From the NCBI RefSeq assembly GCF_003148495.1, contig NZ_QGGH01000004.1, positions 496,001 to 560,000 on the forward strand: a DNA stretch of 64,000 nt. Reading direction: 5' to 3'. The stretch is from Mesorhizobium loti (GTDB taxonomy: Bacteria; Pseudomonadota; Alphaproteobacteria; Rhizobiales; Rhizobiaceae). The notes under the pieces are model-generated. The model searched no databases. It was not told where the DNA came from and saw only the letters and a program-made list of their open reading frames with translations. Below, piece by piece: positions 1 to 64,000 of the stretch. How positions within the stretch are numbered: position 1 is the stretch's first letter; every line of letters starts with the position of its first letter. A program made the translations under genes and the position numbers.

Positions 1-46
1 CACCAAAGCACGGCCGTATCTTCCTCTGAACACAGGAGACGCCGGA

Positions 47-685
47 ATGCTTTTTTCCCTTACAACCCAGGAATTGATGGAACGTCCCGACCTTTGGGAG
101 GCCGTCCATCGGCTGCGCTACAAGATATTTGTCGAGGAGATGGGATGGGAGGATCTCAGGCGGCCCGACGGGCTCGAACGCGACCAGTTCGATCATGACG
201 AGGCCATCCATCAGATCGTCATCAGAGGTGACGAAGTCGCGGGCTATCAAAGGATGTTGCCGACCACGCGGCCTCATCTGCTGACCGAGGTTTTGACCGA
301 CCTTTCCGAAGGAATCCCGCCATCGGGTCCGAACATCTGGGAATTGACCCGCTATGCGGTGGCTCCCGGTTTTCGCGATGGCCGCCGCGGCGTTTCGACC
401 GTCGGCACCGAATTGATCGCCGGCTTCGTCGAGTGGGGGCTGAAGCGCGGCGTCGACAAGGTGATCATCGAGTTCGAGCCGATGTGGGTACTGCGCGCTT
501 TGCAGCTGCACTTCCTGGCGACCCCGCTGGGCTATCAGCGCACCTATGGCAACCAGCAGGTGGTCGCAACCCTGCTCACCTTCAACGAGCATACCCTCGA
601 CGTGGTGCGGTCGCGCCGCAATCATTTTGCTCCCGTGCTGGCCAGGGGATATCCCGACATGCTCGGCCAAAGGCGAGCGTCATGA
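47..685 (+). CDS. LuxI-family acyl-homoserine-lactone synthase
   Basis: Makes an N-acyl-homoserine lactone quorum-sensing signal from S-adenosylmethionine and an acyl carrier substrate in the cytoplasm. The 212-residue protein has the family's usual length and its invariant residues at near-canonical places: R24, F28, W34, E44, D46, D49, R69, E99 and R102. The start ATG has an AGGAG ribosome site at about 36-40. The stop overlaps the ATG of the next gene, a crotonase-fold enzyme, so the two are translationally coupled. The cognate LuxR regulator and any lux box would lie left of the window. From memory, an AHL synthase paired with a crotonase has been described in Mesorhizobium (mqsI/mqsC) and linked to an unusual unsaturated long-chain AHL; this pair may be that locus, but identity is inferred. 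Confidence 0.93.
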   Translation: MLFSLTTQELMERPDLWEAVHRLRYKIFVEEMGWEDLRRPDGLERDQFDHDEAIHQIVIRGDEVAGYQRMLPTTRPHLLTEVLTDLSEGIPPSGPNIWELTRYAVAPGFRDGRRGVSTVGTELIAGFVEWGLKRGVDKVIIEFEPMWVLRALQLHFLATPLGYQRTYGNQQVVATLLTFNEHTLDVVRSRRNHFAPVLARGYPDMLGQRRAS

Positions 686-1449
686 GGTCGGAGACAGTCA
701 TGAGCGCACATCCACAACCCGAACTCCGCAATCACACGCTTGTCGTCACCGTGTCGTCGAATGACGGCCGGCCGGTGCTGGACAGGAGAGCCTATGAAAG
801 CCTGGCAAAGACCTTCCATGAAGCCGCCGACAATGAGGAGGTGCGCGTCGTCGTGCTGCGCGGCCTGGCAGGCTGTTTCTGTCTCGGCGGCGATTTCTCC
901 GAATTTCTCGACGCCACCAAGCACCAGAAACTGATCGCGGCCGTCACGGACCTGTTCCGCACGCTGGCCACATTTCCCAAGCCCATCCTTGCCTGCGTCG
1001 ACGGCGATGCCGTCGGCGTCGGCTGCACCATCCTGTTCCATTGCGACATGGTGATCGCGTCCAATGAAAGCACCTTCAGGGTGCCGTTCGTCGATTTCGG
1101 CCTGGTGCCGGATGCGGCGACCAGCATCCTGGCGCCGCAGAAGCTCGGCTATGCCGGCGCTTTCCGCTTCTTCTGCCTCGGCGACACGCTTCGTGCCGAG
1201 GACGCCAGGGCGCTCGGCCTTGTCGCCGAGATCGTGCCGGGCGGCAGCGTCGAGGAGGCGGCCCTCGGCCGGGCAAGGCAGCTTGTCAAGAAGCCGGTCG
1301 CTGCCTTGCTGCAGACGCGCGGCCTGCTGAAGGGAAACACCCAGGCGCTCTGCGACCGCATCGACCAGGAGATTTCGCTTTTCCAGCAGGCGCTGCAGGA
1401 CGACACCACGCTGCGCCGATTGCAGCGCATCGCCCGGCTGGCGGCCTGA
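682..1449 (+). CDS. Crotonase-fold (enoyl-CoA hydratase/isomerase family) protein coupled to the AHL synthase
   Basis: A 255-residue crotonase-superfamily enzyme. The oxyanion-hole motif (G-C-F-C-L-G-G-D, about 64-71) and the GVGC...CD segment (112-122) are clear. The two catalytic glutamates of classical enoyl-CoA hydratase are absent: their places hold T116 and F136. An Asp-bearing LVPDA segment (D144) recalls isomerases of the family instead. The start at 682 gives an ATGA overlap with the synthase; a second in-frame ATG lies at 700. The coupling suggests it shapes the acyl chain used for the signal, for example by placing a double bond, rather than serving beta-oxidation. The function is inferred from family and context. 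Confidence 0.85.
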   Translation: MRSETVMSAHPQPELRNHTLVVTVSSNDGRPVLDRRAYESLAKTFHEAADNEEVRVVVLRGLAGCFCLGGDFSEFLDATKHQKLIAAVTDLFRTLATFPKPILACVDGDAVGVGCTILFHCDMVIASNESTFRVPFVDFGLVPDAATSILAPQKLGYAGAFRFFCLGDTLRAEDARALGLVAEIVPGGSVEEAALGRARQLVKKPVAALLQTRGLLKGNTQALCDRIDQEISLFQQALQDDTTLRRLQRIARLAA

Positions 1450-1514
1450 ACGGTCCGATCGAAAGGTGCCGATGAAGAGCGCCGCGCGGCCTTGGCTGCG
1501 CGGCGCAAAAAGCG

Positions 1515-2423
1515 TCAGTCCTGTTTTCCCAGGAAAGACGGCCCTTCGCCGATGATCTTCTTGTCCTCCTTGCCGATCACGTCGAGATCGCGCCCGTCGT
1601 AGGGCAGCGACAACAGGATGCGCCGCATGACCGCCAGCCGCGCGCGTCGCTTGTCATTGGCGCGCACGATGATCCATGGCGCGAACTCCTTGTGGGTGCG
1701 CTCGAACATGGTGTCGCGCACCTTGGTGTAATCGTCCCACTTGGTGATGCCGGCAACGTCGATCGGCGAGAACTTCCAGCTCTTCAGCGGGCTGTAGCGG
1801 CGGTCGTGAAAGCGCTCGAGCTGCGTTTCCTGGCCGATGTTCAGCCAGAACTTGAAGAAGTGGATGCCCTCGTTGGAAATCATCCGTTCGAAATGCGGCG
1901 TCTCCTCGAGAAACTGCTCGTGCTGTTGCGGCGTGCAGAAACCCATCACCGGCTCGACGCCGGCGCGGTTGTACCAGGATCGGTCGAAGGTGACGAATTC
2001 GCCCGATGTCGGGAAATGGTCGACATAGCGCTGGTAGTACCATTGCCCCAGCTCGGTCGGGGTCGGCTTGGTCAGCGCCACGTTGCGTGCCGTGCGCGGG
2101 TTGAGGTACTGGCGCACCACGAAGATCGTGCCGCCCTTGCCGGCAGCATCGCGGCCCTCGAACAGCGCCATCACCCGTTTGCCGGTCGACTGCAGCCAGG
2201 CCTGCGCCTTGACCAGCTCGATCTGCAATTTCTCGAGCGTCTCGTCATACTCGTCGCTTTTCATCTTCTTGTCGTAGGGATAGCCGCCGGCGGTCAGCTT
2301 GTTGTCCTCGACCCAGTCGGGAAGCACGGGATTTTCGATGTCGAACTCCCGCTCCTTGCCGTCGATCCTGATCTTCAGCGGCCCCGAAGTCGGCGCGGCA
2401 GAACTTTCCTTGGCTTTTTTCAT
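1515..2423 (-). CDS. ppk2: Polyphosphate kinase 2
   Basis: PPK2-family nucleoside di/monophosphate kinase using polyphosphate as phosphate donor, cytoplasmic. The 302-residue single-domain protein carries a Walker A loop [10 protein letters not shown] (residues 90-99), a Walker B/lid region [10 protein letters not shown] near residue 150, and the conserved [15 protein letters not shown] stretch. An in-frame TTG sits one codon upstream, but the ATG at 2423 is preferred. It converges with the crotonase gene and diverges from phoR. The phosphate theme of phoR and phoU next door is suggestive, but no shared promoter is visible. Confidence 0.93.
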
Positions 2424-2469
2424 CAAGACGAACCCTTTCCAGCTTCCGGACTCATGCTATTGGGAGCCA

Positions 2470-2572
2470 CTACAGCGCCGCGCGTCCGTTTGGACGCGCA
2501 AAGGACGCTGTAGCACTTTTAATTTGCGCATGATCCTTTCCGAAAATCGATTCCCGATGTTCGGGGTCATGC
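2470..2572. repeat. Bipartite palindromic intergenic repeat
   Basis: Two hairpins in tandem. The first pairs CTACAGCG (2470-2477) plus CGCGTCC (2481-2487) with GGACGCG (2492-2498) plus CGCTGTAG (2505-2512). The second pairs GCATGATCC (2528-2536) with GGGTCATGC (2564-2572). It fills most of the ppk2-phoR gap. The second hairpin resembles the units at 30834-30880 and 47432-47498. It is a typical rhizobial intergenic palindrome and can inflate the apparent N-terminus of phoR. Confidence 0.8.
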
Positions 2573-2646
2573 GGCAACCGGCCCAGTGGAAGTTTCCGCC
2601 ACTGTGCGGCCGGGCGCGAAGGCATGGGGTGCGGGGCCGCAAGCGA

Positions 2647-3912
2647 ATGACTGACCTGGACGCAGAGCAGAGAGGCATCGCGCAAACCATAGCCACACGG
2701 CTGTGGAACAGCCGCTGGCTGCTTGCGGCCGGCGTGGTCGCGGTCGTCGTCGTTTATGCCTTGGCCGGGATTTCAGCCTATGTCGTCCTCGCGGCGCTGC
2801 TCCTGCTGCTTGCTGCGGCAACGCTGCCGGCCGTTGGCACCGGCCAGTCGGCTGAAAGTGGCGCGGCCATCGAGGCCATCGGCTTGCAGAGGCTGTCAGG
2901 TGAATATCTTGCGGCCGCCGTCGCCGATCCGCTGATCATCTTCGACCGGACAGCCACCATCGTCCACGCCAATGCCGCCGCTTTCGCCGCCTTCGGCGGG
3001 ATAGCGCCGGGCATGTCGCTGTCGTTGAAATTCCGGGCGCCGGAAATGCAGGCGCTGCTGGACGGCGTGCTGTCGGGCGACCTCGCCTCCGATGTCGTCG
3101 ACTATACGGAAAAGCTGCCGGTCGAACGGGCTTACCGGGTGAGCGCGTCCTCGGTCGGCCACGCCACCGATCTCTATGTACTGGTGTTCAAGGACCAGAG
3201 CGAAGCGCGCAGGATCGACCGTATGCGCGCCGACTTCATCGCCAATGCCAGCCACGAACTGCGCACGCCGCTCGCCTCCATCGCCGGCTTCATCGAAACG
3301 CTGCGCGGGCCGGCCCGCAACGACCCGGCGGCGCGCGATCAGTTCCTGCAGATCATGCAGAGCCAGACGGGTCGCATGGCGCGTCTGATCGACGATTTGC
3401 TGTCGCTGTCGCGGCTTGAGATGAAGCCTTATCTGAAGCTTGGAACCGAGGTCGATCTGCGCGAGACCGTCGACAGCGTCATCGATTCGCTTGGACCGCT
3501 GGCCAGGGAAAACAGCGTTGCCATCGAGCGGGACTATGCCGATGGGCCGCTTGATGTGCCGGGCGATCGCGACGAACTTTTTCAGGTGTTCGAGAACCTT
3601 CTGGAAAACGCCTGCAAATACGGGCAGTCGGGCGGGCGCGTCGTGGTGTCGATCGCGCGCAGCGATGCCGGCTCGGAGTCGGGTATCGACGTGACTATCA
3701 GGGATTTTGGCCCCGGCATTCCAGAAGAGCACATTCCGCGCATCACCGAGCGTTTCTATCGCGTCGATGTCGAGACCAGCCGGACCCAGAAAGGCACCGG
3801 CCTTGGCCTGTCGATCGTCAAGCATATCCTGACGCGCCACAACGCAAGGCTTTCGATCAAGTCCGAGGTCGGTCAAGGCGCCGCCTTCTCGGTTCATTTG
3901 CCGACGCACTGA
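2647..3912 (+). CDS. phoR: Phosphate regulon sensor histidine kinase PhoR
   Basis: Membrane histidine kinase expected to sense phosphate status and phosphorylate PhoB. From the ATG at 2647 it is 421 residues: two N-terminal transmembrane helices (about 20-65), a PAS-like domain (about 90-190), the H-box NASHELRTP with H203, and an ATPase domain with N (NLLENACKYG), G1 (DFGPGIP) and G2 (GTGLGLSIV) boxes. The frame stays open upstream to 2299, but that part lies in repeat DNA and antisense to ppk2. phoU follows 114 bp downstream; pstSCAB, which usually lies between them in alphaproteobacteria, is absent here. Confidence 0.87.
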   Translation: MTDLDAEQRGIAQTIATRLWNSRWLLAAGVVAVVVVYALAGISAYVVLAALLLLLAAATLPAVGTGQSAESGAAIEAIGLQRLSGEYLAAAVADPLIIFDRTATIVHANAAAFAAFGGIAPGMSLSLKFRAPEMQALLDGVLSGDLASDVVDYTEKLPVERAYRVSASSVGHATDLYVLVFKDQSEARRIDRMRADFIANASHELRTPLASIAGFIETLRGPARNDPAARDQFLQIMQSQTGRMARLIDDLLSLSRLEMKPYLKLGTEVDLRETVDSVIDSLGPLARENSVAIERDYADGPLDVPGDRDELFQVFENLLENACKYGQSGGRVVVSIARSDAGSESGIDVTIRDFGPGIPEEHIPRITERFYRVDVETSRTQKGTGLGLSIVKHILTRHNARLSIKSEVGQGAAFSVHLPTH

Positions 3913-4026
3913 AACCGCCCTAGTTTTCCACCAGACCGTTTCTTTTTTCTGTCATCCGGCTAGCGTATCAGCGGGGATTCGAGGAAACGACTCAAAGTCA
4001 AAACACCCGTGGGAAGGCATTTTATC

Positions 4027-4752
4027 ATGCAGTCCGTGCATACTATGAGCGCCTATGATGAGGAGCTCAAATATCTGTCGAAGCGCATCGCGGCGATGGG
4101 CGGCCATGCCGAGCGCATGGTCGAACAGGCGGTTGCCGCTCTCGTCAACGCCGACCCCGGCCTCGCCCAGAAGGTCATCCGCGATGATGCCGTGCTGGAT
4201 GAAGGGCAACGCGAAATCGACGACAAGGCGATTATCATCATCGCCAAGCGCCAGCCGATGGCGACGGATTTGCGCGAGATCGTCGGCGCGATCCGCATCT
4301 CCGCCGACCTCGAACGGGTCGGCGACCTCGGCAAGAACGTCGCCAAGCGGGTGGTTGCTGTCACCGACGGACGCCAGCCGACCAGCCTGTTCCGCGGCCT
4401 CGAGGCCCTGGCCAACCTGGCGCTGACCCAGCTCAAGGAAGTGCTCGACGTCTACGCGTCTCGCTCGGTGGAGAAAATCGGCTTCGTGCGCGACCGCGAC
4501 GACCAGATCGACGCCATGTACACATCGCTGTTTCGCGAATTGCTGACCTACATGATGGAAGATCCGCGCAACATCACGCCCTGCACGCATCTGCTGTTCT
4601 GCGCCAAGAACATCGAGCGTATCGGTGATCACGCCACCAACATCGCCGAGACCATCTACTACATCGTCACCGGCGAGCAGTTGCCGGCCGAGCGACCCAA
4701 GGGCGACAAGACCGACAAGATCGGTCTTTCCGAGACGCTGCCGGTGAAGTGA
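4027..4752 (+). CDS. phoU: Phosphate signalling protein PhoU
   Basis: Cytoplasmic regulator that couples the Pst transporter to PhoR and keeps the Pho regulon off when phosphate is plentiful. The 241-residue protein has the duplicated three-helix PhoU fold, with recognisable segments such as ERVGDLGKNVAKR and ERIGDHATNIAETIYY that form its metal sites. The ATG at 4027 follows a GGGAAGG site; a GTG at 4009 is possible. phoB is not downstream; a CorA-type gene is. A weak PHO-box-like CTGTCAT lies at 3949-3955. Confidence 0.93.
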   Translation: MQSVHTMSAYDEELKYLSKRIAAMGGHAERMVEQAVAALVNADPGLAQKVIRDDAVLDEGQREIDDKAIIIIAKRQPMATDLREIVGAIRISADLERVGDLGKNVAKRVVAVTDGRQPTSLFRGLEALANLALTQLKEVLDVYASRSVEKIGFVRDRDDQIDAMYTSLFRELLTYMMEDPRNITPCTHLLFCAKNIERIGDHATNIAETIYYIVTGEQLPAERPKGDKTDKIGLSETLPVK

Positions 4753-4843
4753 ACGGCCGCCTCTCGAACCGTCGCCCGAATTACGCTAAGCTTTCCGGGC
4801 TTTGCCTCTATCCTCGTCCGTGGATTTGCTTCGGGAGGTCGTG

Positions 4844-5848
4844 ATGGAAAATGTTCGGAACCTGACCCCGGCGCCTGCTTCCGGCATAATCGCTTGCGGC
4901 GTCTACACGGCCGGGCGCCGCATCGCCGATATTCCCATCGAGGAAGCCGGCGAATGGGCAAAAAAATCCGGTCATGTCGTCTGGATTGGCCTGCTCGAGC
5001 CCGACCGCAACCTGCTGCTGCGCGTTCAGGCGCAGTTTCACCTGCATGAACTGGCGATCGAGGATGCCGAGCACCCACACCAGCGGCCGAAGATCGAGCA
5101 ATATGGCGATGCCTTGTTCATCGTCGCCCGCACCGCGCAACTGATCGACGGCCGGGTCACCTTCGGCGAGACCCATTTGTTCGTCGGCAGCGGCTATATC
5201 GTCAGCGTTAGGCACGGTCCTTCGACGTCCTATGCCGCCGTTCGTCAGCACTGGGAAAGCTGCCCGCATTCGCTGGCCAAGGGCGAGGATTTCGTTCTCT
5301 ACGCCATTCTCGATTTCATCGTCGACAACTACATGCCGGTGCTCGAGCAGATCGAGGACGAAGTCGAGGTGATCGAGGATAGGGTTCTGTTGAAGCCAAT
5401 GACCGGCCCTGACATCGAGCGGCTCTATATGCTGCGCCGCGATCTCTTGCGCCTGCGCAATGCAGCGCTTCCGCTGGTCGAAGTCTGCCGACGGTTGACC
5501 AGCGCCGAGCTGCCGCAGATCCATACAGCCATGCATCCGCTGTTTCGCGACGTGACCGATCACATCCGCACTGTCCAGGAAAAGATCGACAGTCTGCGCG
5601 AGGTGCTGGCGTTCGCTTTCGAAGCCAGCCTGCTGGTCGGCCAGAGTCAGGAAACGGCGATCTCCAAGAAGCTCGCCTCATGGGCCGCCATTCTGGCGGT
5701 GCCGACGGCGTTCGCCGGCATCTACGGTATGAATTTCAGCGACATGCCGGAACTGAAGATGGAGTACGGCTACCCGATGGTGCTGACCACGATCGCGCTG
5801 ATCTGCGCGTTCCTCTACTGGCGGTTTCGCAAGAATGGGTGGCTGTGA
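4844..5848 (+). CDS. corA: CorA-family magnesium/divalent cation transporter
   Basis: Inner-membrane pentameric channel for Mg2+ and possibly Co2+ or Ni2+. The 334-residue protein has the large soluble N-domain with long charged helices and two C-terminal membrane helices. The family signature G-M-N follows the first helix (IYGMNFSDMPE). The ATG at 4844 has a GGGAGG site eight bases upstream; an earlier in-frame TTG at 4802 is less likely. The terminal residues FRKNGWL are a normal CorA end. The substrate cannot be read from the sequence. Confidence 0.92.
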   Translation: MENVRNLTPAPASGIIACGVYTAGRRIADIPIEEAGEWAKKSGHVVWIGLLEPDRNLLLRVQAQFHLHELAIEDAEHPHQRPKIEQYGDALFIVARTAQLIDGRVTFGETHLFVGSGYIVSVRHGPSTSYAAVRQHWESCPHSLAKGEDFVLYAILDFIVDNYMPVLEQIEDEVEVIEDRVLLKPMTGPDIERLYMLRRDLLRLRNAALPLVEVCRRLTSAELPQIHTAMHPLFRDVTDHIRTVQEKIDSLREVLAFAFEASLLVGQSQETAISKKLASWAAILAVPTAFAGIYGMNFSDMPELKMEYGYPMVLTTIALICAFLYWRFRKNGWL

Positions 5849-5853
5849 AGATA

Positions 5854-5960
5854 GGGGCAGTAGGGCAGTAGGGCAGTAGGGCAGTAGGATGGCATTTCGT
5901 GAGCGCAGCTTTCCGCACTCATACTGCCCTACTGCCTTACTCCCTATTCCCCTATTCCCT
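5854..5960. repeat. Nine-base tandem repeat with complementary arm
   Basis: Four tandem copies of a nine-base unit close to GGGCAGTAG lie at about 5854-5889. Its complement (CTGCCCTACTGCC and degenerate CCCTATTCC units) follows at about 5923-5960. RNA from this spacer could fold into a long slipped stem between the convergent corA and gcrA genes. There is no uridine run, so terminator function is uncertain. Confidence 0.7.
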
Positions 5961-5963
5961 TGC

Positions 5964-6482
5964 CTACCGGCTCCGCCGCCGCTCCGATGCCGGCTGGAAC
6001 GCCACGCGGGCGTGATACTTGCAATAGGGCCCGGTTTCGGCGGCCTCGTTGCCGCAGAAATGGAAATCCTCCGAAAGCGGATCGCCGTTCGGCCATTTGC
6101 AGGTCCGCTCAGTCAGCTCGACGAGTTGCAGATGCCGCGAGATCGGCAACACGACATTCTCGACCGGGCGGATGTAGTGGCGTGCCACCGGTTCGGCATC
6201 GAACTGCGTCTGCAAGGCCGTCGCGCCGATTGACGTCGTGACATGGCGTGCCGCGGTTGCGGCGCGTGACACCGATTTCTGAACGGTCGATCCTTGCGCC
6301 GCCTTCTTTTGGCGTGCCGGCGCGGCGGTCGAGCGTCCGCGGCCCGACAGTTTCAGCCGGTGCACCTTGCCGATGACCGCGTTGCGGCTGACCCCTCCAA
6401 GCTGTGCAGCAATCTGGCTCGCGCTCAGACCCTCCGACCACAGTTTCCTGAGAAGTTCTACCCGCTCGTCAGTCCAGTTCAT
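5964..6482 (-). CDS. gcrA: GcrA family cell-cycle regulator
   Basis: GcrA binds DNA carrying CcrM-methylated GANTC sites and sigma-70 holoenzyme to time cell-cycle transcription in alphaproteobacteria. The 172-residue protein begins MNWTDERVELLRKLWSEG and has the family helix-turn-helix (SASQIAAQLGGVSRNAVIGK, about 19-38). A linker rich in basic residues and alanine follows, then a cysteine/histidine-rich C-terminal domain (TCKWP, HFCGN, YCKYH) that contacts polymerase. The ATG at 6482 has an AGGAG site; nine more codons upstream are open but lack one. The divergent spacer contains four GANTC sites. Confidence 0.94.
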   Translation of the reverse strand: MNWTDERVELLRKLWSEGLSASQIAAQLGGVSRNAVIGKVHRLKLSGRGRSTAAPARQKKAAQGSTVQKSVSRAATAARHVTTSIGATALQTQFDAEPVARHYIRPVENVVLPISRHLQLVELTERTCKWPNGDPLSEDFHFCGNEAAETGPYCKYHARVAFQPASERRRSR

Positions 6483-6512
6483 GACCGCGCTCCTATAAGC
6501 GTGCGGCAATCG

Positions 6513-6660
6513 GAATCCCTTACCGACCCGGCAACATTTGCCGGGGCAGACACCACATATATCTGGTGATTAGGTCCGCCGCACGAAATCTAGTTATTTC
6601 TCGACTACAACTACTCTATCCGCTGACTCGGTGACAAGAGTCCCAAGTGCAACACGAATC
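6513..6660. promoter_or_regulatory. Cluster of four GANTC (CcrM) sites between gcrA and argD
   Basis: GAATC at 6513-6517, GACTC at 6625-6629, GAGTC at 6638-6642 and GAATC at 6656-6660 lie in the 355-base spacer upstream of gcrA. GANTC is the methylation site of CcrM, and methylated sites recruit GcrA. Less than one site would be expected in 150 random bases. Autoregulation by methylation state is an inference. The rest of the 6483-6837 spacer holds a terminator-like hairpin and no gene. Confidence 0.5.
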
Positions 6661-6787
6661 GGTTTTTTCGGTTTTCCCCAACTTGCCCGGTCGCTTATGA
6701 GCCGGCGTCTCGTCAGGGGGCTTGCCGCGCGCCACTACGCGACGTTTTCGTTGACTTCATGGCCGAAAAACACGATAAGCCGCACAG

Positions 6788-6810
6788 GCCGCCGCTTTGG
6801 CGGCTTTTTT
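6788..6810 (+). terminator. Intrinsic terminator or 5-prime hairpin upstream of argD
   Basis: GCCGCC (6788-6793), loop GCTTT, GGCGGC (6799-6804), then six T (6805-6810): a textbook rho-independent terminator only 28 bases before argD. A promoter-like TTGACT (6751-6756) and GATAAG (6774-6779) with 17-base spacing stand just upstream. It may end an undetected short upstream transcript, attenuate argD, or form the 5-prime end of the argD mRNA. Confidence 0.65.
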
Positions 6811-6837
6811 GATTTTCCGGTACCGGAGACGCATATA

Positions 6838-8037
6838 ATGAGCGGTTCGGCGCTTTACGAGACCTTTGCTCGCGCACCCCTGGCCTTCGACCACGGGGAA
6901 GGCACTTGGCTGATTACCGACAAAGGCGAGCGATATCTCGATTTTGCCGGCGGCATCGCCGTCAATTCGCTCGGCCACAGCCATCCGCATCTGGTCGCCG
7001 CACTCACCGAGCAGGCCGCCAAGCTCTGGCATGTTTCCAATCTCTATGAGATTCCGGGGCAGAGCCGGCTCGGCGAGCGGCTGGTCGACGCCACTTTCGC
7101 CGACAAGGTGTTCTTCACCAATTCGGGCGCCGAGGCGCTGGAATGCGCAATCAAGACGGCGCGCCGCTACCAGTTCGTCAACGGACACCCCGAGCGCTTC
7201 CGCGTCATCACCTTCGAAGGCGCCTTCCATGGCCGCACGCTGGCGACCATCGCGGCCGGCGGCCAGTACAAATATCTCGAAGGCTTCGGTCCCAAGGTCG
7301 AAGGTTTCGATCAGGTCGGTTTCGACGACATCGACGCCGCCGAAAAGGCGATCACGCCGGAGACGGCCGCCATCCTGATCGAACCGGTGCAGGGCGAGGG
7401 CGGTATCCGTCCGGTGCCGACGCAATCGCTGAAGCGGCTCAGGCAATTGTGCGAGCAGCACGGCCTGCTGTTGATTTTCGACGAGGTCCAGTGCGGCATC
7501 GGCCGTACCGGCAAGCTGTTCGCGCATGAATGGTCAGGGGTTACGCCAGACATCATGGCGATCGCCAAGGGCATTGGCGGTGGCTTCCCGATGGGCGCCT
7601 GCCTTGCCACGGATGAAGCAGCCGTCGGCATGACCGCAGGCGTGCATGGCACCACGTTCGGCGGCAACCCGCTGGCGATGGCTGTCGGCAACGCCGTGCT
7701 CGATGTCGTGCTGGAAGACGGCTTCCTCGAAGATGTCCAGCGCAAGGCGCTGCTGCTGAAGCAGGGGCTTGCGTCGGTCGCCGACGAGTTTCCCGAGGTC
7801 ATCGAGGACATCAGGGGCGCGGGGCTGATGCTCGGCCTCAAATGCGCCATGCCCAACACCAAGGTGAACATGGCATTGCGTGATCAGCACCTGCTGGCGG
7901 TGCCAGCCGGCGACAACGTTATTCGCCTGCTGCCGCCGCTCACCGTCACCGATGCTGAGATCCACGACGCGCTCAACCGCATCCGCGCCGGCGCCAAGGG
8001 CCTGGCGGAGGCGATCGCCTCCGCCGCCGCGAAGTAA
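6838..8037 (+). CDS. argD: Acetylornithine aminotransferase
   Basis: PLP enzyme of arginine synthesis converting N-acetylglutamate semialdehyde to N-acetylornithine, cytoplasmic; many homologues also act on succinyl-diaminopimelate. The 399-residue class-III aminotransferase shows [15 protein letters not shown] for phosphate binding, [13 protein letters not shown] with the cofactor Asp, and the lysine motif [14 protein letters not shown]. The ATG at 6838 matches the family start. argF follows after 16 bases, forming an argDF operon with hslO perhaps downstream. The order argD-argF is common in Rhizobiales. Confidence 0.95.
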
Positions 8038-8053
8038 TCCGGAACCATTCCTG

Positions 8054-8965
8054 ATGTCAGTTCGCCATTTCACCGACCTTTCCGCCGTCTCTGAAGGCGA
8101 TCTGCGCTTCATGCTGGACGACGCGGTGGTGCGAAAAGCCCGTCTCAAGGCCGGCGAGCGGACAAAGCCGCTCGAAGGCAAGGTGCTGGCGATGATCTTC
8201 GACAAGCCGTCGACACGCACGCGCGTCTCCTTCGACGTCGGCATGCGCCAGCTTGGCGGCGAGACCATCATGCTGACCGGCACTGAGATGCAGCTCGGCC
8301 GTTCCGAGACCATCGCCGACACCGCCAAGGTGCTGTCGCGTTATGTCGATGCGATCATGATCCGCACCACCTCGCATGAGCGGCTGCTGGAATTGACCGA
8401 GAATGCCACCGTGCCGGTGATCAACGGACTGACCGACGACACCCATCCTTGCCAGCTGATGGCCGATATCATGACCTTCGAAGAGCATCGCGGTCCGGTC
8501 GCCGGCAAGACCATCGCCTGGACCGGCGACGGCAACAATGTGCTGCATTCGCTGCTCGAGGCCTCGGCCCGGTTCCGCTTCAACCTCAACGTCGCCGTTC
8601 CCGAGGGCAGTGAGCCGGCGCAGAAGCATATCGACTGGTCCCAGGCACATGGCGGCAAGCTGCACTTCACCCGTTCGCCCGAGGAAGCCGTCGATCAGGC
8701 CGACTGCATCGTCACCGATTGCTGGGTGTCGATGGGCCAGGAGCATCGCGCCCGCGGCCACAACGTGTTCTCGCCGTACCAGGTCAATGCCAAGCTGATG
8801 GCCAGGGCCAAGCCGGACGCGCTGTTCATGCATTGCCTGCCAGCGCACCGCGGCGAGGAGGTGACCGACGAGGTCATCGACGGACCGCATTCGGTGGTCT
8901 TCGACGAGGCCGAGAACCGGCTCCATGCCCAGAAGGCCGTGCTCGCCTGGTGTCTTGGCGCATGA
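8054..8965 (+). CDS. argF: Ornithine carbamoyltransferase
   Basis: Forms citrulline from ornithine and carbamoyl phosphate in the arginine pathway. The 303-residue protein has the carbamoyl-phosphate motif STRTRVSFD (about 53-61), the DDTHPCQ loop and the ornithine-binding [10 protein letters not shown] motif near the C-terminus. The ATG at 8054 lies 16 bases after argD. Length and motifs fit the anabolic trimeric enzyme. Confidence 0.96.
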
Positions 8966-9060
8966 AGTGTCTGGGAGCTTGATCTGCGGGGGTGTGATGC
9001 CTATTTGCGCCGCATCACGCAAATCAAGCGCGTTTCGACGCATGCGCCCCGGAGGGCGGC

Positions 9061-10092
9061 ATGGCCGCGCCCTGGAGCTTTGTCATGTTGGAAACCTATC
9101 AAGTGACTGAACATCACCCCAAACTCGGCGAATTCGGCTACGCCGGCGACGATCACGTCGTGCCGTTCGAGGTCGGCCCGCTCGATGTACGCGGCCGCAC
9201 CGTCCAGCTCGGGCCGATGCTCGACGCCATCCTCGGCCGCCACGATTATCCCGAGCCGGTCGCCCGCCTGCTGGCGGAGGCCTGTGTGCTGACGGTACTG
9301 CTCGGCACATCGCTCAAGTTCGAGGGCAAATTCATCCTGCAGACCCGCACCGACGGGCCTGTCGACATGCTGGTCGCGGATTTCTCCACGCCCTCGGCAT
9401 TGCGCGCCTATGCGCGTTTCGATGCCGACCGGCTGGAGGCGCTGGTCGCGGCAGGCGAAACGTCGCAGCAGACCCTGCTCGGCAGCGGCGTGCTGGCGCT
9501 GACCATTGACCAGGGCGCTCATACGCAGCGCTATCAGGGTATCGTCCAGCTCGATGGCGAGACGCTGGAAGATGCGGCACGCACCTATTTCCGTCAGTCG
9601 GAGCAGATTCCGACCGATCTTAGGCTGTCGGTGGCCAAGTTGCTGACGCCCGGCCCCGGCGGCGCCCGCGAGCAGTGGCGCGCCGGTGGCATCCTGGCGC
9701 AGTTCCTGCCGCAGTCGCCCGAGCGCATGCGCGTGCCGGATCTGCCGGGTGGCGATGGCGATCCGCGCGAGGAGATCCACGATCCGGCCGACAATTCCTG
9801 GCAGGAGTTGCTGGCGCTGCTCGGCACCATCGAGCCGACCGAACTGATCGACCCGACGATCGGCGCAGAGCGGCTGCTCTACAGGCTGTTCCACGAGCAT
9901 GGCGTGCGCGTCTTCGGCGGCGTTCCTGTCGCCGACCAGTGCTCGTGCTCTCGGGACAAGATCCGCGGTATCCTCGAGGGTTTTTCCGCCCAGGAGATCA
10001 AGGACAGCACCGAGGACGGCGGCATCCACGTCGCCTGCGAATTCTGCTCGACGCAATATGACTTCGACCCAGCGGAATTTACTGCTCAATAA
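9061..10092 (+). CDS. hslO: Redox-regulated chaperone Hsp33
   Basis: Cytoplasmic holdase chaperone switched on by oxidation and unfolding. The protein has 343 residues with the zinc-binding cysteine pairs CSC and CEFC in the C-terminal redox switch (about 297-331). The ATG at 9061 has a GGAGG site; ATG at 9085 (MLETYQ) is an alternative. It follows argF by 95 bases, and argF-hslO adjacency occurs in other Rhizobiales. The downstream repeat at 10106-10283 may contain its transcript end. Confidence 0.94.
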   Translation: MAAPWSFVMLETYQVTEHHPKLGEFGYAGDDHVVPFEVGPLDVRGRTVQLGPMLDAILGRHDYPEPVARLLAEACVLTVLLGTSLKFEGKFILQTRTDGPVDMLVADFSTPSALRAYARFDADRLEALVAAGETSQQTLLGSGVLALTIDQGAHTQRYQGIVQLDGETLEDAARTYFRQSEQIPTDLRLSVAKLLTPGPGGAREQWRAGGILAQFLPQSPERMRVPDLPGGDGDPREEIHDPADNSWQELLALLGTIEPTELIDPTIGAERLLYRLFHEHGVRVFGGVPVADQCSCSRDKIRGILEGFSAQEIKDSTEDGGIHVACEFCSTQYDFDPAEFTAQ

Positions 10093-10105
10093 AGAAATCC
10101 TTCCT

Positions 10106-10283
10106 TCCCGTTTACGGGGAGAAGGTGCCCGAAGGGCGGATGAGGGGCAGCGCGAACTTTGGCGAATGGCCGCGCGTTGTCCACTCGGACGTTGTCGTGC
10201 ATGGGAGATAATCTTCTGGGCTCGGCGCCGCCCCTCATTGCCCTGCCGGGCATTTCTCCCCGTATAGTGACGGGGAGAAAGAT
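10106..10283. repeat. Long inverted repeat of the GGGGAGAA family
   Basis: The left arm (about 10106-10153) contains CGGGGAGAAGGTGCCCG and GGATGAGGGGCAGCGC. The right arm (about 10222-10283) carries the complementary GGCGCCGCCCCTCAT, TGCCGGGCA and TTCTCCCCGT segments. A related half-unit lies at 56957-57014. It sits between convergent hslO and apaG and could form a cruciform or bidirectional terminator. Confidence 0.75.
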
Positions 10284-10284
10284 G

Positions 10285-10677
10285 CTAATTCACCGTCCGC
10301 CGCGTCCCCGGCAGGTCGAGTGAGAAGGCGGGGATGGCGATGTCGAACGTCTCGCCCCGCTTGTTGCGCATCGTGTAGTGCCCGACCATGATGCCGGATG
10401 GTGTCGAGAGCGGGCAACCGGACGTGTATTGGTAGCTGTCGCCGGGATTGAGTTCAGGCTGGTCGCCGACGACGCCGGGGCCGCGTACCTCCTCGACCCG
10501 GCCGGTGCCGTCGGTGATGTGCCAATAGCGCGACAACAGCTGCACGAAATCGTCCGACTGATTGTCGATCGTTATCTGATAGCCCCAGACATAGCGGTTC
10601 TCTGAGGGATCTGAGCGGTCCTCTAGATAGAACGGCCTGACCTGCACTTCGATATTGCGCGTGACGGCGCTGTACAT
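10285..10677 (-). CDS. apaG: ApaG domain protein
   Basis: Small cytoplasmic fibronectin-III-like protein associated in enterobacteria with Co2+/Mg2+ homeostasis; its biochemical role is unsettled. From the ATG at 10677 (MYSAVTRN) it is 130 residues, the family norm, with the motifs [13 protein letters not shown] and the [22 protein letters not shown] loop, followed by GIMVGHY. The frame is open upstream to 10902, but that extension encodes repeat DNA, so it is excluded. Confidence 0.92.
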
Positions 10678-10759
10678 AAGCGGCTCCAAAACGATCCGGT
10701 AACTTTCGGCGCTCCACGCGGGCTGGTCAACGGTGCGCATCCTGTTATTGCGGCCTCTA

Positions 10760-10863
10760 ATGCATGTCGCCCAAAAGTGGCCTCGGTTTTGGGAAAACGA
10801 CATGCATAAAAACAAGGACCTAAAGCGCGTCGCCTGAATCCGTTCAAACGCGACTCGCTTTAG
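10760..10863. repeat. Bipartite palindromic repeat, copy 1
   Basis: Hairpin one pairs ATGCATGTCG with CGACATGCAT (10760-10806). Hairpin two pairs CTAAAGCG (10820-10827) with CGCTTTAG (10856-10863). A near-identical element lies at 39609-39712. Most of the 10678-11006 spacer is this element; no further gene is seen there. Confidence 0.85.
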
Positions 10864-11006
10864 GGGCAGGTGGCGGGAAAGAATGTCATTTAAGTGACAC
10901 ATGACAATGATGGTGTGCGCCGATCAGTGCCGCGCGACTCGGGCGCTCAGTCGAACTGTTGAATCGGCCGTCCTGCGGACCGGTTTTCTGGAGTGACCGG
11001 ATCTCG

Positions 11007-12158
11007 ATGGAACTCACTCTCATAGCCGCCACGCTTTCGACTGCTCTCATCCTCTCAAATCTCGCCAGCATCATGCTTGCCGCTTCGCGTCTGAAACGGC
11101 GACGCATTGTCGCGCCGCCGGCCGGCAAGCCGCTGCCGGTGTCGATCGTCGTGCCGTCGCGTGGCGCGGAGCCATTCACGCACGAGACGCTGGAGCGCGC
11201 CTTCTCGCTCGACTGGCCGCGCTACGAGCTGATCTTCTGCGTCGCCCATACCGACGATCCGGTGGTCAAACTGATAAACAGGGCGATTGCCCGGTTTCCG
11301 AAGGTGCCGGCCCGGCTTCTGGTCGGCGACGACCGCATCAGCGCCAATCCGAAACTCAACAATTGCGTCAAGGGCTGGGAGGCAGCCCGACACGACTGGG
11401 TCATCCTGGCCGATTCAAACGTGCTGATGCCGAGGGATTACGTCCAGCACCTGATGGCTGCCTGGCGGCCCGACACCGGCCTTGTCTGCTCGACGCCGAT
11501 AGGCTCGCGGCCGGCTGGCTTCTGGGCCGAGGTCGAATGCGCTTTCCTCAACACGCTGCAGGCACGCTGGCAATACGCCGGCGAGGCGCTTGGTCTTGGC
11601 TTTGCCCAGGGCAAGAGCATGCTCTGGAACAAGCCGATGCTCGACGCCAATGGCGGCATCCGCGCGCTGGCCGCCGAGATCGCCGAGGACGCGGCTGCGA
11701 CCAAGTTGGTCAATGGCCTCGGCCTGCGCGTCAATCTCGTCGCCGCGCCCTTCGAGCAACCGCTCGGCCGGCGAACCTTTGACGAGATCTGGTCACGCCA
11801 GGCCCGCTGGGCGCGCCTGCGCCGCGTCACCTTCCCGCTGTTCTTCGCACCCGAAATCCTGACTGGCGCGGTGGTGCCGCTGGTGCTCGCGCTGATTGCG
11901 GCGGCAAGCGCCGGCATCAGCCTCTGGCCAACCGCCATCGCCGTGCTGGCGGCCTTCTATCTTCCCGAGTGCGCCTTGGCCTGGTCCAAGGGCTGGTACC
12001 TGTCGCCACGCATGGTTGCGGCGATTATGGCGCGCGACCTGATCCTGCCGGCGATGTGGGCGCGCGGCTGGCTCGGCGGTGCCGTCGACTGGCGCGGCAA
12101 CGCGATGACCATCGGCACCAAGGCGGCCGAGCTGGAAGAGACGCCGTCCGGCGCCTGA
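11007..12158 (+). CDS. Ceramide glucosyltransferase-like glycosyltransferase (GT21 type)
   Basis: Membrane glycosyltransferase with the GT21 plan. An N-terminal membrane helix (about 1-22) is followed by a GT-A domain with VSIVVPSRG (about 45-53), a D-x-N site in ILADSNVLM, an ED pair (EIAEDAAATK) and the R-Q-A-R-W version of the (Q/R)xxRW motif. C-terminal membrane helices complete the 383-residue protein. The ATG at 11007 has GGAG at 10990-10993. Family knowledge points to glucosylation of ceramide or a similar lipid, as shown for an Agrobacterium homologue. The acceptor here is unknown. It stands alone between apaG and metZ. Confidence 0.82.
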   Translation: MELTLIAATLSTALILSNLASIMLAASRLKRRRIVAPPAGKPLPVSIVVPSRGAEPFTHETLERAFSLDWPRYELIFCVAHTDDPVVKLINRAIARFPKVPARLLVGDDRISANPKLNNCVKGWEAARHDWVILADSNVLMPRDYVQHLMAAWRPDTGLVCSTPIGSRPAGFWAEVECAFLNTLQARWQYAGEALGLGFAQGKSMLWNKPMLDANGGIRALAAEIAEDAAATKLVNGLGLRVNLVAAPFEQPLGRRTFDEIWSRQARWARLRRVTFPLFFAPEILTGAVVPLVLALIAAASAGISLWPTAIAVLAAFYLPECALAWSKGWYLSPRMVAAIMARDLILPAMWARGWLGGAVDWRGNAMTIGTKAAELEETPSGA

Positions 12159-12165
12159 AGGCGTC

Positions 12166-13353
12166 TTATCTGGCCTTCAGCGCCTGCGCGATGTCCTCAA
12201 GCAGATCGTCGGTGTCCTCCAGGCCGACCGACAGCCTGAGCGTGCCCGGCCCGATGCCGAGCTCGGCGCGCGCCTCGTCACTCAGATTCTTGTGTGTCGT
12301 CGTTGCCGGATGGGTGATCAGGCTCTTGGCATCGCCGAGATTGTTGGAGATCAGCACGATGTCGAGCGCGTTCTGCAAGGCGAAGGCCGCCTGCTTGCCG
12401 CCCTTGACGTCGAGGCAGATCAGCGTCGAGCCGCCCGACATCTGCTTCTTGACGATATCGGCCTGTGGGTGATCGGCGCGCCCGGGATAGATGACGCGGG
12501 CGATTTCCGGCCGCTCGGCCAGGAAATCCGCGATCCGGCCTGCGCTTTCCGTCTGCTGGCGCACGCGCAGCGGCAGCGTTTCCAGGCCCTTCAGCAGCGT
12601 CCAGGCGTTGAACGGCGACAGGCTTGGACCGGTGTGGCGGAAATAATCGTGCAGGTTCTCGTCGATCCACTTCTTGTCCGACAGGATGACGCCGCCGAGA
12701 CAGCGCCCCTGGCCGTCAATGTGTTTGGTCGCCGAATAGACGACGATATGGGCGCCGAGCTGCAAGGGCTTCTGCTGCAGCGGCGTGGCAAAGACATTGT
12801 CGACGATCAGCCTGGCGCCAATCGAATTGGCAAGCGACGCAACCGCTGCGATGTCGACCACTTCCAGCGTCGGATTGGTCGGGCTTTCCAGGAAGAGCAG
12901 CTTGGTGTTCGGCTTGACCGCCTTTTCCCAGTTGGCGATGTCGGTGCCGTCGACCAGCGTCGCCTCGATGCCGTATCTCGGCGCCAGCGTCTCGACCACC
13001 CAGCGGCAGGAGCCGAACAGTGCACGCGCCGCCACGATATGGTCGCCGGCCTTGGCGCTGCACAGAAGGGCTGCCGTCACCGCGGCCATGCCAGACGCGG
13101 TGGCGCGCGCGTCTTCCGCGCCTTCGAGTGCGCACATGCGCTTCTCGAACATATCGACGGTCGGATTGGCATAGCGCGAATAGATGAAGCCCGGCTCCTC
13201 GCCCTTGAAGCGGGCTTCGGCGGCTTGCGCCGTTTCGTAGACATAGCCCTGGGTGAGGTAGATCGCCTCCGACGTTTCGCCGAAACCGGAACGCAGCGTT
13301 CCGCTGTGCACGAGTGCCGTCTGAGGCTTCCAGTTGCGCTTCTTGGTGCTCAT
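12166..13353 (-). CDS. metZ: O-succinylhomoserine sulfhydrylase
   Basis: PLP enzyme of the Cys/Met-metabolism family that makes homocysteine from O-succinylhomoserine and sulfide for methionine synthesis. The 395-residue protein carries RYANPTVDMFE, SGMAAVTAALL for cofactor phosphate binding, the internal lysine motif YSATKHIDGQGRCLGG and a SVGLED end. The ATG at 13353 has an AGAAGAG site; an in-frame GTG upstream lies inside the leader terminator and is rejected. Its leader contains a SAM-II riboswitch and a terminator, so expression should fall when SAM is high. Confidence 0.95.
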   Translation of the reverse strand: MSTKKRNWKPQTALVHSGTLRSGFGETSEAIYLTQGYVYETAQAAEARFKGEEPGFIYSRYANPTVDMFEKRMCALEGAEDARATASGMAAVTAALLCSAKAGDHIVAARALFGSCRWVVETLAPRYGIEATLVDGTDIANWEKAVKPNTKLLFLESPTNPTLEVVDIAAVASLANSIGARLIVDNVFATPLQQKPLQLGAHIVVYSATKHIDGQGRCLGGVILSDKKWIDENLHDYFRHTGPSLSPFNAWTLLKGLETLPLRVRQQTESAGRIADFLAERPEIARVIYPGRADHPQADIVKKQMSGGSTLICLDVKGGKQAAFALQNALDIVLISNNLGDAKSLITHPATTTHKNLSDEARAELGIGPGTLRLSVGLEDTDDLLEDIAQALKAR

Positions 13354-13371
13354 CGCTCTTCTTCCAGACAC

Positions 13372-13401
13372 AAAAAAACCGGCCGCGAAGTCGCAACCGG
13401 T
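13372..13401 (-). terminator. Leader terminator of metZ
   Basis: On the minus strand ACCGG (13401-13397) pairs with CCGGT (13382-13378), with an inner stem of GCG/CGC around a short loop, followed by seven T (13378-13372). It lies between the SAM-II aptamer and the metZ start, so it is the likely expression platform for transcription attenuation. Confidence 0.85.
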
Positions 13402-13424
13402 CCATACGGCCTTGCGGCCCGACG

Positions 13425-13480
13425 GTCCTTTAGCGACTTGTTTAACGTGGCTGCAAGCCGACCGGCCAAATCACCACGGG
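13425..13480 (-). promoter_or_regulatory. SAM-II riboswitch aptamer
   Basis: Read on the minus strand, this segment matches the SAM-II pseudoknot pattern in order: GTGGTGATTT, a GC-rich loop, GGCTTGCAGCCACG, TTAAACAA, and GCTAAAGGA at the 3-prime end. The CGTGG arms (13476-13480 region and 13446-13450 region) form P1, and the GCTAAA tail is the conserved purine-rich strand. SAM-II is found almost only in alphaproteobacteria upstream of methionine genes. Position before metZ and the following terminator support the call. Confidence 0.9.
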
Positions 13481-13626
13481 ATAACGACCCTTTAGACCCG
13501 CGCCACGCTTGCGTCAATTGCCGGCTTCATTAAGAGGTTTGTACCAAGCAGGTTCCGCAAAAGTGTTCCACGGTTTTGCGGCAAGAACCTGCGACAAGAA
13601 AAATCGCCTGGCTAAGGAGCGGAGCC

Positions 13627-14721
13627 TTGCGGCAGACAGGCATTCTTCCCGATCAGGACATTTCAGCGCTGTTCCAGTGTGGCGCGCTGAAGTCGGCGCG
13701 CGCACTTGATGCCGACCAGATCCAGCCGGCCAGTCTTGATCTCAGGCTCGGCGACAAGGCCTGGCGGGTGCGTGCCTCCTTCCTGCCGGGTCCCAACCAC
13801 AAGGTTTCGGAAAAGCTCGATAGGCTGAAGCTGCACGAGATCAATCTGGCCGAGGGCGCGGTGCTGGAGACCGGCTGCGTCTACATCGTGCCCTTGCTTG
13901 AAAGCCTGGCATTGCCGGCGGACATTTCGGCCTCGGCCAATCCGAAGAGTTCGACCGGGCGGCTCGACATCTTCACCCGCGTCATGACCGATCGCGGCCA
14001 CGAGTTCGACAAGATCGCTGCCGGCTATCATGGGCCGCTCTATCTGGAGGTCAGCCCGCGCACCTTCCCGATCGTCGCTCGCACCGGTTCGCGTCTGTCG
14101 CAGATACGTTTCCGCACCGGCAATGCGCTGCTTTCGGAAGCCGAGCTGAATGAGTTGCATCGCGCGCAGATGCTGGTCGCCACCGAGCCGCCGAACATTT
14201 CCGGCGGCGGCATCGCGCTGTCGATCGACCTCAACGGCGATCAGAACGGGCTGGTCGGCTATCGCGGCAAGCATCACACCGGTCTTGTCGATGTCGACAA
14301 GCGCGCGGCACAGGAGGTCGTCGACTTCTGGGAGCCGATCCACAAGAGCGGCGCCGGCGAGCTGGTGCTCGATCCCGACGAGTTCTACATCCTCGTCAGC
14401 CAGGAGGCAGTGCATGTGCCTCCGCTCTACGCCGCCGAGATGACGCCCTTCGATCCGCTGGTCGGCGAATTCCGCGTCCACTATGCCGGCTTCTTCGATC
14501 CGGGCTTTGGCCATTCCGCGTCCGGTGGTACCGGCAGCCGGGCTGTGCTCGAAGTGCGCAGCCACGAAGTGCCGTTCATCCTCGACCATGGGCAGATCGT
14601 CGGCCGGCTGGTCTATGAGCACATGCTGAAACGGCCGCAGGCGCTCTACGGCACCGATCTCGGCTCCAACTACCAGGCGCAGGGCCTGAAGCTGTCCAAG
14701 CATTTCCGCGCCGCGCGCTGA
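13627..14721 (+). CDS. dcd: 2-deoxycytidine 5-triphosphate deaminase, long form
   Basis: Deaminates dCTP to dUTP for thymidylate synthesis. At 364 residues it is about twice the length of E. coli Dcd and contains two dUTPase-like halves: ADQIQPASLDLRLGD (about 37-51) and ASANPKSSTGRLDIFTRVMTD in the first, and DPGFGHSASGGTGSRAVLEVR in the second. This long form is usual in Rhizobiales. The TTG at 13627 has a perfect AAGGAG site (13614-13619) seven bases upstream. An earlier in-frame TTG at 13576 has none. It diverges from metZ. Confidence 0.87.
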   Translation: MRQTGILPDQDISALFQCGALKSARALDADQIQPASLDLRLGDKAWRVRASFLPGPNHKVSEKLDRLKLHEINLAEGAVLETGCVYIVPLLESLALPADISASANPKSSTGRLDIFTRVMTDRGHEFDKIAAGYHGPLYLEVSPRTFPIVARTGSRLSQIRFRTGNALLSEAELNELHRAQMLVATEPPNISGGGIALSIDLNGDQNGLVGYRGKHHTGLVDVDKRAAQEVVDFWEPIHKSGAGELVLDPDEFYILVSQEAVHVPPLYAAEMTPFDPLVGEFRVHYAGFFDPGFGHSASGGTGSRAVLEVRSHEVPFILDHGQIVGRLVYEHMLKRPQALYGTDLGSNYQAQGLKLSKHFRAAR

Positions 14722-14822
14722 GCGTCTATCACCGTCAGGCAAAATACTTGCCTGCACTGGCTCGCCATGCTTGGCTGCCTTGCTGGTCGTCAAGCTGGCG
14801 GCGTTCAAGGGGAACCAAGAAA

Positions 14823-15593
14823 ATGCAGATTTCGAAATGGATCATATCGGCAGCGGGTGCTGCCATGCTGGTGATAGCGGCCAGCTCGCTGTCGCAGGCA
14901 CAGGAGAAGATCAAGATCGGCACCGAGGGCGCCTATCCGCCGTTCAACACCATTACAGCGGACGGCAAGGTCGAAGGCTTCGATATCGACATCGCCAATG
15001 CGCTGTGCGCGCAGATGAAGGTCGAATGCGAAATCGTCACCCAGGACTGGGACGGCATCATTCCCGCCCTGCAGGCCAAGAAGTTCGACGCCATCATCGC
15101 CTCGATGAGCATCACCGAGGAGCGCAAGAAGCAGGTCGCCTTCACCAACAAATATTATACGACGCCGCTCGCTTTGGTGGCGCCGAAGGACAGCGAGCTC
15201 ACCTCGACCGAACCGGCAGCCCTTGCCGGCAAGACGGTCGGCGCCCAGGCTTCGACCACGCAGGCCGACTATGCCCAGAATAGCTACGGCAAGGCCGGGG
15301 CGGAGGCAAAACTCTACCCGACCCAGGAAGAGGCGATCACCGACCTGACCAACGGCCGGCTTGACGCCGTGATCTCGGACAAGTTCGTGCTGATGGACTG
15401 GCTGAAGAAGGCAAGCGACGGCTGTTGCAAGCTGGTCGGCGACGTCAAGGGTACGGAAACGCAAGCCGGCATTGCCGTTCGCCTGGAAGACACAGCACTT
15501 CGCGACAAGCTCAACGCGGCCATCGACGCGATCGTCGCCGACGGCACCTACAAGAAGATCCAGGCCAAGTATTTCGACTTCGATATTTATTGA
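14823..15593 (+). CDS. Periplasmic amino-acid-binding protein of an ABC transporter
   Basis: Family-3 solute-binding protein of the lysine/arginine/ornithine/histidine type. The 256-residue precursor has a signal peptide (about 1-26, cleavage after SQAQ) and the signature GFDIDIANALCAQM, then the domain-two lobe with DFD/YAQN. A cysteine pair in GCC is present. The ATG at 14823 fits the signal peptide; 25 upstream codons are open but not signal-like. No permease or ATPase gene is adjacent, so it is an orphan receptor that must pair with a transporter elsewhere. The ligand is inferred from the family only. Confidence 0.88.
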   Translation: MQISKWIISAAGAAMLVIAASSLSQAQEKIKIGTEGAYPPFNTITADGKVEGFDIDIANALCAQMKVECEIVTQDWDGIIPALQAKKFDAIIASMSITEERKKQVAFTNKYYTTPLALVAPKDSELTSTEPAALAGKTVGAQASTTQADYAQNSYGKAGAEAKLYPTQEEAITDLTNGRLDAVISDKFVLMDWLKKASDGCCKLVGDVKGTETQAGIAVRLEDTALRDKLNAAIDAIVADGTYKKIQAKYFDFDIY

Positions 15594-15607
15594 GACGTTG
15601 AAGCTGC

Positions 15608-15766
15608 CAATCTCCCCCCTTGAGGGGGAGATGGCCGGCAGGCCAGAGGGGGTCGCTGCGCGTAGAACGCCAGCGTCGTCTGGTGCCGCGAGAAGACGTC
15701 GGCGCTCCACGCGCGACGACCCCCTCTGTCGCCTTCGGCGACATCTCCCCCTCAAGGGGGGAGATC
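15608..15766. repeat. Inverted repeat of the CTCCCCCTTGAGG family
   Basis: The left arm 15608-15655 (AATCTCCCCCCTTGAGGGGGAGATGG, then AGAGGGGGTCG) is complementary to the right arm about 15715-15766 (CGACCCCCTCT, then ATCTCCCCCTCAAGGGGGGAGAT). Each end is itself a hairpin. It lies between the convergent binding-protein gene and gguC. Confidence 0.85.
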
Positions 15767-15773
15767 ACCCTTT

Positions 15774-16766
15774 CTACAGCGCCTTCACCGCCACCTTCAC
15801 CGGCTGTTCGATCTCGAGCGGATTGCGCAGCGGCAGGCCGAAATCCTTGGCCTCGATCTCGAACACGTCGCCGGCCTCGGTCTTGATGCCGTCGGCGAAG
15901 GACAGCGTCGCCGTGCCGAACATGTGCACATGCACGTCGCCCGGCTGGCGGAAGGCTGCATATTTGAAATGGTGGTGTTCGAGATTGGCGATGGTGTGCG
16001 ACATGTTCGCTTCACCGGACAGGAACGGCTTTTCCCATAGCACCTCGCTGTCGCGCAGGATGCGCGAGGTGCCGCGGATGTCGGACGGCAGGTCGCCGAT
16101 CAGGATTTCCGGCCCGAACGAGGCGTTGCGCAGCTTGGAATGGGCGAGGAAGAGATAGTTCACGCGTTCGGTGACGTGGTCGGAAAACTCGTTCGACAGC
16201 GTGAAGCCGACACGGAAGGGCGCGCCGTCATCACCGATGACATAGATGCCGGCCACCTCCGGCTCTTCGCCGGCGTCCTTGGCGAAAGCCGGTGACAGGA
16301 GTGCGGCACCTGGCGCCACTGCCATCGTGCCGTTGCCCTTGTAGAACCATTCCGGCTGCACGCCGATCTGGCCTTTCGCAGGCTTGCCGCCCTCCAGCCC
16401 CATGCGGAACATCTTCATGGAATCGGTCAGTTGCTCCTCGCCGTCGGCACTGAGCTTCTTGTGCATGGAATCGCGTGTCGCGGCCGAACCCAGATGCGTC
16501 AGTCCGGTGCCGGTCAGGTGCAGATGCGCCGGGTCGGGGTGGTTGATCGGCGACAGCAGCCGCCCCTTCTTGTAGGCCGCCTCGAGATCGACCGTCTCGC
16601 CAAGCCCCTTGCGTTCGATCAGCGCGACGAGGCCGACGCCGGTGCGGGCAGCCTCCATCGCCAGCGAATAGACGCTGCGGGCGCCGTTGATGATCCGGGT
16701 CTTGCCGCCATTGCGGGCGACGACGCGGATGGTCTCGGCGTCGTCAAGGATCTGGGAGATCAGCAT
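15774..16766 (-). CDS. gguC: GguC-like protein (FAH/AraD1 family)
   Basis: Cytoplasmic protein of the fumarylacetoacetate-hydrolase superfamily, AraD1 branch. The 330-residue protein shows the FAH-fold stretches PEWFYKGNG, EEPEVAGIYVIGDDG, VGFTLSNEFSDH and GDVFEIEAKDFG. In Agrobacterium gguC is the last gene of chvE-gguABC; its reaction is not established there, although the family handles sugar-acid intermediates. The ATG at 16766 has an AGAGGA site. It lies 308 bases after gguB, a gap that contains a bipartite repeat, so it may also have its own promoter. Confidence 0.83.
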   Translation of the reverse strand: MLISQILDDAETIRVVARNGGKTRIINGARSVYSLAMEAARTGVGLVALIERKGLGETVDLEAAYKKGRLLSPINHPDPAHLHLTGTGLTHLGSAATRDSMHKKLSADGEEQLTDSMKMFRMGLEGGKPAKGQIGVQPEWFYKGNGTMAVAPGAALLSPAFAKDAGEEPEVAGIYVIGDDGAPFRVGFTLSNEFSDHVTERVNYLFLAHSKLRNASFGPEILIGDLPSDIRGTSRILRDSEVLWEKPFLSGEANMSHTIANLEHHHFKYAAFRQPGDVHVHMFGTATLSFADGIKTEAGDVFEIEAKDFGLPLRNPLEIEQPVKVAVKAL

Positions 16767-16962
16767 GATGAATCCTCTCTCATTTGCCTTGGCAGGGTTG
16801 CCAAAACGGCAAACCTTGCTCAGCGCGGCCGGGACGTCGTCCATGCCACGGTTGATATTCTCCGTTCGGATTGCGCTCGCGGGCCTGGTCCCTCAGGGAA
16901 CTTCTTTACGCCGGTGGGTTTGCCGGCAGCGCCGCGATCGTATGCCTCCTGCTTGCCTCGAC

Positions 16963-17062
16963 TAGAGCGGTTCACCGTTTCACGGAAACGGCGAACCGCC
17001 CTAACTCATTGTCTTGGCGCAATTCCGGGCGGAAAACCGTTTCACACTTTTCCTGGAATTGC
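16963..17062. repeat. Bipartite palindromic repeat inside the ggu operon
   Basis: Hairpin one pairs AGAGCGGTTC (16964-16973) with GAACCGCCCT (16993-17002). Hairpin two pairs GCAATTCC (about 17019-17026) with GGAATTGC (about 17055-17062). It has the same two-hairpin, roughly 100-base plan as the elements at 2470, 10760 and 39609 but different sequence. No gene is seen in the rest of 16767-17074. Confidence 0.8.
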
Positions 17063-17074
17063 TCTAAAGCCTGT

Positions 17075-18361
17075 TCAAGCCTTGTTCTTGTTGTAGACGT
17101 CGAAGATCACGGCGCCGAGCAGCACCAGGCCTTTGACCACCTGCTGCCAGTCGACATTGACGCCCATGATCGACATGCCGTTGTTCATCACGCCCATGAT
17201 GAAGCCGCCGACCACCGCGCCGATGACCTGGCCGACACCGCCCATCGCCGAGGCGCCGCCGATGAAGACGGCGGCGATGACGTCGAGCTCGGAGCCGAGG
17301 CCCGCCGCCGGCACGGCCTGGCCGAGGCGCGCCGCGATGATCAGGCCGCCAAGCGCCGACAGCACGCCCATATTGATGAACACCATCAGCGTCAGCCGCT
17401 CGGTGTTGATGCCCGACAGTTGCGCCGCCTTGGCGTTGCCGCCCATCGCGTAGATACGGCGGCCGATGGTCATGCGCTTGGTGACAAAGACGAACAGCGA
17501 GATCAGCACGCCCATGACGAGAAGCACCACCGGCAAGCCTCTGTAGCTGGCGAACTCATAAACCAGGAACAGCGCCAGCGCGCTGGCGACCAGCGTCTTG
17601 ATGACGAACAGGGGGAAGGGCTCGGCCTCATAGCCATGGCGTTCGCGCTTGCGTCGCGTCCTCACCCCGAAATAGGCATAGGCCAGCACGGCGATCAGAC
17701 CGAGCACGATCGTCGTCATGTGCAGCGTCAGGCCGCTGCCCATGATGGTCTTGCCGGCCGCATTGACCGTCGGCGGGATCAGCGTCAGCGGGCCGATCAC
17801 ATCCGGGATGAAGCCGGAGCTGAGCATTTTGAAATCGTCCGGAAGCGGACCGACCGAGGATCCGCCGCCCAGCAGCGCCTGGCAGATGCCGCGGAAGATC
17901 AGCATGCCCGCCAGCGTCACGATGAAGCTCGGTATTCGGTGATAGGCGATCCAATAGCCTTGCGCCGCGCCGATCAGGCCGCCCACGATGAGGCAGACGA
18001 TCGAAACCACCAGCGGATTGCTGAGCGGGCCGAGCTGCCAGATGACCATCATGTTTGCCGCCAGCGCGCCGATGAAACCGGCGACCGATCCGACGCTGAG
18101 GTCGATATAGCCGGAAACGATGACCAGCAGCATGCCCAGCGCCATCACGATGATGAAGGAGTTCTGCTGCACCAGGTTGCTGAGGTTGACCGGCTTGAAC
18201 AGCGTTCCCGACGTGGTGAACTGGAAGAACAGCATGATGACGATCAGCGCGATAATCAGACCGTATTCGCGCAGGTTCGTCGTCAGCGCCGAGACGGCGA
18301 TGCGTGGACGCTGCTCTTCGGCGACGTTGCCCTGCGGGGCGGGGGCGATTTCGGTGCTCAT
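17075..18361 (-). CDS. gguB: Sugar ABC transporter permease GguB
   Basis: Inner-membrane permease of the ribose/xylose (BPD_transp_2) family with about ten or more hydrophobic helices across 428 residues. Typical family features include [34 protein letters not shown] and the C-terminal [19 protein letters not shown]. It overlaps gguA by the ATGA junction at 18358-18361 and works with GguA and ChvE to import sugars such as glucose, galactose, xylose or arabinose. The C-terminal tail KNKA is short. Confidence 0.92.
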
Positions 18362-19890
18362 GCTGCTTTTCCTTCTCCCCGAACGATGGCGCGCATTATT
18401 TTTTCCTGGCTTGCTTCCGCCGCGGGCATTTCGCCCACCATGCGCCCTTCGTTCATGACGTAGATGCGGTCGGTGATGCCGAGCAGTTCTGGCATTTCCG
18501 ACGAAATGACCACGATCGCCTTACCTTCGGCGGCGAGGCGGGCGATGATCGTGTAGATTTCGTACTTGGCGCCGACATCGATGCCGCGCGTCGGCTCGTC
18601 AAGGATCAGCACTTCCGGGTCGGCGAACAGCCATTTCGACAGCACCACCTTCTGCTGGTTGCCGCCGGAAAGATTGCCGGTCATCTGATAGACGCTCGAA
18701 GCGCGGATATTGGTCTTCTTGCGATAGTCGTTGGCAACGGCGAGCTCGCGCATGTCGTCGATCACGCTGTGGCGCGAGACGCCGCCGAGGTTGGCCAGAG
18801 TGATGTTGTGCTTGATATGGTCGATGAGGTTGAGGCCGTAGGTCTTGCGATCCTCGGTGACGTAGGCGATTCCGTGTTCGACCGCCCTGCTCACCGAGGA
18901 GACATCGATCGGCTTGCCCTTGAGCAGCACCTCGCCGGTGATGCGGCGGCCATAGGAGCGGCCGAAGATGCTCATGGCGAATTCGGTGCGGCCGGCGCCC
19001 ATCAGCCCGGCAATGCCCACAACCTCGCCCTTGCGCACATTGATGTCGATGCCCTTGATCACTTGCCGGTCGGCATGGAGCGGATGATAAACCGACCAGT
19101 TCCTTACTTCGAACACGACCTCGCCGATATCGGGCTCGCGCGGCGGATAGCGGTCGTCGAGCGAACGACCGACCATCGAAGTGATGATGCGGTCTTCCGA
19201 GATGTCCTTCTTGGCCAGTGTCTCGATGGTGCGCCCGTCACGGATGACGGTGACCTTGTCGGCGACCCGGTTCACCTCGTTGAGCTTGTGCGAGATCAGG
19301 ATCGAGGTCATGCCTTGCCGCTTGAATTCGAGCAGCAGGTCGAGCAGCGCCTGGCTGTCCTTTTCGCTGAGCGACGCCGTTGGCTCGTCGAGGATCAGCA
19401 GCTTGACTTCCTTGCTCAGCGCCTTGGCGATCTCGACCAGTTGCTGCTTGCCGACGCCGATATTGGTGATCAGCGTCTTGGGGTCCTCCTTGAGGCCCAC
19501 CTTCTTCAACAGGGCGCTGGTGCGCGCTTCGTTGGCATTCCAGTCGATGACGCCGTATCTGGCGTGCTCGTTGCCGAGGAAAATGTTTTCGGCGATCGAC
19601 AGCATCGGCACCAGGGCAAGCTCCTGGTGGATGATGACGATGCCCTTGTGTTCGCTGTCATGGATGCCTTTGAAGTGACATTCCTGGCCCTGAAAGATGA
19701 TCTGGCCGTCATAAGTGCCTGTGGGATAGACGCCCGACAGCACCTTCATCAGCGTCGACTTGCCGGCGCCGTTCTCGCCGACCACGGCATGAATCTCGCC
19801 TTCCTCGACGCTGAGGTTGACGTTCGACAGCGCCTTCACGCCGGGGAACGTCTTGGTGATGTCGCGCATCTCCAAAATCGTCGAAGCCAT
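18358..19890 (-). CDS. gguA: Sugar ABC transporter ATP-binding protein GguA
   Basis: Duplicated ATPase of the MglA/XylG type, 510 residues. The first half has Walker [10 protein letters not shown] (about 37-45) and Walker [11 protein letters not shown]; the second has the degenerate Walker [10 protein letters not shown] typical of the family, LSGGNQQKV and [11 protein letters not shown]. The ATG at 19890 follows GGAGGAG; a slightly longer in-frame start exists. It is separated from chvE by a strong terminator-like hairpin, which would lower its expression relative to the binding protein. Confidence 0.93.
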
Positions 19891-19964
19891 AAGGGATACT
19901 GCTCCTCCCAATTCCGGACAATGCCGGTGGGCTAGTATGCGAATTTTGGATTCGCCGCGCTAGC

Positions 19965-19994
19965 AAAAAGGGGCCCCGCTGTACGCGGGACCCC
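19965..19994 (-). terminator. Attenuator-type terminator between chvE and gguA
   Basis: On the minus strand GGGGTCCCGC (19994-19985) pairs with GCGGGGCCCC (19979-19970), nine of ten pairs, followed by five T (19969-19965). Placed directly after the chvE stop, it probably allows partial read-through so that binding protein exceeds transporter. Confidence 0.85.
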
Positions 19995-20011
19995 AGGCTT
20001 TTGCAATGCGA

Positions 20012-21079
20012 TTACTTCAGGTCTTCGGCCTTGATGTAGCCGGAGTCGACGACCAGTGCCTGGTAGTTCGACTTGTCGACCTCATGCGGCGTCAAGAGGA
20101 TCGAGGGGACAACCTTGACGTCGTTGTTGTAGGTCTTGGTGTCGAGGCCATCCGGCTTGCCGCCCGACAGCACCTTGTCGACCAGACCGACAGTGGCCTT
20201 GGCCAGTTCGCGGGTGTCCTTGAACACGGTCGAGTACTGCTCGCCCGAGATGATCAGCTTGACCGAAGCGGTCTCGGCGTCCTGGCCGGTGACGACCGGC
20301 CACGGCTGAGCGGCCGTGCCGTAACCGACGGCGCGCAGCGAGGCGGTGATACCGCGCGACAGACCGTCATATGGCGACAGAACGCCATCGACGCGGCTGC
20401 CGTCCGAATAGTTGGCCGACAGCAGATTGTCCATGCGTGCCTGGGCGGTTGCCGCGAGCCAGCGCAGCGTGCCGACCTTGTCCATGCCGGTCTGGCCGGA
20501 CTTCACGACGAGCACCTTGCTGTCGATCAGCGGCTGCAGCACCGAGATGGCGCCATTGTAGAAAAAGAAGGCATTGTTGTCGTCCGGCGAGCCGCCGAAC
20601 AGCTCGATGTTGAACGGACCCTTCTTCTCCGGATAGCCGAGACCCTTGAGCAGCGAATTGGCCTGGATAACGCCGACGCCGAAATTGTCGAAGGTGGTGT
20701 AGTAGTCGACATTGGCGGTCTTCTTGATCAGGCGGTCATAGGCGACGACGACGACACCGGCGTCAGCGGCCTTCTGCAGCGCATCCGACAGGGTGGTGCC
20801 GTCGATCGAAGCGATGATCAGCGCCTTCGGGCCCTTGGTGATTTCATTTTCCAGCTGGCTGAGCTGGTTGGGGATGTCGTCCTGCGCGTATTGCAGGTCG
20901 ACGGTGTAGCCGAGAGCCTCGAGCTGGGACTTGACGGCGTCGCCGTCGTTGATCCAGCGCTGCGAGGTCTTGGTCGGCATCAGCACGCCGACAAGACCCT
21001 TATCGGCTGCGTGCGCCGAGTAGGTCATGGCGGCAACGCCAAGGGCCGCGACGGCGGCCAGTGTCTTGATGATTTTCAC
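20012..21079 (-). CDS. chvE: Multiple-sugar-binding periplasmic receptor ChvE
   Basis: Periplasmic binding protein for aldoses; in Agrobacterium ChvE also presents sugars to the VirA sensor. The start is GTG at 21079 with a GGGAGAG site, giving a 355-residue precursor with a signal peptide [10 protein letters not shown]...AHA cut before ADKG. The family core [26 protein letters not shown] and [14 protein letters not shown] is present. The usual Agrobacterium neighbours gguA, gguB, gguC and divergent gbpR are all here. No vir genes are seen, so a transport role is the simplest reading. Confidence 0.93.
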
Positions 21080-21299
21080 TTTAACTCTCCCTGGTTGATG
21101 GACGCGGCACCCCGGGGTCGCGGGCCGCGCAATCGTGCAGAAGCGCCAAGGCACTGCTGCCGTCATATCGATCTCCGGTATCCTCCCATGGCCCCTAGAC
21201 GCTGATTTCAATCGATACGATTTTCTCGTTAGCGACCGTCGCGTCTCGGAACGCGCGAAGGGTGTGGCTCTTTGCCATAACTGTCAAATGCGATCTTTG

Positions 21300-21326
21300 A
21301 TGGTTGCTATATCATGGTTGGTATAT
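21300..21326. promoter_or_regulatory. Direct repeat in the chvE-gbpR spacer
   Basis: ATGGTTGCTATAT (21300-21312) and ATGGTTGGTATAT (21314-21326) are 13-base direct repeats with one mismatch, starting 14 bases apart, in the 311-base divergent spacer. This is a plausible site for GbpR or another regulator. Nothing else gene-like is seen in 21080-21390. Confidence 0.4.
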
Positions 21327-21390
21327 GTACTGCGACGTGACGGGCTGATCCCAATACCGACCGTCCGCGAGCAGAAGAGAGGGGAAAGCG

Positions 21391-22380
21391 ATGGCTGCGC
21401 TAGGGAATCCGACTGCAGTTTCAAATAGTTACAGAGAGATGCCGGGCGATGGCGAAACCCTGCTGCGCAGCGGCCTCAGTCTGCGCCACATGCGCATGAT
21501 CGTCGCGCTCGACGACCATGGCCGGGTCAGCGCGGCAGCCCAGGTCATGAACATTTCGCAGCCGGCGGCCTCGCGCATGATCAGCGAGATGGAGGCGGTG
21601 CTGGAGGTCAAGCTGTGCGAGAGACTGCCGCGCGGCATCACCTTGACGCCCTACGGCAAGGCTTTGGCCAGGCGCGCGCGCTCGATCCTCTTGGAGATGC
21701 GCGAGGTCGATCGCGAGATATCCGAGCTCAAGGCGGGCAAGGGCGGTTCGGTGTTCCTCGGTGCCGTGACGGCGCCTGCAATCGAGCTGGCGGTGCCGGC
21801 AATTCGCGAAATCCGCCGCATCTATCCGCGCATCGAGATCACCATGCAGGTCGAGACCTCCAACGTGCTGGCGCGCGAGCTGATCGCCACGCGCCATGAT
21901 TTCATCATCGCGCGCATCCCCGACGACCTCAATCCGCGGCTGTTCGAGTCGCGCGTCATCGGCGTCGAGAAGGCGTGCCTGATCGTGCGCCGGGGCCATC
22001 CGCTGACCAAAGGCGAGGGGGTGCGGTTGGAAGAGACCGCCGCCTATGACTGGGTCTTCCAGTCGGGCGGCTCGCCCTTGCGCCAGGCGATGGAGAGCAA
22101 TTTCCTCAACCGCAACATCGCTTTGCCGGACCGCATCCTCAACACCAGCTCACTGCTTCTGACGCTGGTCATGGTCGCGCAGTCCGATGCCATCGCGCCG
22201 GTCTCGGTCCAGGTGGCGAAATTCATCCAGAACCCTGACGGACTGGCCGGCGCCATCGACGTCGTCCAGACCGAATTCGACATCGAGGTCAGGCCTTACA
22301 GCCTGATCACGGTGAAGAACCGCGTGCTGTCGCCGGCCGCCAAGATGCTGCATGATTTCATTCTGCGGGAGGTGGGATGA
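21391..22380 (+). CDS. gbpR: LysR-family regulator GbpR
   Basis: Transcription factor expected to control the divergent chvE-ggu operon in response to sugars, as in Agrobacterium. The 329-residue protein has an N-terminal winged helix-turn-helix (VSAAAQVMNISQPAASRMISEME, about 46-68, preceded by an unusually long start of about 25 residues) and a substrate-binding co-inducer domain. The ATG at 21391 has a GAGAGGGGAAA site. Orientation and neighbours support the name. Confidence 0.87.
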   Translation: MAALGNPTAVSNSYREMPGDGETLLRSGLSLRHMRMIVALDDHGRVSAAAQVMNISQPAASRMISEMEAVLEVKLCERLPRGITLTPYGKALARRARSILLEMREVDREISELKAGKGGSVFLGAVTAPAIELAVPAIREIRRIYPRIEITMQVETSNVLARELIATRHDFIIARIPDDLNPRLFESRVIGVEKACLIVRRGHPLTKGEGVRLEETAAYDWVFQSGGSPLRQAMESNFLNRNIALPDRILNTSSLLLTLVMVAQSDAIAPVSVQVAKFIQNPDGLAGAIDVVQTEFDIEVRPYSLITVKNRVLSPAAKMLHDFILREVG

Positions 22381-22540
22381 TGGCGCGGTCGGGTAGGGTT
22401 GCCTGGCGTCGAGTTCGATCGGGCGCGCAAAGCGCATGAAAGAGCCGCCAGGCCGAGGCTAGCGAAAGCGAGCCGGGAACATTATTTCCTGCCGATGCGT
22501 TCATGATCTTGCAAGGGACGATTTCTTCTGGAGGCTGAAC

Positions 22541-22792
22541 ATGTGCAGCTTCGAAATCATCGATCTGCTTTACGTGGTCGAGGCCTGCAAGCACGATCGA
22601 TCGGTCGGGAATTTCGTGTCCATGGCTGAAAGCGTAGAAGAATTGCGGGTACTGACCGGCGATTTCGTTTCATCGGATGACGCAGTAGCAAACGCCCTCG
22701 CAACGGTGGCGCTTGCGCGCGGCTGCTCGGTTTTGTTCGACGAACAGGCACGCGCTGAAATTGTTTCTGGCGCCTTAAGCTGGAGCGGGTAG
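22541..22792 (+). CDS. Hypothetical small protein
   Basis: An 83-residue acidic frame (MCSFEIIDLLYVVEACK...) with a good TGGAGG site nine bases before the ATG. No family is recognised. It contains no obvious signal peptide or membrane helix. Its last codons overlap the 3-prime end of the tRNA-Gly gene on the other strand, which weakens the case. It follows gbpR by 160 bases. Confidence 0.4.
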   Translation: MCSFEIIDLLYVVEACKHDRSVGNFVSMAESVEELRVLTGDFVSSDDAVANALATVALARGCSVLFDEQARAEIVSGALSWSG

Positions 22793-22854
22793 AGGGAATC
22801 GAACCCTCGCGTTCAGCTTGGGAAGCTGACAAGCTACCATTACATCATACCCGC
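22781..22854 (-). tRNA. tRNA-Gly(CCC)
   Basis: On the minus strand GCGGGTA pairs with TACCCGC as the acceptor stem. The D arm carries AATGGTAG, the anticodon stem-loop is TCAGC-TTCCCAA-GCTGA with anticodon CCC, the T arm has GTTCGATTC, and a discriminator T plus encoded CCA ends at 22781. All arms fold normally. It is next to the glycosyl-transfer cassette. Confidence 0.95.
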
Positions 22855-22927
22855 GTGTGCCCTCGTTACCATGACGGCCCGGCTTCGGGCAATCGCAAAG
22901 CAGCCCTTGCGCCGGCCCCAAACAGGA

Positions 22928-24451
22928 TCAGGTGCCGGGCAGGTAGATTACCGCGTAATCGTCCGCATAGGCTCGCTTCCAGCCCAGCTGGTCAAAGAAG
23001 GGGATGCGGGCGTCATCAGCCGACAACAGCGCCCAGCCTATTGCGTATTTCTTCAGCTGGGCTTCGAGGAGCGGCTTGCCGCCGGTGTGGCCCATGTCGT
23101 CATCGGCCTTTGTGAAACCGCCCAGGAACAGCTGGTCCGTCCGTCCGTCGATATAGGTCTTGATCCCGTGAAAGATCAGCGTCCCGCCGAAATTGTAGGA
23201 ATTCATCACATTGCCAGACAGATGATGGCTTTCAGCGAAGGCCAGCGCCCCGCTGGCCGACGTCTTCGGGCTCGGCGCGACCTGATGAATACTGCCGAGC
23301 ACGACGACCCCACTGACCGTCAAGACGGCGGTCGCGCCGCAGATCGCGTAGAATCGCCTGGCGAAGAATTTTTCCAGTCCGTCGCGCCTTTGCGCCAGCC
23401 ATGCGGTGGCTGAAAGCGAGGGGTATTGCTGCGCCACCTCGACTGCGATCACCAAGGGAACCAGCAGGAAGAACAGATACACGAAACGCACATGGGCGAG
23501 ATAGACATGCAAGGTGAAGACGACGAACAGAGCCTTTGCCCAGCCAATTCGCAACGGTGCTACCAGAAGCCCGAAAAGTCCCAGCAGCATCGCCAGTTCC
23601 TGGATGGAGTTCTCCGGTTGATTGAATGCGTTCCATTCCATGATCAGCGGCACAGCCTCATTGCCGTAAGCCACGCCGAGCGTCGCCAGGATGGCCTGGA
23701 CGCCATAGGGGTGGATCAGGCTGACCAGCGGGCAAAGCAGACCGAATGCGATCCATTTCGCCAGGAGGGCTGGTTTCGACAGGCCTGTGCGCGCCAGCAG
23801 ATCGAGACCGGCGAAACCCGCGATGATGAAGCTCAGCGTGAAGGTGGCGTGCAGGTTCGCCCACAAAACGACCAGCACGAGCAGCCACCAGGGCGGCACC
23901 CGTTCTTCCCTTGCCGCACGAAAGAGCATCTCCGTCCAGATGACGATGATCGGGAAGGTCAAGACATGCGGACGCGCCGTGAAGATCGACATGATCAGGA
24001 ACACCGCGGCGAAGGCCAGTATAGTGGCCAGGATCGGCTTCAGCCAGGCGCTGAGAAACCACCCCATCAGGAAAACCGTCAGGGAAATCGAGGCGATGAT
24101 AACGGTGACCACCCCGTTCCAGCCTCCTGTCTTGTAGGCAAGGGCCAGCACGACCTGCCCCAGCCATTCTTTGGCAATCCATGGCTGGCCGGCAAACGTA
24201 TAGGAATAAGGGTCGACCGTCGGAAATGTCCGGTTTGCCAGGAAATCCAGCCCGACCTTCACTTGCCACCAGCTGTCGGGATCCTGCAGGGTGGAACCGG
24301 CTTTTGCAGTCAGTATTGCCGCCATCGCCCAAGCCGTGAACAGGCAGAATATCGCGCGGGTCCGCTCGTCGTGCGTTGCGGCTTCCACCCCGGCCCGGGC
24401 GTTGTCCATAATGCGCCGCCTCTGATTGTTTGCGATGAGAGTTTGGTTCAT
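22928..24451 (-). CDS. Polytopic membrane protein, probable GT-C glycosyltransferase
   Basis: A 507-residue protein with about ten or more hydrophobic segments and a soluble C-terminal part. Near the N-terminus, LQDPDSWWQVKVG and DPYSYTFAGQPWIAKEWLG place acidic residues in the first external loop, as in GT-C enzymes that use polyprenyl-phosphate sugars. The ATG at 24451 overlaps the GtrA stop (ATGA). With GtrA and a GtrB-like enzyme upstream it fits the variable third member (GtrC-like) of a glycan-decorating system. Sugar and acceptor are unknown. Confidence 0.7.
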   Translation of the reverse strand: MNQTLIANNQRRRIMDNARAGVEAATHDERTRAIFCLFTAWAMAAILTAKAGSTLQDPDSWWQVKVGLDFLANRTFPTVDPYSYTFAGQPWIAKEWLGQVVLALAYKTGGWNGVVTVIIASISLTVFLMGWFLSAWLKPILATILAFAAVFLIMSIFTARPHVLTFPIIVIWTEMLFRAAREERVPPWWLLVLVVLWANLHATFTLSFIIAGFAGLDLLARTGLSKPALLAKWIAFGLLCPLVSLIHPYGVQAILATLGVAYGNEAVPLIMEWNAFNQPENSIQELAMLLGLFGLLVAPLRIGWAKALFVVFTLHVYLAHVRFVYLFFLLVPLVIAVEVAQQYPSLSATAWLAQRRDGLEKFFARRFYAICGATAVLTVSGVVVLGSIHQVAPSPKTSASGALAFAESHHLSGNVMNSYNFGGTLIFHGIKTYIDGRTDQLFLGGFTKADDDMGHTGGKPLLEAQLKKYAIGWALLSADDARIPFFDQLGWKRAYADDYAVIYLPGT

Positions 24452-24936
24452 GGAATTCGACTGCTCGGCGCCCGCCAAAGCTCGTCGGTCACCCGAAGGT
24501 TCCCGTCTGCTTTGTCGTCTGCGCGACTTTCACGTCCGACAAACACCAAGTGAGCCGAACCGAGACAGAAAACGACCGAATAGACGCAGATCGTTTCCAG
24601 GTGAACCAGGGAGCTTTCGGTGATGCCTGCTGAGCGAGTGGCGATCGCAACCGCCAGATTGACGCTGTAGGCGACCAAGAAGATCCCCCCATCCCCATAT
24701 CGAAACAGGGTTCCTGACAGGAAGCCATCGGCCCGTGTGAAGGTCCATTGGCGGTTGCGGAAGAAGCTGAGGACAAGGTCGGTGACATAAACCGTGGCGT
24801 TGGCGAGGGTGTCGTTAAGGCCGAGCGCAAGCTCGGCCAGAATGACCGCGTACCCCGACGCCGTGTTCAACAGACCGACGGCGCCAGATCGCAGCATCCT
24901 GGGAAAGTCAAACGGCAGGCTTGACCGCATGCGCAA
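24448..24936 (-). CDS. GtrA-family membrane protein (possible flippase)
   Basis: A 162-residue protein with four hydrophobic helices and the GtrA-like stretch RSGAVGLLNTASGYAV, then VLSFFRNRQWTF, a hallmark of the family. GtrA proteins are thought to move polyprenyl-phosphate-linked sugars across the inner membrane. The ATG at 24936 overlaps the end of the methyltransferase gene by 29 bases; a later start at 24897 is possible. The C-terminal tail of about 30 residues is polar. Confidence 0.82.
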   Translation of the reverse strand: MRMRSSLPFDFPRMLRSGAVGLLNTASGYAVILAELALGLNDTLANATVYVTDLVLSFFRNRQWTFTRADGFLSGTLFRYGDGGIFLVAYSVNLAVAIATRSAGITESSLVHLETICVYSVVFCLGSAHLVFVGRESRADDKADGNLRVTDELWRAPSSRIP

Positions 24937-25609
24937 AATATTGGGCTCCGACAGGAATCTTGGTGAGGAAACGCTCGAACGGCCTCAGCCTTGCAAGCAG
25001 CCGAGGAAAGAAAATCCGGTAGATGATCCGGGTGTTGGCAAGGCCCGCCTCGGCCATACGCCTGCGCATCTCGCGGGAATTTATCAAAACCGCGTTTTCG
25101 TCGAAGGCGCAGTTTCTCACCGCATGCGTGGTCAACGGGTTCCACGGATTGTGTTCGAAAAGAAAGAAGCTGCCGCCATCGGCCAGCACCCTGCCGATCT
25201 CCGCCAGCAGCCCGACCTGCAGGTCCTCGGGAATGTGGTGGAAGACGCAAGCCGCGAAGGCCAGGTCGAAGCTGCCAGCGGCAAAAGGAATCGTCTTGCC
25301 GTCGAAATGCGTGAAGGCGGCCTGGCCGGGAAAGCGCTTGCTGGCGATGTCGAGCGATTCCCGCGAAGGATCGAGCAAGGTGATCTCGGCATCGGGAAAC
25401 GCGTTGCGCATATGGCCGAGCGAATTGCCGACGCCGGCGCCGAAGTCGAGTATCCGCCGTGGTTTCACACCGGCCCGCCGCAGTGTCGTGGCGACGTCGT
25501 CGATCTTGTACCTGGCGAAGAAGTCCGGCGTTTCGCCACTCAGCCTTATGCTCGCGGCATGCTGCTCCTGGTATTCCCGCGCAAACTGGTCGAACTCGGC
25601 CTCAAGCAC
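24908..25609 (-). CDS. SAM-dependent methyltransferase, class I
   Basis: A 233-residue enzyme with the Rossmann motif ILDFGAGVGNSLGHM, an acidic LLDPSRESLD loop, FDLAFAACVFHHIP and VLADGGSFFLFEH. The GTG at 25609 has an AGAGAG site and overlaps the upstream glycosyltransferase by eight bases, so expression is coupled. The upstream codons in this frame are antisense-like and rejected. It probably methylates a sugar or lipid in the same pathway; the substrate is unknown. Confidence 0.82.
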   Translation of the reverse strand: MLEAEFDQFAREYQEQHAASIRLSGETPDFFARYKIDDVATTLRRAGVKPRRILDFGAGVGNSLGHMRNAFPDAEITLLDPSRESLDIASKRFPGQAAFTHFDGKTIPFAAGSFDLAFAACVFHHIPEDLQVGLLAEIGRVLADGGSFFLFEHNPWNPLTTHAVRNCAFDENAVLINSREMRRRMAEAGLANTRIIYRIFFPRLLARLRPFERFLTKIPVGAQYFAHAVKPAV

Positions 25610-26630
25610 GTGCGGCTCTCTTTGCGATCTTCTGCAAACGATGGACCGGCAGATCCTTGTCTCTGGCTGCCAGGTTGCTCGAAACGATCTCGTTGACGAA
25701 GTAGAGCGGCCGCCGCTTCGTCTCCATGTACATGCGCCCGAGATACTCGCCGAAGATGCCAAGCACCATCAGCTGGACGCTGCCGAGGATCAGCACGATC
25801 GCGGCAAGGCTGGTCCAGCCGGGCAAGACGTTTCCGACCGACCATTCGAACAGGGTGTAGGCGAGCACGACCAACCCCAGAAGTCCGAACATCATTCCGA
25901 GCAACGAGGCGAACCGCAGAGGCACGATCGAGAAGCTGGTCATCGCGTCGATCGCCAGCAGAACCATTTTCTTCAGCGGATAGTGGGTGGTGCCGGCAAA
26001 GCGACGGTGCCGTTCATAGGGGAGAGCCGTCTGCTTCAGCCCGATCCAGCTCACCATACCGCGAATGAACCTGTAGCGTTCGGGCATCGCGTTCAGATGG
26101 TCGAGCGCGCGGCGGCTCATCAGCCGGAAATCGCCGGTATTCGGGGCTATATCGACGTCGACCATCCGGCGCAGCAAGCGGTAGAACATCGAGGCGGAAG
26201 CGAGCTTGAACCAGCTTTCGCCGTCGCGCGTCAGCCTCTGGCCGTAAACGACATCGAAGCCTTCGTTCATCTTCGTCATCATCGCGCCGAGCAGCTCAGG
26301 CGGATCCTGCAGGTCGGCATCGAGAATGAGAATGCGCTGGCCGCGACAGAATTCGAGCCCCGCGCTCAACGCGATCTGGTGGCCATAGTTGCGGGCAAGA
26401 TCGATGGCGACGACATGGTCGTCCTTTTCGGCCAGCTGGAAAATGGCCTCGCGCGTCCCGTCGGTCGCGCCGTCGATAACAAGGACGATCTCATAGGAAG
26501 GGCCTTGTTCGACGCATGCGGCCGTCACCCGCCGATGCAGTTCGGCCAGGCCATCCAGCTCATTGTAGCATGGGACGACCACCGACAGCATGACGGCGCG
26601 TCGCGCGGTGTTTTTCTCCGTCTCCACCAA
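25602..26630 (-). CDS. GT2 polyprenyl-phosphate glycosyltransferase (GtrB/DPM1-like)
   Basis: Membrane enzyme that loads a sugar from a nucleotide donor onto polyprenyl phosphate. The 342-residue protein has the GT-A motifs LSVVVPCYNE, VLVIDGATDGT, DADLQDPPELL and the RYRFIRGM segment, followed by two C-terminal membrane helices, as in GtrB/YfdH. The TTG at 26630 has a GGGAG site; GTG at 26627 and ATG at 26591 are alternatives. It is the first gene of the four-gene cassette. Confidence 0.87.
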   Translation of the reverse strand: MVETEKNTARRAVMLSVVVPCYNELDGLAELHRRVTAACVEQGPSYEIVLVIDGATDGTREAIFQLAEKDDHVVAIDLARNYGHQIALSAGLEFCRGQRILILDADLQDPPELLGAMMTKMNEGFDVVYGQRLTRDGESWFKLASASMFYRLLRRMVDVDIAPNTGDFRLMSRRALDHLNAMPERYRFIRGMVSWIGLKQTALPYERHRRFAGTTHYPLKKMVLLAIDAMTSFSIVPLRFASLLGMMFGLLGLVVLAYTLFEWSVGNVLPGWTSLAAIVLILGSVQLMVLGIFGEYLGRMYMETKRRPLYFVNEIVSSNLAARDKDLPVHRLQKIAKRAARA

Positions 26631-26640
26631 AAGCCTTGCT

Positions 26641-26666
26641 CCCGCTATTCGATTGGAAATAGCGGG
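26641..26666. terminator. Hairpin downstream of the histidine kinase
   Basis: CCCGCTATT (26641-26649) pairs with AATAGCGGG (26658-26666). It lies just beyond the kinase stop on the minus strand and just before the glycosyltransferase start, whose ribosome site it partly covers. There is no uridine run, so it may slow read-through or translation rather than terminate. Confidence 0.55.
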
Positions 26667-26672
26667 AATTGG

Positions 26673-28172
26673 TTAGAAAACAGATAAGCCAGCGGGATCA
26701 GCTGCGGCCATCGGCCGGCCGCCTTTTCCGCTGCCAGCGGTCACGGGATGAACCGGCAGGGCCATGCGGATGCGGGCGCCTTGCCAGGACCCCGCCAATA
26801 TCCGAATGGTGCCGTCATGCAGCAGCGCGATCTGCCGGGCAAGGTTCAATCCCAGACCTGCCCCACGCGATTGCGGCTGCAAGCGGTAGAAGGGTTCGAA
26901 GACATTCTCGCACTCATCCGCCGGAATGCCCGGGCCTTCGTCGTGGACTTCGACGCCACCGGTCTCGTCGACGGCAATGGTGATCGTGCCGGAGCCGCCG
27001 CCATGGTCGATGGCATTGCGCACGAGATTTGCCAGCGCGCGCTCGATCTGCAGGACGTTGACCTCGACATGGACCTTGCCGGCGGGCGGCTCGAAGGCAA
27101 GATCGTAGCCTGCTTCGATGGCGAGCGGGGCGAAGTCGGCCGCGACCCGGCTGACAAGGTCGCAGAGATCGATGATCTGGCGCTGGTCTGCCGGGCGGTC
27201 AAGCAACTGGTGGTCGAGCAGCTGCTGCGCAAGATGCGACAGGCGCTCGATATCATGCAGCAGGCGTGCACTTTGCGGCTCCTGCTTCAGCAATTCGGCG
27301 CGCGTGCGCAAGATGGCGATCGGCGTGCGCAGTTCATGGGCCGCGTCGGTGAGGAAGCGATTGTGCCGGTCATAGCCTTGGGCCAGGCGCGCCAGTGTCT
27401 GGTTGAAGGCATGCACCAGCGGCTCGATCTCCTGCGGTACATTCTTGACCGGGAGTTGCATCGCACGGGTGCCGATGTCGATACGCGCGGCCTGCTGGAC
27501 GGTGTCGACGAGGCCGGCAAAAGATCTGCGCACGACGGCAGGCGTGGTCACCAGGGTCGTGGTTCCCATGACGAGGACAATCGGCAACAAAAGGATGATG
27601 ATGATGGCCGTGAGAGCGGGAAGTGCCTTCTCCCAGTTCCTGCTGCCGTCCGGGTTCTTGGCGACATCGACGGTGGCCGAAATGGTGACTTCGAGGCCTT
27701 CTGTTTTGTCGCGCAAGGATCGTGTCGCGGCGATGATCTGAACCGTGCCCGCCTTGGTCGAAACCCTTTCGAGATAGGCCTCCGGCCGCGGGTCATCCTC
27801 CGAAAACCCGATGGTGGCGTGATCGGCCGCGCCCAGCAGATCGCCAAAATTCCTGGCGTAGACGTCTGGTATGGTGCCGAAGCGGACGCTCTGGCCGCTG
27901 CCGTCGCGGATAATGTACCAGACGTTCGGGAAGCCCTCACGAAACGAACGCAACTCGTCGGTCTCATGGACGATCAATTTGCCGTTGCCGTCACGATCGA
28001 CGGCATTCTTGATGGCTGCAACGGCAGCCTCGTTGTCGACAAGAAGCCGCGGATCGGCGATCCATAGCGCGGCCGCGGACAGCACGATGAAGATAAGAAG
28101 CGTCGCCGCCTGCAGCAGGATCAGCCGCCGCACCAGCACCCATTGCAGCGACCGCGTGCGCGGCTTTTTCAC
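26673..28172 (-). CDS. Two-component sensor histidine kinase (QseC-like)
   Basis: A 499-residue membrane kinase: N-terminal helix (about 12-38), periplasmic domain (about 40-190), second helix (about 190-212), HAMP-like linker, H-box DAAHELRTP (about 281), N-box NLVRNAIDHG, G1 DEGPGIP and G2 GAGLGLNLA. The GTG start overlaps the regulator stop (GTGA), which is strong evidence for a pair. The signal is unknown. The C-terminal 25 residues after the ATPase domain are low-complexity. Confidence 0.88.
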   Translation of the reverse strand: MKKPRTRSLQWVLVRRLILLQAATLLIFIVLSAAALWIADPRLLVDNEAAVAAIKNAVDRDGNGKLIVHETDELRSFREGFPNVWYIIRDGSGQSVRFGTIPDVYARNFGDLLGAADHATIGFSEDDPRPEAYLERVSTKAGTVQIIAATRSLRDKTEGLEVTISATVDVAKNPDGSRNWEKALPALTAIIIILLLPIVLVMGTTTLVTTPAVVRRSFAGLVDTVQQAARIDIGTRAMQLPVKNVPQEIEPLVHAFNQTLARLAQGYDRHNRFLTDAAHELRTPIAILRTRAELLKQEPQSARLLHDIERLSHLAQQLLDHQLLDRPADQRQIIDLCDLVSRVAADFAPLAIEAGYDLAFEPPAGKVHVEVNVLQIERALANLVRNAIDHGGGSGTITIAVDETGGVEVHDEGPGIPADECENVFEPFYRLQPQSRGAGLGLNLARQIALLHDGTIRILAGSWQGARIRMALPVHPVTAGSGKGGRPMAAADPAGLSVF

Positions 28173-28843
28173 GAAGCCGCCCGCAGGAGATAACCGAGAT
28201 TGCGGATCGCCCTGATCTCGATGCCGGCAGCGACATCGTCAAGCTTGCGACGCAGCCGCGAAATGTGCGCATCCAGCGCATTGGAGCCGATCTCGTCATC
28301 GAGGGCGTAGACGGCTTCTTCCAGGGCGCCGCGCATGATGGTCCGGCCTGGCCTGCGGATCAGCGTTTCGAGCACCAGCCGTTCACGCCGCGGCAACTCC
28401 AGTGCCTGGTCCTCGATAAGCGCCTCGCGATGGCGGAAATCATAGGTAAGGCGGCCGACCACCGTCTGGTTGGCGCGTGAGGTGAACGAACGCCTGTGCA
28501 AGGCATTGAGCCTGGCAACCAGTTCCACCGTGGCGAATGGCTTGACCATGTAGTCGTCGGCGCCGGCATCGAGCCCGGCCACCCTGTCGTCGAGACCGCT
28601 GAGCGCCGTCAGCGCGATCACCGGCACGTCCAGATGCAAGGCCCGCAGGCGCGGGATCAGGCTGAGACCATCGCCATCGGGCAGGCGGCGGTCCAGTATC
28701 ACGGCGTCATGATGGCCGAGCCGCGCCACGGCTTCGGCATCGGCCAGTGTCGCGGCATGGTCGACGATGATGTCCTGGCGCTCGAGCGCCGTCTTCAGCA
28801 CCGAGGCCATTTCCGGTTCGTCCTCGATCAGCAGGATGCGCAT
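28169..28843 (-). CDS. OmpR-family response regulator
   Basis: A 224-residue regulator with an N-terminal receiver (acidic DE pair near 8-9, phospho-Asp in AVILDRRLPDGDG, switch Thr in ALTALSG, Lys in MVKPFA) and a C-terminal winged helix (LPRRERLVLETLIRRPG, DAHISRLRRKL). The ATG at 28843 has GGAG upstream. Partner of the overlapping kinase. Targets are unknown; the neighbouring lipoprotein or porin are candidates by position only. Confidence 0.9.
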   Translation of the reverse strand: MRILLIEDEPEMASVLKTALERQDIIVDHAATLADAEAVARLGHHDAVILDRRLPDGDGLSLIPRLRALHLDVPVIALTALSGLDDRVAGLDAGADDYMVKPFATVELVARLNALHRRSFTSRANQTVVGRLTYDFRHREALIEDQALELPRRERLVLETLIRRPGRTIMRGALEEAVYALDDEIGSNALDAHISRLRRKLDDVAAGIEIRAIRNLGYLLRAAS

Positions 28844-28883
28844 GTGCACGCTCCGTCACGGGCAGCCGGCAGGCTGTGGCAAT

Positions 28884-29276
28884 TCATTCGCATTCCAGCT
28901 TCGGTTGACGAAAATTGGTGATGAACCATCGGCCGCCCGAGGCGCGGGCGTAGAACGTATAGAAGCATTCCTGGCGCTCGATATAGCCAGGCGTTTCGGT
29001 CTCTTCGTAGACGGTTCCGTGTTTCGTGTGGCGAACCTCGCCGCTGGAGGTCCCGGAAACCGCATTGGTGGAGATCTTGCGCCACTGATAGGCTCGCTCG
29101 CCTTGCCCGAGGTCAACGACGGCGGTTGGCGGACCGTAGTCCAGAATGACCGATTCGACCGGTTGCCCGATGTAGTTCTTCATGATGTCGGAGGCGCATC
29201 CCGTCAGCGCCAGCACGATTGCGACGAAGAACGCCTTCGAGATCCACACAAGATGGTTTGCGCGGCGTTTGGACAT
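28884..29276 (-). CDS. Putative lipoprotein
   Basis: A 130-residue protein with a type-II signal peptide ending in the lipobox LTGC (Cys27), so a lipidated envelope protein is expected. The mature part has YIGQPVESVILDYGPP, a stretch reminiscent of small SmpA/OmlA-like domains, and ends in KLECE with paired cysteines. The function is unknown. It lies 40 bases before the response regulator on the same strand and may be cotranscribed with it. Confidence 0.75.
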   Translation of the reverse strand: MSKRRANHLVWISKAFFVAIVLALTGCASDIMKNYIGQPVESVILDYGPPTAVVDLGQGERAYQWRKISTNAVSGTSSGEVRHTKHGTVYEETETPGYIERQECFYTFYARASGGRWFITNFRQPKLECE

Positions 29277-29462
29277 ATCTGATTCCCATCATCAAGGTCA
29301 TCCGCGGCACCTAGGGTGTGAAGATTGCATCGACATTACGCAGGACCCGGCACAGGCGCGGTCTGCCGATGCGCGTCGATGCCGGTGCGGATGGGGCAAG
29401 CAATTGCGCGGCACCCATTGCGTCTGGGCACCGCGCGAGGTCTGTTCGAACAGAATACAAGA

Positions 29463-29480
29463 CGGGTTCAACTGAACCCG
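29463..29480 (-). terminator. Hairpin after the outer-membrane protein gene
   Basis: CGGGTTCA (29463-29470) and TGAACCCG (29473-29480) form a perfect eight-base palindrome directly downstream of the stop at 29490, followed on the minus strand by a T-rich GTCTTGTATT. A terminator is likely. The remaining 29277-29462 spacer shows no gene. Confidence 0.6.
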
Positions 29481-29489
29481 CGGCCTGCC

Positions 29490-30107
29490 CTAGAATCGAT
29501 AGTTGATGCCGGCCTTCAGTTCATGGCTGCCGATCGTCGCCTTGGATTTACCGAAGGCCGACGTCGTTTCGACGCCAGGGGTGCGGACATAGTCATATTC
29601 GACCTTGGCCGAGAGGCCGCCGGCAAAACCCTGCTCGATGCCGGCGCCGACCAGATAGCCAAGTTTCCAGCCGTCGATACTGCTCACATTGTCGCCCTTG
29701 TCGAATTTTGTCAGGGCGACGCCGCCGGTTCCAAAGAGTAGCGTCTGGTCGAAACTCAAACCGGCCTTGGCTTTGGCGGCACCGCGCCATTTTTCCTTGA
29801 TCTTGCCGCCCTCGACGTCGTGCTCGGCGCCACCCAGATAGGAGCCCTCGATCTCGGCACCGAGAACCGCTGGACCCATCTGCTGGTTGTAGCCGGCTTG
29901 AACGCCGCCGCTGAGGCCGTTCCGGCCGGCAAACGGGTTCGGCATCCCGGTGAACGCCGTGCCGCCATGCACGCCGACATAGGCGCCGCTCCACTGGAAA
30001 GCAGGGGGATCATTGTAGGCGGGTAGAAGGTCGGCGGCCATCGCCGGCCCGAGGAGGCACATGGCAAGGGCACTTGCCGTCAGGATGATCTTTGCTTGAG
30101 AGAACAC
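29490..30107 (-). CDS. Outer-membrane beta-barrel protein (Omp25/Omp31-like)
   Basis: A 205-residue precursor with a signal peptide ending AMA before ADLLPAY, then alternating beta strands typical of the small eight-stranded porin family of Rhizobiales (WSGAYVGVHGG, GGVQAGYNQQ, KVEYDYVRT) and a terminal phenylalanine in GINYRF, the barrel assembly signal. The GTG at 30107 has GGAG at good spacing. Upstream codons lack signal character. Probable structural outer-membrane protein. Confidence 0.87.
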   Translation of the reverse strand: MFSQAKIILTASALAMCLLGPAMAADLLPAYNDPPAFQWSGAYVGVHGGTAFTGMPNPFAGRNGLSGGVQAGYNQQMGPAVLGAEIEGSYLGGAEHDVEGGKIKEKWRGAAKAKAGLSFDQTLLFGTGGVALTKFDKGDNVSSIDGWKLGYLVGAGIEQGFAGGLSAKVEYDYVRTPGVETTSAFGKSKATIGSHELKAGINYRF

Positions 30108-30569
30108 TGCATTACTCCAACACACGCGCGCATCCGGCAATCGATACGCAGGTTAATTCCCGAGGACCTCGACCGTTGGGGCGATCGAGCTCCGATTTGG
30201 TGTCTTTCAGGCATGGCTGCGCGGTCCTGGGACTGGCTTTCGCCAGCTGTAGTAGGGGGGCAGAGCGCCCGCGCGGCCGATCACCTGAAAGACGCCGACT
30301 GTCTCGCAGGCGAAAATTGCACGCACATTGCGGGGAATCGAAAAATGAAGATTTTTCGCTTTATTTTCAATAAATTAAGGTAATTCCATTTACGCATATT
30401 TAACAAATTGACACGGATTCGGTCCGTTCGGTAGCGCAACCTTGCCATGCAATGCCTCGCTCGAGGTTCTTCGGCATCCCGTAAAACTGTCGGCTTGAAG
30501 CCGGCAAGCCAAGTGCGTATGTCTGGGCCGACGCCCTCGAGTCTGGGTACCTCAATCTGGAGACGAGCC
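30108..30569. other. Spacer without recognised gene
   Basis: 462 bases between the Omp gene and the DUF6460 gene. GTCTTTCAGG (30202-30211) and CCTGAAAGAC (30284-30293) form a ten-base inverted repeat around a 72-base loop. An AT-rich patch (about 30340-30410) stands out from the GC-rich surroundings and may be a promoter region. No coding frame with convincing signals was found. Confidence 0.5.
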
Positions 30570-30833
30570 TTGTCCGCACTGACGCGCTTTCTAGGCGACT
30601 CGCCGCTCAAGGTGATCCTAAAACTGCTGGTCGTGTCTTTCCTCGTCGGCCTGGTCATGAATGCCTTCGGCTGGTCGCCGATGGATGTGCTCTACGGCAT
30701 CCAGAAGTTCTTCATCGACCTGTGGAATCTGGGCTTCCACGCCATCGACCGTTTCCTTGGCTATATCCTGCTAGGCGCGGCCATCGTCGTTCCGGCCTTC
30801 ATCCTGCTCAGGCTCGCCAACTACCGGAAGTAG
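30570..30833 (+). CDS. Small membrane protein (DUF6460-like)
   Basis: An 87-residue protein with two hydrophobic helices (about 15-35 and 60-80) and the conserved-looking TRFLGDSPLKVILKLLVVS. It resembles the DUF6460 family of rhizobial membrane proteins by memory. The TTG at 30570 follows GGAGACGAG; the frame is open to 30447 but with no site. The function is unknown. Confidence 0.75.
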   Translation: MSALTRFLGDSPLKVILKLLVVSFLVGLVMNAFGWSPMDVLYGIQKFFIDLWNLGFHAIDRFLGYILLGAAIVVPAFILLRLANYRK

Positions 30834-30880
30834 AGCATGATCCCGAAAAGTGGGAACCGGTTTTCGGACAAGATCATGCT
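30834..30880. repeat. Palindromic repeat AGCATGATC type
   Basis: AGCATGATC (30834-30842) pairs with GATCATGCT (30872-30880), and inner CGAAAA (30844-30849) with TTTTCG (30861-30866). The same family as the second hairpin at 2528-2572 and the element at 47432-47498. It lies between convergent genes. Confidence 0.85.
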
Positions 30881-30889
30881 TTAAAAGGA

Positions 30890-31795
30890 CTATCGGGCAT
30901 AGGCCGAGGCCACCTCGAACAGGATGGCGTGGCGCGCGGCAAGCGCGGGTACGTCCGTGGAATAGCCACCGCCGATGACGCCGCAGACCGGAATGCCGAG
31001 CGTGCGAAAGTGGCTGATCACCATGTCGTCGCGGGCGCGCAGGCCGTCATCCGATAGCGACAGCCTGCCAAGCCGATCCTCGGCATGGACGTCGACGCCG
31101 GCATTGTAGAACACGATGTCCCAGTGGGCTTGGGCGGACAGTTCCGGCAGGATGGCGGCAAGCCTCTCCATGTAAGCGGCGTCACCCGTGCCATCGGGCA
31201 GCGCGACATCGAGGTCGGAGGCGATCTTGCGCACGGGGTAGTTGCGGTCGCCATGCATGGAAAAGGTGAACACGCGCGGATCATCAGCGAGTATATCCGC
31301 CGTGCCGTCGCCCTGATGCACGTCGAGGTCGACGATCAGGATGTTTTGTGCCGCGCCTTCGGCGAGCAGGACCAGCGCGGCGACGGCGACATCGTTGAAG
31401 GTGCAGAAGCCCGCACCTTGCGCACGCCGCGCATGATGGCTGCCGCCGGCGGTGTTGCAGGCAATGCCGTGGCGCAAGGCGAGCCGCGCCGCCAGCACCG
31501 TGCCGCCGGTGGCAAGCTGCGCGCGCAGCGAGACGCGGAGCCCGATCGGAAAACCGATCTCGCGTTCGATCTTTTCGGGCACGCAGCAGCTGATGACCTG
31601 GTCGACATAGTCCGGTGCATGGGCAAGTCTCAGCCATGACGCCGGCGCGGGTTCCGTGGTGTTGAGCGCGTCGGGTCCGGCCAGTCCGCGAGCGCGCAAG
31701 GCGTCCATCAGCAACGGATATTTGCTCATCGGAAAGCGATGGTTGGTGGCGAAGCCGGCGTCGTAGTCGGGGTGATGAACGATCTGCAGGGGCAT
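30890..31795 (-). CDS. Histone deacetylase family (acetoin utilization/HDAC-like) hydrolase
   Basis: A 301-residue zinc amidohydrolase of the HDAC/AcuC/APAH superfamily. Key motifs are GGSHHARRAQGAGFC (tandem His), DLDVHQGDG (metal ligands Asp and His), FSMHGDRNYP, YNAGVDVHAEDRLG and GGGY. The substrate could be an acetylated polyamine, acetyl-lysine protein or related amide; none is indicated by context. It diverges from the MATE exporter gene. Confidence 0.88.
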   Translation of the reverse strand: MPLQIVHHPDYDAGFATNHRFPMSKYPLLMDALRARGLAGPDALNTTEPAPASWLRLAHAPDYVDQVISCCVPEKIEREIGFPIGLRVSLRAQLATGGTVLAARLALRHGIACNTAGGSHHARRAQGAGFCTFNDVAVAALVLLAEGAAQNILIVDLDVHQGDGTADILADDPRVFTFSMHGDRNYPVRKIASDLDVALPDGTGDAAYMERLAAILPELSAQAHWDIVFYNAGVDVHAEDRLGRLSLSDDGLRARDDMVISHFRTLGIPVCGVIGGGYSTDVPALAARHAILFEVASAYAR

Positions 31796-31876
31796 GAACT
31801 GGATCCGGCGGGCTCGCGCCAGACCGGGGATTTCGGTTGGCCGTCACGGGAAGAGTGATTGCGCGGTGGCCGGAAA

Positions 31877-33268
31877 ATGGGGCACATCGGCTGTTCGATC
31901 AAGCTCAAACAGCAAGGCAGCAATCCTTTGGACAAGGGTGCAATCACAGCCGACGCCAGATCTTTTGTCGTCACCAACCGTTCAGTGCTCGCCATCGCCG
32001 TGCCGATGACGCTTGCCTATCTGACGACGCCGATGCTCGGCCTGGTCGACACGGCTGTCGTTGGTCAGTTCGGCGACGCCGCCTTGCTCGGCGGCCTGGC
32101 GGCCGGCGCACTGATATTCGACGTCGTCTTCACCACCTTCAATTTCCTGCGCTCGGGCACCACCGGGCTCGTTGCCCAGGCTTTCGGGGGCGCCGATGCC
32201 CTGGAGGAACAGGCGGTGTTCTGGCGCGCCGTGCTGATCGCTGTCGTCGCCGGCATCGTGCTTGCGGCCCTTGCGCCCCTGGTCGCCATCGCCGGGCAAA
32301 AATTCATGGGCGCCGAACCGCGCGTCAGCGAGGCGATGGGCGTCTACATCAGGATCAGGCTGCTCGCTGCACCCTTTTCGCTGATCAACTACGCCATCCT
32401 TGGCTATGTGCTGGGGCGCGGCGAGGGCGGGCTCGGGCTGATGCTGCAACTGGTGCTGAACGGCATCAACATCGCGCTCTGCTTCCTGCTTGGGCTGGAG
32501 CTTGGCTGGGGCGTCGCCGGCGTCGCCTGGGCGACCGTCACTGGTGAGTTCCTTGCCATGCTGCTCGGCCTGGCGATCGTGATCAGCCGGTTCCGCGCGG
32601 CGCCGCCTTTGCCGCGCCATCGCCTGCTCGACATGGCCGCCTTCCTGCGCATGCTGTCGCTCAACCGCGACATCATGATCCGCTCGTTCTCACTGCTCGC
32701 CGCTTTTGCGCTGTTCACCCGCCAGGGCGCCCAGTTCGGCACGGTGACGCTGGCCGCCAACGCCGTGCTGATGAACTTCTTTCTCGTCGCCGGCTATTTC
32801 CTCGATGGCTTCGCCACCGCCGCCGAACAGCTGGCGGGCCGTGCCGTCGGCGCGCGCGCCGCCGCACCGTTCCGGCAGGCCGTGCGGCTGACCCTGTTCT
32901 GGGGCTTTGGCTTGGCCGGGGCTGCAACTCTGGTGCTGCTGTTTGGCGGCGCCAATCTGATTGCTCTTGTGACGACGTCGCAGGAAGTCCGTGCAGTGGC
33001 CGACACCTACCTACCGTGGGCGGCGTTCACCGCGCTGAGCGGTGTGCTGGCGTTCCAGATGGATGGCGTCTTCATCGGCGCGACCTGGTCGCGCGACATG
33101 CGAAACATGATGCTTTTGTCGTTTCTCGCCTTCAGCGCCGCGCTGCTCACTTTGGCGCCCGCTTTCGGCAACAATGGTCTGTGGGCGGCGCTGCACGTCT
33201 TCCTGCTGGTGCGAGGCTTCAGCCTGCTCACCATTCTGCGGTTGCGGATGCAAACGGCGTTCAGCTGA
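31877..33268 (+). CDS. MATE-family efflux transporter (DinF-like)
   Basis: Inner-membrane multidrug/toxin exporter with twelve hydrophobic helices across about 463 residues. The typical N-terminal segment PMTLAYLTTPMLGLVDTAVVGQFG and the internal duplication are visible. The start is uncertain: ATG at 31877 is listed, while TTG at 31859 (GGGAAGAG site) and TTG at 31928 (AAGGCAG site) are possible. The gene overlaps the end of pyrD by eight bases tail to tail. Confidence 0.87.
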   Translation: MGHIGCSIKLKQQGSNPLDKGAITADARSFVVTNRSVLAIAVPMTLAYLTTPMLGLVDTAVVGQFGDAALLGGLAAGALIFDVVFTTFNFLRSGTTGLVAQAFGGADALEEQAVFWRAVLIAVVAGIVLAALAPLVAIAGQKFMGAEPRVSEAMGVYIRIRLLAAPFSLINYAILGYVLGRGEGGLGLMLQLVLNGINIALCFLLGLELGWGVAGVAWATVTGEFLAMLLGLAIVISRFRAAPPLPRHRLLDMAAFLRMLSLNRDIMIRSFSLLAAFALFTRQGAQFGTVTLAANAVLMNFFLVAGYFLDGFATAAEQLAGRAVGARAAAPFRQAVRLTLFWGFGLAGAATLVLLFGGANLIALVTTSQEVRAVADTYLPWAAFTALSGVLAFQMDGVFIGATWSRDMRNMMLLSFLAFSAALLTLAPAFGNNGLWAALHVFLLVRGFSLLTILRLRMQTAFS

Positions 33269-34340
33269 GCGGCCTCATTGCCCATCGATCGAGATGGCTG
33301 TCGCGCAACTCGCGAATGGATCTGAGCCGTTCCGTGCCGGCAAAGCGTGCCATCGCGGCGACAATCCGGCCCGGCAGCGCAGGCCCGGCATAGATCATGC
33401 CGGTGTAGAGCTGCACCAGATCGGCGCCGGCACGGATCTTGTCCAGCGCGGCCTCGGCAGAATCGACGCCACCGACGCCGATGATGGCGCGGTCTGGGCC
33501 AAGCAGCTTGCGCATCTTCGCCAGCACGATGGTCGAGCGTTCGAACAAGGGTTTGCCCGAGAGTCCGCCGGTTTCGCGCGCGGTGTCGCCGCTGCGCAGT
33601 GCCGGTCGGGAGATGGTGGTGTTGGAGACGATGACGCCGTCGATCCGCTTCTCGGTGACCTCTGCGGCGATGTCCTCCAGCTCTGCCTCGACCAGATCCG
33701 GCGCGATCTTGAGGAAGACCGGCGGCTGGGCTGTTGCCGTGGCGCGCGCGGCCATGACACGCGACAAAAGTTCGCCAAGCTGCTCGCGCGCCTGCATGTT
33801 GCGCAGGCCCGGCGTGTTGGGCGAGGAGATGTTGACGGTGAGATAGCTGGCGTATTGCGCAAACCGGGCGACACCGCGCTCATAGTCGCCGATGCGGTCG
33901 CTGCTGTCCTTGTTGGCGCCGATGTTGACGCCGACGATGCCGCCACGCCCCTTGCGTGCGGCAAGGCGCTTTTCGGCCGCTGCATGGCCTTCATTGTTGA
34001 AGCCCAACCGGTTGATCACCGCTTCGTCCGCCGTGAGCCGGAAAATGCGCGGCTTCGGATTGCCGGCCTGCGGCAGCGGCGTGATCGTGCCGACCTCGGC
34101 AAAGCCGAAGCCCAGGCCAAGCAGCGCGTCGGGCACCTCGGCGTTCTTGTCGTAGCCCGCAGCCATGCCGAGCGGATTCGGAAAATCGAGGCCGCAGACC
34201 GTCACCTTCAGCCGTGCGTCGAGCGTCGTCCGCGCGCCGACCGGCAGGCCGCATCGCAACGCCGCGATCGACATGCCATGCGCGGTTTCCGGATCAAATG
34301 TGAACAGCAGCTTCTGGCCGAGCCGGTCGAGCACGCTCAT
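33261..34340 (-). CDS. pyrD: Dihydroorotate dehydrogenase (quinone), class 2
   Basis: Membrane-associated flavoenzyme oxidising dihydroorotate to orotate in pyrimidine synthesis. The 359-residue protein has the class-2 N-terminal helix and the motifs GMAAGYDKNAE, FGFAEVGTITP, NRLGFNNEG, TVNISSPNTPGLR, SNTTISRP, GGLSGKPL and GVGGVDSAE. The ATG at 34340 has GGAGGGG upstream and overlaps the DUF952 gene stop (ATGA). That upstream gene is cotranscribed. Confidence 0.96.
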   Translation of the reverse strand: MSVLDRLGQKLLFTFDPETAHGMSIAALRCGLPVGARTTLDARLKVTVCGLDFPNPLGMAAGYDKNAEVPDALLGLGFGFAEVGTITPLPQAGNPKPRIFRLTADEAVINRLGFNNEGHAAAEKRLAARKGRGGIVGVNIGANKDSSDRIGDYERGVARFAQYASYLTVNISSPNTPGLRNMQAREQLGELLSRVMAARATATAQPPVFLKIAPDLVEAELEDIAAEVTEKRIDGVIVSNTTISRPALRSGDTARETGGLSGKPLFERSTIVLAKMRKLLGPDRAIIGVGGVDSAEAALDKIRAGADLVQLYTGMIYAGPALPGRIVAAMARFAGTERLRSIRELRDSHLDRWAMRPLS

Positions 34341-34687
34341 TGCCCCTCCAGTGCCGGAAACTGATGCACACCATCGGCGCCAAGCGGCAGTGGTCGGACC
34401 CACAGCACGGCCTTGAGATCGAGCGGACCATAAAGATGTGGAAACAGTGCGCCGCCGCGCGAGACTTCGTATTTCAGCGCCGCGCCCAGGCTGGTCCCGT
34501 CGATGGCGACCAGCAGCAGGTCGGTCCGGCCGGCAAAGTGCTTTGCCGCGGTTTCCTTGACCTGCGCCGCCGTGGAGAAATGGATGAAGCCGTCTGCGAC
34601 ATCGATTGGCGCGCCGGTGAAGCGGCCATGTGTTTCGGCCTCGCGCCAAGGCGCTTGCGGGGTTATCTTGTAGATAATCTGAGACAT
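34337..34687 (-). CDS. DUF952 domain protein
   Basis: A 116-residue cytoplasmic protein with the DUF952 core: YKITPQAPW, GFIHFSTAAQV and LLLVAID followed by FPHLYGPLDL. It is often found beside pyrD in rhizobia. Its function is unknown. The ATG at 34687 is preferred over nine extra upstream codons. Translationally coupled to pyrD. Confidence 0.85.
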   Translation of the reverse strand: MSQIIYKITPQAPWREAETHGRFTGAPIDVADGFIHFSTAAQVKETAAKHFAGRTDLLLVAIDGTSLGAALKYEVSRGGALFPHLYGPLDLKAVLWVRPLPLGADGVHQFPALEGQ

Positions 34688-34794
34688 GGTTGCGCTATAG
34701 TCCGAACCAGCCACGTGGGAAAGGCCACGCCAAGGGTCTTCCCCATTTCCGGCGCAAACATGCGATATTTCAGGCCTTGGCCATGGAGGACAAC

Positions 34795-35223
34795 ATGCGT
34801 CTGCAGCACATCTTGATCCCCGCCGCGCTCGTTTCGCTGGTCGCGGCTTCAGCTTATTCGGAAGAAACCGACCGCTACCGGCTGGAAAAGTCTGATAACG
34901 GCTATGTCCGTATGGATACGCAGACCGGCGCCATGTCGATCTGCGAGGAACGCTCCGGCCAGCTTGTCTGCAAGATGGCGGCCGACGAACGCGCCGCTTT
35001 CCAGGACGAGGTCGACCGCTTGCAGACCTCTATGAAGGCGATGGACGAGCGCGTCACCAAGCTCGAGAATTCGCTCTCCGCCCGTCTCGAATCGAAATTG
35101 CCGAGCGAGGAGGATTTCAACAAGACGATGAGCTACATGGAACGCTTCCTGCGCGGCTTCATGGGCATCGTCAAGGATATGGACAAGGACAACGGCGCCC
35201 AGCTCAATTCGCAGAAGACCTGA
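34795..35223 (+). CDS. Secreted or periplasmic coiled-coil protein
   Basis: A 142-residue protein with a signal peptide (about 1-22, MRLQHILIPAALVSLVAASAYS), a small domain with two cysteines (ICEERSGQLVCK, about 50-61), and a coiled coil (about 65-105, DEVDRLQTSMKAMDERVTK) followed by an amphipathic helix. The ATG at 34795 has TGGAGGA seven bases upstream. No family name is recognised. It diverges from the DUF952-pyrD operon. Confidence 0.75.
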   Translation: MRLQHILIPAALVSLVAASAYSEETDRYRLEKSDNGYVRMDTQTGAMSICEERSGQLVCKMAADERAAFQDEVDRLQTSMKAMDERVTKLENSLSARLESKLPSEEDFNKTMSYMERFLRGFMGIVKDMDKDNGAQLNSQKT

Positions 35224-35347
35224 GCGTCCAAAGCAGGGAAAACGCGGCGCGCTGGCTTTGCCGCTTGAAAACAGCGCGCAGCCCCTCATAATCGTCCAAC
35301 TGATCCCGAAAAAAGCAAAAATTATCGGGGGATTCGGGGAGGGACAT

Positions 35348-36007
35348 TTGCCGGCCGGCTATTCTTTCGTCATCGCCGACGATCACCCGCTGTTTCGTGG
35401 TGCGCTGCGCGAAGCGCTTGCCGGCATCGGCAATGTCGCAGCCATCCACGAAGCCGGCGATTTCGAGAGCGCCAAGGCGCTGGTCGTGGCCAACGAGGAT
35501 GTCGATCTGGTGCTGCTCGACCTGTCGATGCCGGGCGCCAGCGGCCTCTCCGGCCTGATCGCGCTGCGTGGCATCCATCCGACGGTGCCGCTGATCGTGG
35601 TGTCGGCGCGTGACGATCCGGCGACCATCAGGCGGGCGCTCGATCTCGGCGCTTCCGGCTTCATCTCCAAATCGGCCAGCATGGAAGAGATCCGCGGCGC
35701 CGTGCAATCGGTGCTTGCCGGTGACATCGCCGCGCCCGTCGGCGTCGATCTTGGCGTCGAGCGTGATCCCGAAATATCCGACCTGATCAAGCGGCTGCAG
35801 GCCCTGACGCCGCAGCAGACCCGGGTGCTCGGCATGCTGGCCGAGGGCCTGCTCAACAAGCAGATCGCCTATGAACTCGGCGTCTCCGAGGCCACCATCA
35901 AGGCGCATGTCTCCGCCATCCTGCAGAAGCTCGGCGTCGACAGCCGCACCCAGGCGGTGATCCTCCTGTCCAAGATCGGCGGCGACCCGCTGCAGCCGAC
36001 GAGCTAA
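35348..36007 (+). CDS. LuxR/NarL-type response regulator (ErdR/CrbR-like)
   Basis: A 219-residue regulator: receiver with ADDHPLFRGAL, phospho-Asp in LVLLDLSMPGASG and Lys in FISKSAS, then a LuxR-type helix-turn-helix (LTPQQTRVLGMLAEGLLNKQIAYELGVSEATIKAHVSAILQKLGV). The TTG at 35348 has a GGGAGGGA site. It converges, one base apart, on a symporter-domain hybrid kinase. Such pairs (CrbSR in Vibrio, MxtR/ErdR in Pseudomonas) control acetyl-CoA synthetase and two-carbon metabolism; that role is inferred here. Confidence 0.87.
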   Translation: MPAGYSFVIADDHPLFRGALREALAGIGNVAAIHEAGDFESAKALVVANEDVDLVLLDLSMPGASGLSGLIALRGIHPTVPLIVVSARDDPATIRRALDLGASGFISKSASMEEIRGAVQSVLAGDIAAPVGVDLGVERDPEISDLIKRLQALTPQQTRVLGMLAEGLLNKQIAYELGVSEATIKAHVSAILQKLGVDSRTQAVILLSKIGGDPLQPTS

Positions 36008-36008
36008 C

Positions 36009-39000
36009 CTATTCGGCGGCCGATGCCAGCGGCCTGACCCTGGCCATCATCGAGCGCAACACGGCCGGCTTCAGCGGCTTGTTGATCACCGCAATCTCGA
36101 GGCCGCCCGCGGCCGTGCGCACCTCGTTGGAGCGGTCCGCGGTGACCAGCACGGCCGGCAGGTTGTCGCCGTGGATTGCGCGCAGCCTGACGATGATATC
36201 GAGACCGGTTTCGCCGTCGAGATGGTAGTCGGCAAGGACGATGTCCGGGCGGTGCATCGCGGCTCCGTCCAGATCCCTTGAGCCGGACACTGTATCGACG
36301 TTGCACCCCCAGCCTTCGAGCAGCAGCCGCATACCTTCGAGGATGCGGGCATCGTTGTCGATGCAGAGCACGTGCAGCCCAGCCAGCGAAGCTGTCGCAC
36401 GCGCAGGGGCTCTGGTCTCGATCTCGCGTCGCGGCTCCTGCACGGCCGCCACAGGCAGGATGACGGAAAAGCGCGTGCCCTTGCCCGGATTGGAAAAGAT
36501 CCGGATCTCCAGGCGCAACACCCGGGCGATGCGGTCGACGATGGAGAGGCCGAGGCCGAGGCCCTCGGCCTCGCGCGCGCCTTCGTCCAGCCGGGTGAAT
36601 TCGTGAAAGACGGTGTTCAGCTTGTCGCCGGCGATGCCGATGCCGGTGTCGATCACCTGGATTTCGGCCAGTTCGCCGCGCCGCCTGACGCCGACCAGCA
36701 CACGGCCGTGGCGCGTGTATTTAATGGCGTTGGAGACCAGGTTCTGGATCAGGCGCCGCAACAGGTTGCGATCCGTCGTCACGGTCAGCGATGACGGCAT
36801 GATCGTCAGCTCGAGCTTCTTTTCGGCGGCGAGCGGCCGGAAGTCGTTGCCGATCTGGCGCAGCAATCCATCGAGGTTGAAGGCGGTATCGTCCGGCTTC
36901 ATCGCACCGGCGTCGAGGCGGGAGATGTCGAGCACGGCGCCGAGAATGGTCTCGACCGATTCCAGCGAGGATTCGATGTTGACCGCTGCCTTGCCGGTCG
37001 GCCCCTTGCCGGCCTTCTCGATCAGCGACGAGCAATAGAGCCGGGCGGCGTTCAGCGGCTGCAGGATGTCGTGGCCGGCGGCGGCGAGGAAGCGGGTCTT
37101 GCCGAGATTGGCCTCCTCGGCCAGCATCTGCGCCTGCGCCAGCTCTTCGTTGACGCGGGTCAGCTCGATGGTGCGGGTCTTGACGCGCTGCTCCAGCGAT
37201 TCATTGGCGCGTTTCAGCGCCAGATCCTGCTCGACGCGTCCGGAAATGTCGGCATAGGTGGCGACGATGCCGCCGTCCGGCATCGGGTTGGACCGCAGCT
37301 CCAGGATGCGGCCCGAGGTTTTCAGCTCCATCTGCCATGGGCTGACGAAGCTGGTCAGCCGGTTGAGCATGGCCACGCGCTGCTCCGCCGGAATGTCGCC
37401 GCGCTCCGAGAGATGGCGCAGGATGCTGTCGAGCGAGACGCCGACCTGGCCCATCTCGTCGGGCAGGTCGAACAGGGCCCGGTACTGGCGGTTCCAGCAG
37501 ATCAGGCGGAAGTCGCGGTCGAAGACGGTGATGCCTTGCTCCATCTGGTCGAGCGCGATCTGCAGCAGGTCGCGATTGTGCTGCAGCGCCTCGGTGGCGT
37601 CATCGAGTAAGCGGAAGGCATCCCTGGATTCGCGGTCGTGGCGCCGAAACAGCAGCGACAAGATCAGCCGCGCCGAAGACGAACCGACGGCGCTGGCCAG
37701 CAATTGTTCGGAAAATCGGATGACGTCCATGCTCGCCTGCTCGTTGCCGTGCAGCGAGGTTCCGTTGGTCTTTTCGAACGACTGGAAGGAGCGCTCGGTG
37801 CGCTCGACACCGAGATAGCGCCCGATCGTGTCCTTGAGGTCGTTGACGGTGATGGCGGTGCGGAAGCGGCGCAGGCTTGGCATCGGGCCGGCATCGCGTG
37901 GCACGAAGATCGACGCCTGAATGCGCTCCAGCGGCACCGATGCGCGCGAGAGGGAACCGAGCACAAAGAACACCGCGTTGATCGACAGGCTCCACAACAC
38001 GCCGTGGTTCAGCGGTTCGGCGACGGTGCCGAACAGGGCCTGCGGCCGCAACGCCTCGAAGCCGAACAGCCCGTGCGCGATGATTTCGGTGTCAGGTCCG
38101 GCAAGCGATGGAAACAGCAGCGTGTAGCCCCAGACGAGGATGCCGGCGACCATGCCGAGTGCTGCACCCCGGCCATTGGCGCCGCGCCAGATCAGGCCGC
38201 CGATCAGCGCCGGCGCGAACTGTGCTATTGCCGCGAACGACATCAGGCCGATCGACGACAGGCGCGCGCTGTTGGTGCTCTCGCGGTAATAGAGGAAGGC
38301 GATGAACAGCAGGATGAAGATCGCTCCGCGCCGCACATTGAGGATGAGCGTCGACCAGTCTTCGGTCTCGGAGGTCGAGGTCTTGAGCAGGCGGCGCACG
38401 AACAGCGGAATGATGAGGTCGTTGGAGATCATGATCGACAGCGCCACGCTCTCGACGATCACCATCGCCGTCGCCGCCGACAGCCCGCCGATGAAGGCCG
38501 CCATGGCCAGCACGTCATGGCCGCTGAACAAGGGCAGCGACAGCACATAGAGATCGCTGCTGGTTCCGGTGCCGACCAGCGACAAGCCGGCAAAGGCGAT
38601 CGGCAGCACGAACAGATTGATCGCTACGAGGTAGAGCGGAAACACCCATGTTGCGGTGCGCAGTTCGGCCTCGCCGCGGTTCTCGACGATGGTGACGTAG
38701 AACTGGCGCGGCAGCATGATGATGGCAAAGCCGCTCAGGCAAGTCAGCACCAGCCAGGTGGCGAGCGAGGTGTTGTAGCTCATCGCCTGCCGAACCTGTG
38801 CATTCTGGGCGAGCTTGTCTAACATGTCGCCCGGGCCGCCGAAGATCAGGAAGGTGACCATCAAGCCGATGGCCAGGAAGGCGGCAAGCTTGACCACGGT
38901 TTCGACGGCCACCGCCAGCATCAGCCCGTCCTGGTGTTCGGTGGCGTCGGCGTGGCGCGTGCCGAATAGCACCGCAAACAGCGCCAGCAGCATGGCGACG

Positions 39001-39497
39001 ACCAGCGAGATGTCGCTGACGAAGGGATCGAAGGAGGGCGGCGATCCCGTATAGTGCTCGACCATCAGGCTGACCGAACCGGAGATCGCCTTCAACTGCA
39101 GCGCGATATAGGGCACCGCGCCGATGGTCGCGATCAGCGTGGCGATCGCCGCGACGGTAAAACTCTTGCCATAGCGGGCGCCGAGGAAGTCGGCGATCGA
39201 GGTGATCTTCTCCGTCTTGGCCAACCGCACGATGCGGTTGAGCAGCGGAAAGCCGAACACGAAGACCAGCACCGGGCCGGTATAGATGCCGAGGAATTCG
39301 AGGCCGCGTTCGGAAGAGAGGCCGACCGAGCCGAAGAAGGTCCAGGACGTGCAGTAGATCGCAAGACTGAGCGCGTAGATGAAGGGACGGGCCCGACTCG
39401 GCCCTGAAATGGCCGAGCGGCGGTCGCCTAGGCTGGCGATGGCGAACAGCAGCGTCACATAGGCGATCGCGATGATGACGATGAACAAGCCCTGCAC
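36009..39497 (-). CDS. Hybrid histidine kinase with sodium/solute symporter domain (CrbS/MxtR-like)
   Basis: A 1162-residue protein. Residues about 1-500 form a PutP-like sodium:solute symporter domain with about 13 helices. A linker and PAS domain (about 650-750), a short coiled coil, the H-box AAGHDILQPLNAARLY with H809, an ATPase domain (NLVSNAIKYT, DTGIGI, GLGLGLSIV) and a C-terminal receiver with D1090 (VLADYHLDG) follow. The GTG start follows GGGAGGATATT. Family members sense or transport acetate-like substrates and signal to a LuxR-type regulator, which lies next to it on the opposite strand. Confidence 0.9.
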   Translation of the reverse strand: MQGLFIVIIAIAYVTLLFAIASLGDRRSAISGPSRARPFIYALSLAIYCTSWTFFGSVGLSSERGLEFLGIYTGPVLVFVFGFPLLNRIVRLAKTEKITSIADFLGARYGKSFTVAAIATLIATIGAVPYIALQLKAISGSVSLMVEHYTGSPPSFDPFVSDISLVVAMLLALFAVLFGTRHADATEHQDGLMLAVAVETVVKLAAFLAIGLMVTFLIFGGPGDMLDKLAQNAQVRQAMSYNTSLATWLVLTCLSGFAIIMLPRQFYVTIVENRGEAELRTATWVFPLYLVAINLFVLPIAFAGLSLVGTGTSSDLYVLSLPLFSGHDVLAMAAFIGGLSAATAMVIVESVALSIMISNDLIIPLFVRRLLKTSTSETEDWSTLILNVRRGAIFILLFIAFLYYRESTNSARLSSIGLMSFAAIAQFAPALIGGLIWRGANGRGAALGMVAGILVWGYTLLFPSLAGPDTEIIAHGLFGFEALRPQALFGTVAEPLNHGVLWSLSINAVFFVLGSLSRASVPLERIQASIFVPRDAGPMPSLRRFRTAITVNDLKDTIGRYLGVERTERSFQSFEKTNGTSLHGNEQASMDVIRFSEQLLASAVGSSSARLILSLLFRRHDRESRDAFRLLDDATEALQHNRDLLQIALDQMEQGITVFDRDFRLICWNRQYRALFDLPDEMGQVGVSLDSILRHLSERGDIPAEQRVAMLNRLTSFVSPWQMELKTSGRILELRSNPMPDGGIVATYADISGRVEQDLALKRANESLEQRVKTRTIELTRVNEELAQAQMLAEEANLGKTRFLAAAGHDILQPLNAARLYCSSLIEKAGKGPTGKAAVNIESSLESVETILGAVLDISRLDAGAMKPDDTAFNLDGLLRQIGNDFRPLAAEKKLELTIMPSSLTVTTDRNLLRRLIQNLVSNAIKYTRHGRVLVGVRRRGELAEIQVIDTGIGIAGDKLNTVFHEFTRLDEGAREAEGLGLGLSIVDRIARVLRLEIRIFSNPGKGTRFSVILPVAAVQEPRREIETRAPARATASLAGLHVLCIDNDARILEGMRLLLEGWGCNVDTVSGSRDLDGAAMHRPDIVLADYHLDGETGLDIIVRLRAIHGDNLPAVLVTADRSNEVRTAAGGLEIAVINKPLKPAVLRSMMARVRPLASAAE

Positions 39498-39608
39498 GCC
39501 GGCAATATCCTCCCTGTGCCGAATTTCAACCCGGCTTGCCCAGACGCAATCACAGCTTGGCTTCCGAGTCCATCACGGCTTTGGGCGCATGAAGACCGCG
39601 ATTTCTGA

Positions 39609-39712
39609 TGCATGTCGCCCAAAAGCGCGCAGCGGTTTTGGGGCAACGACATGCACAAAAACAAACACCCAAAGCGCGGCGCGTGAATCCGTTTCAACGC
39701 GACGCGCTTTGG
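39609..39712. repeat. Bipartite palindromic repeat, copy 2
   Basis: Hairpin one pairs TGCATGTCG with CGACATGCA (39609-39655). Hairpin two pairs CCAAAGCGC with GCGCTTTGG (39669-39712). It is closely similar to 10760-10863, including the AAAACAA-type linker. It lies between the hybrid kinase start and mscL. Confidence 0.85.
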
Positions 39713-39853
39713 AGACTACCGCCAGGTAAGGAGAAACCGGTTGCTTTCTCCTTTTTGCCGATGTTGCAACCGCAGGTTTTTGTTATGTTGCCTCAGGTCG
39801 ATGCCCGCAAGGACGGAAGCGGCAGCTCGGCCGGTCATGACAAGGAGGGTCGA

Positions 39854-40276
39854 ATGCTGAAAGAATTCCAGGAATTTATTTCCAAGGGCAATGTGATGGA
39901 CCTTGCGGTCGGCGTCATCATCGGCGCGGCCTTCGGCAAGATCGTCGATTCCCTTGTCAATGACATCATCATGCCGATCGTCGGCGCGATTTTCGGCGGC
40001 TTGGACTTCAACAACTATTTCCTGGGGCTCTCCTCGGCCGTCAACGCCACCTCGCTGGCGGACGCCAAAAAGCAAGGCGCAGTTTTCGCGTATGGCAGCT
40101 TCATCACCGTCGCGTTGAACTTCCTTATTCTCGCTTTCATCATCTTCCTGATGGTCAAGGCGGTGAACAACATGCGCAAGCGGCTTGAACGCGAGAAGCC
40201 GGCTGCACCAGCCGCTCCGCCGCCCGCTGACGTCGCGCTGCTCACCGAAATTCGCGACTTGCTCGCCAGAAGATAA
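39854..40276 (+). CDS. mscL: Large-conductance mechanosensitive channel
   Basis: Inner-membrane channel that opens under membrane tension to release solutes on hypo-osmotic shock. The 140-residue protein has the two-helix MscL plan: N-terminal amphipathic [22 protein letters not shown], pore helix with GAAFGKIV and the second helix, then a charged cytoplasmic bundle. The ATG at 39854 follows AAGGAGGG. A clear terminator follows the gene. Confidence 0.96.
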
Positions 40277-40301
40277 TCCGCAAAGCATTGCTGGACCAAG
40301 A

Positions 40302-40329
40302 CCCCGGTCGTTCGCGGCCGGGGTTTTCT
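40302..40329 (+). terminator. Rho-independent terminator of mscL
   Basis: CCCCGG (40302-40307) pairs with CCGGGG (40318-40323), followed by TTTT-C-TG-TTTT. It stands 26 bases after the mscL stop. Confidence 0.88.
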
Positions 40330-40386
40330 GTTTTCGCATCTGGTAAGGAGCGCGGATCAATACCCGAGATCGGAACGGACCCGCCC

Positions 40387-41553
40387 ATGACTTTGATCGA
40401 CAGCTTGCGCACGGAGGCCCGCGCCGCACCCGAAAGCGGCATTGTCGCCGTCGTCAATTACGGCCGCCTGCGCGAAGGCATGATCCCGCTCTGGGCCGGC
40501 GAGGGCGACTTGCCGACGCCTTCGTTCATCACCGATGCCGCGTCGAAGGCGCTGGCCGGCGGCGAGACGTTCTACACCTGGCAAAAGGGCATCCCAGATC
40601 TCAGGCAGGCGCTTTCCCGCTACTATGCCAGGCATTTCGGTAAGACCTTCCCTGAGGAGCAATTCATCGTCACCGGGTCAGGCATGCATGCCATCCAGCT
40701 GGCGCTCGACGCGCTCGCCGGTGCCGGCGACGAGGTCATCTATCTGTCGCCGGCCTGGCCGAATTTCGATGCCGCAGCAGGGATATCGGGCGCCGTTCCG
40801 GTGGCGGTCACGCTCGATCATTCCGGCAATGGCTGGTCCTGCGACGTCGAGAAGATTGCGGCGGCGATCACGCCGCGCACAAAAGCGCTGTTCATCAACA
40901 CGCCGTCGAACCCGACCGGCTGGACCGCCGATCACGAGACCTTGCAGGCGATCCTCGATCTTGCGCGCACGAAGAACCTCTGGATCATCGCCGACGAAAT
41001 CTATTCGCTGTTCCACTACAGCCACGGCCGTGCGCCGTCCTTCCTCGACATCGCCACGGCGGAAGACCGCATCCTGTTCGTCAACAGTTTTTCCAAGAAC
41101 TGGGCGATGACCGGCTGGCGCGTCGGCTGGATCAAGACACATCCCGCCTTGCAGCAGGTGTTCGAGAACCTGATCCAGTATTCCAACTCCGGCGTCGCCC
41201 AGTTCATGCAGCGCGGTGCGGTTGCAGCCCTTGATGAGGGTGATGCCTTCGTTGCCGAACAGGTGGAGCGGGCGCGCAAGGCACGCGATCTGGTCTGCGG
41301 CATTCTCGGCGACACAGGCCGCGCCCGGTTCACCGTACCGCAAGGCGCGTTCTATCTGTTCTTCACGGTCGACGGCATCACCGATTCACGCACTGCCGCT
41401 TTCGACATCGTCGACAAGGCCAATGTCGGCCTGGCGCCCGGCACCGCCTTCGGTCCCGGCGGCGAAGCCTTCCTCAGACTGTGCTTCCACCGCCGCCTCG
41501 ATCAGATCGAGGAAGCCGCGCACCGGCTGGCAAAGTGGATGAAGACTATTTGA
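40387..41553 (+). CDS. Class I/II pyridoxal-phosphate aminotransferase
   Basis: A 388-residue fold-type I aminotransferase of the AspC/AatA group: cofactor pocket GSGMHAIQLAL, NTPSNPTGW (Asn ligand), IADEIY (Asp), lysine in SFSKNWAMTGWRVGW and a C-terminal Arg in FLRLCFHRR for the substrate carboxylate. The substrate cannot be fixed from the sequence; aspartate, aromatic or other amino acids are possible. The ATG at 40387 has no strong ribosome site. It converges with hemA. Confidence 0.87.
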   Translation: MTLIDSLRTEARAAPESGIVAVVNYGRLREGMIPLWAGEGDLPTPSFITDAASKALAGGETFYTWQKGIPDLRQALSRYYARHFGKTFPEEQFIVTGSGMHAIQLALDALAGAGDEVIYLSPAWPNFDAAAGISGAVPVAVTLDHSGNGWSCDVEKIAAAITPRTKALFINTPSNPTGWTADHETLQAILDLARTKNLWIIADEIYSLFHYSHGRAPSFLDIATAEDRILFVNSFSKNWAMTGWRVGWIKTHPALQQVFENLIQYSNSGVAQFMQRGAVAALDEGDAFVAEQVERARKARDLVCGILGDTGRARFTVPQGAFYLFFTVDGITDSRTAAFDIVDKANVGLAPGTAFGPGGEAFLRLCFHRRLDQIEEAAHRLAKWMKTI

Positions 41554-41700
41554 TGCCCTGAGGCCGGATTGAAAATCGCTCCGGCGAGTCAGCTGGCGTG
41601 GGTTTCGAGAACCGGAGCGCAGCGGACATTCAGGTCCGTGAGCACCGGAAGCGCAGAAACCTGCGTCAGATGGCCGTCGGAGTAGAGTTTCAAACGGGCT

Positions 41701-42978
41701 TCAGCCGCCTGACTTGGGCACCAGCAGGGGAATGATCCGGTCGCTCTTGGCCACCGATGGCCGACCGGCGGAGCCATAGGGAATGCCGAGTGCATCCCAG
41801 GTCTCGACCAGCGCGTCCTGCAACTCGGCGATCAGCGCATCGGAGTGGAACGGCGTCGGCGTGATGCGCAGCCGCTCCGTACCGCGCGGCACGGTCGGGT
41901 AGTTGATCGGCTGGATGTAGATGCCGTGCACGCCGAGCAGGCGGTCGCTGGCCATCTTGCAGGCCTCCGGATCGCCGACCAGCAGCGGCACGATGTGCGT
42001 TGGCGAGTCCATCACAGGCAGGCCGGCGGCCGAAAGGATCTGCTTGGTTCGTGTCGCCTGCTGATGCTGTGCATCGCGCTCGGCCTGCGAGCGTTTGAGG
42101 TGGCGGATCGAGGCGGTGGTGGCGGCGGCGATCGCCGGCGGCAGCGCCGTGGTGAAGATGAAGCCCGGCGCATAGGAGCGCACCGCGTCGATCACCGCGC
42201 TTGTGCCGGTGATGTACCCGCCCAGCGTGCCGAACGCCTTGGCCAGGGTGCCCTGGATTATATCGATCCGGTCGGCCAGTCCCTCGCGCTCGGTGATGCC
42301 GCCGCCGCGCGGTCCGTACATGCCGACGGCATGGACCTCGTCGATATAGGTCATGGCGTTGTAGCGCTCGGCGAGCTCGACGATCTGCTTTATCGGTGCG
42401 ATGTCGCCATCCATCGAATAGACGCTCTCGAAGACGATCAGCTTGGCGCGTTCGCGGCCCGCCGCCTGCAGCAGGCTTTCCAGATGCGCGACATCATTGT
42501 GGCGGAAGATCTTCTTTTCCGCACCGGAGCGCCGCACGCCTTCGATCATCGAGGCGTGGTTCAACTCGTCCGAGATGATCAGGCAGTTGGGCAAAAGCCG
42601 CGCGATGGTCGAAATCGAGGCTTCATTGGAGACAAAGCCGGAGGTGAAAACGAGTGCGGCTTCCTTGTCGTGCAGGTCGGCAAGCTCCACTTCGAGCTCG
42701 ACCAGCGGGTTGCTGGTGCCCGAAATGTTGCGGGTGCCACCGGCGCCCGACCCCATTTTGCCGGCCGCGTTCTGGAACGCGGCGATGACGTCGGGATGCT
42801 GGCCCATGCCGAGATAGTCGTTGGAGCACCAGACGGTGATTTCCTCGGCGCGGCCATTGGAACGCCAGATGGCGCGCGGAAACTTGCCCGCGATGCGCTC
42901 AAGGTCGGCGAAAACGCGATAGCGACGCTCTGCATGGAGCTGGTCGATCGCTTCCTCGAAGAACCGCTGATAGTTCAT
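41701..42978 (-). CDS. hemA: 5-aminolevulinate synthase
   Basis: Condenses glycine and succinyl-CoA to 5-aminolevulinate, the first haem step in alphaproteobacteria. The 425-residue PLP enzyme has [55 protein letters not shown] and the lysine motif [13 protein letters not shown]. The ATG at 42978 is the natural start. A perfect FNR/FixK box lies 125 bases upstream, consistent with oxygen control of haem synthesis during microaerobic or symbiotic growth. Confidence 0.96.
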
Positions 42979-43102
42979 GTCGACTTTCCCAATTTTGCGC
43001 GGGATCATAATCATTGCCCTATTGGTCGTCCACCGGGCCTTTTTGGTCAAAATGCCACGCCCCGGACCTGTTCCTAACGACCACGGATCGTGGCCTATTC
43101 CC

Positions 43103-43116
43103 TTGATGTGGATCAA
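43103..43116. promoter_or_regulatory. FNR/FixK box between hemA and galE
   Basis: TTGAT-GTGG-ATCAA, a perfect match to the anaerobox consensus TTGAT-N4-ATCAA. It is about 125 bases from the hemA start and 130 from the galE start. Distance and known control of hemA by FixK or FnrL in related bacteria favour hemA as target. Confidence 0.8.
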
Positions 43117-43245
43117 TTTTGTTTCAGGACGATGCCACATGCCGACAATGCCGGTTACCACGAGTTCTAATGGCCAGGCGGCAGGCTTTCCAGTAAGGCG
43201 GGGGTTGAGACAGTTTCCGATAAATCTTGAGATGCGAGGTCACGG

Positions 43246-44241
43246 ATGACGGTTTTGGTAACAGGCGGCGCCGGTTATATCGGCAGCCACATGGTCTGGG
43301 AACTGCTGGATGCCGGCGAGAGCGTGGTCGTTCTCGACCGTCTTTCCACCGGTTTCGAATGGGCGGTGGCGCCGGAGGCAAAGCTGGTGGTTGGCGATGT
43401 CGCCGACAGGGAATTGGTCGGTTCGATCATCAGGGACAATCATGTCGATGCGATCATCCACTTCGCCGGCTCGATCGTGGTCCCGGAATCGGTTGCCGAC
43501 CCGCTCAGTTATTATGAGAACAACACCAGCAAGACGCGCACGCTGATCGAGACCGCGGTCCGAGAGGGCGTGCCCAATTTCATCTTTTCCTCGACCGCTG
43601 CCGTCTATGGCGGCGCCGGACTGGAGCCGGTGCGCGAGGATGCTCGCCTGGCGCCGGAATCGCCCTATGGCCTGTCCAAGCTGATGAGCGAATGGATGCT
43701 GCGCGATGCGGCGATCGCGCACCCCTTGCGCTACACGGCGCTGCGCTATTTCAACGTCGCCGGCGCCGATCCCAGGGGCCGTACCGGCCAGTCGACGCCG
43801 GGCGCCACCCATCTGATCAAGGTTGCCTGCGAAACCGCACTCGGCAAGCGGCCGTTCATGCAGGTGTTCGGCACCGACTATCCGACGCCGGACGGCACCT
43901 GCATGCGCGACTATATCCATGTCAGCGATCTGGCGGCGGCGCATCGCCTGGCCCTGCAGCGGCTGCGCGCCGGGGGCGCGAGCCTGGTCGCCAATTGCGG
44001 CTACAGCCATGGCTATTCGGTGCTCGAGGTCATCGACAGCGTGCGGCGTGCCTTCGGCCATGATTTCGAGGTGAAGATGGGCGATCGCCGCCCCGGCGAC
44101 GCCGCCGCGGTGGTTGCCAATTCGGATCTCGCCCGCGCCGAACTCGGCTGGACCCCGCAGCGCGACGATCTCGACCAGATCGTTGCCGACGCGCTCGCCT
44201 GGGAGCGCATCCTGACCGGCAAGAACTCCGCGCGCGGCTGA
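43246..44241 (+). CDS. galE: UDP-glucose 4-epimerase
   Basis: Interconverts UDP-glucose and UDP-galactose for galactose use and exopolysaccharide or LPS synthesis (exoB of rhizobia). The 331-residue SDR protein has GGAGYIGSH at the N-terminus, FAGSIVVPES, SSTAAVYGG and the catalytic Y-x3-K in YGLSK. The ATG at 43246 is the natural start. It diverges from hemA; dadA follows after 106 bases. Confidence 0.94.
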   Translation: MTVLVTGGAGYIGSHMVWELLDAGESVVVLDRLSTGFEWAVAPEAKLVVGDVADRELVGSIIRDNHVDAIIHFAGSIVVPESVADPLSYYENNTSKTRTLIETAVREGVPNFIFSSTAAVYGGAGLEPVREDARLAPESPYGLSKLMSEWMLRDAAIAHPLRYTALRYFNVAGADPRGRTGQSTPGATHLIKVACETALGKRPFMQVFGTDYPTPDGTCMRDYIHVSDLAAAHRLALQRLRAGGASLVANCGYSHGYSVLEVIDSVRRAFGHDFEVKMGDRRPGDAAAVVANSDLARAELGWTPQRDDLDQIVADALAWERILTGKNSARG

Positions 44242-44347
44242 GCCGGGTTCTCCCAGGGGCTCGCAAGGCACGTGGCGAAGCGCTATTGAAGGCATTCGCG
44301 GCACGGCGTGGAGGCGCTGCGCCGCGAAGAGCTTTTGGGGGGATGGC

Positions 44348-45598
44348 ATGAAGATAACGGTGCTCGGGGCCGGTGTCGTCGGTACGGCAGCCGCCTATTA
44401 TCTGGCCAGCGACGGCCACGAGGTCACCGTGATCGAGCGCCATGCGGCGCCGGCGCGCGGCACCAGCCAGTCGAACGCCGGCCTGGTCTCGCCGGGCGAT
44501 GCCACCGCCTGGGCTTCGCCGGCGGCGCTGAAGACCTTCCTGCGCGCGCTCTACAACCATGATCTCGGCATCAAGGTGCGGCTGCGCTTCGATCCCTACT
44601 TCCTCGCCTGGAGCCTGCGCTTCCTGCGCCAATGCACGAAAGAGCGCCTGCGTGCCAACAGCCGGGTCAAGCTGCGCCTGGCGCTCTATTCGCGCGACTG
44701 TATCAACGCCATCTCCACCGATACCGGCATTCACTATGACGAGCGCAAGAAGGGCATCCTCTATTTCTTCCGCTCGCAGCACAGTCTCGACACCGGCACC
44801 GACAACTATCGCTATCTGGCCGAGCATGGCCTGCCGATCGAGATCGTCGGCCGCGACCGGCTGATCGAGCTCGAGCCGGGTCTTGCCGGAGTGAAGGAAA
44901 AGATCGCCGGCGGCGTCTATTCGCCGATCGACCAGACCGGCGATTCCCGGCAGTTCGTGGAAAAGCTCGCCGCCCACGCGGCCGGGAAACTCGGCGTGAC
45001 GTTTCTCTACGGCACGACGGTCGAGGGCCTCGACATCGAGGGTGACCGGGTGCGCGCGGTGATGACCTCGGCCGGACCGGTTCTCGGCGATGCCGTGGTC
45101 ATGTCGATGGGGCCGGAAAGCGGCCTGCTCGGGCGCCGCTACGGCATCGACCTGCCTATCTACCCGGTGAAGGGTTATACCGCGACGATTCCGCTTGAGG
45201 ACGAAAGCAAGGGCCCGACCATGGGCGGCGCCGACGAGGATCAGTTGATTGCCTATTCCAGGCTTGGCAACCGGCTGCGGCTCGCTTCGACCGCCGAATT
45301 CACCGGTTTCGACCGTACCTTCCGGCCGAGCGATTTCGCCGCCATGTTCAGGACCGGCAAGGACCTGTTCCCCGGCGCCTTCGACGAGAACAAGGCCGAG
45401 CTGTGGGCGGGCCTGCGGCCGATGATGCCGAACTCGGTGCCGGTCATTGGCAAGGCGCGTTTCAGCAACCTTTATCTCAACACCGGCCACGGCCATGTCG
45501 GCTGGACCATGGCCTGCGGCTCCGGCAAATTCCTCGCCGACCTCGTCGCCGGCCGCAAGCCGGAGATCGACCCGCAAGGGCTGGTCTACGGGGGCTAG
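44348..45598 (+). CDS. dadA: D-amino-acid dehydrogenase (DadA type)
   Basis: FAD-dependent membrane-associated dehydrogenase that deaminates D-amino acids to 2-oxo acids and passes electrons to the respiratory chain. The 416-residue DAO-family protein has GAGVVGTAAAYYLASDGHEVTVIE at the N-terminus, the DadA-typical SQSNAGLVSPG, GLRPMMPNSVPVIG and NTGHGHVGWTMACGSG. Start at 44348 behind GGGGGG. Two bases separate it from the racemase fusion, so both probably form one catabolic operon for a D/L amino-acid pair. Confidence 0.92.
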   Translation: MKITVLGAGVVGTAAAYYLASDGHEVTVIERHAAPARGTSQSNAGLVSPGDATAWASPAALKTFLRALYNHDLGIKVRLRFDPYFLAWSLRFLRQCTKERLRANSRVKLRLALYSRDCINAISTDTGIHYDERKKGILYFFRSQHSLDTGTDNYRYLAEHGLPIEIVGRDRLIELEPGLAGVKEKIAGGVYSPIDQTGDSRQFVEKLAAHAAGKLGVTFLYGTTVEGLDIEGDRVRAVMTSAGPVLGDAVVMSMGPESGLLGRRYGIDLPIYPVKGYTATIPLEDESKGPTMGGADEDQLIAYSRLGNRLRLASTAEFTGFDRTFRPSDFAAMFRTGKDLFPGAFDENKAELWAGLRPMMPNSVPVIGKARFSNLYLNTGHGHVGWTMACGSGKFLADLVAGRKPEIDPQGLVYGG

Positions 45599-45600
45599 AG

Positions 45601-47427
45601 ATGTCGGGACCGCAAGTCGCCATCGACCTTGGCCGCATCGAGCGCAATGCGCGCACGATCGTCGAGCGCTGCGCGCTGTCTGGCATCAAGGTGTTCGGCG
45701 TCACCAAGGGCACATGCGGCATGCCGCAAGTGGCGCGCGCCATGCTGCGCGGCGGCGTTGCCGGTATCGCCGAATCGCGCTTCGAGAACATCCGCCGGCT
45801 GCGCGACAGTGGCATCAACGCGCCGATCATGCTGCTGCGCAGTCCGCCGATGGCGCGTGTCGAGGAGGTGGTGCGCACCGTCGACATCAGCCTGCAGTCG
45901 GAACTCGCCACCATCCGCGAGATTTCGCGCATCGCCGAGCGCATGGGCCGCGTCCACGACATCATGCTGATGATCGATCTCGGCGATCTCCGCGAAGGCA
46001 TTTGGCCGAATGACCTCATCCCGACGGTCGAACAGATACTACAGTTCAATGGCGTGCGCATTGCCGGCATCGGCACCAATCTCGGCTGCTTCGGCGCCAT
46101 CATGCCGACGCCGGAAAACCTTGGGCAACTCGTCGCCCATGCCTACAAGACCGAGCGCCTGTCCGGCAAAAGCCTCGACTGGATTTCCGGGGGCGCCTCG
46201 TCGTCGCTGCCGCTGTTGCTCGAAGGCAAGCTGCCGGCCGGCATCAACAATCTGCGGGTCGGCGAGGCGATCCTGCAGGGCGGCGTCGAGACCTTCCGCG
46301 ACACGCCATGGGCCGAGCTCGAACCCGATGCCTGCCGGCTGACCAGCGACATCATCGAGGTCAAGCTCAAGCCGTCACGGCCGATCGGCCAATCGGGCTA
46401 CGACGCCTTCGGCAACCAGCCGGTCTTTCCCGACGAGGGCGACAGGCTGCGCGCCATCGCCAATATCGGCCGCGAGGACGTGCTGGTCGAGGGGCTGACA
46501 CCGATTGCCAAGGGGATACGGGTGCTCGGCGCCTCAAGCGACCATCTGCTGCTCGATGTCGCCGATGCCGATCCGCCGCCGGCTGTCGGCGACCGCGTTG
46601 CCTTCCGCATGAGCTATGGCGCCATGCTGCTGGCGATGACTTCGGAATATGTCGAGAAGGCCCCGATGCATGACGTCGAGGACTTTTCCGGCCGCAAGAT
46701 GGTGCAGATCACGGCCGAGCAGGGGGCTGCCGGCATACTGGCTCGGGAAGGCACCGGCGCGCGGCTGGAAGCGATGAATTTCGACGTCGTCGAACTGGCC
46801 GATGTCGAGCGGCCGCCATCGGGGCTGATCCGGCTGACTGCCGGCGCCGACCGTCGCATCGCCCACAAGGCGCTGACCGCAGCGGCGCGCGCGACGCATT
46901 CCTTCGGCCTGATCTGGATCGATTCCATCGCCGCCCTGATGCCCGAGGACGAGGACGGCATCGACTTGCCGCAAGGCTCGGTCTTGGCGCGTACCCTCGG
47001 CCTCGACCACAAGGCGGGTGCGCTGCAGCCGCAGCTGTCGCCGGAGAATGTCGTCATTGTCGGCTTGCGCCATGCCGACCCGGCCGAAGCACGGGTGCTG
47101 AAGGATTCACGCGTGTCGGCCTTCACCATGACCGATATCGATGCCATGGGCATGCGCGACCTGATGCATGAGGCGATACGCATCGCCACATCCGGCACGC
47201 AAGGCTTCCATGTCAGCTACTCGCCTACCGCAACCGAATTCGCGGGCTGGGCTGCGGGCTCCGGCGGGCTGACCGTGCGCGAGACGCATCGGGCGATGGA
47301 GGCGATCGCGCTCTCCGGCGGTCTGCTGTCGATGGATGTTTCGGGGCTGACCGCGGATCTGGAGCCCCGGATCGGCACCGACGTGATCAACTTCGTCATG
47401 TCGGTTTTCGGCAAGCGGATCTTGTAG
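45601..47427 (+). CDS. Fusion of alanine/ornithine-racemase-like PLP domain with degenerate arginase-fold domain
   Basis: 608 residues. Residues about 1-355 are a fold-III PLP racemase of the alanine/ornithine racemase group: VFGVTKGTCGMPQVAR (PLP Lys K36), GIAESRFENIRRLRDSG, MLLRSPP, MIDLGDLREGIWP. Residues about 364-608 align with arginase over the whole length: IWIDSIAAL, NVVIVGLRHADPAEARVLKD, AFTMTDIDAMG, GGLTVRETHRAMEAI and a SVFGKRIL end. The arginase metal ligands are mostly lost: GGDHS is G-A-D-R-R (415-419), DAHxD is D441-S-I-A-A, and the DxD pair is S541/T543. So a racemase with a pseudo-ureohydrolase module, perhaps binding arginine or ornithine. Coupled to dadA two bases upstream. 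Confidence 0.85.
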   Translation: MSGPQVAIDLGRIERNARTIVERCALSGIKVFGVTKGTCGMPQVARAMLRGGVAGIAESRFENIRRLRDSGINAPIMLLRSPPMARVEEVVRTVDISLQSELATIREISRIAERMGRVHDIMLMIDLGDLREGIWPNDLIPTVEQILQFNGVRIAGIGTNLGCFGAIMPTPENLGQLVAHAYKTERLSGKSLDWISGGASSSLPLLLEGKLPAGINNLRVGEAILQGGVETFRDTPWAELEPDACRLTSDIIEVKLKPSRPIGQSGYDAFGNQPVFPDEGDRLRAIANIGREDVLVEGLTPIAKGIRVLGASSDHLLLDVADADPPPAVGDRVAFRMSYGAMLLAMTSEYVEKAPMHDVEDFSGRKMVQITAEQGAAGILAREGTGARLEAMNFDVVELADVERPPSGLIRLTAGADRRIAHKALTAAARATHSFGLIWIDSIAALMPEDEDGIDLPQGSVLARTLGLDHKAGALQPQLSPENVVIVGLRHADPAEARVLKDSRVSAFTMTDIDAMGMRDLMHEAIRIATSGTQGFHVSYSPTATEFAGWAAGSGGLTVRETHRAMEAIALSGGLLSMDVSGLTADLEPRIGTDVINFVMSVFGKRIL

Positions 47428-47431
47428 CTGA

Positions 47432-47498
47432 GCATGGTCCCGAAAAGTGGGTTCCGGTTTTCTCGGACAAACGGAAATCGTTTGTCCAGAGACCATGC
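47432..47498. repeat. Palindromic repeat GCATGGTC type
   Basis: GCATGGTC (47432-47439) pairs with GACCATGC (47491-47498); an inner arm GGACAAACG (47465-47473) pairs with CGTTTGTCC (47479-47487). It shares CCCGAAAAGTGGG and CCGGTTTT with 30834-30880. It lies between convergent genes. Confidence 0.85.
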
Positions 47499-47513
47499 CC
47501 AAACAGACAGACC

Positions 47514-48890
47514 CTATCCCTGCACTTCGACTGCCGCGCGCCAGGCACTGGCGTAGTCGGCCCAGACCGGGTCGGTTGGCGGATCCATTCTTTCGCCTTT
47601 GCCCTGCGCCATCCGTTGATCGGTTGCCAGCAATGCGGCGCCGATGCTGGTGCCGGTGGCAGCCTCGGACGCAACAACGGCACGTGCCGTGCCGGCTGCC
47701 AGCATGCCGACAAAGAGCCGGTTGCGGGCAAAGGGCCCTTCGATTGTGGTCGGGCCGTCGGCGCCGATCAGGTCGAGGCAGGTCGCCGTCATCAACGCCA
47801 GATAGAACGAGATGGCAGCAAAGCGCTGGCCATTGTTCATGCCGTCGGCGTTGAGCCATATCGCAGTCTGATGCGGGAACGGTCCCGACCCTTGCTGGGT
47901 CGACGGCAGCAGCAGCACCTTTCGCGCCAGCACGGCGCCGACATCGGCTTCGGTCCACTGCTCCGGTAGGTCCTTCGTCAGCACGGAAAACTCGCGGCCA
48001 CCCATGAAGCGCGCCGAGGGAACGGGATCGCCGAGTGCGTTGACATTGACCAGAGTGTCGCGCGCGGCATCCAGCGCAATCTGTTTGCCGCCGACCGCCA
48101 TCGACACCACCCAGGTGCCGGTCGAGACGACGGAGAAAGGCGGTTTGTCGGAGAGAAGATGCGGCAGCAGCGAGGCGTTGGAATCATGCAGGCCGCAGAA
48201 GACCGGCGTTTGCGGATCGAGTCCGGTTCGCACCGCAACGATAGGCAGGATCGGGCCGAGGCGATCCCTCGCCGTCCGCACCGGCGCCATCAGCCCGCGC
48301 CATTCCAGGCTGTCGATCAATGATGAAAAATCCGCCGTCCACGGGTTCCACAGATCGGTGTGGCAGCCGAGTGAAGTCACCTCGTTAGCGGCGATGCCGG
48401 TCAGTCGCAAGGCCCAGTATTGCGGGTACATCAGCATCGCTGCAGCCCTGGCGAACTCCGCCGCGAAGCTTTTCTGCTGCCAGAAGAATTGTGCACCGAG
48501 ATTGAGGCCGAGCGGCAGGCGCGGCGTGCCGGTCTCGGCGAAAGGCGGGCGGATCGCTTCATAGTCCGCTGCCAGCCGGTCGGGGCCGTCGAATTCATAG
48601 TCGAGCACCGGCAGCACCAGCTCGCCCGCGGCATCGACCAGCACGCCCGTCGCGCCATGTGTCGTGATCGAAATGGCGTCGATGCGCTGTTCGCGGTTGA
48701 GGCTGGCAAGGCTGTCGAGGATGAACGTCCACAGTGCCTCGACATCGTGGCGGGGGTAGGGCGCTAGCCGCACCGGCGCATTGGCCGTGCGGCGCAGCGC
48801 GACCTCGCTCAACGTCGTGAGGTCGACCAGCGCCACTTTGGCGTTGGTCTTGCCGATGTCGATGACGGCGACGTGGCGCATCGCACTCAT
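47514..48890 (-). CDS. rhaK: L-rhamnose/rhamnulose kinase (FGGY family)
   Basis: Cytoplasmic sugar kinase of the rhamnose pathway; in Rhizobium leguminosarum RhaK is also needed for transport activity. The 458-residue protein begins [23 protein letters not shown] (phosphate loop) and has [22 protein letters not shown] and a second ATPase half with EGPFARN. The ATG at 48890 overlaps the rhaU stop (ATGA). Last gene of the minus-strand rha operon. Confidence 0.92.
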
Positions 48891-49204
48891 GCCATATGGA
48901 ACACGGTTTCCAGCGGCACGGCCACCGGCTCGTTGTCCGGCCTGGTCTCCATGATGTCGGCCATGTGTGCCCACCAGCGCTGCATCACCGGATGCTTGGG
49001 CAGTTCGTCCATGCTGTGGTTGTCTCGCCGCCACAGCACGCCGAACAGGATATTGGTCTCTTCGTCGAGATGGATGGAATAATCGGAGACGCCGGCCTGT
49101 TTAAGCAATAAGACCAGCGACGGCCAGATCTCGTCATGGCGCTGCTTGTACTCGGCCTTCATGCCCGGCTTGAGCTTCATCTTGAACGCGTATTTCTCAG
49201 GCAT
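48887..49204 (-). CDS. rhaU: L-rhamnose mutarotase
   Basis: Small dimeric enzyme that interconverts alpha and beta L-rhamnose. The 105-residue protein has the RhaM/RhaU motifs [19 protein letters not shown] (His catalytic), [10 protein letters not shown] and [15 protein letters not shown]. Overlaps neighbours at both ends, in the order T-P-Q-U-K known from Rhizobium. Confidence 0.94.
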
Positions 49205-50199
49205 CAGCTGTTACCACGCAGCCGCCGCCAGACAATCGGCAGCGCGATGACGATGATCAGCAGCAGGCCGATGAAGATCGACATGACGATGCCGGGCACG
49301 TTGAGCAGGCCAAGCCCGAAGGTCACCAGCCCCATGATGAGGGCGGCGAGCACGACGCCAACAATGCTGCCGGCGCCACCAAGAATGCTGACGCCGCCGA
49401 GTACCACCATGGTGATGACTTCCAGCTCGTAACCCTGTGCGATCGACGGTCGCGTCGAACCGAGCCGCGAGGTTATCAGCACCGAGGCGATGCCCGACAT
49501 CAGCCCGGTCAGGCAGAACAGCATGAACTTGGTGCGGCCGACGCGCACGCCGGAAAATTGTGCAGCGACCGGATTGTTGCCGATGGCAAAGACGCGACGG
49601 CCGAAACTCGTGCGGTGCAGAAGGAACCAGTAAACGACGGCAGCGATCAGAAAGAGCACAAGTTCGAACGACACCACCCACCAGACATAGCCCTGGCCGA
49701 AAAAGGCGAAGCTTTCGGGATAGCCCTTGTAGGCCTGGTCGCCGAGGATGATGAAGGCGATGCCGCGAAACAGGCTCATCGTGCCGATGGTGACGACGAT
49801 CGAGGGCAGGCCGAGCCTTGTCACCAGCAACCCGTTGAAGGCGCCGCAACCAAGCCCGACGACGATGCCGATCAGCACCAGCACCGGTGTGCCGGCGCCG
49901 GCCTGCACGGCCATGCCCATCATGGTCGACGCCAGCGCGATGATGGCGGCCACCGACAGATCGATCTCGCCCGAGATGATCAGCAGCGCCATGGCAAAGG
50001 CGATCAGACCCTTCTCGGTGAAATTGAAGGTGAGATCGGACAGCGAATACGGGTCGAGGAAATAGGGCGAGGCGAAGCTGTTGATGGCGAAGATGGCGAC
50101 GGCCACCACGACCAGCAGCGCTTCCCAGGAAAAGATCGCCGCACGGAACGGCTTGTCGAGCCGGTCGGGAATGTGGCGCGGGGCAGGGATGTCGGTCAT
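49204..50199 (-). CDS. rhaQ: Rhamnose ABC transporter permease RhaQ
   Basis: Inner-membrane permease of the BPD_transp_2 family, 331 residues with about nine or ten helices and the conserved [20 protein letters not shown] and [14 protein letters not shown]. Shares one base with the rhaU start and overlaps rhaP by an ATGA junction. Forms a heterodimer with RhaP. Confidence 0.91.
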
Positions 50200-51176
50200 G
50201 TCACCGCCTCCACCTTTCTGAGGATGATGCGGCCCTGCTGGCGTTCGCCGCGCGCGTTGAGCACGACGGCCAGAATGATGGCGCTGCCCGAAATCGCCAT
50301 CTGCCAGAAGGGTGAGATGTTGATGACCGGCAGCGCGTTGGAGATGATGCCGAGGAACAGCGCCCCCAACACCGCGCCGCCGACCGAGCCGATGCCGCCG
50401 GCGATGGAAATGCCGCCAATGACGCAGGCGGCGATGATGTTAAGCTCATAGCCGTTGGCGACCTCGACCGAGGCGATCACATAGCGCGAGATCCAGAGAT
50501 AGCCCGAGAGGCCGCCGATCATGCCGGAGATGCAGAAGACGATGAATTTCGTCCGGCCGACATCAATGCCGGCATAGACTGAAGCCGTCGGGTTGACGCC
50601 GATGGCATAGATCGAGCGGCCGAGCGCGGTGCGCGTCATCAAGACGAAGAACAGCGCAATGACCAGGATGGCGATCCACGACAGCACCGGAATGCCGAGG
50701 AAGGCCGCACGCTGGAAGCCGATGAAGTCCGGGCTCATCTTGTCGGCATTGACCCAGGCGCCGCCGGACAGGACGAAGGTGGCGCCGCGATAGATGGTCA
50801 GCGTACCCAATGTGACCACGATCGAAGGGATGTTTAGCCGCCACACCAAAAGGCCGTTGATGGCGCCGAGCACCAGCCCGACCAGCAGTGCGATGACGAT
50901 CAGCAGCGGGATCGGGATCGCCGGATGCGCGGCGTTCAGCATCGCCACCACCATGCCGGTGAAGCAGAGGTTGGACGCCATCGACAGATCGATCGACCGG
51001 GTCAGGATGACGACCATCTGGCCCAGCGCCAGGATCATCAGGATCGAGGTGTCGTTGAACACTTGGCGCAGATTGCCGGGGTCGGCAAAGGCCGGGAAGC
51101 GCGTCGAGATCAATCCGATCAGCACGACGATGGCCGCGAACAGCCAGATTTCACGGTATTTGAGGAAAGCCTTCAT
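50196..51176 (-). CDS. rhaP: Rhamnose ABC transporter permease RhaP
   Basis: Second permease subunit, 326 residues, same family: RSIDLSMASNLCFTGM and GGISIAGGIGSVGGAVLG. Start at 51176 overlaps the rhaT stop (ATGA); end overlaps rhaQ. Partner of RhaQ, powered by RhaT and fed by RhaS. Confidence 0.91.
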   Translation of the reverse strand: MKAFLKYREIWLFAAIVVLIGLISTRFPAFADPGNLRQVFNDTSILMILALGQMVVILTRSIDLSMASNLCFTGMVVAMLNAAHPAIPIPLLIVIALLVGLVLGAINGLLVWRLNIPSIVVTLGTLTIYRGATFVLSGGAWVNADKMSPDFIGFQRAAFLGIPVLSWIAILVIALFFVLMTRTALGRSIYAIGVNPTASVYAGIDVGRTKFIVFCISGMIGGLSGYLWISRYVIASVEVANGYELNIIAACVIGGISIAGGIGSVGGAVLGALFLGIISNALPVINISPFWQMAISGSAIILAVVLNARGERQQGRIILRKVEAVT

Positions 51177-52714
51177 GCCGCGATCCCTGCTGCTGTCCTG
51201 ACAAGCGTCTCGGCGTCCAGTCCCTTGTTGTCGTAGACCGCTGCGACGAGACCCTCGCGCATGACGACGACGCGGTCGGACATGCCGAGGATTTCAGGCA
51301 GTTCCGACGACACCATGATCACCGACAGGCCTTGCGCCACTAACTCGGCCATGAAGCCGTGCACTGCTGCCTTGGAGCCGATGTCGATGCCCTTGGTCGG
51401 CTCGTCCAGGATGATCACCTTGGGCGCGGTCGCCAACCATTTGGCGATGACGATCTTCTGCTGGTTGCCGCCCGACAGCGTGCCGACCTCCTGGCTGAGC
51501 GAGGAGGCCCTGAGGTCGAGCCGCTCGGTGTAGGAACGGGCGAGCGCAAATTCCTCGGACAACCGAAGCAGGCCTGACTTGGAGGTGCGCTTGAGCGACG
51601 GCAGCGAGACGTTCTGGAAGATCGGCAGGCCGATCACCACGCCTTGCTTGCCGCGTTCTTCCGGCACATAGACGATGCCGGCATCGATGGAATCCGCCGC
51701 CGATTTCGGCGCGATCGTCTTGCCTTCCAGCGTGATCGTGCCGCTTGAGGTGCGGGTAATGCCTGATATCGCCTGCATCACCTCGCTGCGCCCAGCGCCG
51801 ACCAGGCCGTAGAAGCCGAGGATCTCGCCCTTGTGCAACTCGAAGCCGATATCGTTGAATTCGGTCGGGTGCGACAGGCCGGAGACGGAGAGCACCGGTG
51901 CGCCGATCTCGGCCTTGCGTTGCGGGAAGATGTGATCGACGGCGCGGCCGACCATCAGGCGCACGATCTGGCTCTGGCCGGCATCCCTGATCAGGCCTTC
52001 ACCGACCATCTCGCCATCGCGGAACACCGTGTAGCGGTCGGCGATGCGGTAGATCTCGTCGAACTTGTGGCTGATGAACAGGATCGCCTTGCCTTCGCTC
52101 TTGAGGAACTCAATGAGCAGGAAAAGCTCCTCGATCTCCTTCATCGAAAGGGCGGCGGTCGGCTCGTCCATGATGACGATCTGCGCGTCGATCGACATGG
52201 CACGCGCAACGGCGACCAGATGCTTGTTGGCGATGCCGAGGTCCTTCAGCCGCGCGTCGGCGCCGATATGGCCGGCATGCATGGTGTCGAGCACCTCGCG
52301 CGCATTCTTGCGCATCGTGCGCCAGTCGATGGTGCCGAAGCGCGTGCGTGGCGCGTGGCCGAGAAAGATATTTTCGGCAACCGTCAAATCGTCGAACAGC
52401 ACGGTTTCCTGGTGGATGGCGGTGACGCCATAGCCGAAGGCGGCATGCGCGCTGGGCAGGGTGACGGCCTGGCCGTCGATGCTGATTGTGCCCTCGTCAG
52501 GCTGGTAGATGCCGGTCATGATCTTGACCAGCGTCGACTTGCCGGCGCCGTTCTCGCCGATCAGCGCGGTTACCTGGCCCGGATAGAGCGACAGGCTGAC
52601 ATTGTGCAGCGCGCGCACGCCGGGAAAGCTTTTGGAGATGCCGGACAGAGTCAGGCGTGGGGCCGAGGCCAGAGGCCGCTCCTTCACCGTGCCGGGTTGG
52701 GCTGTCGTGTCCAT
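51173..52714 (-). CDS. rhaT: Rhamnose ABC transporter ATP-binding protein RhaT
   Basis: A 513-residue duplicated sugar ATPase: Walker [10 protein letters not shown], Walker B IVIMDEPTAALS in the first half; degenerate [18 protein letters not shown] and IILDEPTKGID in the second. The ATG at 52714 is preferred to an in-frame upstream start. A GC-rich hairpin in the spacer separates it from rhaS and may set its lower expression. Confidence 0.93.
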   Translation of the reverse strand: MDTTAQPGTVKERPLASAPRLTLSGISKSFPGVRALHNVSLSLYPGQVTALIGENGAGKSTLVKIMTGIYQPDEGTISIDGQAVTLPSAHAAFGYGVTAIHQETVLFDDLTVAENIFLGHAPRTRFGTIDWRTMRKNAREVLDTMHAGHIGADARLKDLGIANKHLVAVARAMSIDAQIVIMDEPTAALSMKEIEELFLLIEFLKSEGKAILFISHKFDEIYRIADRYTVFRDGEMVGEGLIRDAGQSQIVRLMVGRAVDHIFPQRKAEIGAPVLSVSGLSHPTEFNDIGFELHKGEILGFYGLVGAGRSEVMQAISGITRTSSGTITLEGKTIAPKSAADSIDAGIVYVPEERGKQGVVIGLPIFQNVSLPSLKRTSKSGLLRLSEEFALARSYTERLDLRASSLSQEVGTLSGGNQQKIVIAKWLATAPKVIILDEPTKGIDIGSKAAVHGFMAELVAQGLSVIMVSSELPEILGMSDRVVVMREGLVAAVYDNKGLDAETLVRTAAGIAA

Positions 52715-52750
52715 AGTCGTATCAAGCCCTGAAAACAAGGTCCGTTTAAA

Positions 52751-52780
52751 GTCGCGGCGGGACGTGAGCCCCGCCGCGAC
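52751..52780 (-). terminator. Hairpin between rhaS and rhaT
   Basis: GTCGCGGCGGG (52751-52761) pairs perfectly with CCCGCCGCGAC (52770-52780). On the minus strand it is followed by TTTAAA. It is placed like the chvE-gguA attenuator and probably makes the binding protein more abundant than the transporter. Confidence 0.65.
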
Positions 52781-52799
52781 AGCCTGAAAGGGCTCCAGA

Positions 52800-53795
52800 T
52801 CAATAGATCTTGGAGAACTTCTCGATGTTCGACTTGTCGAACTGGAAGGGCGGAGCCATCGCAGCCGAATTGGTGTCGTCGAGCGTGACCTTGCCGACGC
52901 GGCCGATCGACAGCGTGGCGCCGGGCTTCGCCTCTTCCTTCTTCACTGCCAGATCATGGGCGAGGTAGACGGCCGAGTAGCCGAGGTCGATCGGGTTCCA
53001 CAGCGCGACCGCCTGGCTGGAACCGTTGTCGATGAATTTCTTGAACTCGGACGGCAGCGCGAGGCCGGTGACATTGACCTTGCCGATCAGGTTTTCGTCG
53101 GTGACGACCTGGGCGGCGGCAACGACGCCGACGGTGGTCGGCGCTATGATCGCCTTGAGGTTCGGGTAGGACTTCAGCAGGCCCTTGGCCTCGTCCGTGC
53201 TCTTGGCCGAATCGTCATCGCCATAGACGGTGGCGACGAGTTTGATCTTGGGGAACTTCTCCGGCAGGATTTTCTTGGCCGCATCGATCCAGGCGTTCTG
53301 GTTGGTCGCGGTCGAGGAGGCCGACAGGATGGCGACGTCGCCGCCTTCAGGCAGGTAGTCGGCGGCGAGCTTGATGATGGTCTCGCCGATCAGGCCGGTA
53401 TCGGACGGGTTGAGGTGAAGCTGGCGGCCTTCCTTGGCGACGCCCGAATCCCACGAGATGACGGTGATGCCGCGCTCCATGGCCTTCTTCAGCACCGGCA
53501 CCAGCGCATCCGCGTCATTGGCCGAAATGGCGATGGCGTTGACCTTCTGGGCGATCAGCGAATTGACCACTTCGATCTGCGCTTCGGCGGTCGCCTTGGT
53601 CGGGCCGGTGTAGATGATGTCGACATCGCCGAGTTCCTTGGCCGCCTCTTCGGCGCCCTTGTTGGCGGCATCGAAGAAGCCGTTGCCAAGCGACTTCACC
53701 ACCAGCGCGATCTTGACGTTTTCGGCATAGGCTGCATTCACGAACATGGCGGCTGAAAAGGCCGCCGTTACCATCAATTTCTTCAAGAAGCTCAT
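52800..53795 (-). CDS. rhaS: Rhamnose-binding periplasmic protein RhaS
   Basis: Periplasmic receptor of the RhaSTPQ importer, 331-residue precursor with a signal peptide (about 1-24, ending AAYA before ENVKIALV). The family core KSLGNGFFDAANKGAEEAAKELG, AISANDADAL and WDSGVAKEG is present. First transporter gene, 55 bases after rhaR. Confidence 0.92.
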   Translation of the reverse strand: MSFLKKLMVTAAFSAAMFVNAAYAENVKIALVVKSLGNGFFDAANKGAEEAAKELGDVDIIYTGPTKATAEAQIEVVNSLIAQKVNAIAISANDADALVPVLKKAMERGITVISWDSGVAKEGRQLHLNPSDTGLIGETIIKLAADYLPEGGDVAILSASSTATNQNAWIDAAKKILPEKFPKIKLVATVYGDDDSAKSTDEAKGLLKSYPNLKAIIAPTTVGVVAAAQVVTDENLIGKVNVTGLALPSEFKKFIDNGSSQAVALWNPIDLGYSAVYLAHDLAVKKEEAKPGATLSIGRVGKVTLDDTNSAAMAPPFQFDKSNIEKFSKIY

Positions 53796-53850
53796 CGAAT
53801 ATCCTCCCTTGAGCGTTGCATTCCATCGTCGCTGCGGGCGTGAGGGTGTC

Positions 53851-54654
53851 TCAGGCCTGCAGTGAAGATTCTTCCTTTGCCGATTTGCGGGCGACGATCA
53901 GCGTCACGCCGGCGGTCTCTAACATCTTGGCCTCCCGATCCTCGATGCCGTCATCGGTGATGACGGTAGCGATGCGCGACAGGCCGCACAGGATCAGGCT
54001 GGAGCGTTTGCGGAATTTTGACGAGTCGACCAGCACCACCAGTTCGTCGGCCTGGTCGATCAGCTTCTGCTCCGCCTGGATCAGCAGCGGATCGCCCTCC
54101 ATCAGGCCGAGCGGCCCGAGCCCCTGCGCGCCCATGAACATGCGGCGCGCATAGAAATTGCGCGTCACGTCATTGTCGAAGGGCGACAGGATGATGTTCT
54201 GCTCGCGATAGATGGTGCCTCCCGACAACATCACCGTGTTCTTGGAATGCTTGAGCAGGTGCTCGGCGATCGGGAACGAATTGGTGAAGATCGGCATGCG
54301 GCGGCCGGTCAGGAAATGCACCATCTGGAAGGTGGTGGTGCCGCCATTGATGATGATCGGCTCGCCATCCTTGCACAGCTCGACCGCTTCACGCGCGATT
54401 GCCCGCTTCTGCGAGGCGTTGATGGTTTCGTTGACGGAAAAGGGCCGGCCGGCCAGCCCGATGAACTGCGGCGGCGAGATTGCTTCAGCGCCACCGCGCA
54501 CGCGGCGCAGGCGTTTCTGGACATGGAGAGCCGCGATATCGCGCCGGATCGTCGCCTCGGAGGACTCCGTCAGGTCGACCATCTCCTGCACCGTCACAAC
54601 AGGCTTTTCCTGGACGGCGGACAGAATAATCCTGTGGCGCTCTTTTTCGTGCAT
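53851..54654 (-). CDS. rhaR: DeoR-family regulator of the rhamnose operon
   Basis: A 267-residue DeoR-type regulator: N-terminal helix-turn-helix (VTVQEMVDLTESSEATIRRDIAAL, about 20-43) and a sugar-phosphate-sensing domain with INGGTTTFQMVHFL and VMLSGGTIY. In R. leguminosarum RhaR controls both rha transcripts. The ATG at 54654 has GGGAGGAA; an earlier in-frame start exists. The divergent spacer contains a nested palindrome suited to its binding. Confidence 0.92.
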   Translation of the reverse strand: MHEKERHRIILSAVQEKPVVTVQEMVDLTESSEATIRRDIAALHVQKRLRRVRGGAEAISPPQFIGLAGRPFSVNETINASQKRAIAREAVELCKDGEPIIINGGTTTFQMVHFLTGRRMPIFTNSFPIAEHLLKHSKNTVMLSGGTIYREQNIILSPFDNDVTRNFYARRMFMGAQGLGPLGLMEGDPLLIQAEQKLIDQADELVVLVDSSKFRKRSSLILCGLSRIATVITDDGIEDREAKMLETAGVTLIVARKSAKEESSLQA

Positions 54655-54696
54655 GGTTCCTCCCTGCCTAAGCATCTAGGCACCCAAAACGCGCAG

Positions 54697-54769
54697 TGTC
54701 AATCATTTCCGATCATATAATTTCATTGTGCAGTGCAATATGATCGATCTTGATCGTTTATGATTGACA
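54697..54769. promoter_or_regulatory. Nested palindrome in the rhaR-rhaD spacer, candidate RhaR operator
   Basis: TGTCAATCAT (54697-54706) pairs with ATGATTGACA (54760-54769), with inner GATCATAT (54711-54718) and ATATGATC (54738-54745), and ATTG/CAAT (54725-54739) at the centre. Such symmetry in the divergent promoter of a DeoR-regulated locus is a strong candidate operator. RhaR binding is inferred. Confidence 0.65.
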
Positions 54770-54839
54770 AGCCAGATGCTTCCGTGGAAATTCAGGCCAA
54801 ATGGGCCGCACCTTTGCGTGCCTTTCGGGAGGATACCCT

Positions 54840-56942
54840 ATGCTCGACAAGCGCACCGGCGCGCGCCTCGCCAATCTGTGGGATGAGGCCAAGGCTCAAG
54901 CGATGAGCGAGCCGGAACTTCTGGTCTATCGCTCGAACACGCTCGGCTCGGACAAGCGCGTCACCAACTATGGCGGCGGCAACACGTCCTCGAAGATCTG
55001 GCAGAAAGATCCGCTCACCGGCGAGACCGTCGAAGTGCTGTGGGTCAAGGGTTCGGGCGGCGACAGTGCTTCGATCAAGCTTGATGGTTTCGCCACGCTC
55101 TACATGGACAAGCTGCGCGCCCTCAAAGGCCTTTATCGCGGCGTCGAGCACGAAGACGAGATGGTGGGGTATCTGCCTCACTGCACGTTCAACCTGAATC
55201 CTCGCGCGGCCTCGATCGACACGCCGCTGCATGCCTACGTGCCGAAGCCTTTTGTCGACCACATGCATCCCGATGCCATCATCGCCATTGCCGCCGCCAA
55301 GGATTCCAAGGCGCTGACCAAGGAGATCTTCGGCGACGCCATCGGTTGGCTGCCATGGAAGCGCCCCGGCTTCGAACTCGGCCTGTGGCTGGAGAAATTC
55401 TGCCTCGAACATCCCGCCGCCAAGGGCGTCATCCTGGAAAGCCATGGCCTGTTCACCTGGGGCGACACCCCTCTGGAATGCTACGAGACGACGATCTCGG
55501 TGATCAACCAGGCGATCGAATGGTTCGAGCGCCGCTCCGAGGGCCTGGCCATCTTCGGCGGTGAAGTGGTCAAGTCGCTCGACGCCGCCGAACGCCGTGC
55601 CATTGCGGCAAAATTGATGCCGAAAATCCGCGGCCTGATCTCGGAAAAGAGCCACAAAACAGGCCATTTCGATGATTCCGCCGCTGTGCTCGAATTCGTC
55701 AACTCCAGGGATTTGCGGCCGCTGGCGGCACTCGGCACCTCGTGCCCGGATCATTTCCTGCGCACCAAGATCCGCCCGCTGGTGATCGAGTTCGATCCGG
55801 CAAAACCCGATGTCGATGCCGTCATCGCGCGCCTCGCCGACGATGTCGCCGCTTATCGTGTTGGCTACCAGGCCTATTACGACAGCTGCAAGCACCCGGA
55901 CTCACCCGCCATCCGCGATCCCAATGCCGTCGTCTACCTGATGCCCGGCGTCGGCATGTTCACCTTCGCCGGCGACAAGGCGACGGCGCGTATTTCGGGT
56001 GAGTTCTACGTCAACGCCATCAACGTCATGCGCGGTGCATCGACCGTCTCGTCCTATGTCGGCCTGCCCGCACAAGAAGCCTTCGACATCGAGTACTGGC
56101 TACTCGAGGATCTGAAGCTGCAGCGCATGCCGAAACCGAAGTCGCTTGCCGGCCAGATCGCGCTGGTCACCGGCGGCGCCGGTGGTATCGGCCGCGCGAC
56201 GGCCAACCGGCTGCTGCGCGAAGGCGCCTGCGTCGTGCTGGCCGACATCGACGAAACAGCGCTCGCCAGCGCCAATGACGAACTGGCCAAGGCCTATGGC
56301 AAGGATTTCGTCCGCCCGGTGCTGATCAACGTCACCTCGGAGGACCAGGTCATTTCGGGCTTTGCCGAGACGGCGGTCGAGTTCGGCGGCATCGACATTC
56401 TGGTGTCGAATGCCGGCCTCGCCTCTTCGGCTCCGATCGAGGAGACGACGCTGGCGCTGTGGAACAAGAACATGGACATCCTGTCGACCGGTTATTTCCT
56501 GGTCTCGCGGGAAGCGTTCCGGCTGTTCCGGGTGCAAAAGATCGGCGGCAACATCGTCTTCGTCGCTTCGAAGAACGGCCTTGCCGCCTCGCCCAACGCC
56601 GCCGCCTATTGCACTGCCAAGGCGGCCGAGATCCATCTCGCCCGCTGCCTGGCGCTGGAGGGCGCGGAAGCCCAGATCAGGGTCAATGTCGTCAACCCGG
56701 ACGCGGTGCTTCGCGGTTCGAAGATCTGGACCGGCGAGTGGAAGGAACAGCGCGCCGCCGCCTACAAGATGTCGACCGACGATCTGGAGGAGCACTATCG
56801 CTCGCGCTCGATGCTGAAGCGCTCGGTCTTCCCGGAAGACATCGCAGAGGCGATCTATTTCTTCGCCTCCGACATGTCGGCCAAGTCCACCGGCAACATC
56901 ATCAATGTCGACGCGGGCAACGCGCAGAGCTTTACGCGCTGA
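54840..56942 (+). CDS. rhaD: Bifunctional rhamnulose-1-phosphate aldolase/lactaldehyde dehydrogenase
   Basis: A 700-residue fusion. Residues about 1-420 are a class-II aldolase domain (YGGGNTSSKIW, VKGSGGD, SIDTPLHAYVP, HPDAIIAIAA, ILESHGLFTWG). Residues about 435-700 are a short-chain dehydrogenase (GQIALVTGGAGGIGRATA, NAGLASS, and YCTAKA for Y-x3-K). It splits rhamnulose-1-phosphate and reduces or oxidises lactaldehyde. The ATG at 54840 has GGGAGGA. The same two-domain form is known in rhizobia. Confidence 0.94.
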   Translation: MLDKRTGARLANLWDEAKAQAMSEPELLVYRSNTLGSDKRVTNYGGGNTSSKIWQKDPLTGETVEVLWVKGSGGDSASIKLDGFATLYMDKLRALKGLYRGVEHEDEMVGYLPHCTFNLNPRAASIDTPLHAYVPKPFVDHMHPDAIIAIAAAKDSKALTKEIFGDAIGWLPWKRPGFELGLWLEKFCLEHPAAKGVILESHGLFTWGDTPLECYETTISVINQAIEWFERRSEGLAIFGGEVVKSLDAAERRAIAAKLMPKIRGLISEKSHKTGHFDDSAAVLEFVNSRDLRPLAALGTSCPDHFLRTKIRPLVIEFDPAKPDVDAVIARLADDVAAYRVGYQAYYDSCKHPDSPAIRDPNAVVYLMPGVGMFTFAGDKATARISGEFYVNAINVMRGASTVSSYVGLPAQEAFDIEYWLLEDLKLQRMPKPKSLAGQIALVTGGAGGIGRATANRLLREGACVVLADIDETALASANDELAKAYGKDFVRPVLINVTSEDQVISGFAETAVEFGGIDILVSNAGLASSAPIEETTLALWNKNMDILSTGYFLVSREAFRLFRVQKIGGNIVFVASKNGLAASPNAAAYCTAKAAEIHLARCLALEGAEAQIRVNVVNPDAVLRGSKIWTGEWKEQRAAAYKMSTDDLEEHYRSRSMLKRSVFPEDIAEAIYFFASDMSAKSTGNIINVDAGNAQSFTR

Positions 56943-56956
56943 GCCAACGTCGAAGC

Positions 56957-57014
56957 GCTTCCCTTCTCCCCGTCACTCTATGGGGAGAAGGTGCCGGCAG
57001 GCGGATGAGGGGCA
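56957..57014. repeat. GGGGAGAA-family repeat between rhaD and rhaI
   Basis: CTTCTCCCC (about 56961-56969) and GGGGAGAAG (56982-56990) form a hairpin, followed by GTGCCGGCAGGCGGATGAGGGGCAGCGC. The right-hand segment matches the left arm at 10106-10153. It lies within the rhaDI transcript. Confidence 0.8.
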
Positions 57015-57047
57015 GCGCTGACTGAACGCATTTTGGGAGGAACAGCA

Positions 57048-58340
57048 GTGTCCGAATCCATCATCTCCGCCGACCTCGTCGACAAGGACAACGCCGCGCG
57101 CAAGGCCAACCTCGAGCGCGACTACGCCTCGCTCGGTGAGCGCCTCGACCGTCGCGGCATTGCCATCGACGCCATCCGTGACAAGGTCGAGAAATTCGCC
57201 GTGGCGATCCCGTCCTGGGGTGTCGGCACCGGCGGCACCCGCTTTGCCCGCTTTCCCGGCGCCGGCGAGCCGCGCGACATCTTCGACAAGATCGAGGATT
57301 GCGCCGTCATCAAGCAATTGACGCAGGCGACGCCGACCGTGTCGCTGCACATTCCGTGGGACAAGGCAGACCCGAACCGGCTGAAGCAGGCGGCCTCGCG
57401 CTTCGGCCTCGGCTTCGACGCCATGAACTCCAACACCTTTTCCGACGCCAGGGATCAGAAGCTCTCCTACAAATTCGGCTCGCTGTCGCATGCCGATGCC
57501 GGCACGCGCCGGCAAGCGGTCGAGCACAATCTCGAATGCATCGAGATCGGCAAGACGCTGGGCTCCAAGGCGTTGACGGTGTGGATCGGCGACGGCTCGA
57601 ATTTTCCAGGCCAGGCCAATTTCGCCAAGGCATTCGAGCGCTATCTCGACGCTATGAAGGAGATCTACGCCGGACTGCCCGCCGACTGGAAGCTGTTCAG
57701 CGAGCACAAGATGTACGAACCGGCCTTCTATTCCACCGTCGTGCAGGACTGGGGCACCAACTACATGATCGCGCAGGAGTTGGGCGACAAGGCGTTCTGC
57801 CTGGTCGACCTCGGCCACCATGCCCCCAACGTCAACATCGAGATGATCGTGTCGCGGCTGATCCAGTTCAAGAAGCTTGGCGGCTTCCACTTCAACGATT
57901 CGAAATATGGCGACGACGACCTCGATGCCGGTTCGATCGATCCTTACCGGCTGTTCCTCGTCTTCAACGAACTGGTCGACGCCGAACTTTCCGGCGCCGA
58001 GGGTTTCGATCCCGCCCACATGCTCGACCAGAGCCACAACGTCACCGACCCGATCGAAAGCCTGATGCTGTCGGCCGTCGAAGTGCAGCGCGCCTATGCG
58101 CAGGCGCTGCTTGTCGACCGCAAGGCGCTGGAAGGCTACCAGGACAACAACGACGCGCTGATGGCGACGCAGACGCTGAAAGCCGCCTACCGCACCGATG
58201 TCGAGCCGATCCTGGCCATGGCGCGGCTGAAGACCGGCGGCGCCATCGATCCGGTCGCCGCCTATCGGGCAGCGGGCTACCGCGCCAAGGTCGCCGCGGA
58301 ACGCCCGGCGGTCGCCGGTGGTTCGGGCGGGATCGTCTGA
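57048..58340 (+). CDS. rhaI: L-rhamnose isomerase (rhizobial type)
   Basis: Cytoplasmic metal-dependent isomerase converting L-rhamnose to L-rhamnulose, 430 residues. TIM-barrel metal motifs are visible: FSEHKMYEPAFY (Glu/His), LVDLGHHAPN (Asp/His) and GGFHFNDSKYGDDDLDAG. The start is GTG at 57048 with GGGAGGAAC. It lies 105 bases after rhaD, separated by a palindromic repeat. It belongs to the rhizobial branch rather than the E. coli RhaA branch by overall character. Confidence 0.93.
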   Translation: MSESIISADLVDKDNAARKANLERDYASLGERLDRRGIAIDAIRDKVEKFAVAIPSWGVGTGGTRFARFPGAGEPRDIFDKIEDCAVIKQLTQATPTVSLHIPWDKADPNRLKQAASRFGLGFDAMNSNTFSDARDQKLSYKFGSLSHADAGTRRQAVEHNLECIEIGKTLGSKALTVWIGDGSNFPGQANFAKAFERYLDAMKEIYAGLPADWKLFSEHKMYEPAFYSTVVQDWGTNYMIAQELGDKAFCLVDLGHHAPNVNIEMIVSRLIQFKKLGGFHFNDSKYGDDDLDAGSIDPYRLFLVFNELVDAELSGAEGFDPAHMLDQSHNVTDPIESLMLSAVEVQRAYAQALLVDRKALEGYQDNNDALMATQTLKAAYRTDVEPILAMARLKTGGAIDPVAAYRAAGYRAKVAAERPAVAGGSGGIV

Positions 58341-58361
58341 GGCGAACTCTCGTCCGATATT

Positions 58362-58391
58362 GCCCCTCACCGTTTTGCTTCGTGAGGGGGC
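58362..58391 (+). terminator. Hairpin after rhaI
   Basis: GCCCCTCAC (58362-58370) pairs with GTGAGGGGGC (58382-58391) with one extra G. It follows the rhaI stop by 22 bases; the downstream run ACTTTGTG is only weakly T-rich. Confidence 0.55.
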
Positions 58392-58457
58392 ACTTTGTGA
58401 ATGGACTCGATCCGTCCAACACGGTCTTCTAGGTGTCCCCCCGCCCGGAGAACCGCC

Positions 58458-60197
58458 ATGCCTCTCAACCGTCGGATATTGATCGCCGCCAGTCTTTCCA
58501 TCACCTTCGTCCTGGCGCCGTTGACGAGCGTCTTCGCTGCATCACCGGCGCCAGCCAAGGGCGAGCATGGCATGGTGGTGACGGCCCAGCATCTGGCGTC
58601 CGAGGTCGGCATCGAGGTCTTGAAGAAGGGCGGCAATGCTGTCGATGCGGCGGTTGCCGTCGGCTATGCGCTCGCCGTCGTCTACCCCAATGCCGGCAAT
58701 ATCGGCGGCGGCGGCTTCATGACCATCCGTTTCAAGGACGGCAACTCGACCTTCCTCGATTTCCGCGAACGCGCGCCGCTGGCGGCAACCAAGACCATGT
58801 ATCTCGACAAGGACGGCAAACCGGTGAAGGGCGCCAGCCTTGACGGCTATCTCGCGGTCGGCGTGCCTGGCTCGGTGGCTGGTTTAGAGATGGCGCGCGA
58901 AAAATACGGCAAATTGTCCCGACAGGATCTGATGGCGCCGGCGATCAGCTACGCCAAGGACGGATTCATCCTCAATCAGGGCGACGCCGCCTCTTTTGCC
59001 GGCAGCGCCGACCGGCTGGCGAAGGATCCCGCGGCTGCCACCATCTTCCTGAAACCCGATGGCAAGCCCTATGGCATCGGCGAGCGCCTGGTCCAGCCCG
59101 ACCTCGCCGCGTCGCTCGCCGCCATTTCGGAAAAAGGCCCGGATGCCTTCTACAAGGGCGCCATCGCCGACGCCATCGTCAAGGCGAGCGGCGCCAAGGG
59201 CGGCATCCTGGCCAAGCCGGACTTCGAGCAATATGCGGTGCGCGAGCTGAAGCCCGTGACCTGTAGTTATCGCGGCTACGAGATCACCTCCTCGCCGCCG
59301 CCGAGTTCCGGCGGTGTCATCATCTGCGAAATCCTTAATGTGCTCGAAGGCTATCCCTTATCCTATCTCGGCGCCGGTTCCGCCGAGACCGTCCATGTCA
59401 TGGTCGAGGCGATGCGCTATGCCTATGTCGACCGCAATTCAGCGCTCGGCGATCCCGATTTCGTCGACAATCCGGTCTCGAAACTGCTTGATAAGGCCTA
59501 TGCCAAGGATATCCGCGACAAGATCGACCCGTTCCGGGCCGGCGTGTCGCAGGACCTGATGCCGAAGGGCTTTGGCGAGAGCAAGGAGACGACGCATTAT
59601 TCGATCATCGACAATGACGGTAATGCGGTCGCGGTCACCTATACGCTGAACGGATCCTTCGGCGCCGGCGTCGTCGCCGACGGAACCGGCATCCTGCTCA
59701 ACAACGAGATGGACGATTTCACCCAGAAGCCCGGCGTGCCCAACCTCTATGGCCTGGTCCAGGGTGAGGCCAATGCCATCCAACCGAAAAAGACGCCGCT
59801 GTCATCGATGAGCCCGACCGTGGTGGCCAAGGACGGCAAGCCGTTCATGGTCATTGGCAGTCCCGGCGGTTCGCGCATCATCACCATCACGCTGGAAGCC
59901 ATCGTCAACGTCATCGACCACGGCATGAACATCCAGGAGGCGATCGACGCGCCGCGCATCCATCACCAGTGGCTGCCCGACACGGTCTATATCGAGCCGT
60001 TCGGTCTGTCCCCGGACACCGAAAAGCTGCTGGCCGGCATGGGTTATCACCTCGATCTCGCTGACCAGACCTGGGGCCAGGCAGCGGGCATCCTGGTCGG
60101 CGGCAAGAGCCTGGCGGAGATCGAGAAGGGCGGCGGCGCCCGCTACAACGGCGCCATCGACAGCCGCGCCGCCTCTGGCGAGGCGCTCGGATATTGA
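58458..60197 (+). CDS. ggt: Gamma-glutamyltransferase
   Basis: Periplasmic Ntn-hydrolase that cleaves glutathione and transfers its gamma-glutamyl group. The 579-residue precursor has a signal peptide (about 1-30, ending VFA before ASPAPAK), the large-subunit motif NAVDAAVAVGYALAVV, NIGGGGFM and RERAP, and the self-cleavage/nucleophile site KETTHYSIID (Thr near 391), then GSPGGSRIIT. The ATG at 58458 has CGGAG. It is maturated into two subunits in the family. Not obviously linked to rhamnose genes. Confidence 0.94.
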   Translation: MPLNRRILIAASLSITFVLAPLTSVFAASPAPAKGEHGMVVTAQHLASEVGIEVLKKGGNAVDAAVAVGYALAVVYPNAGNIGGGGFMTIRFKDGNSTFLDFRERAPLAATKTMYLDKDGKPVKGASLDGYLAVGVPGSVAGLEMAREKYGKLSRQDLMAPAISYAKDGFILNQGDAASFAGSADRLAKDPAAATIFLKPDGKPYGIGERLVQPDLAASLAAISEKGPDAFYKGAIADAIVKASGAKGGILAKPDFEQYAVRELKPVTCSYRGYEITSSPPPSSGGVIICEILNVLEGYPLSYLGAGSAETVHVMVEAMRYAYVDRNSALGDPDFVDNPVSKLLDKAYAKDIRDKIDPFRAGVSQDLMPKGFGESKETTHYSIIDNDGNAVAVTYTLNGSFGAGVVADGTGILLNNEMDDFTQKPGVPNLYGLVQGEANAIQPKKTPLSSMSPTVVAKDGKPFMVIGSPGGSRIITITLEAIVNVIDHGMNIQEAIDAPRIHHQWLPDTVYIEPFGLSPDTEKLLAGMGYHLDLADQTWGQAAGILVGGKSLAEIEKGGGARYNGAIDSRAASGEALGY

Positions 60198-60235
60198 GGT
60201 TAGCGAGGCCGGGGATAGCTCAGAGGAAGGGCTTG

Positions 60236-60272
60236 GAGCAGCGTGGCGATTCGGGTCGATCGCCCGCTGCTC
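60236..60272. terminator. Strong hairpin between ggt and a convergent gene
   Basis: GAGCAGCG (60236-60243) pairs with CGCTGCTC (60265-60272), and GGCGAT (60245-60250) with ATCGCC (60259-60264): 14 pairs with one bulge. It lies after ggt and the convergent 60303 gene stop; there is no uridine run. Confidence 0.55.
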
Positions 60273-60302
60273 AAGAGGGTTGGCTCATAGCCAGGATGGT
60301 CG

Positions 60303-60650
60303 TCACAGGACCAGCGTGAGGGTGGACGCAATCAGCATCAGGGCGGCAATGCCGACGAACAGCGCATAGATGCGCGGCCGGTCGAGCAGCAATGCGTTTC
60401 CGGATATCCAGGCAGACGTGGCACCGCCAAGCGCGAAGAGGAAGCCGTTGCGGTGCCCGAAGACCATCGACGCGGCCATCAGCCCGCCAATGATCAGCGC
60501 GCCGAACACTATGATCACGGCCACGGCGTATTTCTCGAAATCGTTGCCGCTTCCCATGCTCGGACCGATCGCGTTCAACGTCGGCAGGTCGTCCGGATCG
60601 AAGGGGTTCGTCGACCCATATTCGTCTTGACCGGCAGGCTCTCGCATCAT
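60303..60650 (-). CDS. Small membrane protein, hypothetical
   Basis: A 115-residue protein with a polar, acidic N-terminal half (about 1-40) and three hydrophobic helices (about 42-65, 70-88, 92-115). No family is recognised. The ATG at 60650 follows GGAGAACGA; the frame extends further upstream without a ribosome site. Convergent with ggt. Confidence 0.65.
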   Translation of the reverse strand: MMREPAGQDEYGSTNPFDPDDLPTLNAIGPSMGSGNDFEKYAVAVIIVFGALIIGGLMAASMVFGHRNGFLFALGGATSAWISGNALLLDRPRIYALFVGIAALMLIASTLTLVL

Positions 60651-61086
60651 TCGTTCTCCGTATAGCGGCAACAAATCATCAAGCCTCGCCGAGTGCAACC
60701 CGATCGCGCCGCCTTGAGGCGTTCGACCGGTCTTTAACGCCCTCGGGCGGCGGCTTGCCGCCGGCTTTTTGATTCGTGCCCCGGCCGTCTTTTGTCTCAG
60801 GCAATCCAGGACACGGCTGCCCGGAGGCGACCGTGGACCCCTCTATCATGGAATGCATTCGTGGAGGAAAAATGATGCGGGATGTGGATTGGGCTTCGCT
60901 GGCAGCGATTCTCGGTGGCGGTGACGCCGCACAGCACCATGACGAAGGCCAAATCGCCTTGCCGCCAACGCGAATGTGGAACACGGCCGCGTCTGATCGC
61001 GACCCTGGACGCGTCGCATCGTCACGGGTCCATGCGACGCGCTTCAGCTATTGCATGCCAGATCACGGCAGGCAGGCTGGCATGCA
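60651..61086. other. Spacer without convincing gene
   Basis: 436 bases between the small membrane protein and the siderophore receptor end. GCCCTCGGGCGGCGGC and GCCGCCGGC (about 60739-60764) can pair. A short frame from ATG 60872 has a strong GGAGGAAAA site but its predicted protein is unremarkable and runs antisense into the receptor 3-prime end, so it is not listed as a gene. Confidence 0.45.
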
Positions 61087-63243
61087 TCAGAACTTCATGC
61101 TGAGGCTGCCCTTGATGACACGGCCTTCGCCATAGATGCAGCTGAGGTCTTTGTTGCTGCCGGCCTCATAGCAGGTCGAATAGTAGGTCTTGTCGAACAG
61201 GTTGGAGACGTTGAGCGCCGCCTGCCAGCCATTCTTCTTGTAGCGCAGTGCCGCATCGACCAGCGTGTGGCCAGGCACGTTCACTGTGTTCGCATTGTCG
61301 CCGAAGCTGGCGCCGATATAGCGCACGCCGGCGCCGACGCTCAGGCCCTCGAGCACGCCGCTGCCAACCTCGTAATTGGCCCATAGCGATGCCTGGTGTT
61401 CCGGCACCCTGGCCGGGCGGTTGCCGATGATGGCGGCGGCATCGCTGGTTATCTCCGCGTCGAGATAGGTGTAGGCCGCCGTCATGCTGAGGCCGGAAGC
61501 CAGGTCGGCGTTAGCCTCGATCTCCAGGCCGCGATGGCGGACTTCTCCGGTCTGGACCTGGTAGACGGGATTGGCTGCTGCCGTCGGCACATTGGTCTTG
61601 CGCAGGTCGAACAGCGAAGCGGTGATGAAGCCGGGGAAGAAGGTCGGCTCGTATTTCACGCCGACTTCGTACTGCTTGCCCAGCGAAGGCAGCAGCGCGT
61701 CTCCGGACTGGGTCGGGCCGATATTGGTGGTGAAGGATTCGGCATAGCTGGCGTAGGGCGTCAGGCCATTATCGAAGAGATAGCCGATGCCGATATTGCC
61801 GGTGAAGGCATGGTCCTTCTGATCGTAGCTGCCTGCATCATCGAGCCGGTCGAAATTGGTGTGGTCGATCCAGGCCTGCCGGCCGCCGACGGTCAGGATC
61901 CAGTGGTCGGCGATCTTGGACTGGTTTTGTGCATAGAGACCGACCTGGCTGATCGTCTCCACGCGATCCGTAATGATGAGGCTCGGCGGCGTGACCGGGA
62001 TCGAATAGTCCGGGCTCTGGGTGTCCAGCGCCGGACCCTCGCCGTAGCCGTTGCGCCCGTCGACCGACTGCCTGCTGTAGTCGAGACCGAACAACAGCTT
62101 GTTTTCGACCGCGCCGAAGTCAGCCTTGTATTCGGCCTGGTTGTCGACGTTGAACAGCCTTGCGGTCTCGTCCACGGTGAACAAGGTGCGCGACATCGTA
62201 TGGTCGTCGATCATGTCCGGGCCACCAAGCCATTCGCCATAATAGAGCTGGCGGTAGTCGGTTTCCTGCTGCGAGTAGCGCAGGTTCTGCCGCACCGTCC
62301 AATGGTCGTCGAACTCATGGCTGAACTGGTAGCCGATCGAGCCGTGGTTGGCATCGAAACGGTCGAAATCGGGCGAGCCGGTGAAGAAATTGCGTGGCAG
62401 ATTGCCATACTGCGCCGGCAGAAACTGAATCGGCGTCAGCCTGTCCCACTGGTAGTTGGCCAGGATGGTCAGCGAGGTCTGCGCATCCGGCTGCCACTTG
62501 AGCGCCGGCGCGACGAAAATGCGATCGTTGCGGGAATAGTCGGTTTCGAGCTCGCCGTTGCGAACCAGACCGGTCAGCCGGTATGACCACACGCCGGCAT
62601 CGTCGATCGGGCCACCTATATCCAGCCCGGCCTCGACAGTGTTGAAGCTGCCATAGCTGAGGAAGCCGTCATAGATCGGCTTGTCGGTCGGCCGCTTGGT
62701 GACGGCATTGACCATGCCGCCAGCCTCGTTCTCGCCGTAGAGAACCGAGGACGGTCCCTTCAGCACCTCGATCCGCTCCAGCCCGTAGGGCTCGATCTTG
62801 AAGCCGGAAAAATCGATCACCTTCTGCGGCAGCCCGTCGCGATAGATCGCCGACGTGCAGAGGTCGAAGCCACGAATCAGGCATTGGTCGAAGCGATCGT
62901 CGATGCCCCATGGCGAGATGGTGACGCCGGCAAGATAGGACAAGGCGTCCTCAAGCTGCCCCGGCTGGCGGTCGTCGAGCTGCTTGCGGGTCACCACCGA
63001 AATCGAGCGCGGAATTTCCTTCAGCGGCGTGTCGGTCTTCGAGCCGGTGGTGGTGTTCCTGGCGATGTAGCCGTCATCCGGTCCGAGCGGGCTGTCGCTC
63101 TTTCCCTCGACATTGATCGGGTTGAGCTCGGTCGTGGCTTCCTGCGCAAGGGCCTGGGTGCAAAGCAGGGTCGAAAGCGATGCGACCACGAGGCCCTGGG
63201 CCCGGCTTCGCCGACGCGCCGCACGATATGCACTCAACCCCAT
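61087..63243 (-). CDS. TonB-dependent siderophore receptor
   Basis: Outer-membrane receptor of the FhuA/FoxA-type group, 718 residues. The N-terminus (about 1-34) is a signal peptide; TTELNPINVEG is TonB-box-like; the plug domain contains IPRSISVVTRKQLDDR, CLIRGFDL, ERIEVLKGPSSVLYGENEAGGMVNAVTKRP. Many barrel strands follow, with NLFDKTYY and a terminal Phe. Two TGA-N9-TCA iron boxes lie upstream. It diverges from the FhuD-like gene. Siderophore identity is unknown; hydroxamates are likely from the partner. Confidence 0.92.
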   Translation of the reverse strand: MGLSAYRAARRRSRAQGLVVASLSTLLCTQALAQEATTELNPINVEGKSDSPLGPDDGYIARNTTTGSKTDTPLKEIPRSISVVTRKQLDDRQPGQLEDALSYLAGVTISPWGIDDRFDQCLIRGFDLCTSAIYRDGLPQKVIDFSGFKIEPYGLERIEVLKGPSSVLYGENEAGGMVNAVTKRPTDKPIYDGFLSYGSFNTVEAGLDIGGPIDDAGVWSYRLTGLVRNGELETDYSRNDRIFVAPALKWQPDAQTSLTILANYQWDRLTPIQFLPAQYGNLPRNFFTGSPDFDRFDANHGSIGYQFSHEFDDHWTVRQNLRYSQQETDYRQLYYGEWLGGPDMIDDHTMSRTLFTVDETARLFNVDNQAEYKADFGAVENKLLFGLDYSRQSVDGRNGYGEGPALDTQSPDYSIPVTPPSLIITDRVETISQVGLYAQNQSKIADHWILTVGGRQAWIDHTNFDRLDDAGSYDQKDHAFTGNIGIGYLFDNGLTPYASYAESFTTNIGPTQSGDALLPSLGKQYEVGVKYEPTFFPGFITASLFDLRKTNVPTAAANPVYQVQTGEVRHRGLEIEANADLASGLSMTAAYTYLDAEITSDAAAIIGNRPARVPEHQASLWANYEVGSGVLEGLSVGAGVRYIGASFGDNANTVNVPGHTLVDAALRYKKNGWQAALNVSNLFDKTYYSTCYEAGSNKDLSCIYGEGRVIKGSLSMKF

Positions 63244-63307
63244 CTCGATACCCCTTATGGCTGCGATGCGCGCAGGATCATTCCGCCCTGTGCTAATTTA
63301 AAATTGT

Positions 63308-63347
63308 TGACTCGTTTAGTCATCTTCAATGTTGACTATTAAACTCA
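63308..63347. promoter_or_regulatory. Two RirA-type iron-responsive operators (IRO boxes)
   Basis: TGA-N9-TCA occurs exactly at 63308-63322 and at 63333-63347, 25 bases apart, in the spacer upstream of both the receptor and the binding-protein gene. Rhizobial RirA binds this pattern. Repression of both transcripts under iron-replete conditions is expected. Confidence 0.7.
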
Positions 63348-63468
63348 TGTTTCATAGTCAACCAGCCATCGGCTGCCGACAGCCAGATTTTTGAACCGCG
63401 TCGTGTTGGAGAAAACCCGTGCCTGAAATCCACGCCCAGCCGGCGTTCCGCACAGGCGCTGCGCGGTA

Positions 63469-64000
63469 ATGGCGGTCCTTGAATCCCACAGAGCTGACCG
63501 TCTGCGCGGCCGGATCACCCGGCGCGGCGCGCTGGGACTTTTCGTCCTGTCCTTCGCTGCAATTGCATCGCCATCTGCCGCGGCGAAACCGTTGCGCATC
63601 GTCTCCCTGGATGACGGGCTGGCCGAGACCTTGCTCGTGCTCGGCGTCAATCCGGTCGCCATTGCCGGCCGCGACATCTGGGAGACCTGGGTGGTCGAAC
63701 CGCCGCTGCCGCCTGAGATCGCCGATGTAGGCACGCTGCTCGAACCCAATCTCGAATTGCTGCAGCAGCTCAGGCCCGACATCATCCTGTCCATGCCGTA
63801 TCTCGACGGCATCAAGCCGCTGCTCGAACGCGTGGCGCCGGTGACGACGATCGGGCTCTATACCGAAGCCGGGCAGCCCTATCAGCGCGCCGTCGAGGCA
63901 ACCCGCCAGCTCGCCAGGCTTGTCGGCAAGAAAAGCGAAGGCGAGGCGCTGATCGCGGCGACGGATGCGTATTTTTCGGAAGTTCGCCAGCAACTGGCGC
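63469..64000 (+). CDS. FhuD-like siderophore-binding protein of an ABC transporter, partial
   Basis: The open frame starts at ATG 63469 and continues past the window edge (177 codons seen). The N-terminus holds RITRRGALGLF followed by a hydrophobic segment and ASPSAAA, a probable Tat signal. The mature part has the class-III binding-protein pattern PLRIVSLDDGLAETLLVLGV, ELLQQLRPDIILS and ETTRQLA-like helices. The ATG shares its A with the stop of a 16-codon frame starting at 63419 that has a GGAG site. Expected neighbours to the right are fhuB/fhuC. Confidence 0.87.
   Translation, partial: MAVLESHRADRLRGRITRRGALGLFVLSFAAIASPSAAAKPLRIVSLDDGLAETLLVLGVNPVAIAGRDIWETWVVEPPLPPEIADVGTLLEPNLELLQQLRPDIILSMPYLDGIKPLLERVAPVTTIGLYTEAGQPYQRAVEATRQLARLVGKKSEGEALIAATDAYFSEVRQQLA

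Follow-up and report, generated by a model that had tools for sequence, protein, structure and literature searches.

The locus considered here raises the question of what an arginase-like domain that has lost its metal site could contribute to the amino-acid racemase to which it is fused. The gene lies in the window, the whole 64,000-nucleotide stretch of Mesorhizobium loti DNA that was analysed (G000:C4:496001-560000), and consists of an open frame of 608 codons on the plus strand (45601-47427) that reads as 608 amino acids with zero internal stops. This one frame carries two Pfam domains, Ala_racemase_N (residues 8-224, E 5.5e-26) and Arginase (residues 408-587, E 5.6e-17), in agreement with the initial annotation, which had described a PLP racemase joined to a C-terminal arginase-like domain. 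The two-base distance that it had given to the preceding dadA gene is also correct: the ATG of the fusion is found at 45601, and the gene for the dadA-family D-amino-acid dehydrogenase (44348-45598, 460.9 bits to NCBIfam NF001933, above its cut-off of 383) ends two bases before it on the same strand. In both annotated records inspected (n=2), the fusion is named 'alanine racemase'. A sequencing error fusing two genes, an artefact that the initial annotation had envisaged, is very unlikely, as the same intact 608-residue frame is present in 22 of the 61 genomes of the genus and a full-length fusion in one frame in 75 of the 80 loci retained by a contig scan (the best 80 of 83 relatives). Further upstream, 106 bases before dadA and on the same strand, lies galE (43246-44241), without obvious arginine link; 53 of the 78 full-length loci have a galE homologue in the neighbourhood of the fusion. 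On the other side, genes for an FGGY sugar kinase, an L-rhamnose mutarotase and ribose-type ABC permeases (47517-51176) lie on the opposite strand and converge on the fusion.

The N-terminal part (residues 1-356; 45601-46668, plus strand) is a PLP racemase domain with the fold of ornithine and alanine racemases, according to PF01168, the racem_Orr family and a structural model. Its PLP lysine, K36 (45706-45708), is conserved in 36 of the 36 racemases compared, and so are R219 (46255-46257) and Y339 (46615-46617), present in all 20 fusions and all 16 single-domain homologues, which we take to be the PLP-site arginine and the catalytic tyrosine, respectively. The model of this part matches alanine racemase 1vfh with a Z-score of 29.4 over 336 residues; with fold, lysine, tyrosine and arginine all there, the protein is a member of the alanine-racemase fold. 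Enzymes of this fold are dimers in which the catalytic tyrosine is supplied by the partner subunit. The closest NCBIfam model is that of ornithine racemase (racem_Orr, NF040742), with 392.9 bits over residues 4-353, yet this score stays below its cut-off of 480. The 16 single-domain Orr homologues (30-43% identity) share the racemase domain and its catalytic residues with the fusion, but end near fusion residue 353-355, with 2-46 residues left and without the arginase domain. The fusion also differs from Orr in the pathway genes seen in its branch, which are those of arginine and not of ornithine.

In a fold search with the model of the whole chain (AlphaFold2, mean pLDDT 83.9, and a pTM of 0.60 that leaves the relative placing of the two domains uncertain), the 50 matches listed were all PLP enzymes with the fold of the racemase, the arginase fold being missing because the racemase domain fills this list. 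Residues 356-608 were therefore folded alone for the comparison (AlphaFold2, mean pLDDT 85.7, pTM 0.87). This model matches Thermus arginase 2ef5_A (Z 28.7, rmsd 2.8, 238 residues aligned) and the Bacillus caldovelox enzyme 1cev (Z 27.5), which is the structural match that the initial annotation had proposed to look for with AlphaFold. The arginase fold that it had predicted thus stands, whereas its start at the GGDHS region does not, as the model puts the first strand at about residue 366. From first strand to last helix, the pseudo-arginase domain defined by PF00491, profile and model spans about residues 365-608 (46693-47424, plus strand). It scores 62.6 bits against the Pfam cut-off of 22 and 72.0 bits against the arginase equivalog TIGR01229, below the cut-off of 227.6; its profile matches bacterial arginases with E 2.1e-36, MetCb with 1.2e-08 and an agmatinase-type protein with 1.1e-07.

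In the numbering of B. caldovelox arginase, the alignment shows R418 (46852-46854), within the motif GADRR (415-419), in place of the metal ligand His99, D441-S-I-A-A445 (46921-46935) in place of D122-x-H124-x-D126, and S541-P-T543 (47221-47229) in place of D226-x-D228. The six ligand positions are occupied by R418, D441, I443, A445, S541 and T543, which leaves D441 as the sole ligand, just as the initial annotation had listed them when it proposed that the racemase carries an inactive ureohydrolase fold. Among 26 non-redundant fusions, representatives of 96 at <90% identity, H99 is kept in 3, D122 in 22, H124 in 1, D126 in 3, D226 in 3 and D228 in 0, while the other cleft residues N137, H139 and E271 are kept in 0, 1 and 1. 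D228 was seemingly kept in 10 of 79 fusions in a first alignment, whose column at this position is uncertain, and in 0 of 26 upon realignment. No fusion with a complete metal site was found among the 79 fusions or the 26 representatives; ligand loss is a general feature of the fusions examined, and the homologue with intact ligands that the initial annotation had considered as a counterexample did not appear among them. The remnants of the site differ from branch to branch, with H99 in L110, L117 and L123 and both D126 and D226 in L125-L127, which suggests an active arginase ancestor at the root of the fusions. Bacterial arginases (RocF; 1cev, 6dkt, 6nbk, 2ef4) share with the fusion the fold, an end without the Arg308 tail and a D/R/E/E contact, but the fusion has lost five of the six metal ligands and Glu271, and about 31-34 arginase residues are missing near the start of its domain in the profile alignment.

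This D/R/E/E contact is the subunit-contact (arginine) site. On the plus strand it consists of D514 (47140-47142), R560-E561 (47278-47283) and E567 (47299-47301), counted on the sequence alignment as the equivalents of B. caldovelox D199, R249-E250 and E256. All four residues are invariant in 79/79 fusions, a set that is mostly Mesorhizobium, in 26/26 non-redundant representatives and, at 70% identity, in 11/11. The same residues are found in six bacterial arginase sequences from four species. In a control set of 11 proteins of the arginase family, most of them of agmatinase type and encoded in the window's genome, D199 is kept in 4, R249 and E250 in 6 each and E256 in 3, so that the pattern kept by the fusions is the arginase-type one and not one found superfamily-wide. 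D199, E250 and E256 presumably correspond to human Asp204, Glu256 and Glu262, by our own count. The chain ends with I607-L608 (47419-47424), and I607 is invariant (29/29). Judging by the end residues of the structural alignment, the last residue of the model (253) pairs with residue 309 of human arginase I, which places I607 at the Arg308 position. In mammalian arginase, Arg308 is described as bridging Glu262 and, in the rat enzyme, Asp204 of the neighbouring subunit, and in the B. caldovelox structure 3CEV, without Arg308, free L-arginine is reported in that interface (PMC7925462). With Ile instead of Arg at this position, the pocket of the fusions is not filled by an arginine of the protein itself and, like that of bacterial arginases, may be open.

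From these residues we infer that the pseudo-arginase keeps the subunit contact and that, perhaps, this contact retains the arginine pocket. True arginases share the D/R/E/E residues, so their invariance alone cannot separate packing from arginine binding, and they may be kept for packing alone. The invariant site is nevertheless a concrete candidate for the role of 'sensor or assembly module' that the initial annotation had suggested. With the metal site lost and the contact site kept, the dead half of the protein probably serves to assemble or regulate an enzyme of arginine breakdown.

The pseudo-arginase is under purifying selection. In comparisons with ten relatives (Nei-Gojobori, ungapped pairs), dN/dS amounts to 0.10-0.40 for this part and 0.07-0.29 for the racemase part, and the two are similar in nine of the ten cases, the exception being L097 (0.40 against 0.21). 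This selection, together with the 22 intact copies in 61 genus genomes, led to the rejection of a C-terminal domain that is a functionless remnant. Such a remnant would fit the branch-by-branch decay of the metal site and the presence of one same-genus copy with a stop and two others with frameshifts, but it is hardly credible given a dN/dS near that of the racemase part in nine of ten comparisons and residues that are invariant across very divergent lineages. The broken copies (L026 in genome G029, L093 and L119, by stop or frameshift) would mean that some strains can do without the gene, or else reflect assembly errors.

Phylogenetic analysis places the conserved fusion in one clade across Proteobacteria and Spirochaetes: 24 of 24 fusions group together (ultrafast bootstrap 87), with a dehydrogenase-linked branch of 15 (98) and a Spirochaete/Roseovarius branch of 5 (90). 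A third, very divergent sub-branch (L166-L169), from genomes of the same family and found in the family survey only, is part of this tree and absent from that of 20 fusions and 16 single-domain homologues. Its Arginase domain is invisible to Pfam at E 1e-5 in L166 and barely detected in L169; nevertheless, L166-L169 carry all four contact residues. Within the genus, the 61 genomes hold, besides the 22 intact copies, one that is interrupted by a stop codon (G029) and another that is divided between contigs (G014). Of the 394 genomes sampled in the family survey, 19 gave a match: 14 of these cover the full model, one lies at the end of a contig and four belong to the divergent sub-branch. A phylum sample at E 1e-40 gave the full-length fusion in 4/398 genomes and the racemase part alone in 10/398. 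The stricter searches in the family of G194 (0/394 genomes at E 1e-130) and the class of G114 (0/48 at E 1e-125) are weak evidence of absence, and a viral scan yielded zero relatives of the fusion. The contig scan used two racemase peptide patterns, and so missed fusions with other sequences; its best 80 of 83 relatives come, among others, from Mesorhizobium, Aminobacter, Pseudaminobacter, Labrys, Shinella, Aestuariivirga, Taklimakanibacter, a Burkholderiaceae MAG, Thiofilum, Spirochaete MAGs and Roseovarius. Five of these 80 were left out of the counts, L093 and L119 as frameshifted and L104, L128 and L131 as lying at contig ends.

The genetic context of the fusion points to its pathway. In 70 of the 78 full-length loci, the gene immediately upstream of the fusion encodes a dehydrogenase homologue; the remaining eight are L080 (at a contig end), L100 and L114 (on longer contigs) and five from Spirochaetes and Roseovarius, two of which (L126 and L127) have just about 1 kb of upstream sequence. 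Other neighbours among the 78 loci are a decarboxylase (16), an aldehyde dehydrogenase (16), a speB homologue (14) and RidA (14). In Shinella, Labrys and Thiofilum, the fusion is surrounded by a 2-ketoarginine operon with genes for guanidinobutyrase, 5-guanidino-2-oxopentanoate decarboxylase, aldehyde dehydrogenase, D-amino-acid dehydrogenase and RidA. The order in Shinella zoogloeoides is permease, UspA, speB, 5-guanidino-2-oxopentanoate decarboxylase, aldehyde dehydrogenase, ATP-grasp, C45 hydrolase, D-amino-acid dehydrogenase, fusion and RidA. The speB product of Shinella matches guanidinobutyrase 3nio with 511 bits, ahead of 3-guanidinopropionase (303) and the best agmatinase (206), the decarboxylase reaches 737 bits against NF005712 (cut-off 500), and the Rid protein belongs to the Rid family PF01042. 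The core gene set is also found in Thiofilum and the Burkholderiaceae MAG, with 45-67% identity to the Shinella genes, and speB, decarboxylase and dehydrogenase genes accompany the fusion in locus L098, a close neighbour of Mesorhizobium in the tree. The ATP-grasp 'biotin carboxylase' (NF005096) and the C45 Ntn acyltransferase/hydrolase (L033 6214-8691 and relatives) each have a gene in the vicinity of the fusion at 16 of the 78 loci, without an evident 2-ketoarginine step; as a guess, the pair may make or open an amide of arginine or guanidinobutyrate. At L173 (10759-11613), an agmatinase-family gene lies about 30-40 bases upstream of a divergent fusion, which is followed by a nicotinate phosphoribosyltransferase gene.

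In the window's organism, dadA (and galE) alone are found upstream of the fusion, and a decarboxylase homologue is encoded elsewhere (G000:C4:86388-87956, 775 bits to NF005712), near a binding protein of lysine/arginine/ornithine type (TIGR01096, 226 bits, below the cut-off of 256). Among the arginase-family loci retrieved from this genome, the protein most like guanidinobutyrase is only 43% identical to the Shinella operon enzyme. The decarboxylase homologue is clustered with the ABC binding protein and a dimethylargininase-like gene that scores below its family cut-off (L134, G000:C4:78000-97000), possibly a methylarginine or arginine route. A different context is found in L123 (Spirochaetales) and L130 (Roseovarius), where the fusion lies with ord, ortB, oraS, oraE and glmL of the D-ornithine aminomutase pathway; oraE and ord were found in these two loci alone. 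This branch keeps the same contact residues, so that arginine sensing would not be tied to arginine as substrate. Genes for NhaC-type antiporters, which match the ArcD arginine/ornithine antiporter below its threshold, are located upstream of the fusion in the Spirochaete locus L125 (8425-9966) and in L130 (3511-4941).

The explanation that fits best, and that we hold to be reasonably probable, is an L/D-arginine racemase working with DadA in a 2-ketoarginine route, in which the pseudo-arginase assembles the enzyme and perhaps regulates it through arginine. The racemase would interconvert L-arginine and D-arginine, and the DadA-type dehydrogenase would take D-arginine through iminoarginine to 2-ketoarginine, helped by the Rid protein where present. 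Decarboxylation of 2-ketoarginine would then yield 4-guanidinobutyraldehyde, its oxidation 4-guanidinobutyrate, and hydrolysis of the latter 4-aminobutyrate plus urea. The initial annotation had proposed a conversion of L-ornithine or arginine to the D-form and on to the 2-oxo acid; the coupling to a D-amino-acid dehydrogenase holds up, this pathway gains support, and the guanidinobutyrase-type, decarboxylase and RidA-type (14/78) genes in the operons of relatives make arginine rather than ornithine the probable substrate in the window's branch. The pseudo-arginase would probably be a trimer-forming module, whose contact, combined with the racemase dimer, would yield a 3 x 2 hexamer. Arginine bound at this contact could let assembly or activity track the substrate supply, and the free L-arginine in the contact of a bacterial arginase is the reason why the pseudo-arginase may tune the enzyme in this way. 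A similar chemistry is described for Pseudomonas DauA, where D-arginine goes through iminoarginine to 2-ketoarginine and some Rid proteins act on iminoarginine (PMC5619798). In that study, Rid2 and Rid3, but neither RidA nor Rid1, are reported to deaminate iminoarginine, RidA itself being without significant activity on it (PMC5619798). DauA is a dehydrogenase within a racemisation pathway, whereas a direct racemase is proposed for the fusion, next to a dehydrogenase of the DadA family.

Against arginine speak the position of the decarboxylase gene away from the fusion in the window's organism, the weak likeness of its guanidinobutyrase-like protein to the Shinella enzyme, the presence of the decarboxylase in just 16 of 78 loci, the broad DadA family to which the dehydrogenase belongs, and a nearest NCBIfam model that is ornithine racemase, though below cut-off. 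The racemase might instead act on ornithine, or on ornithine and lysine, with dadA leading to 2-oxo-5-aminopentanoate and the pseudo-arginase left from an arginase-racemase that made D-ornithine from L-arginine. The closest curated model would agree with this, as would the sister branch L123/L130 with its ord-ortB-oraS-oraE-glmL clusters, in which D-ornithine is the needed product, and the branch-specific metal-site remnants expected from an active arginase ancestor. It seems unlikely in view of the guanidino-specific neighbours at 16 of 78 loci in the window's branch, the restriction of oraE and ord to L123 and L130, and the score of 393 bits against the ornithine racemase cut-off of 480.

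How the pseudo-arginase would act within an arginine racemase can be read in several ways. That it is pure trimer or hexamer glue, binding no ligand, does not conflict with the first half of the favoured explanation and has nearly an even chance of being right. The retained fold and the invariant contact residues suit such a glue, and residues of this kind serve the trimer in mammalian arginase; on the other hand, B. caldovelox arginase without the Arg308 tail can hold free L-arginine there (PMC7925462), and the fusions too end before this tail, with Ile in its place. An arginine-gated racemase, with the dead arginase kept as allosteric sensor, is put forward tentatively and is somewhat doubtful: L-arginine between pseudo-arginase subunits (at D514/E567) would close the trimer and switch on or assemble the hexameric racemase, the same sensor sitting on the ornithine racemase of Spirochaetes and Roseovarius. 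Finally, arginine might be held metal-free in the old active-site cleft, to feed or specify the racemase, for which the retained fold and the D122 position kept in 22 of 26 non-redundant fusions could be cited; with the other cleft residues so variable (N137 in 0, H139 in 1 and E271 in 1 of 26), this is quite improbable.

A pseudo-arginase attached to a PLP enzyme is already known from the ornithine decarboxylase/arginase Oda of Fusobacteriaceae, a PLP-dependent protein of arginine/ornithine metabolism that has at its C-terminus an arginase domain in which two metal-binding Asp are described as replaced by Ser609 and Asn713 (PMC8503589, PMC12826042). The PLP part of Oda is a decarboxylase of the aspartate-aminotransferase fold, whereas the fusion has the alanine-racemase fold and is thus not an Oda. 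A metal-free pseudo-arginase is also known in MetCb of metformin hydrolase, where it is reported as a binding partner in a hexamer (PMC11271267). The sequence match between the two is weak (E 1.2e-08), and MetCb acts as a subunit of its own, activating a partner that is a true hydrolase, while the pseudo-arginase of the fusion is joined to a racemase. A pairing of the MetCb type was not found, as no arginase-family partner gene occurs among the six neighbouring proteins scanned. Literature searches returned no paper on the fusion or its pathway among the matches listed, and the racemase version and its place in an arginine pathway are likewise absent among them.

The functions of arginase-family proteins without a metal centre have been called elusive in the literature (PMC11271267). 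Here, the catalytic site is gone and one contact or ligand site is conserved without exception among the sequences counted, in several phyla-level lineages, and a site that stands alone in this way makes the retained function testable by few point changes. Taken with the Fusobacterium decarboxylase, the fusion shows that, in arginine/ornithine metabolism, arginase domains without their metals occur on two PLP folds unrelated to each other. In Rhizobiales, it is a candidate gene for a dedicated arginine racemase and, if gated by arginine, this racemase would commit arginine to the D-arginine/2-ketoarginine route.
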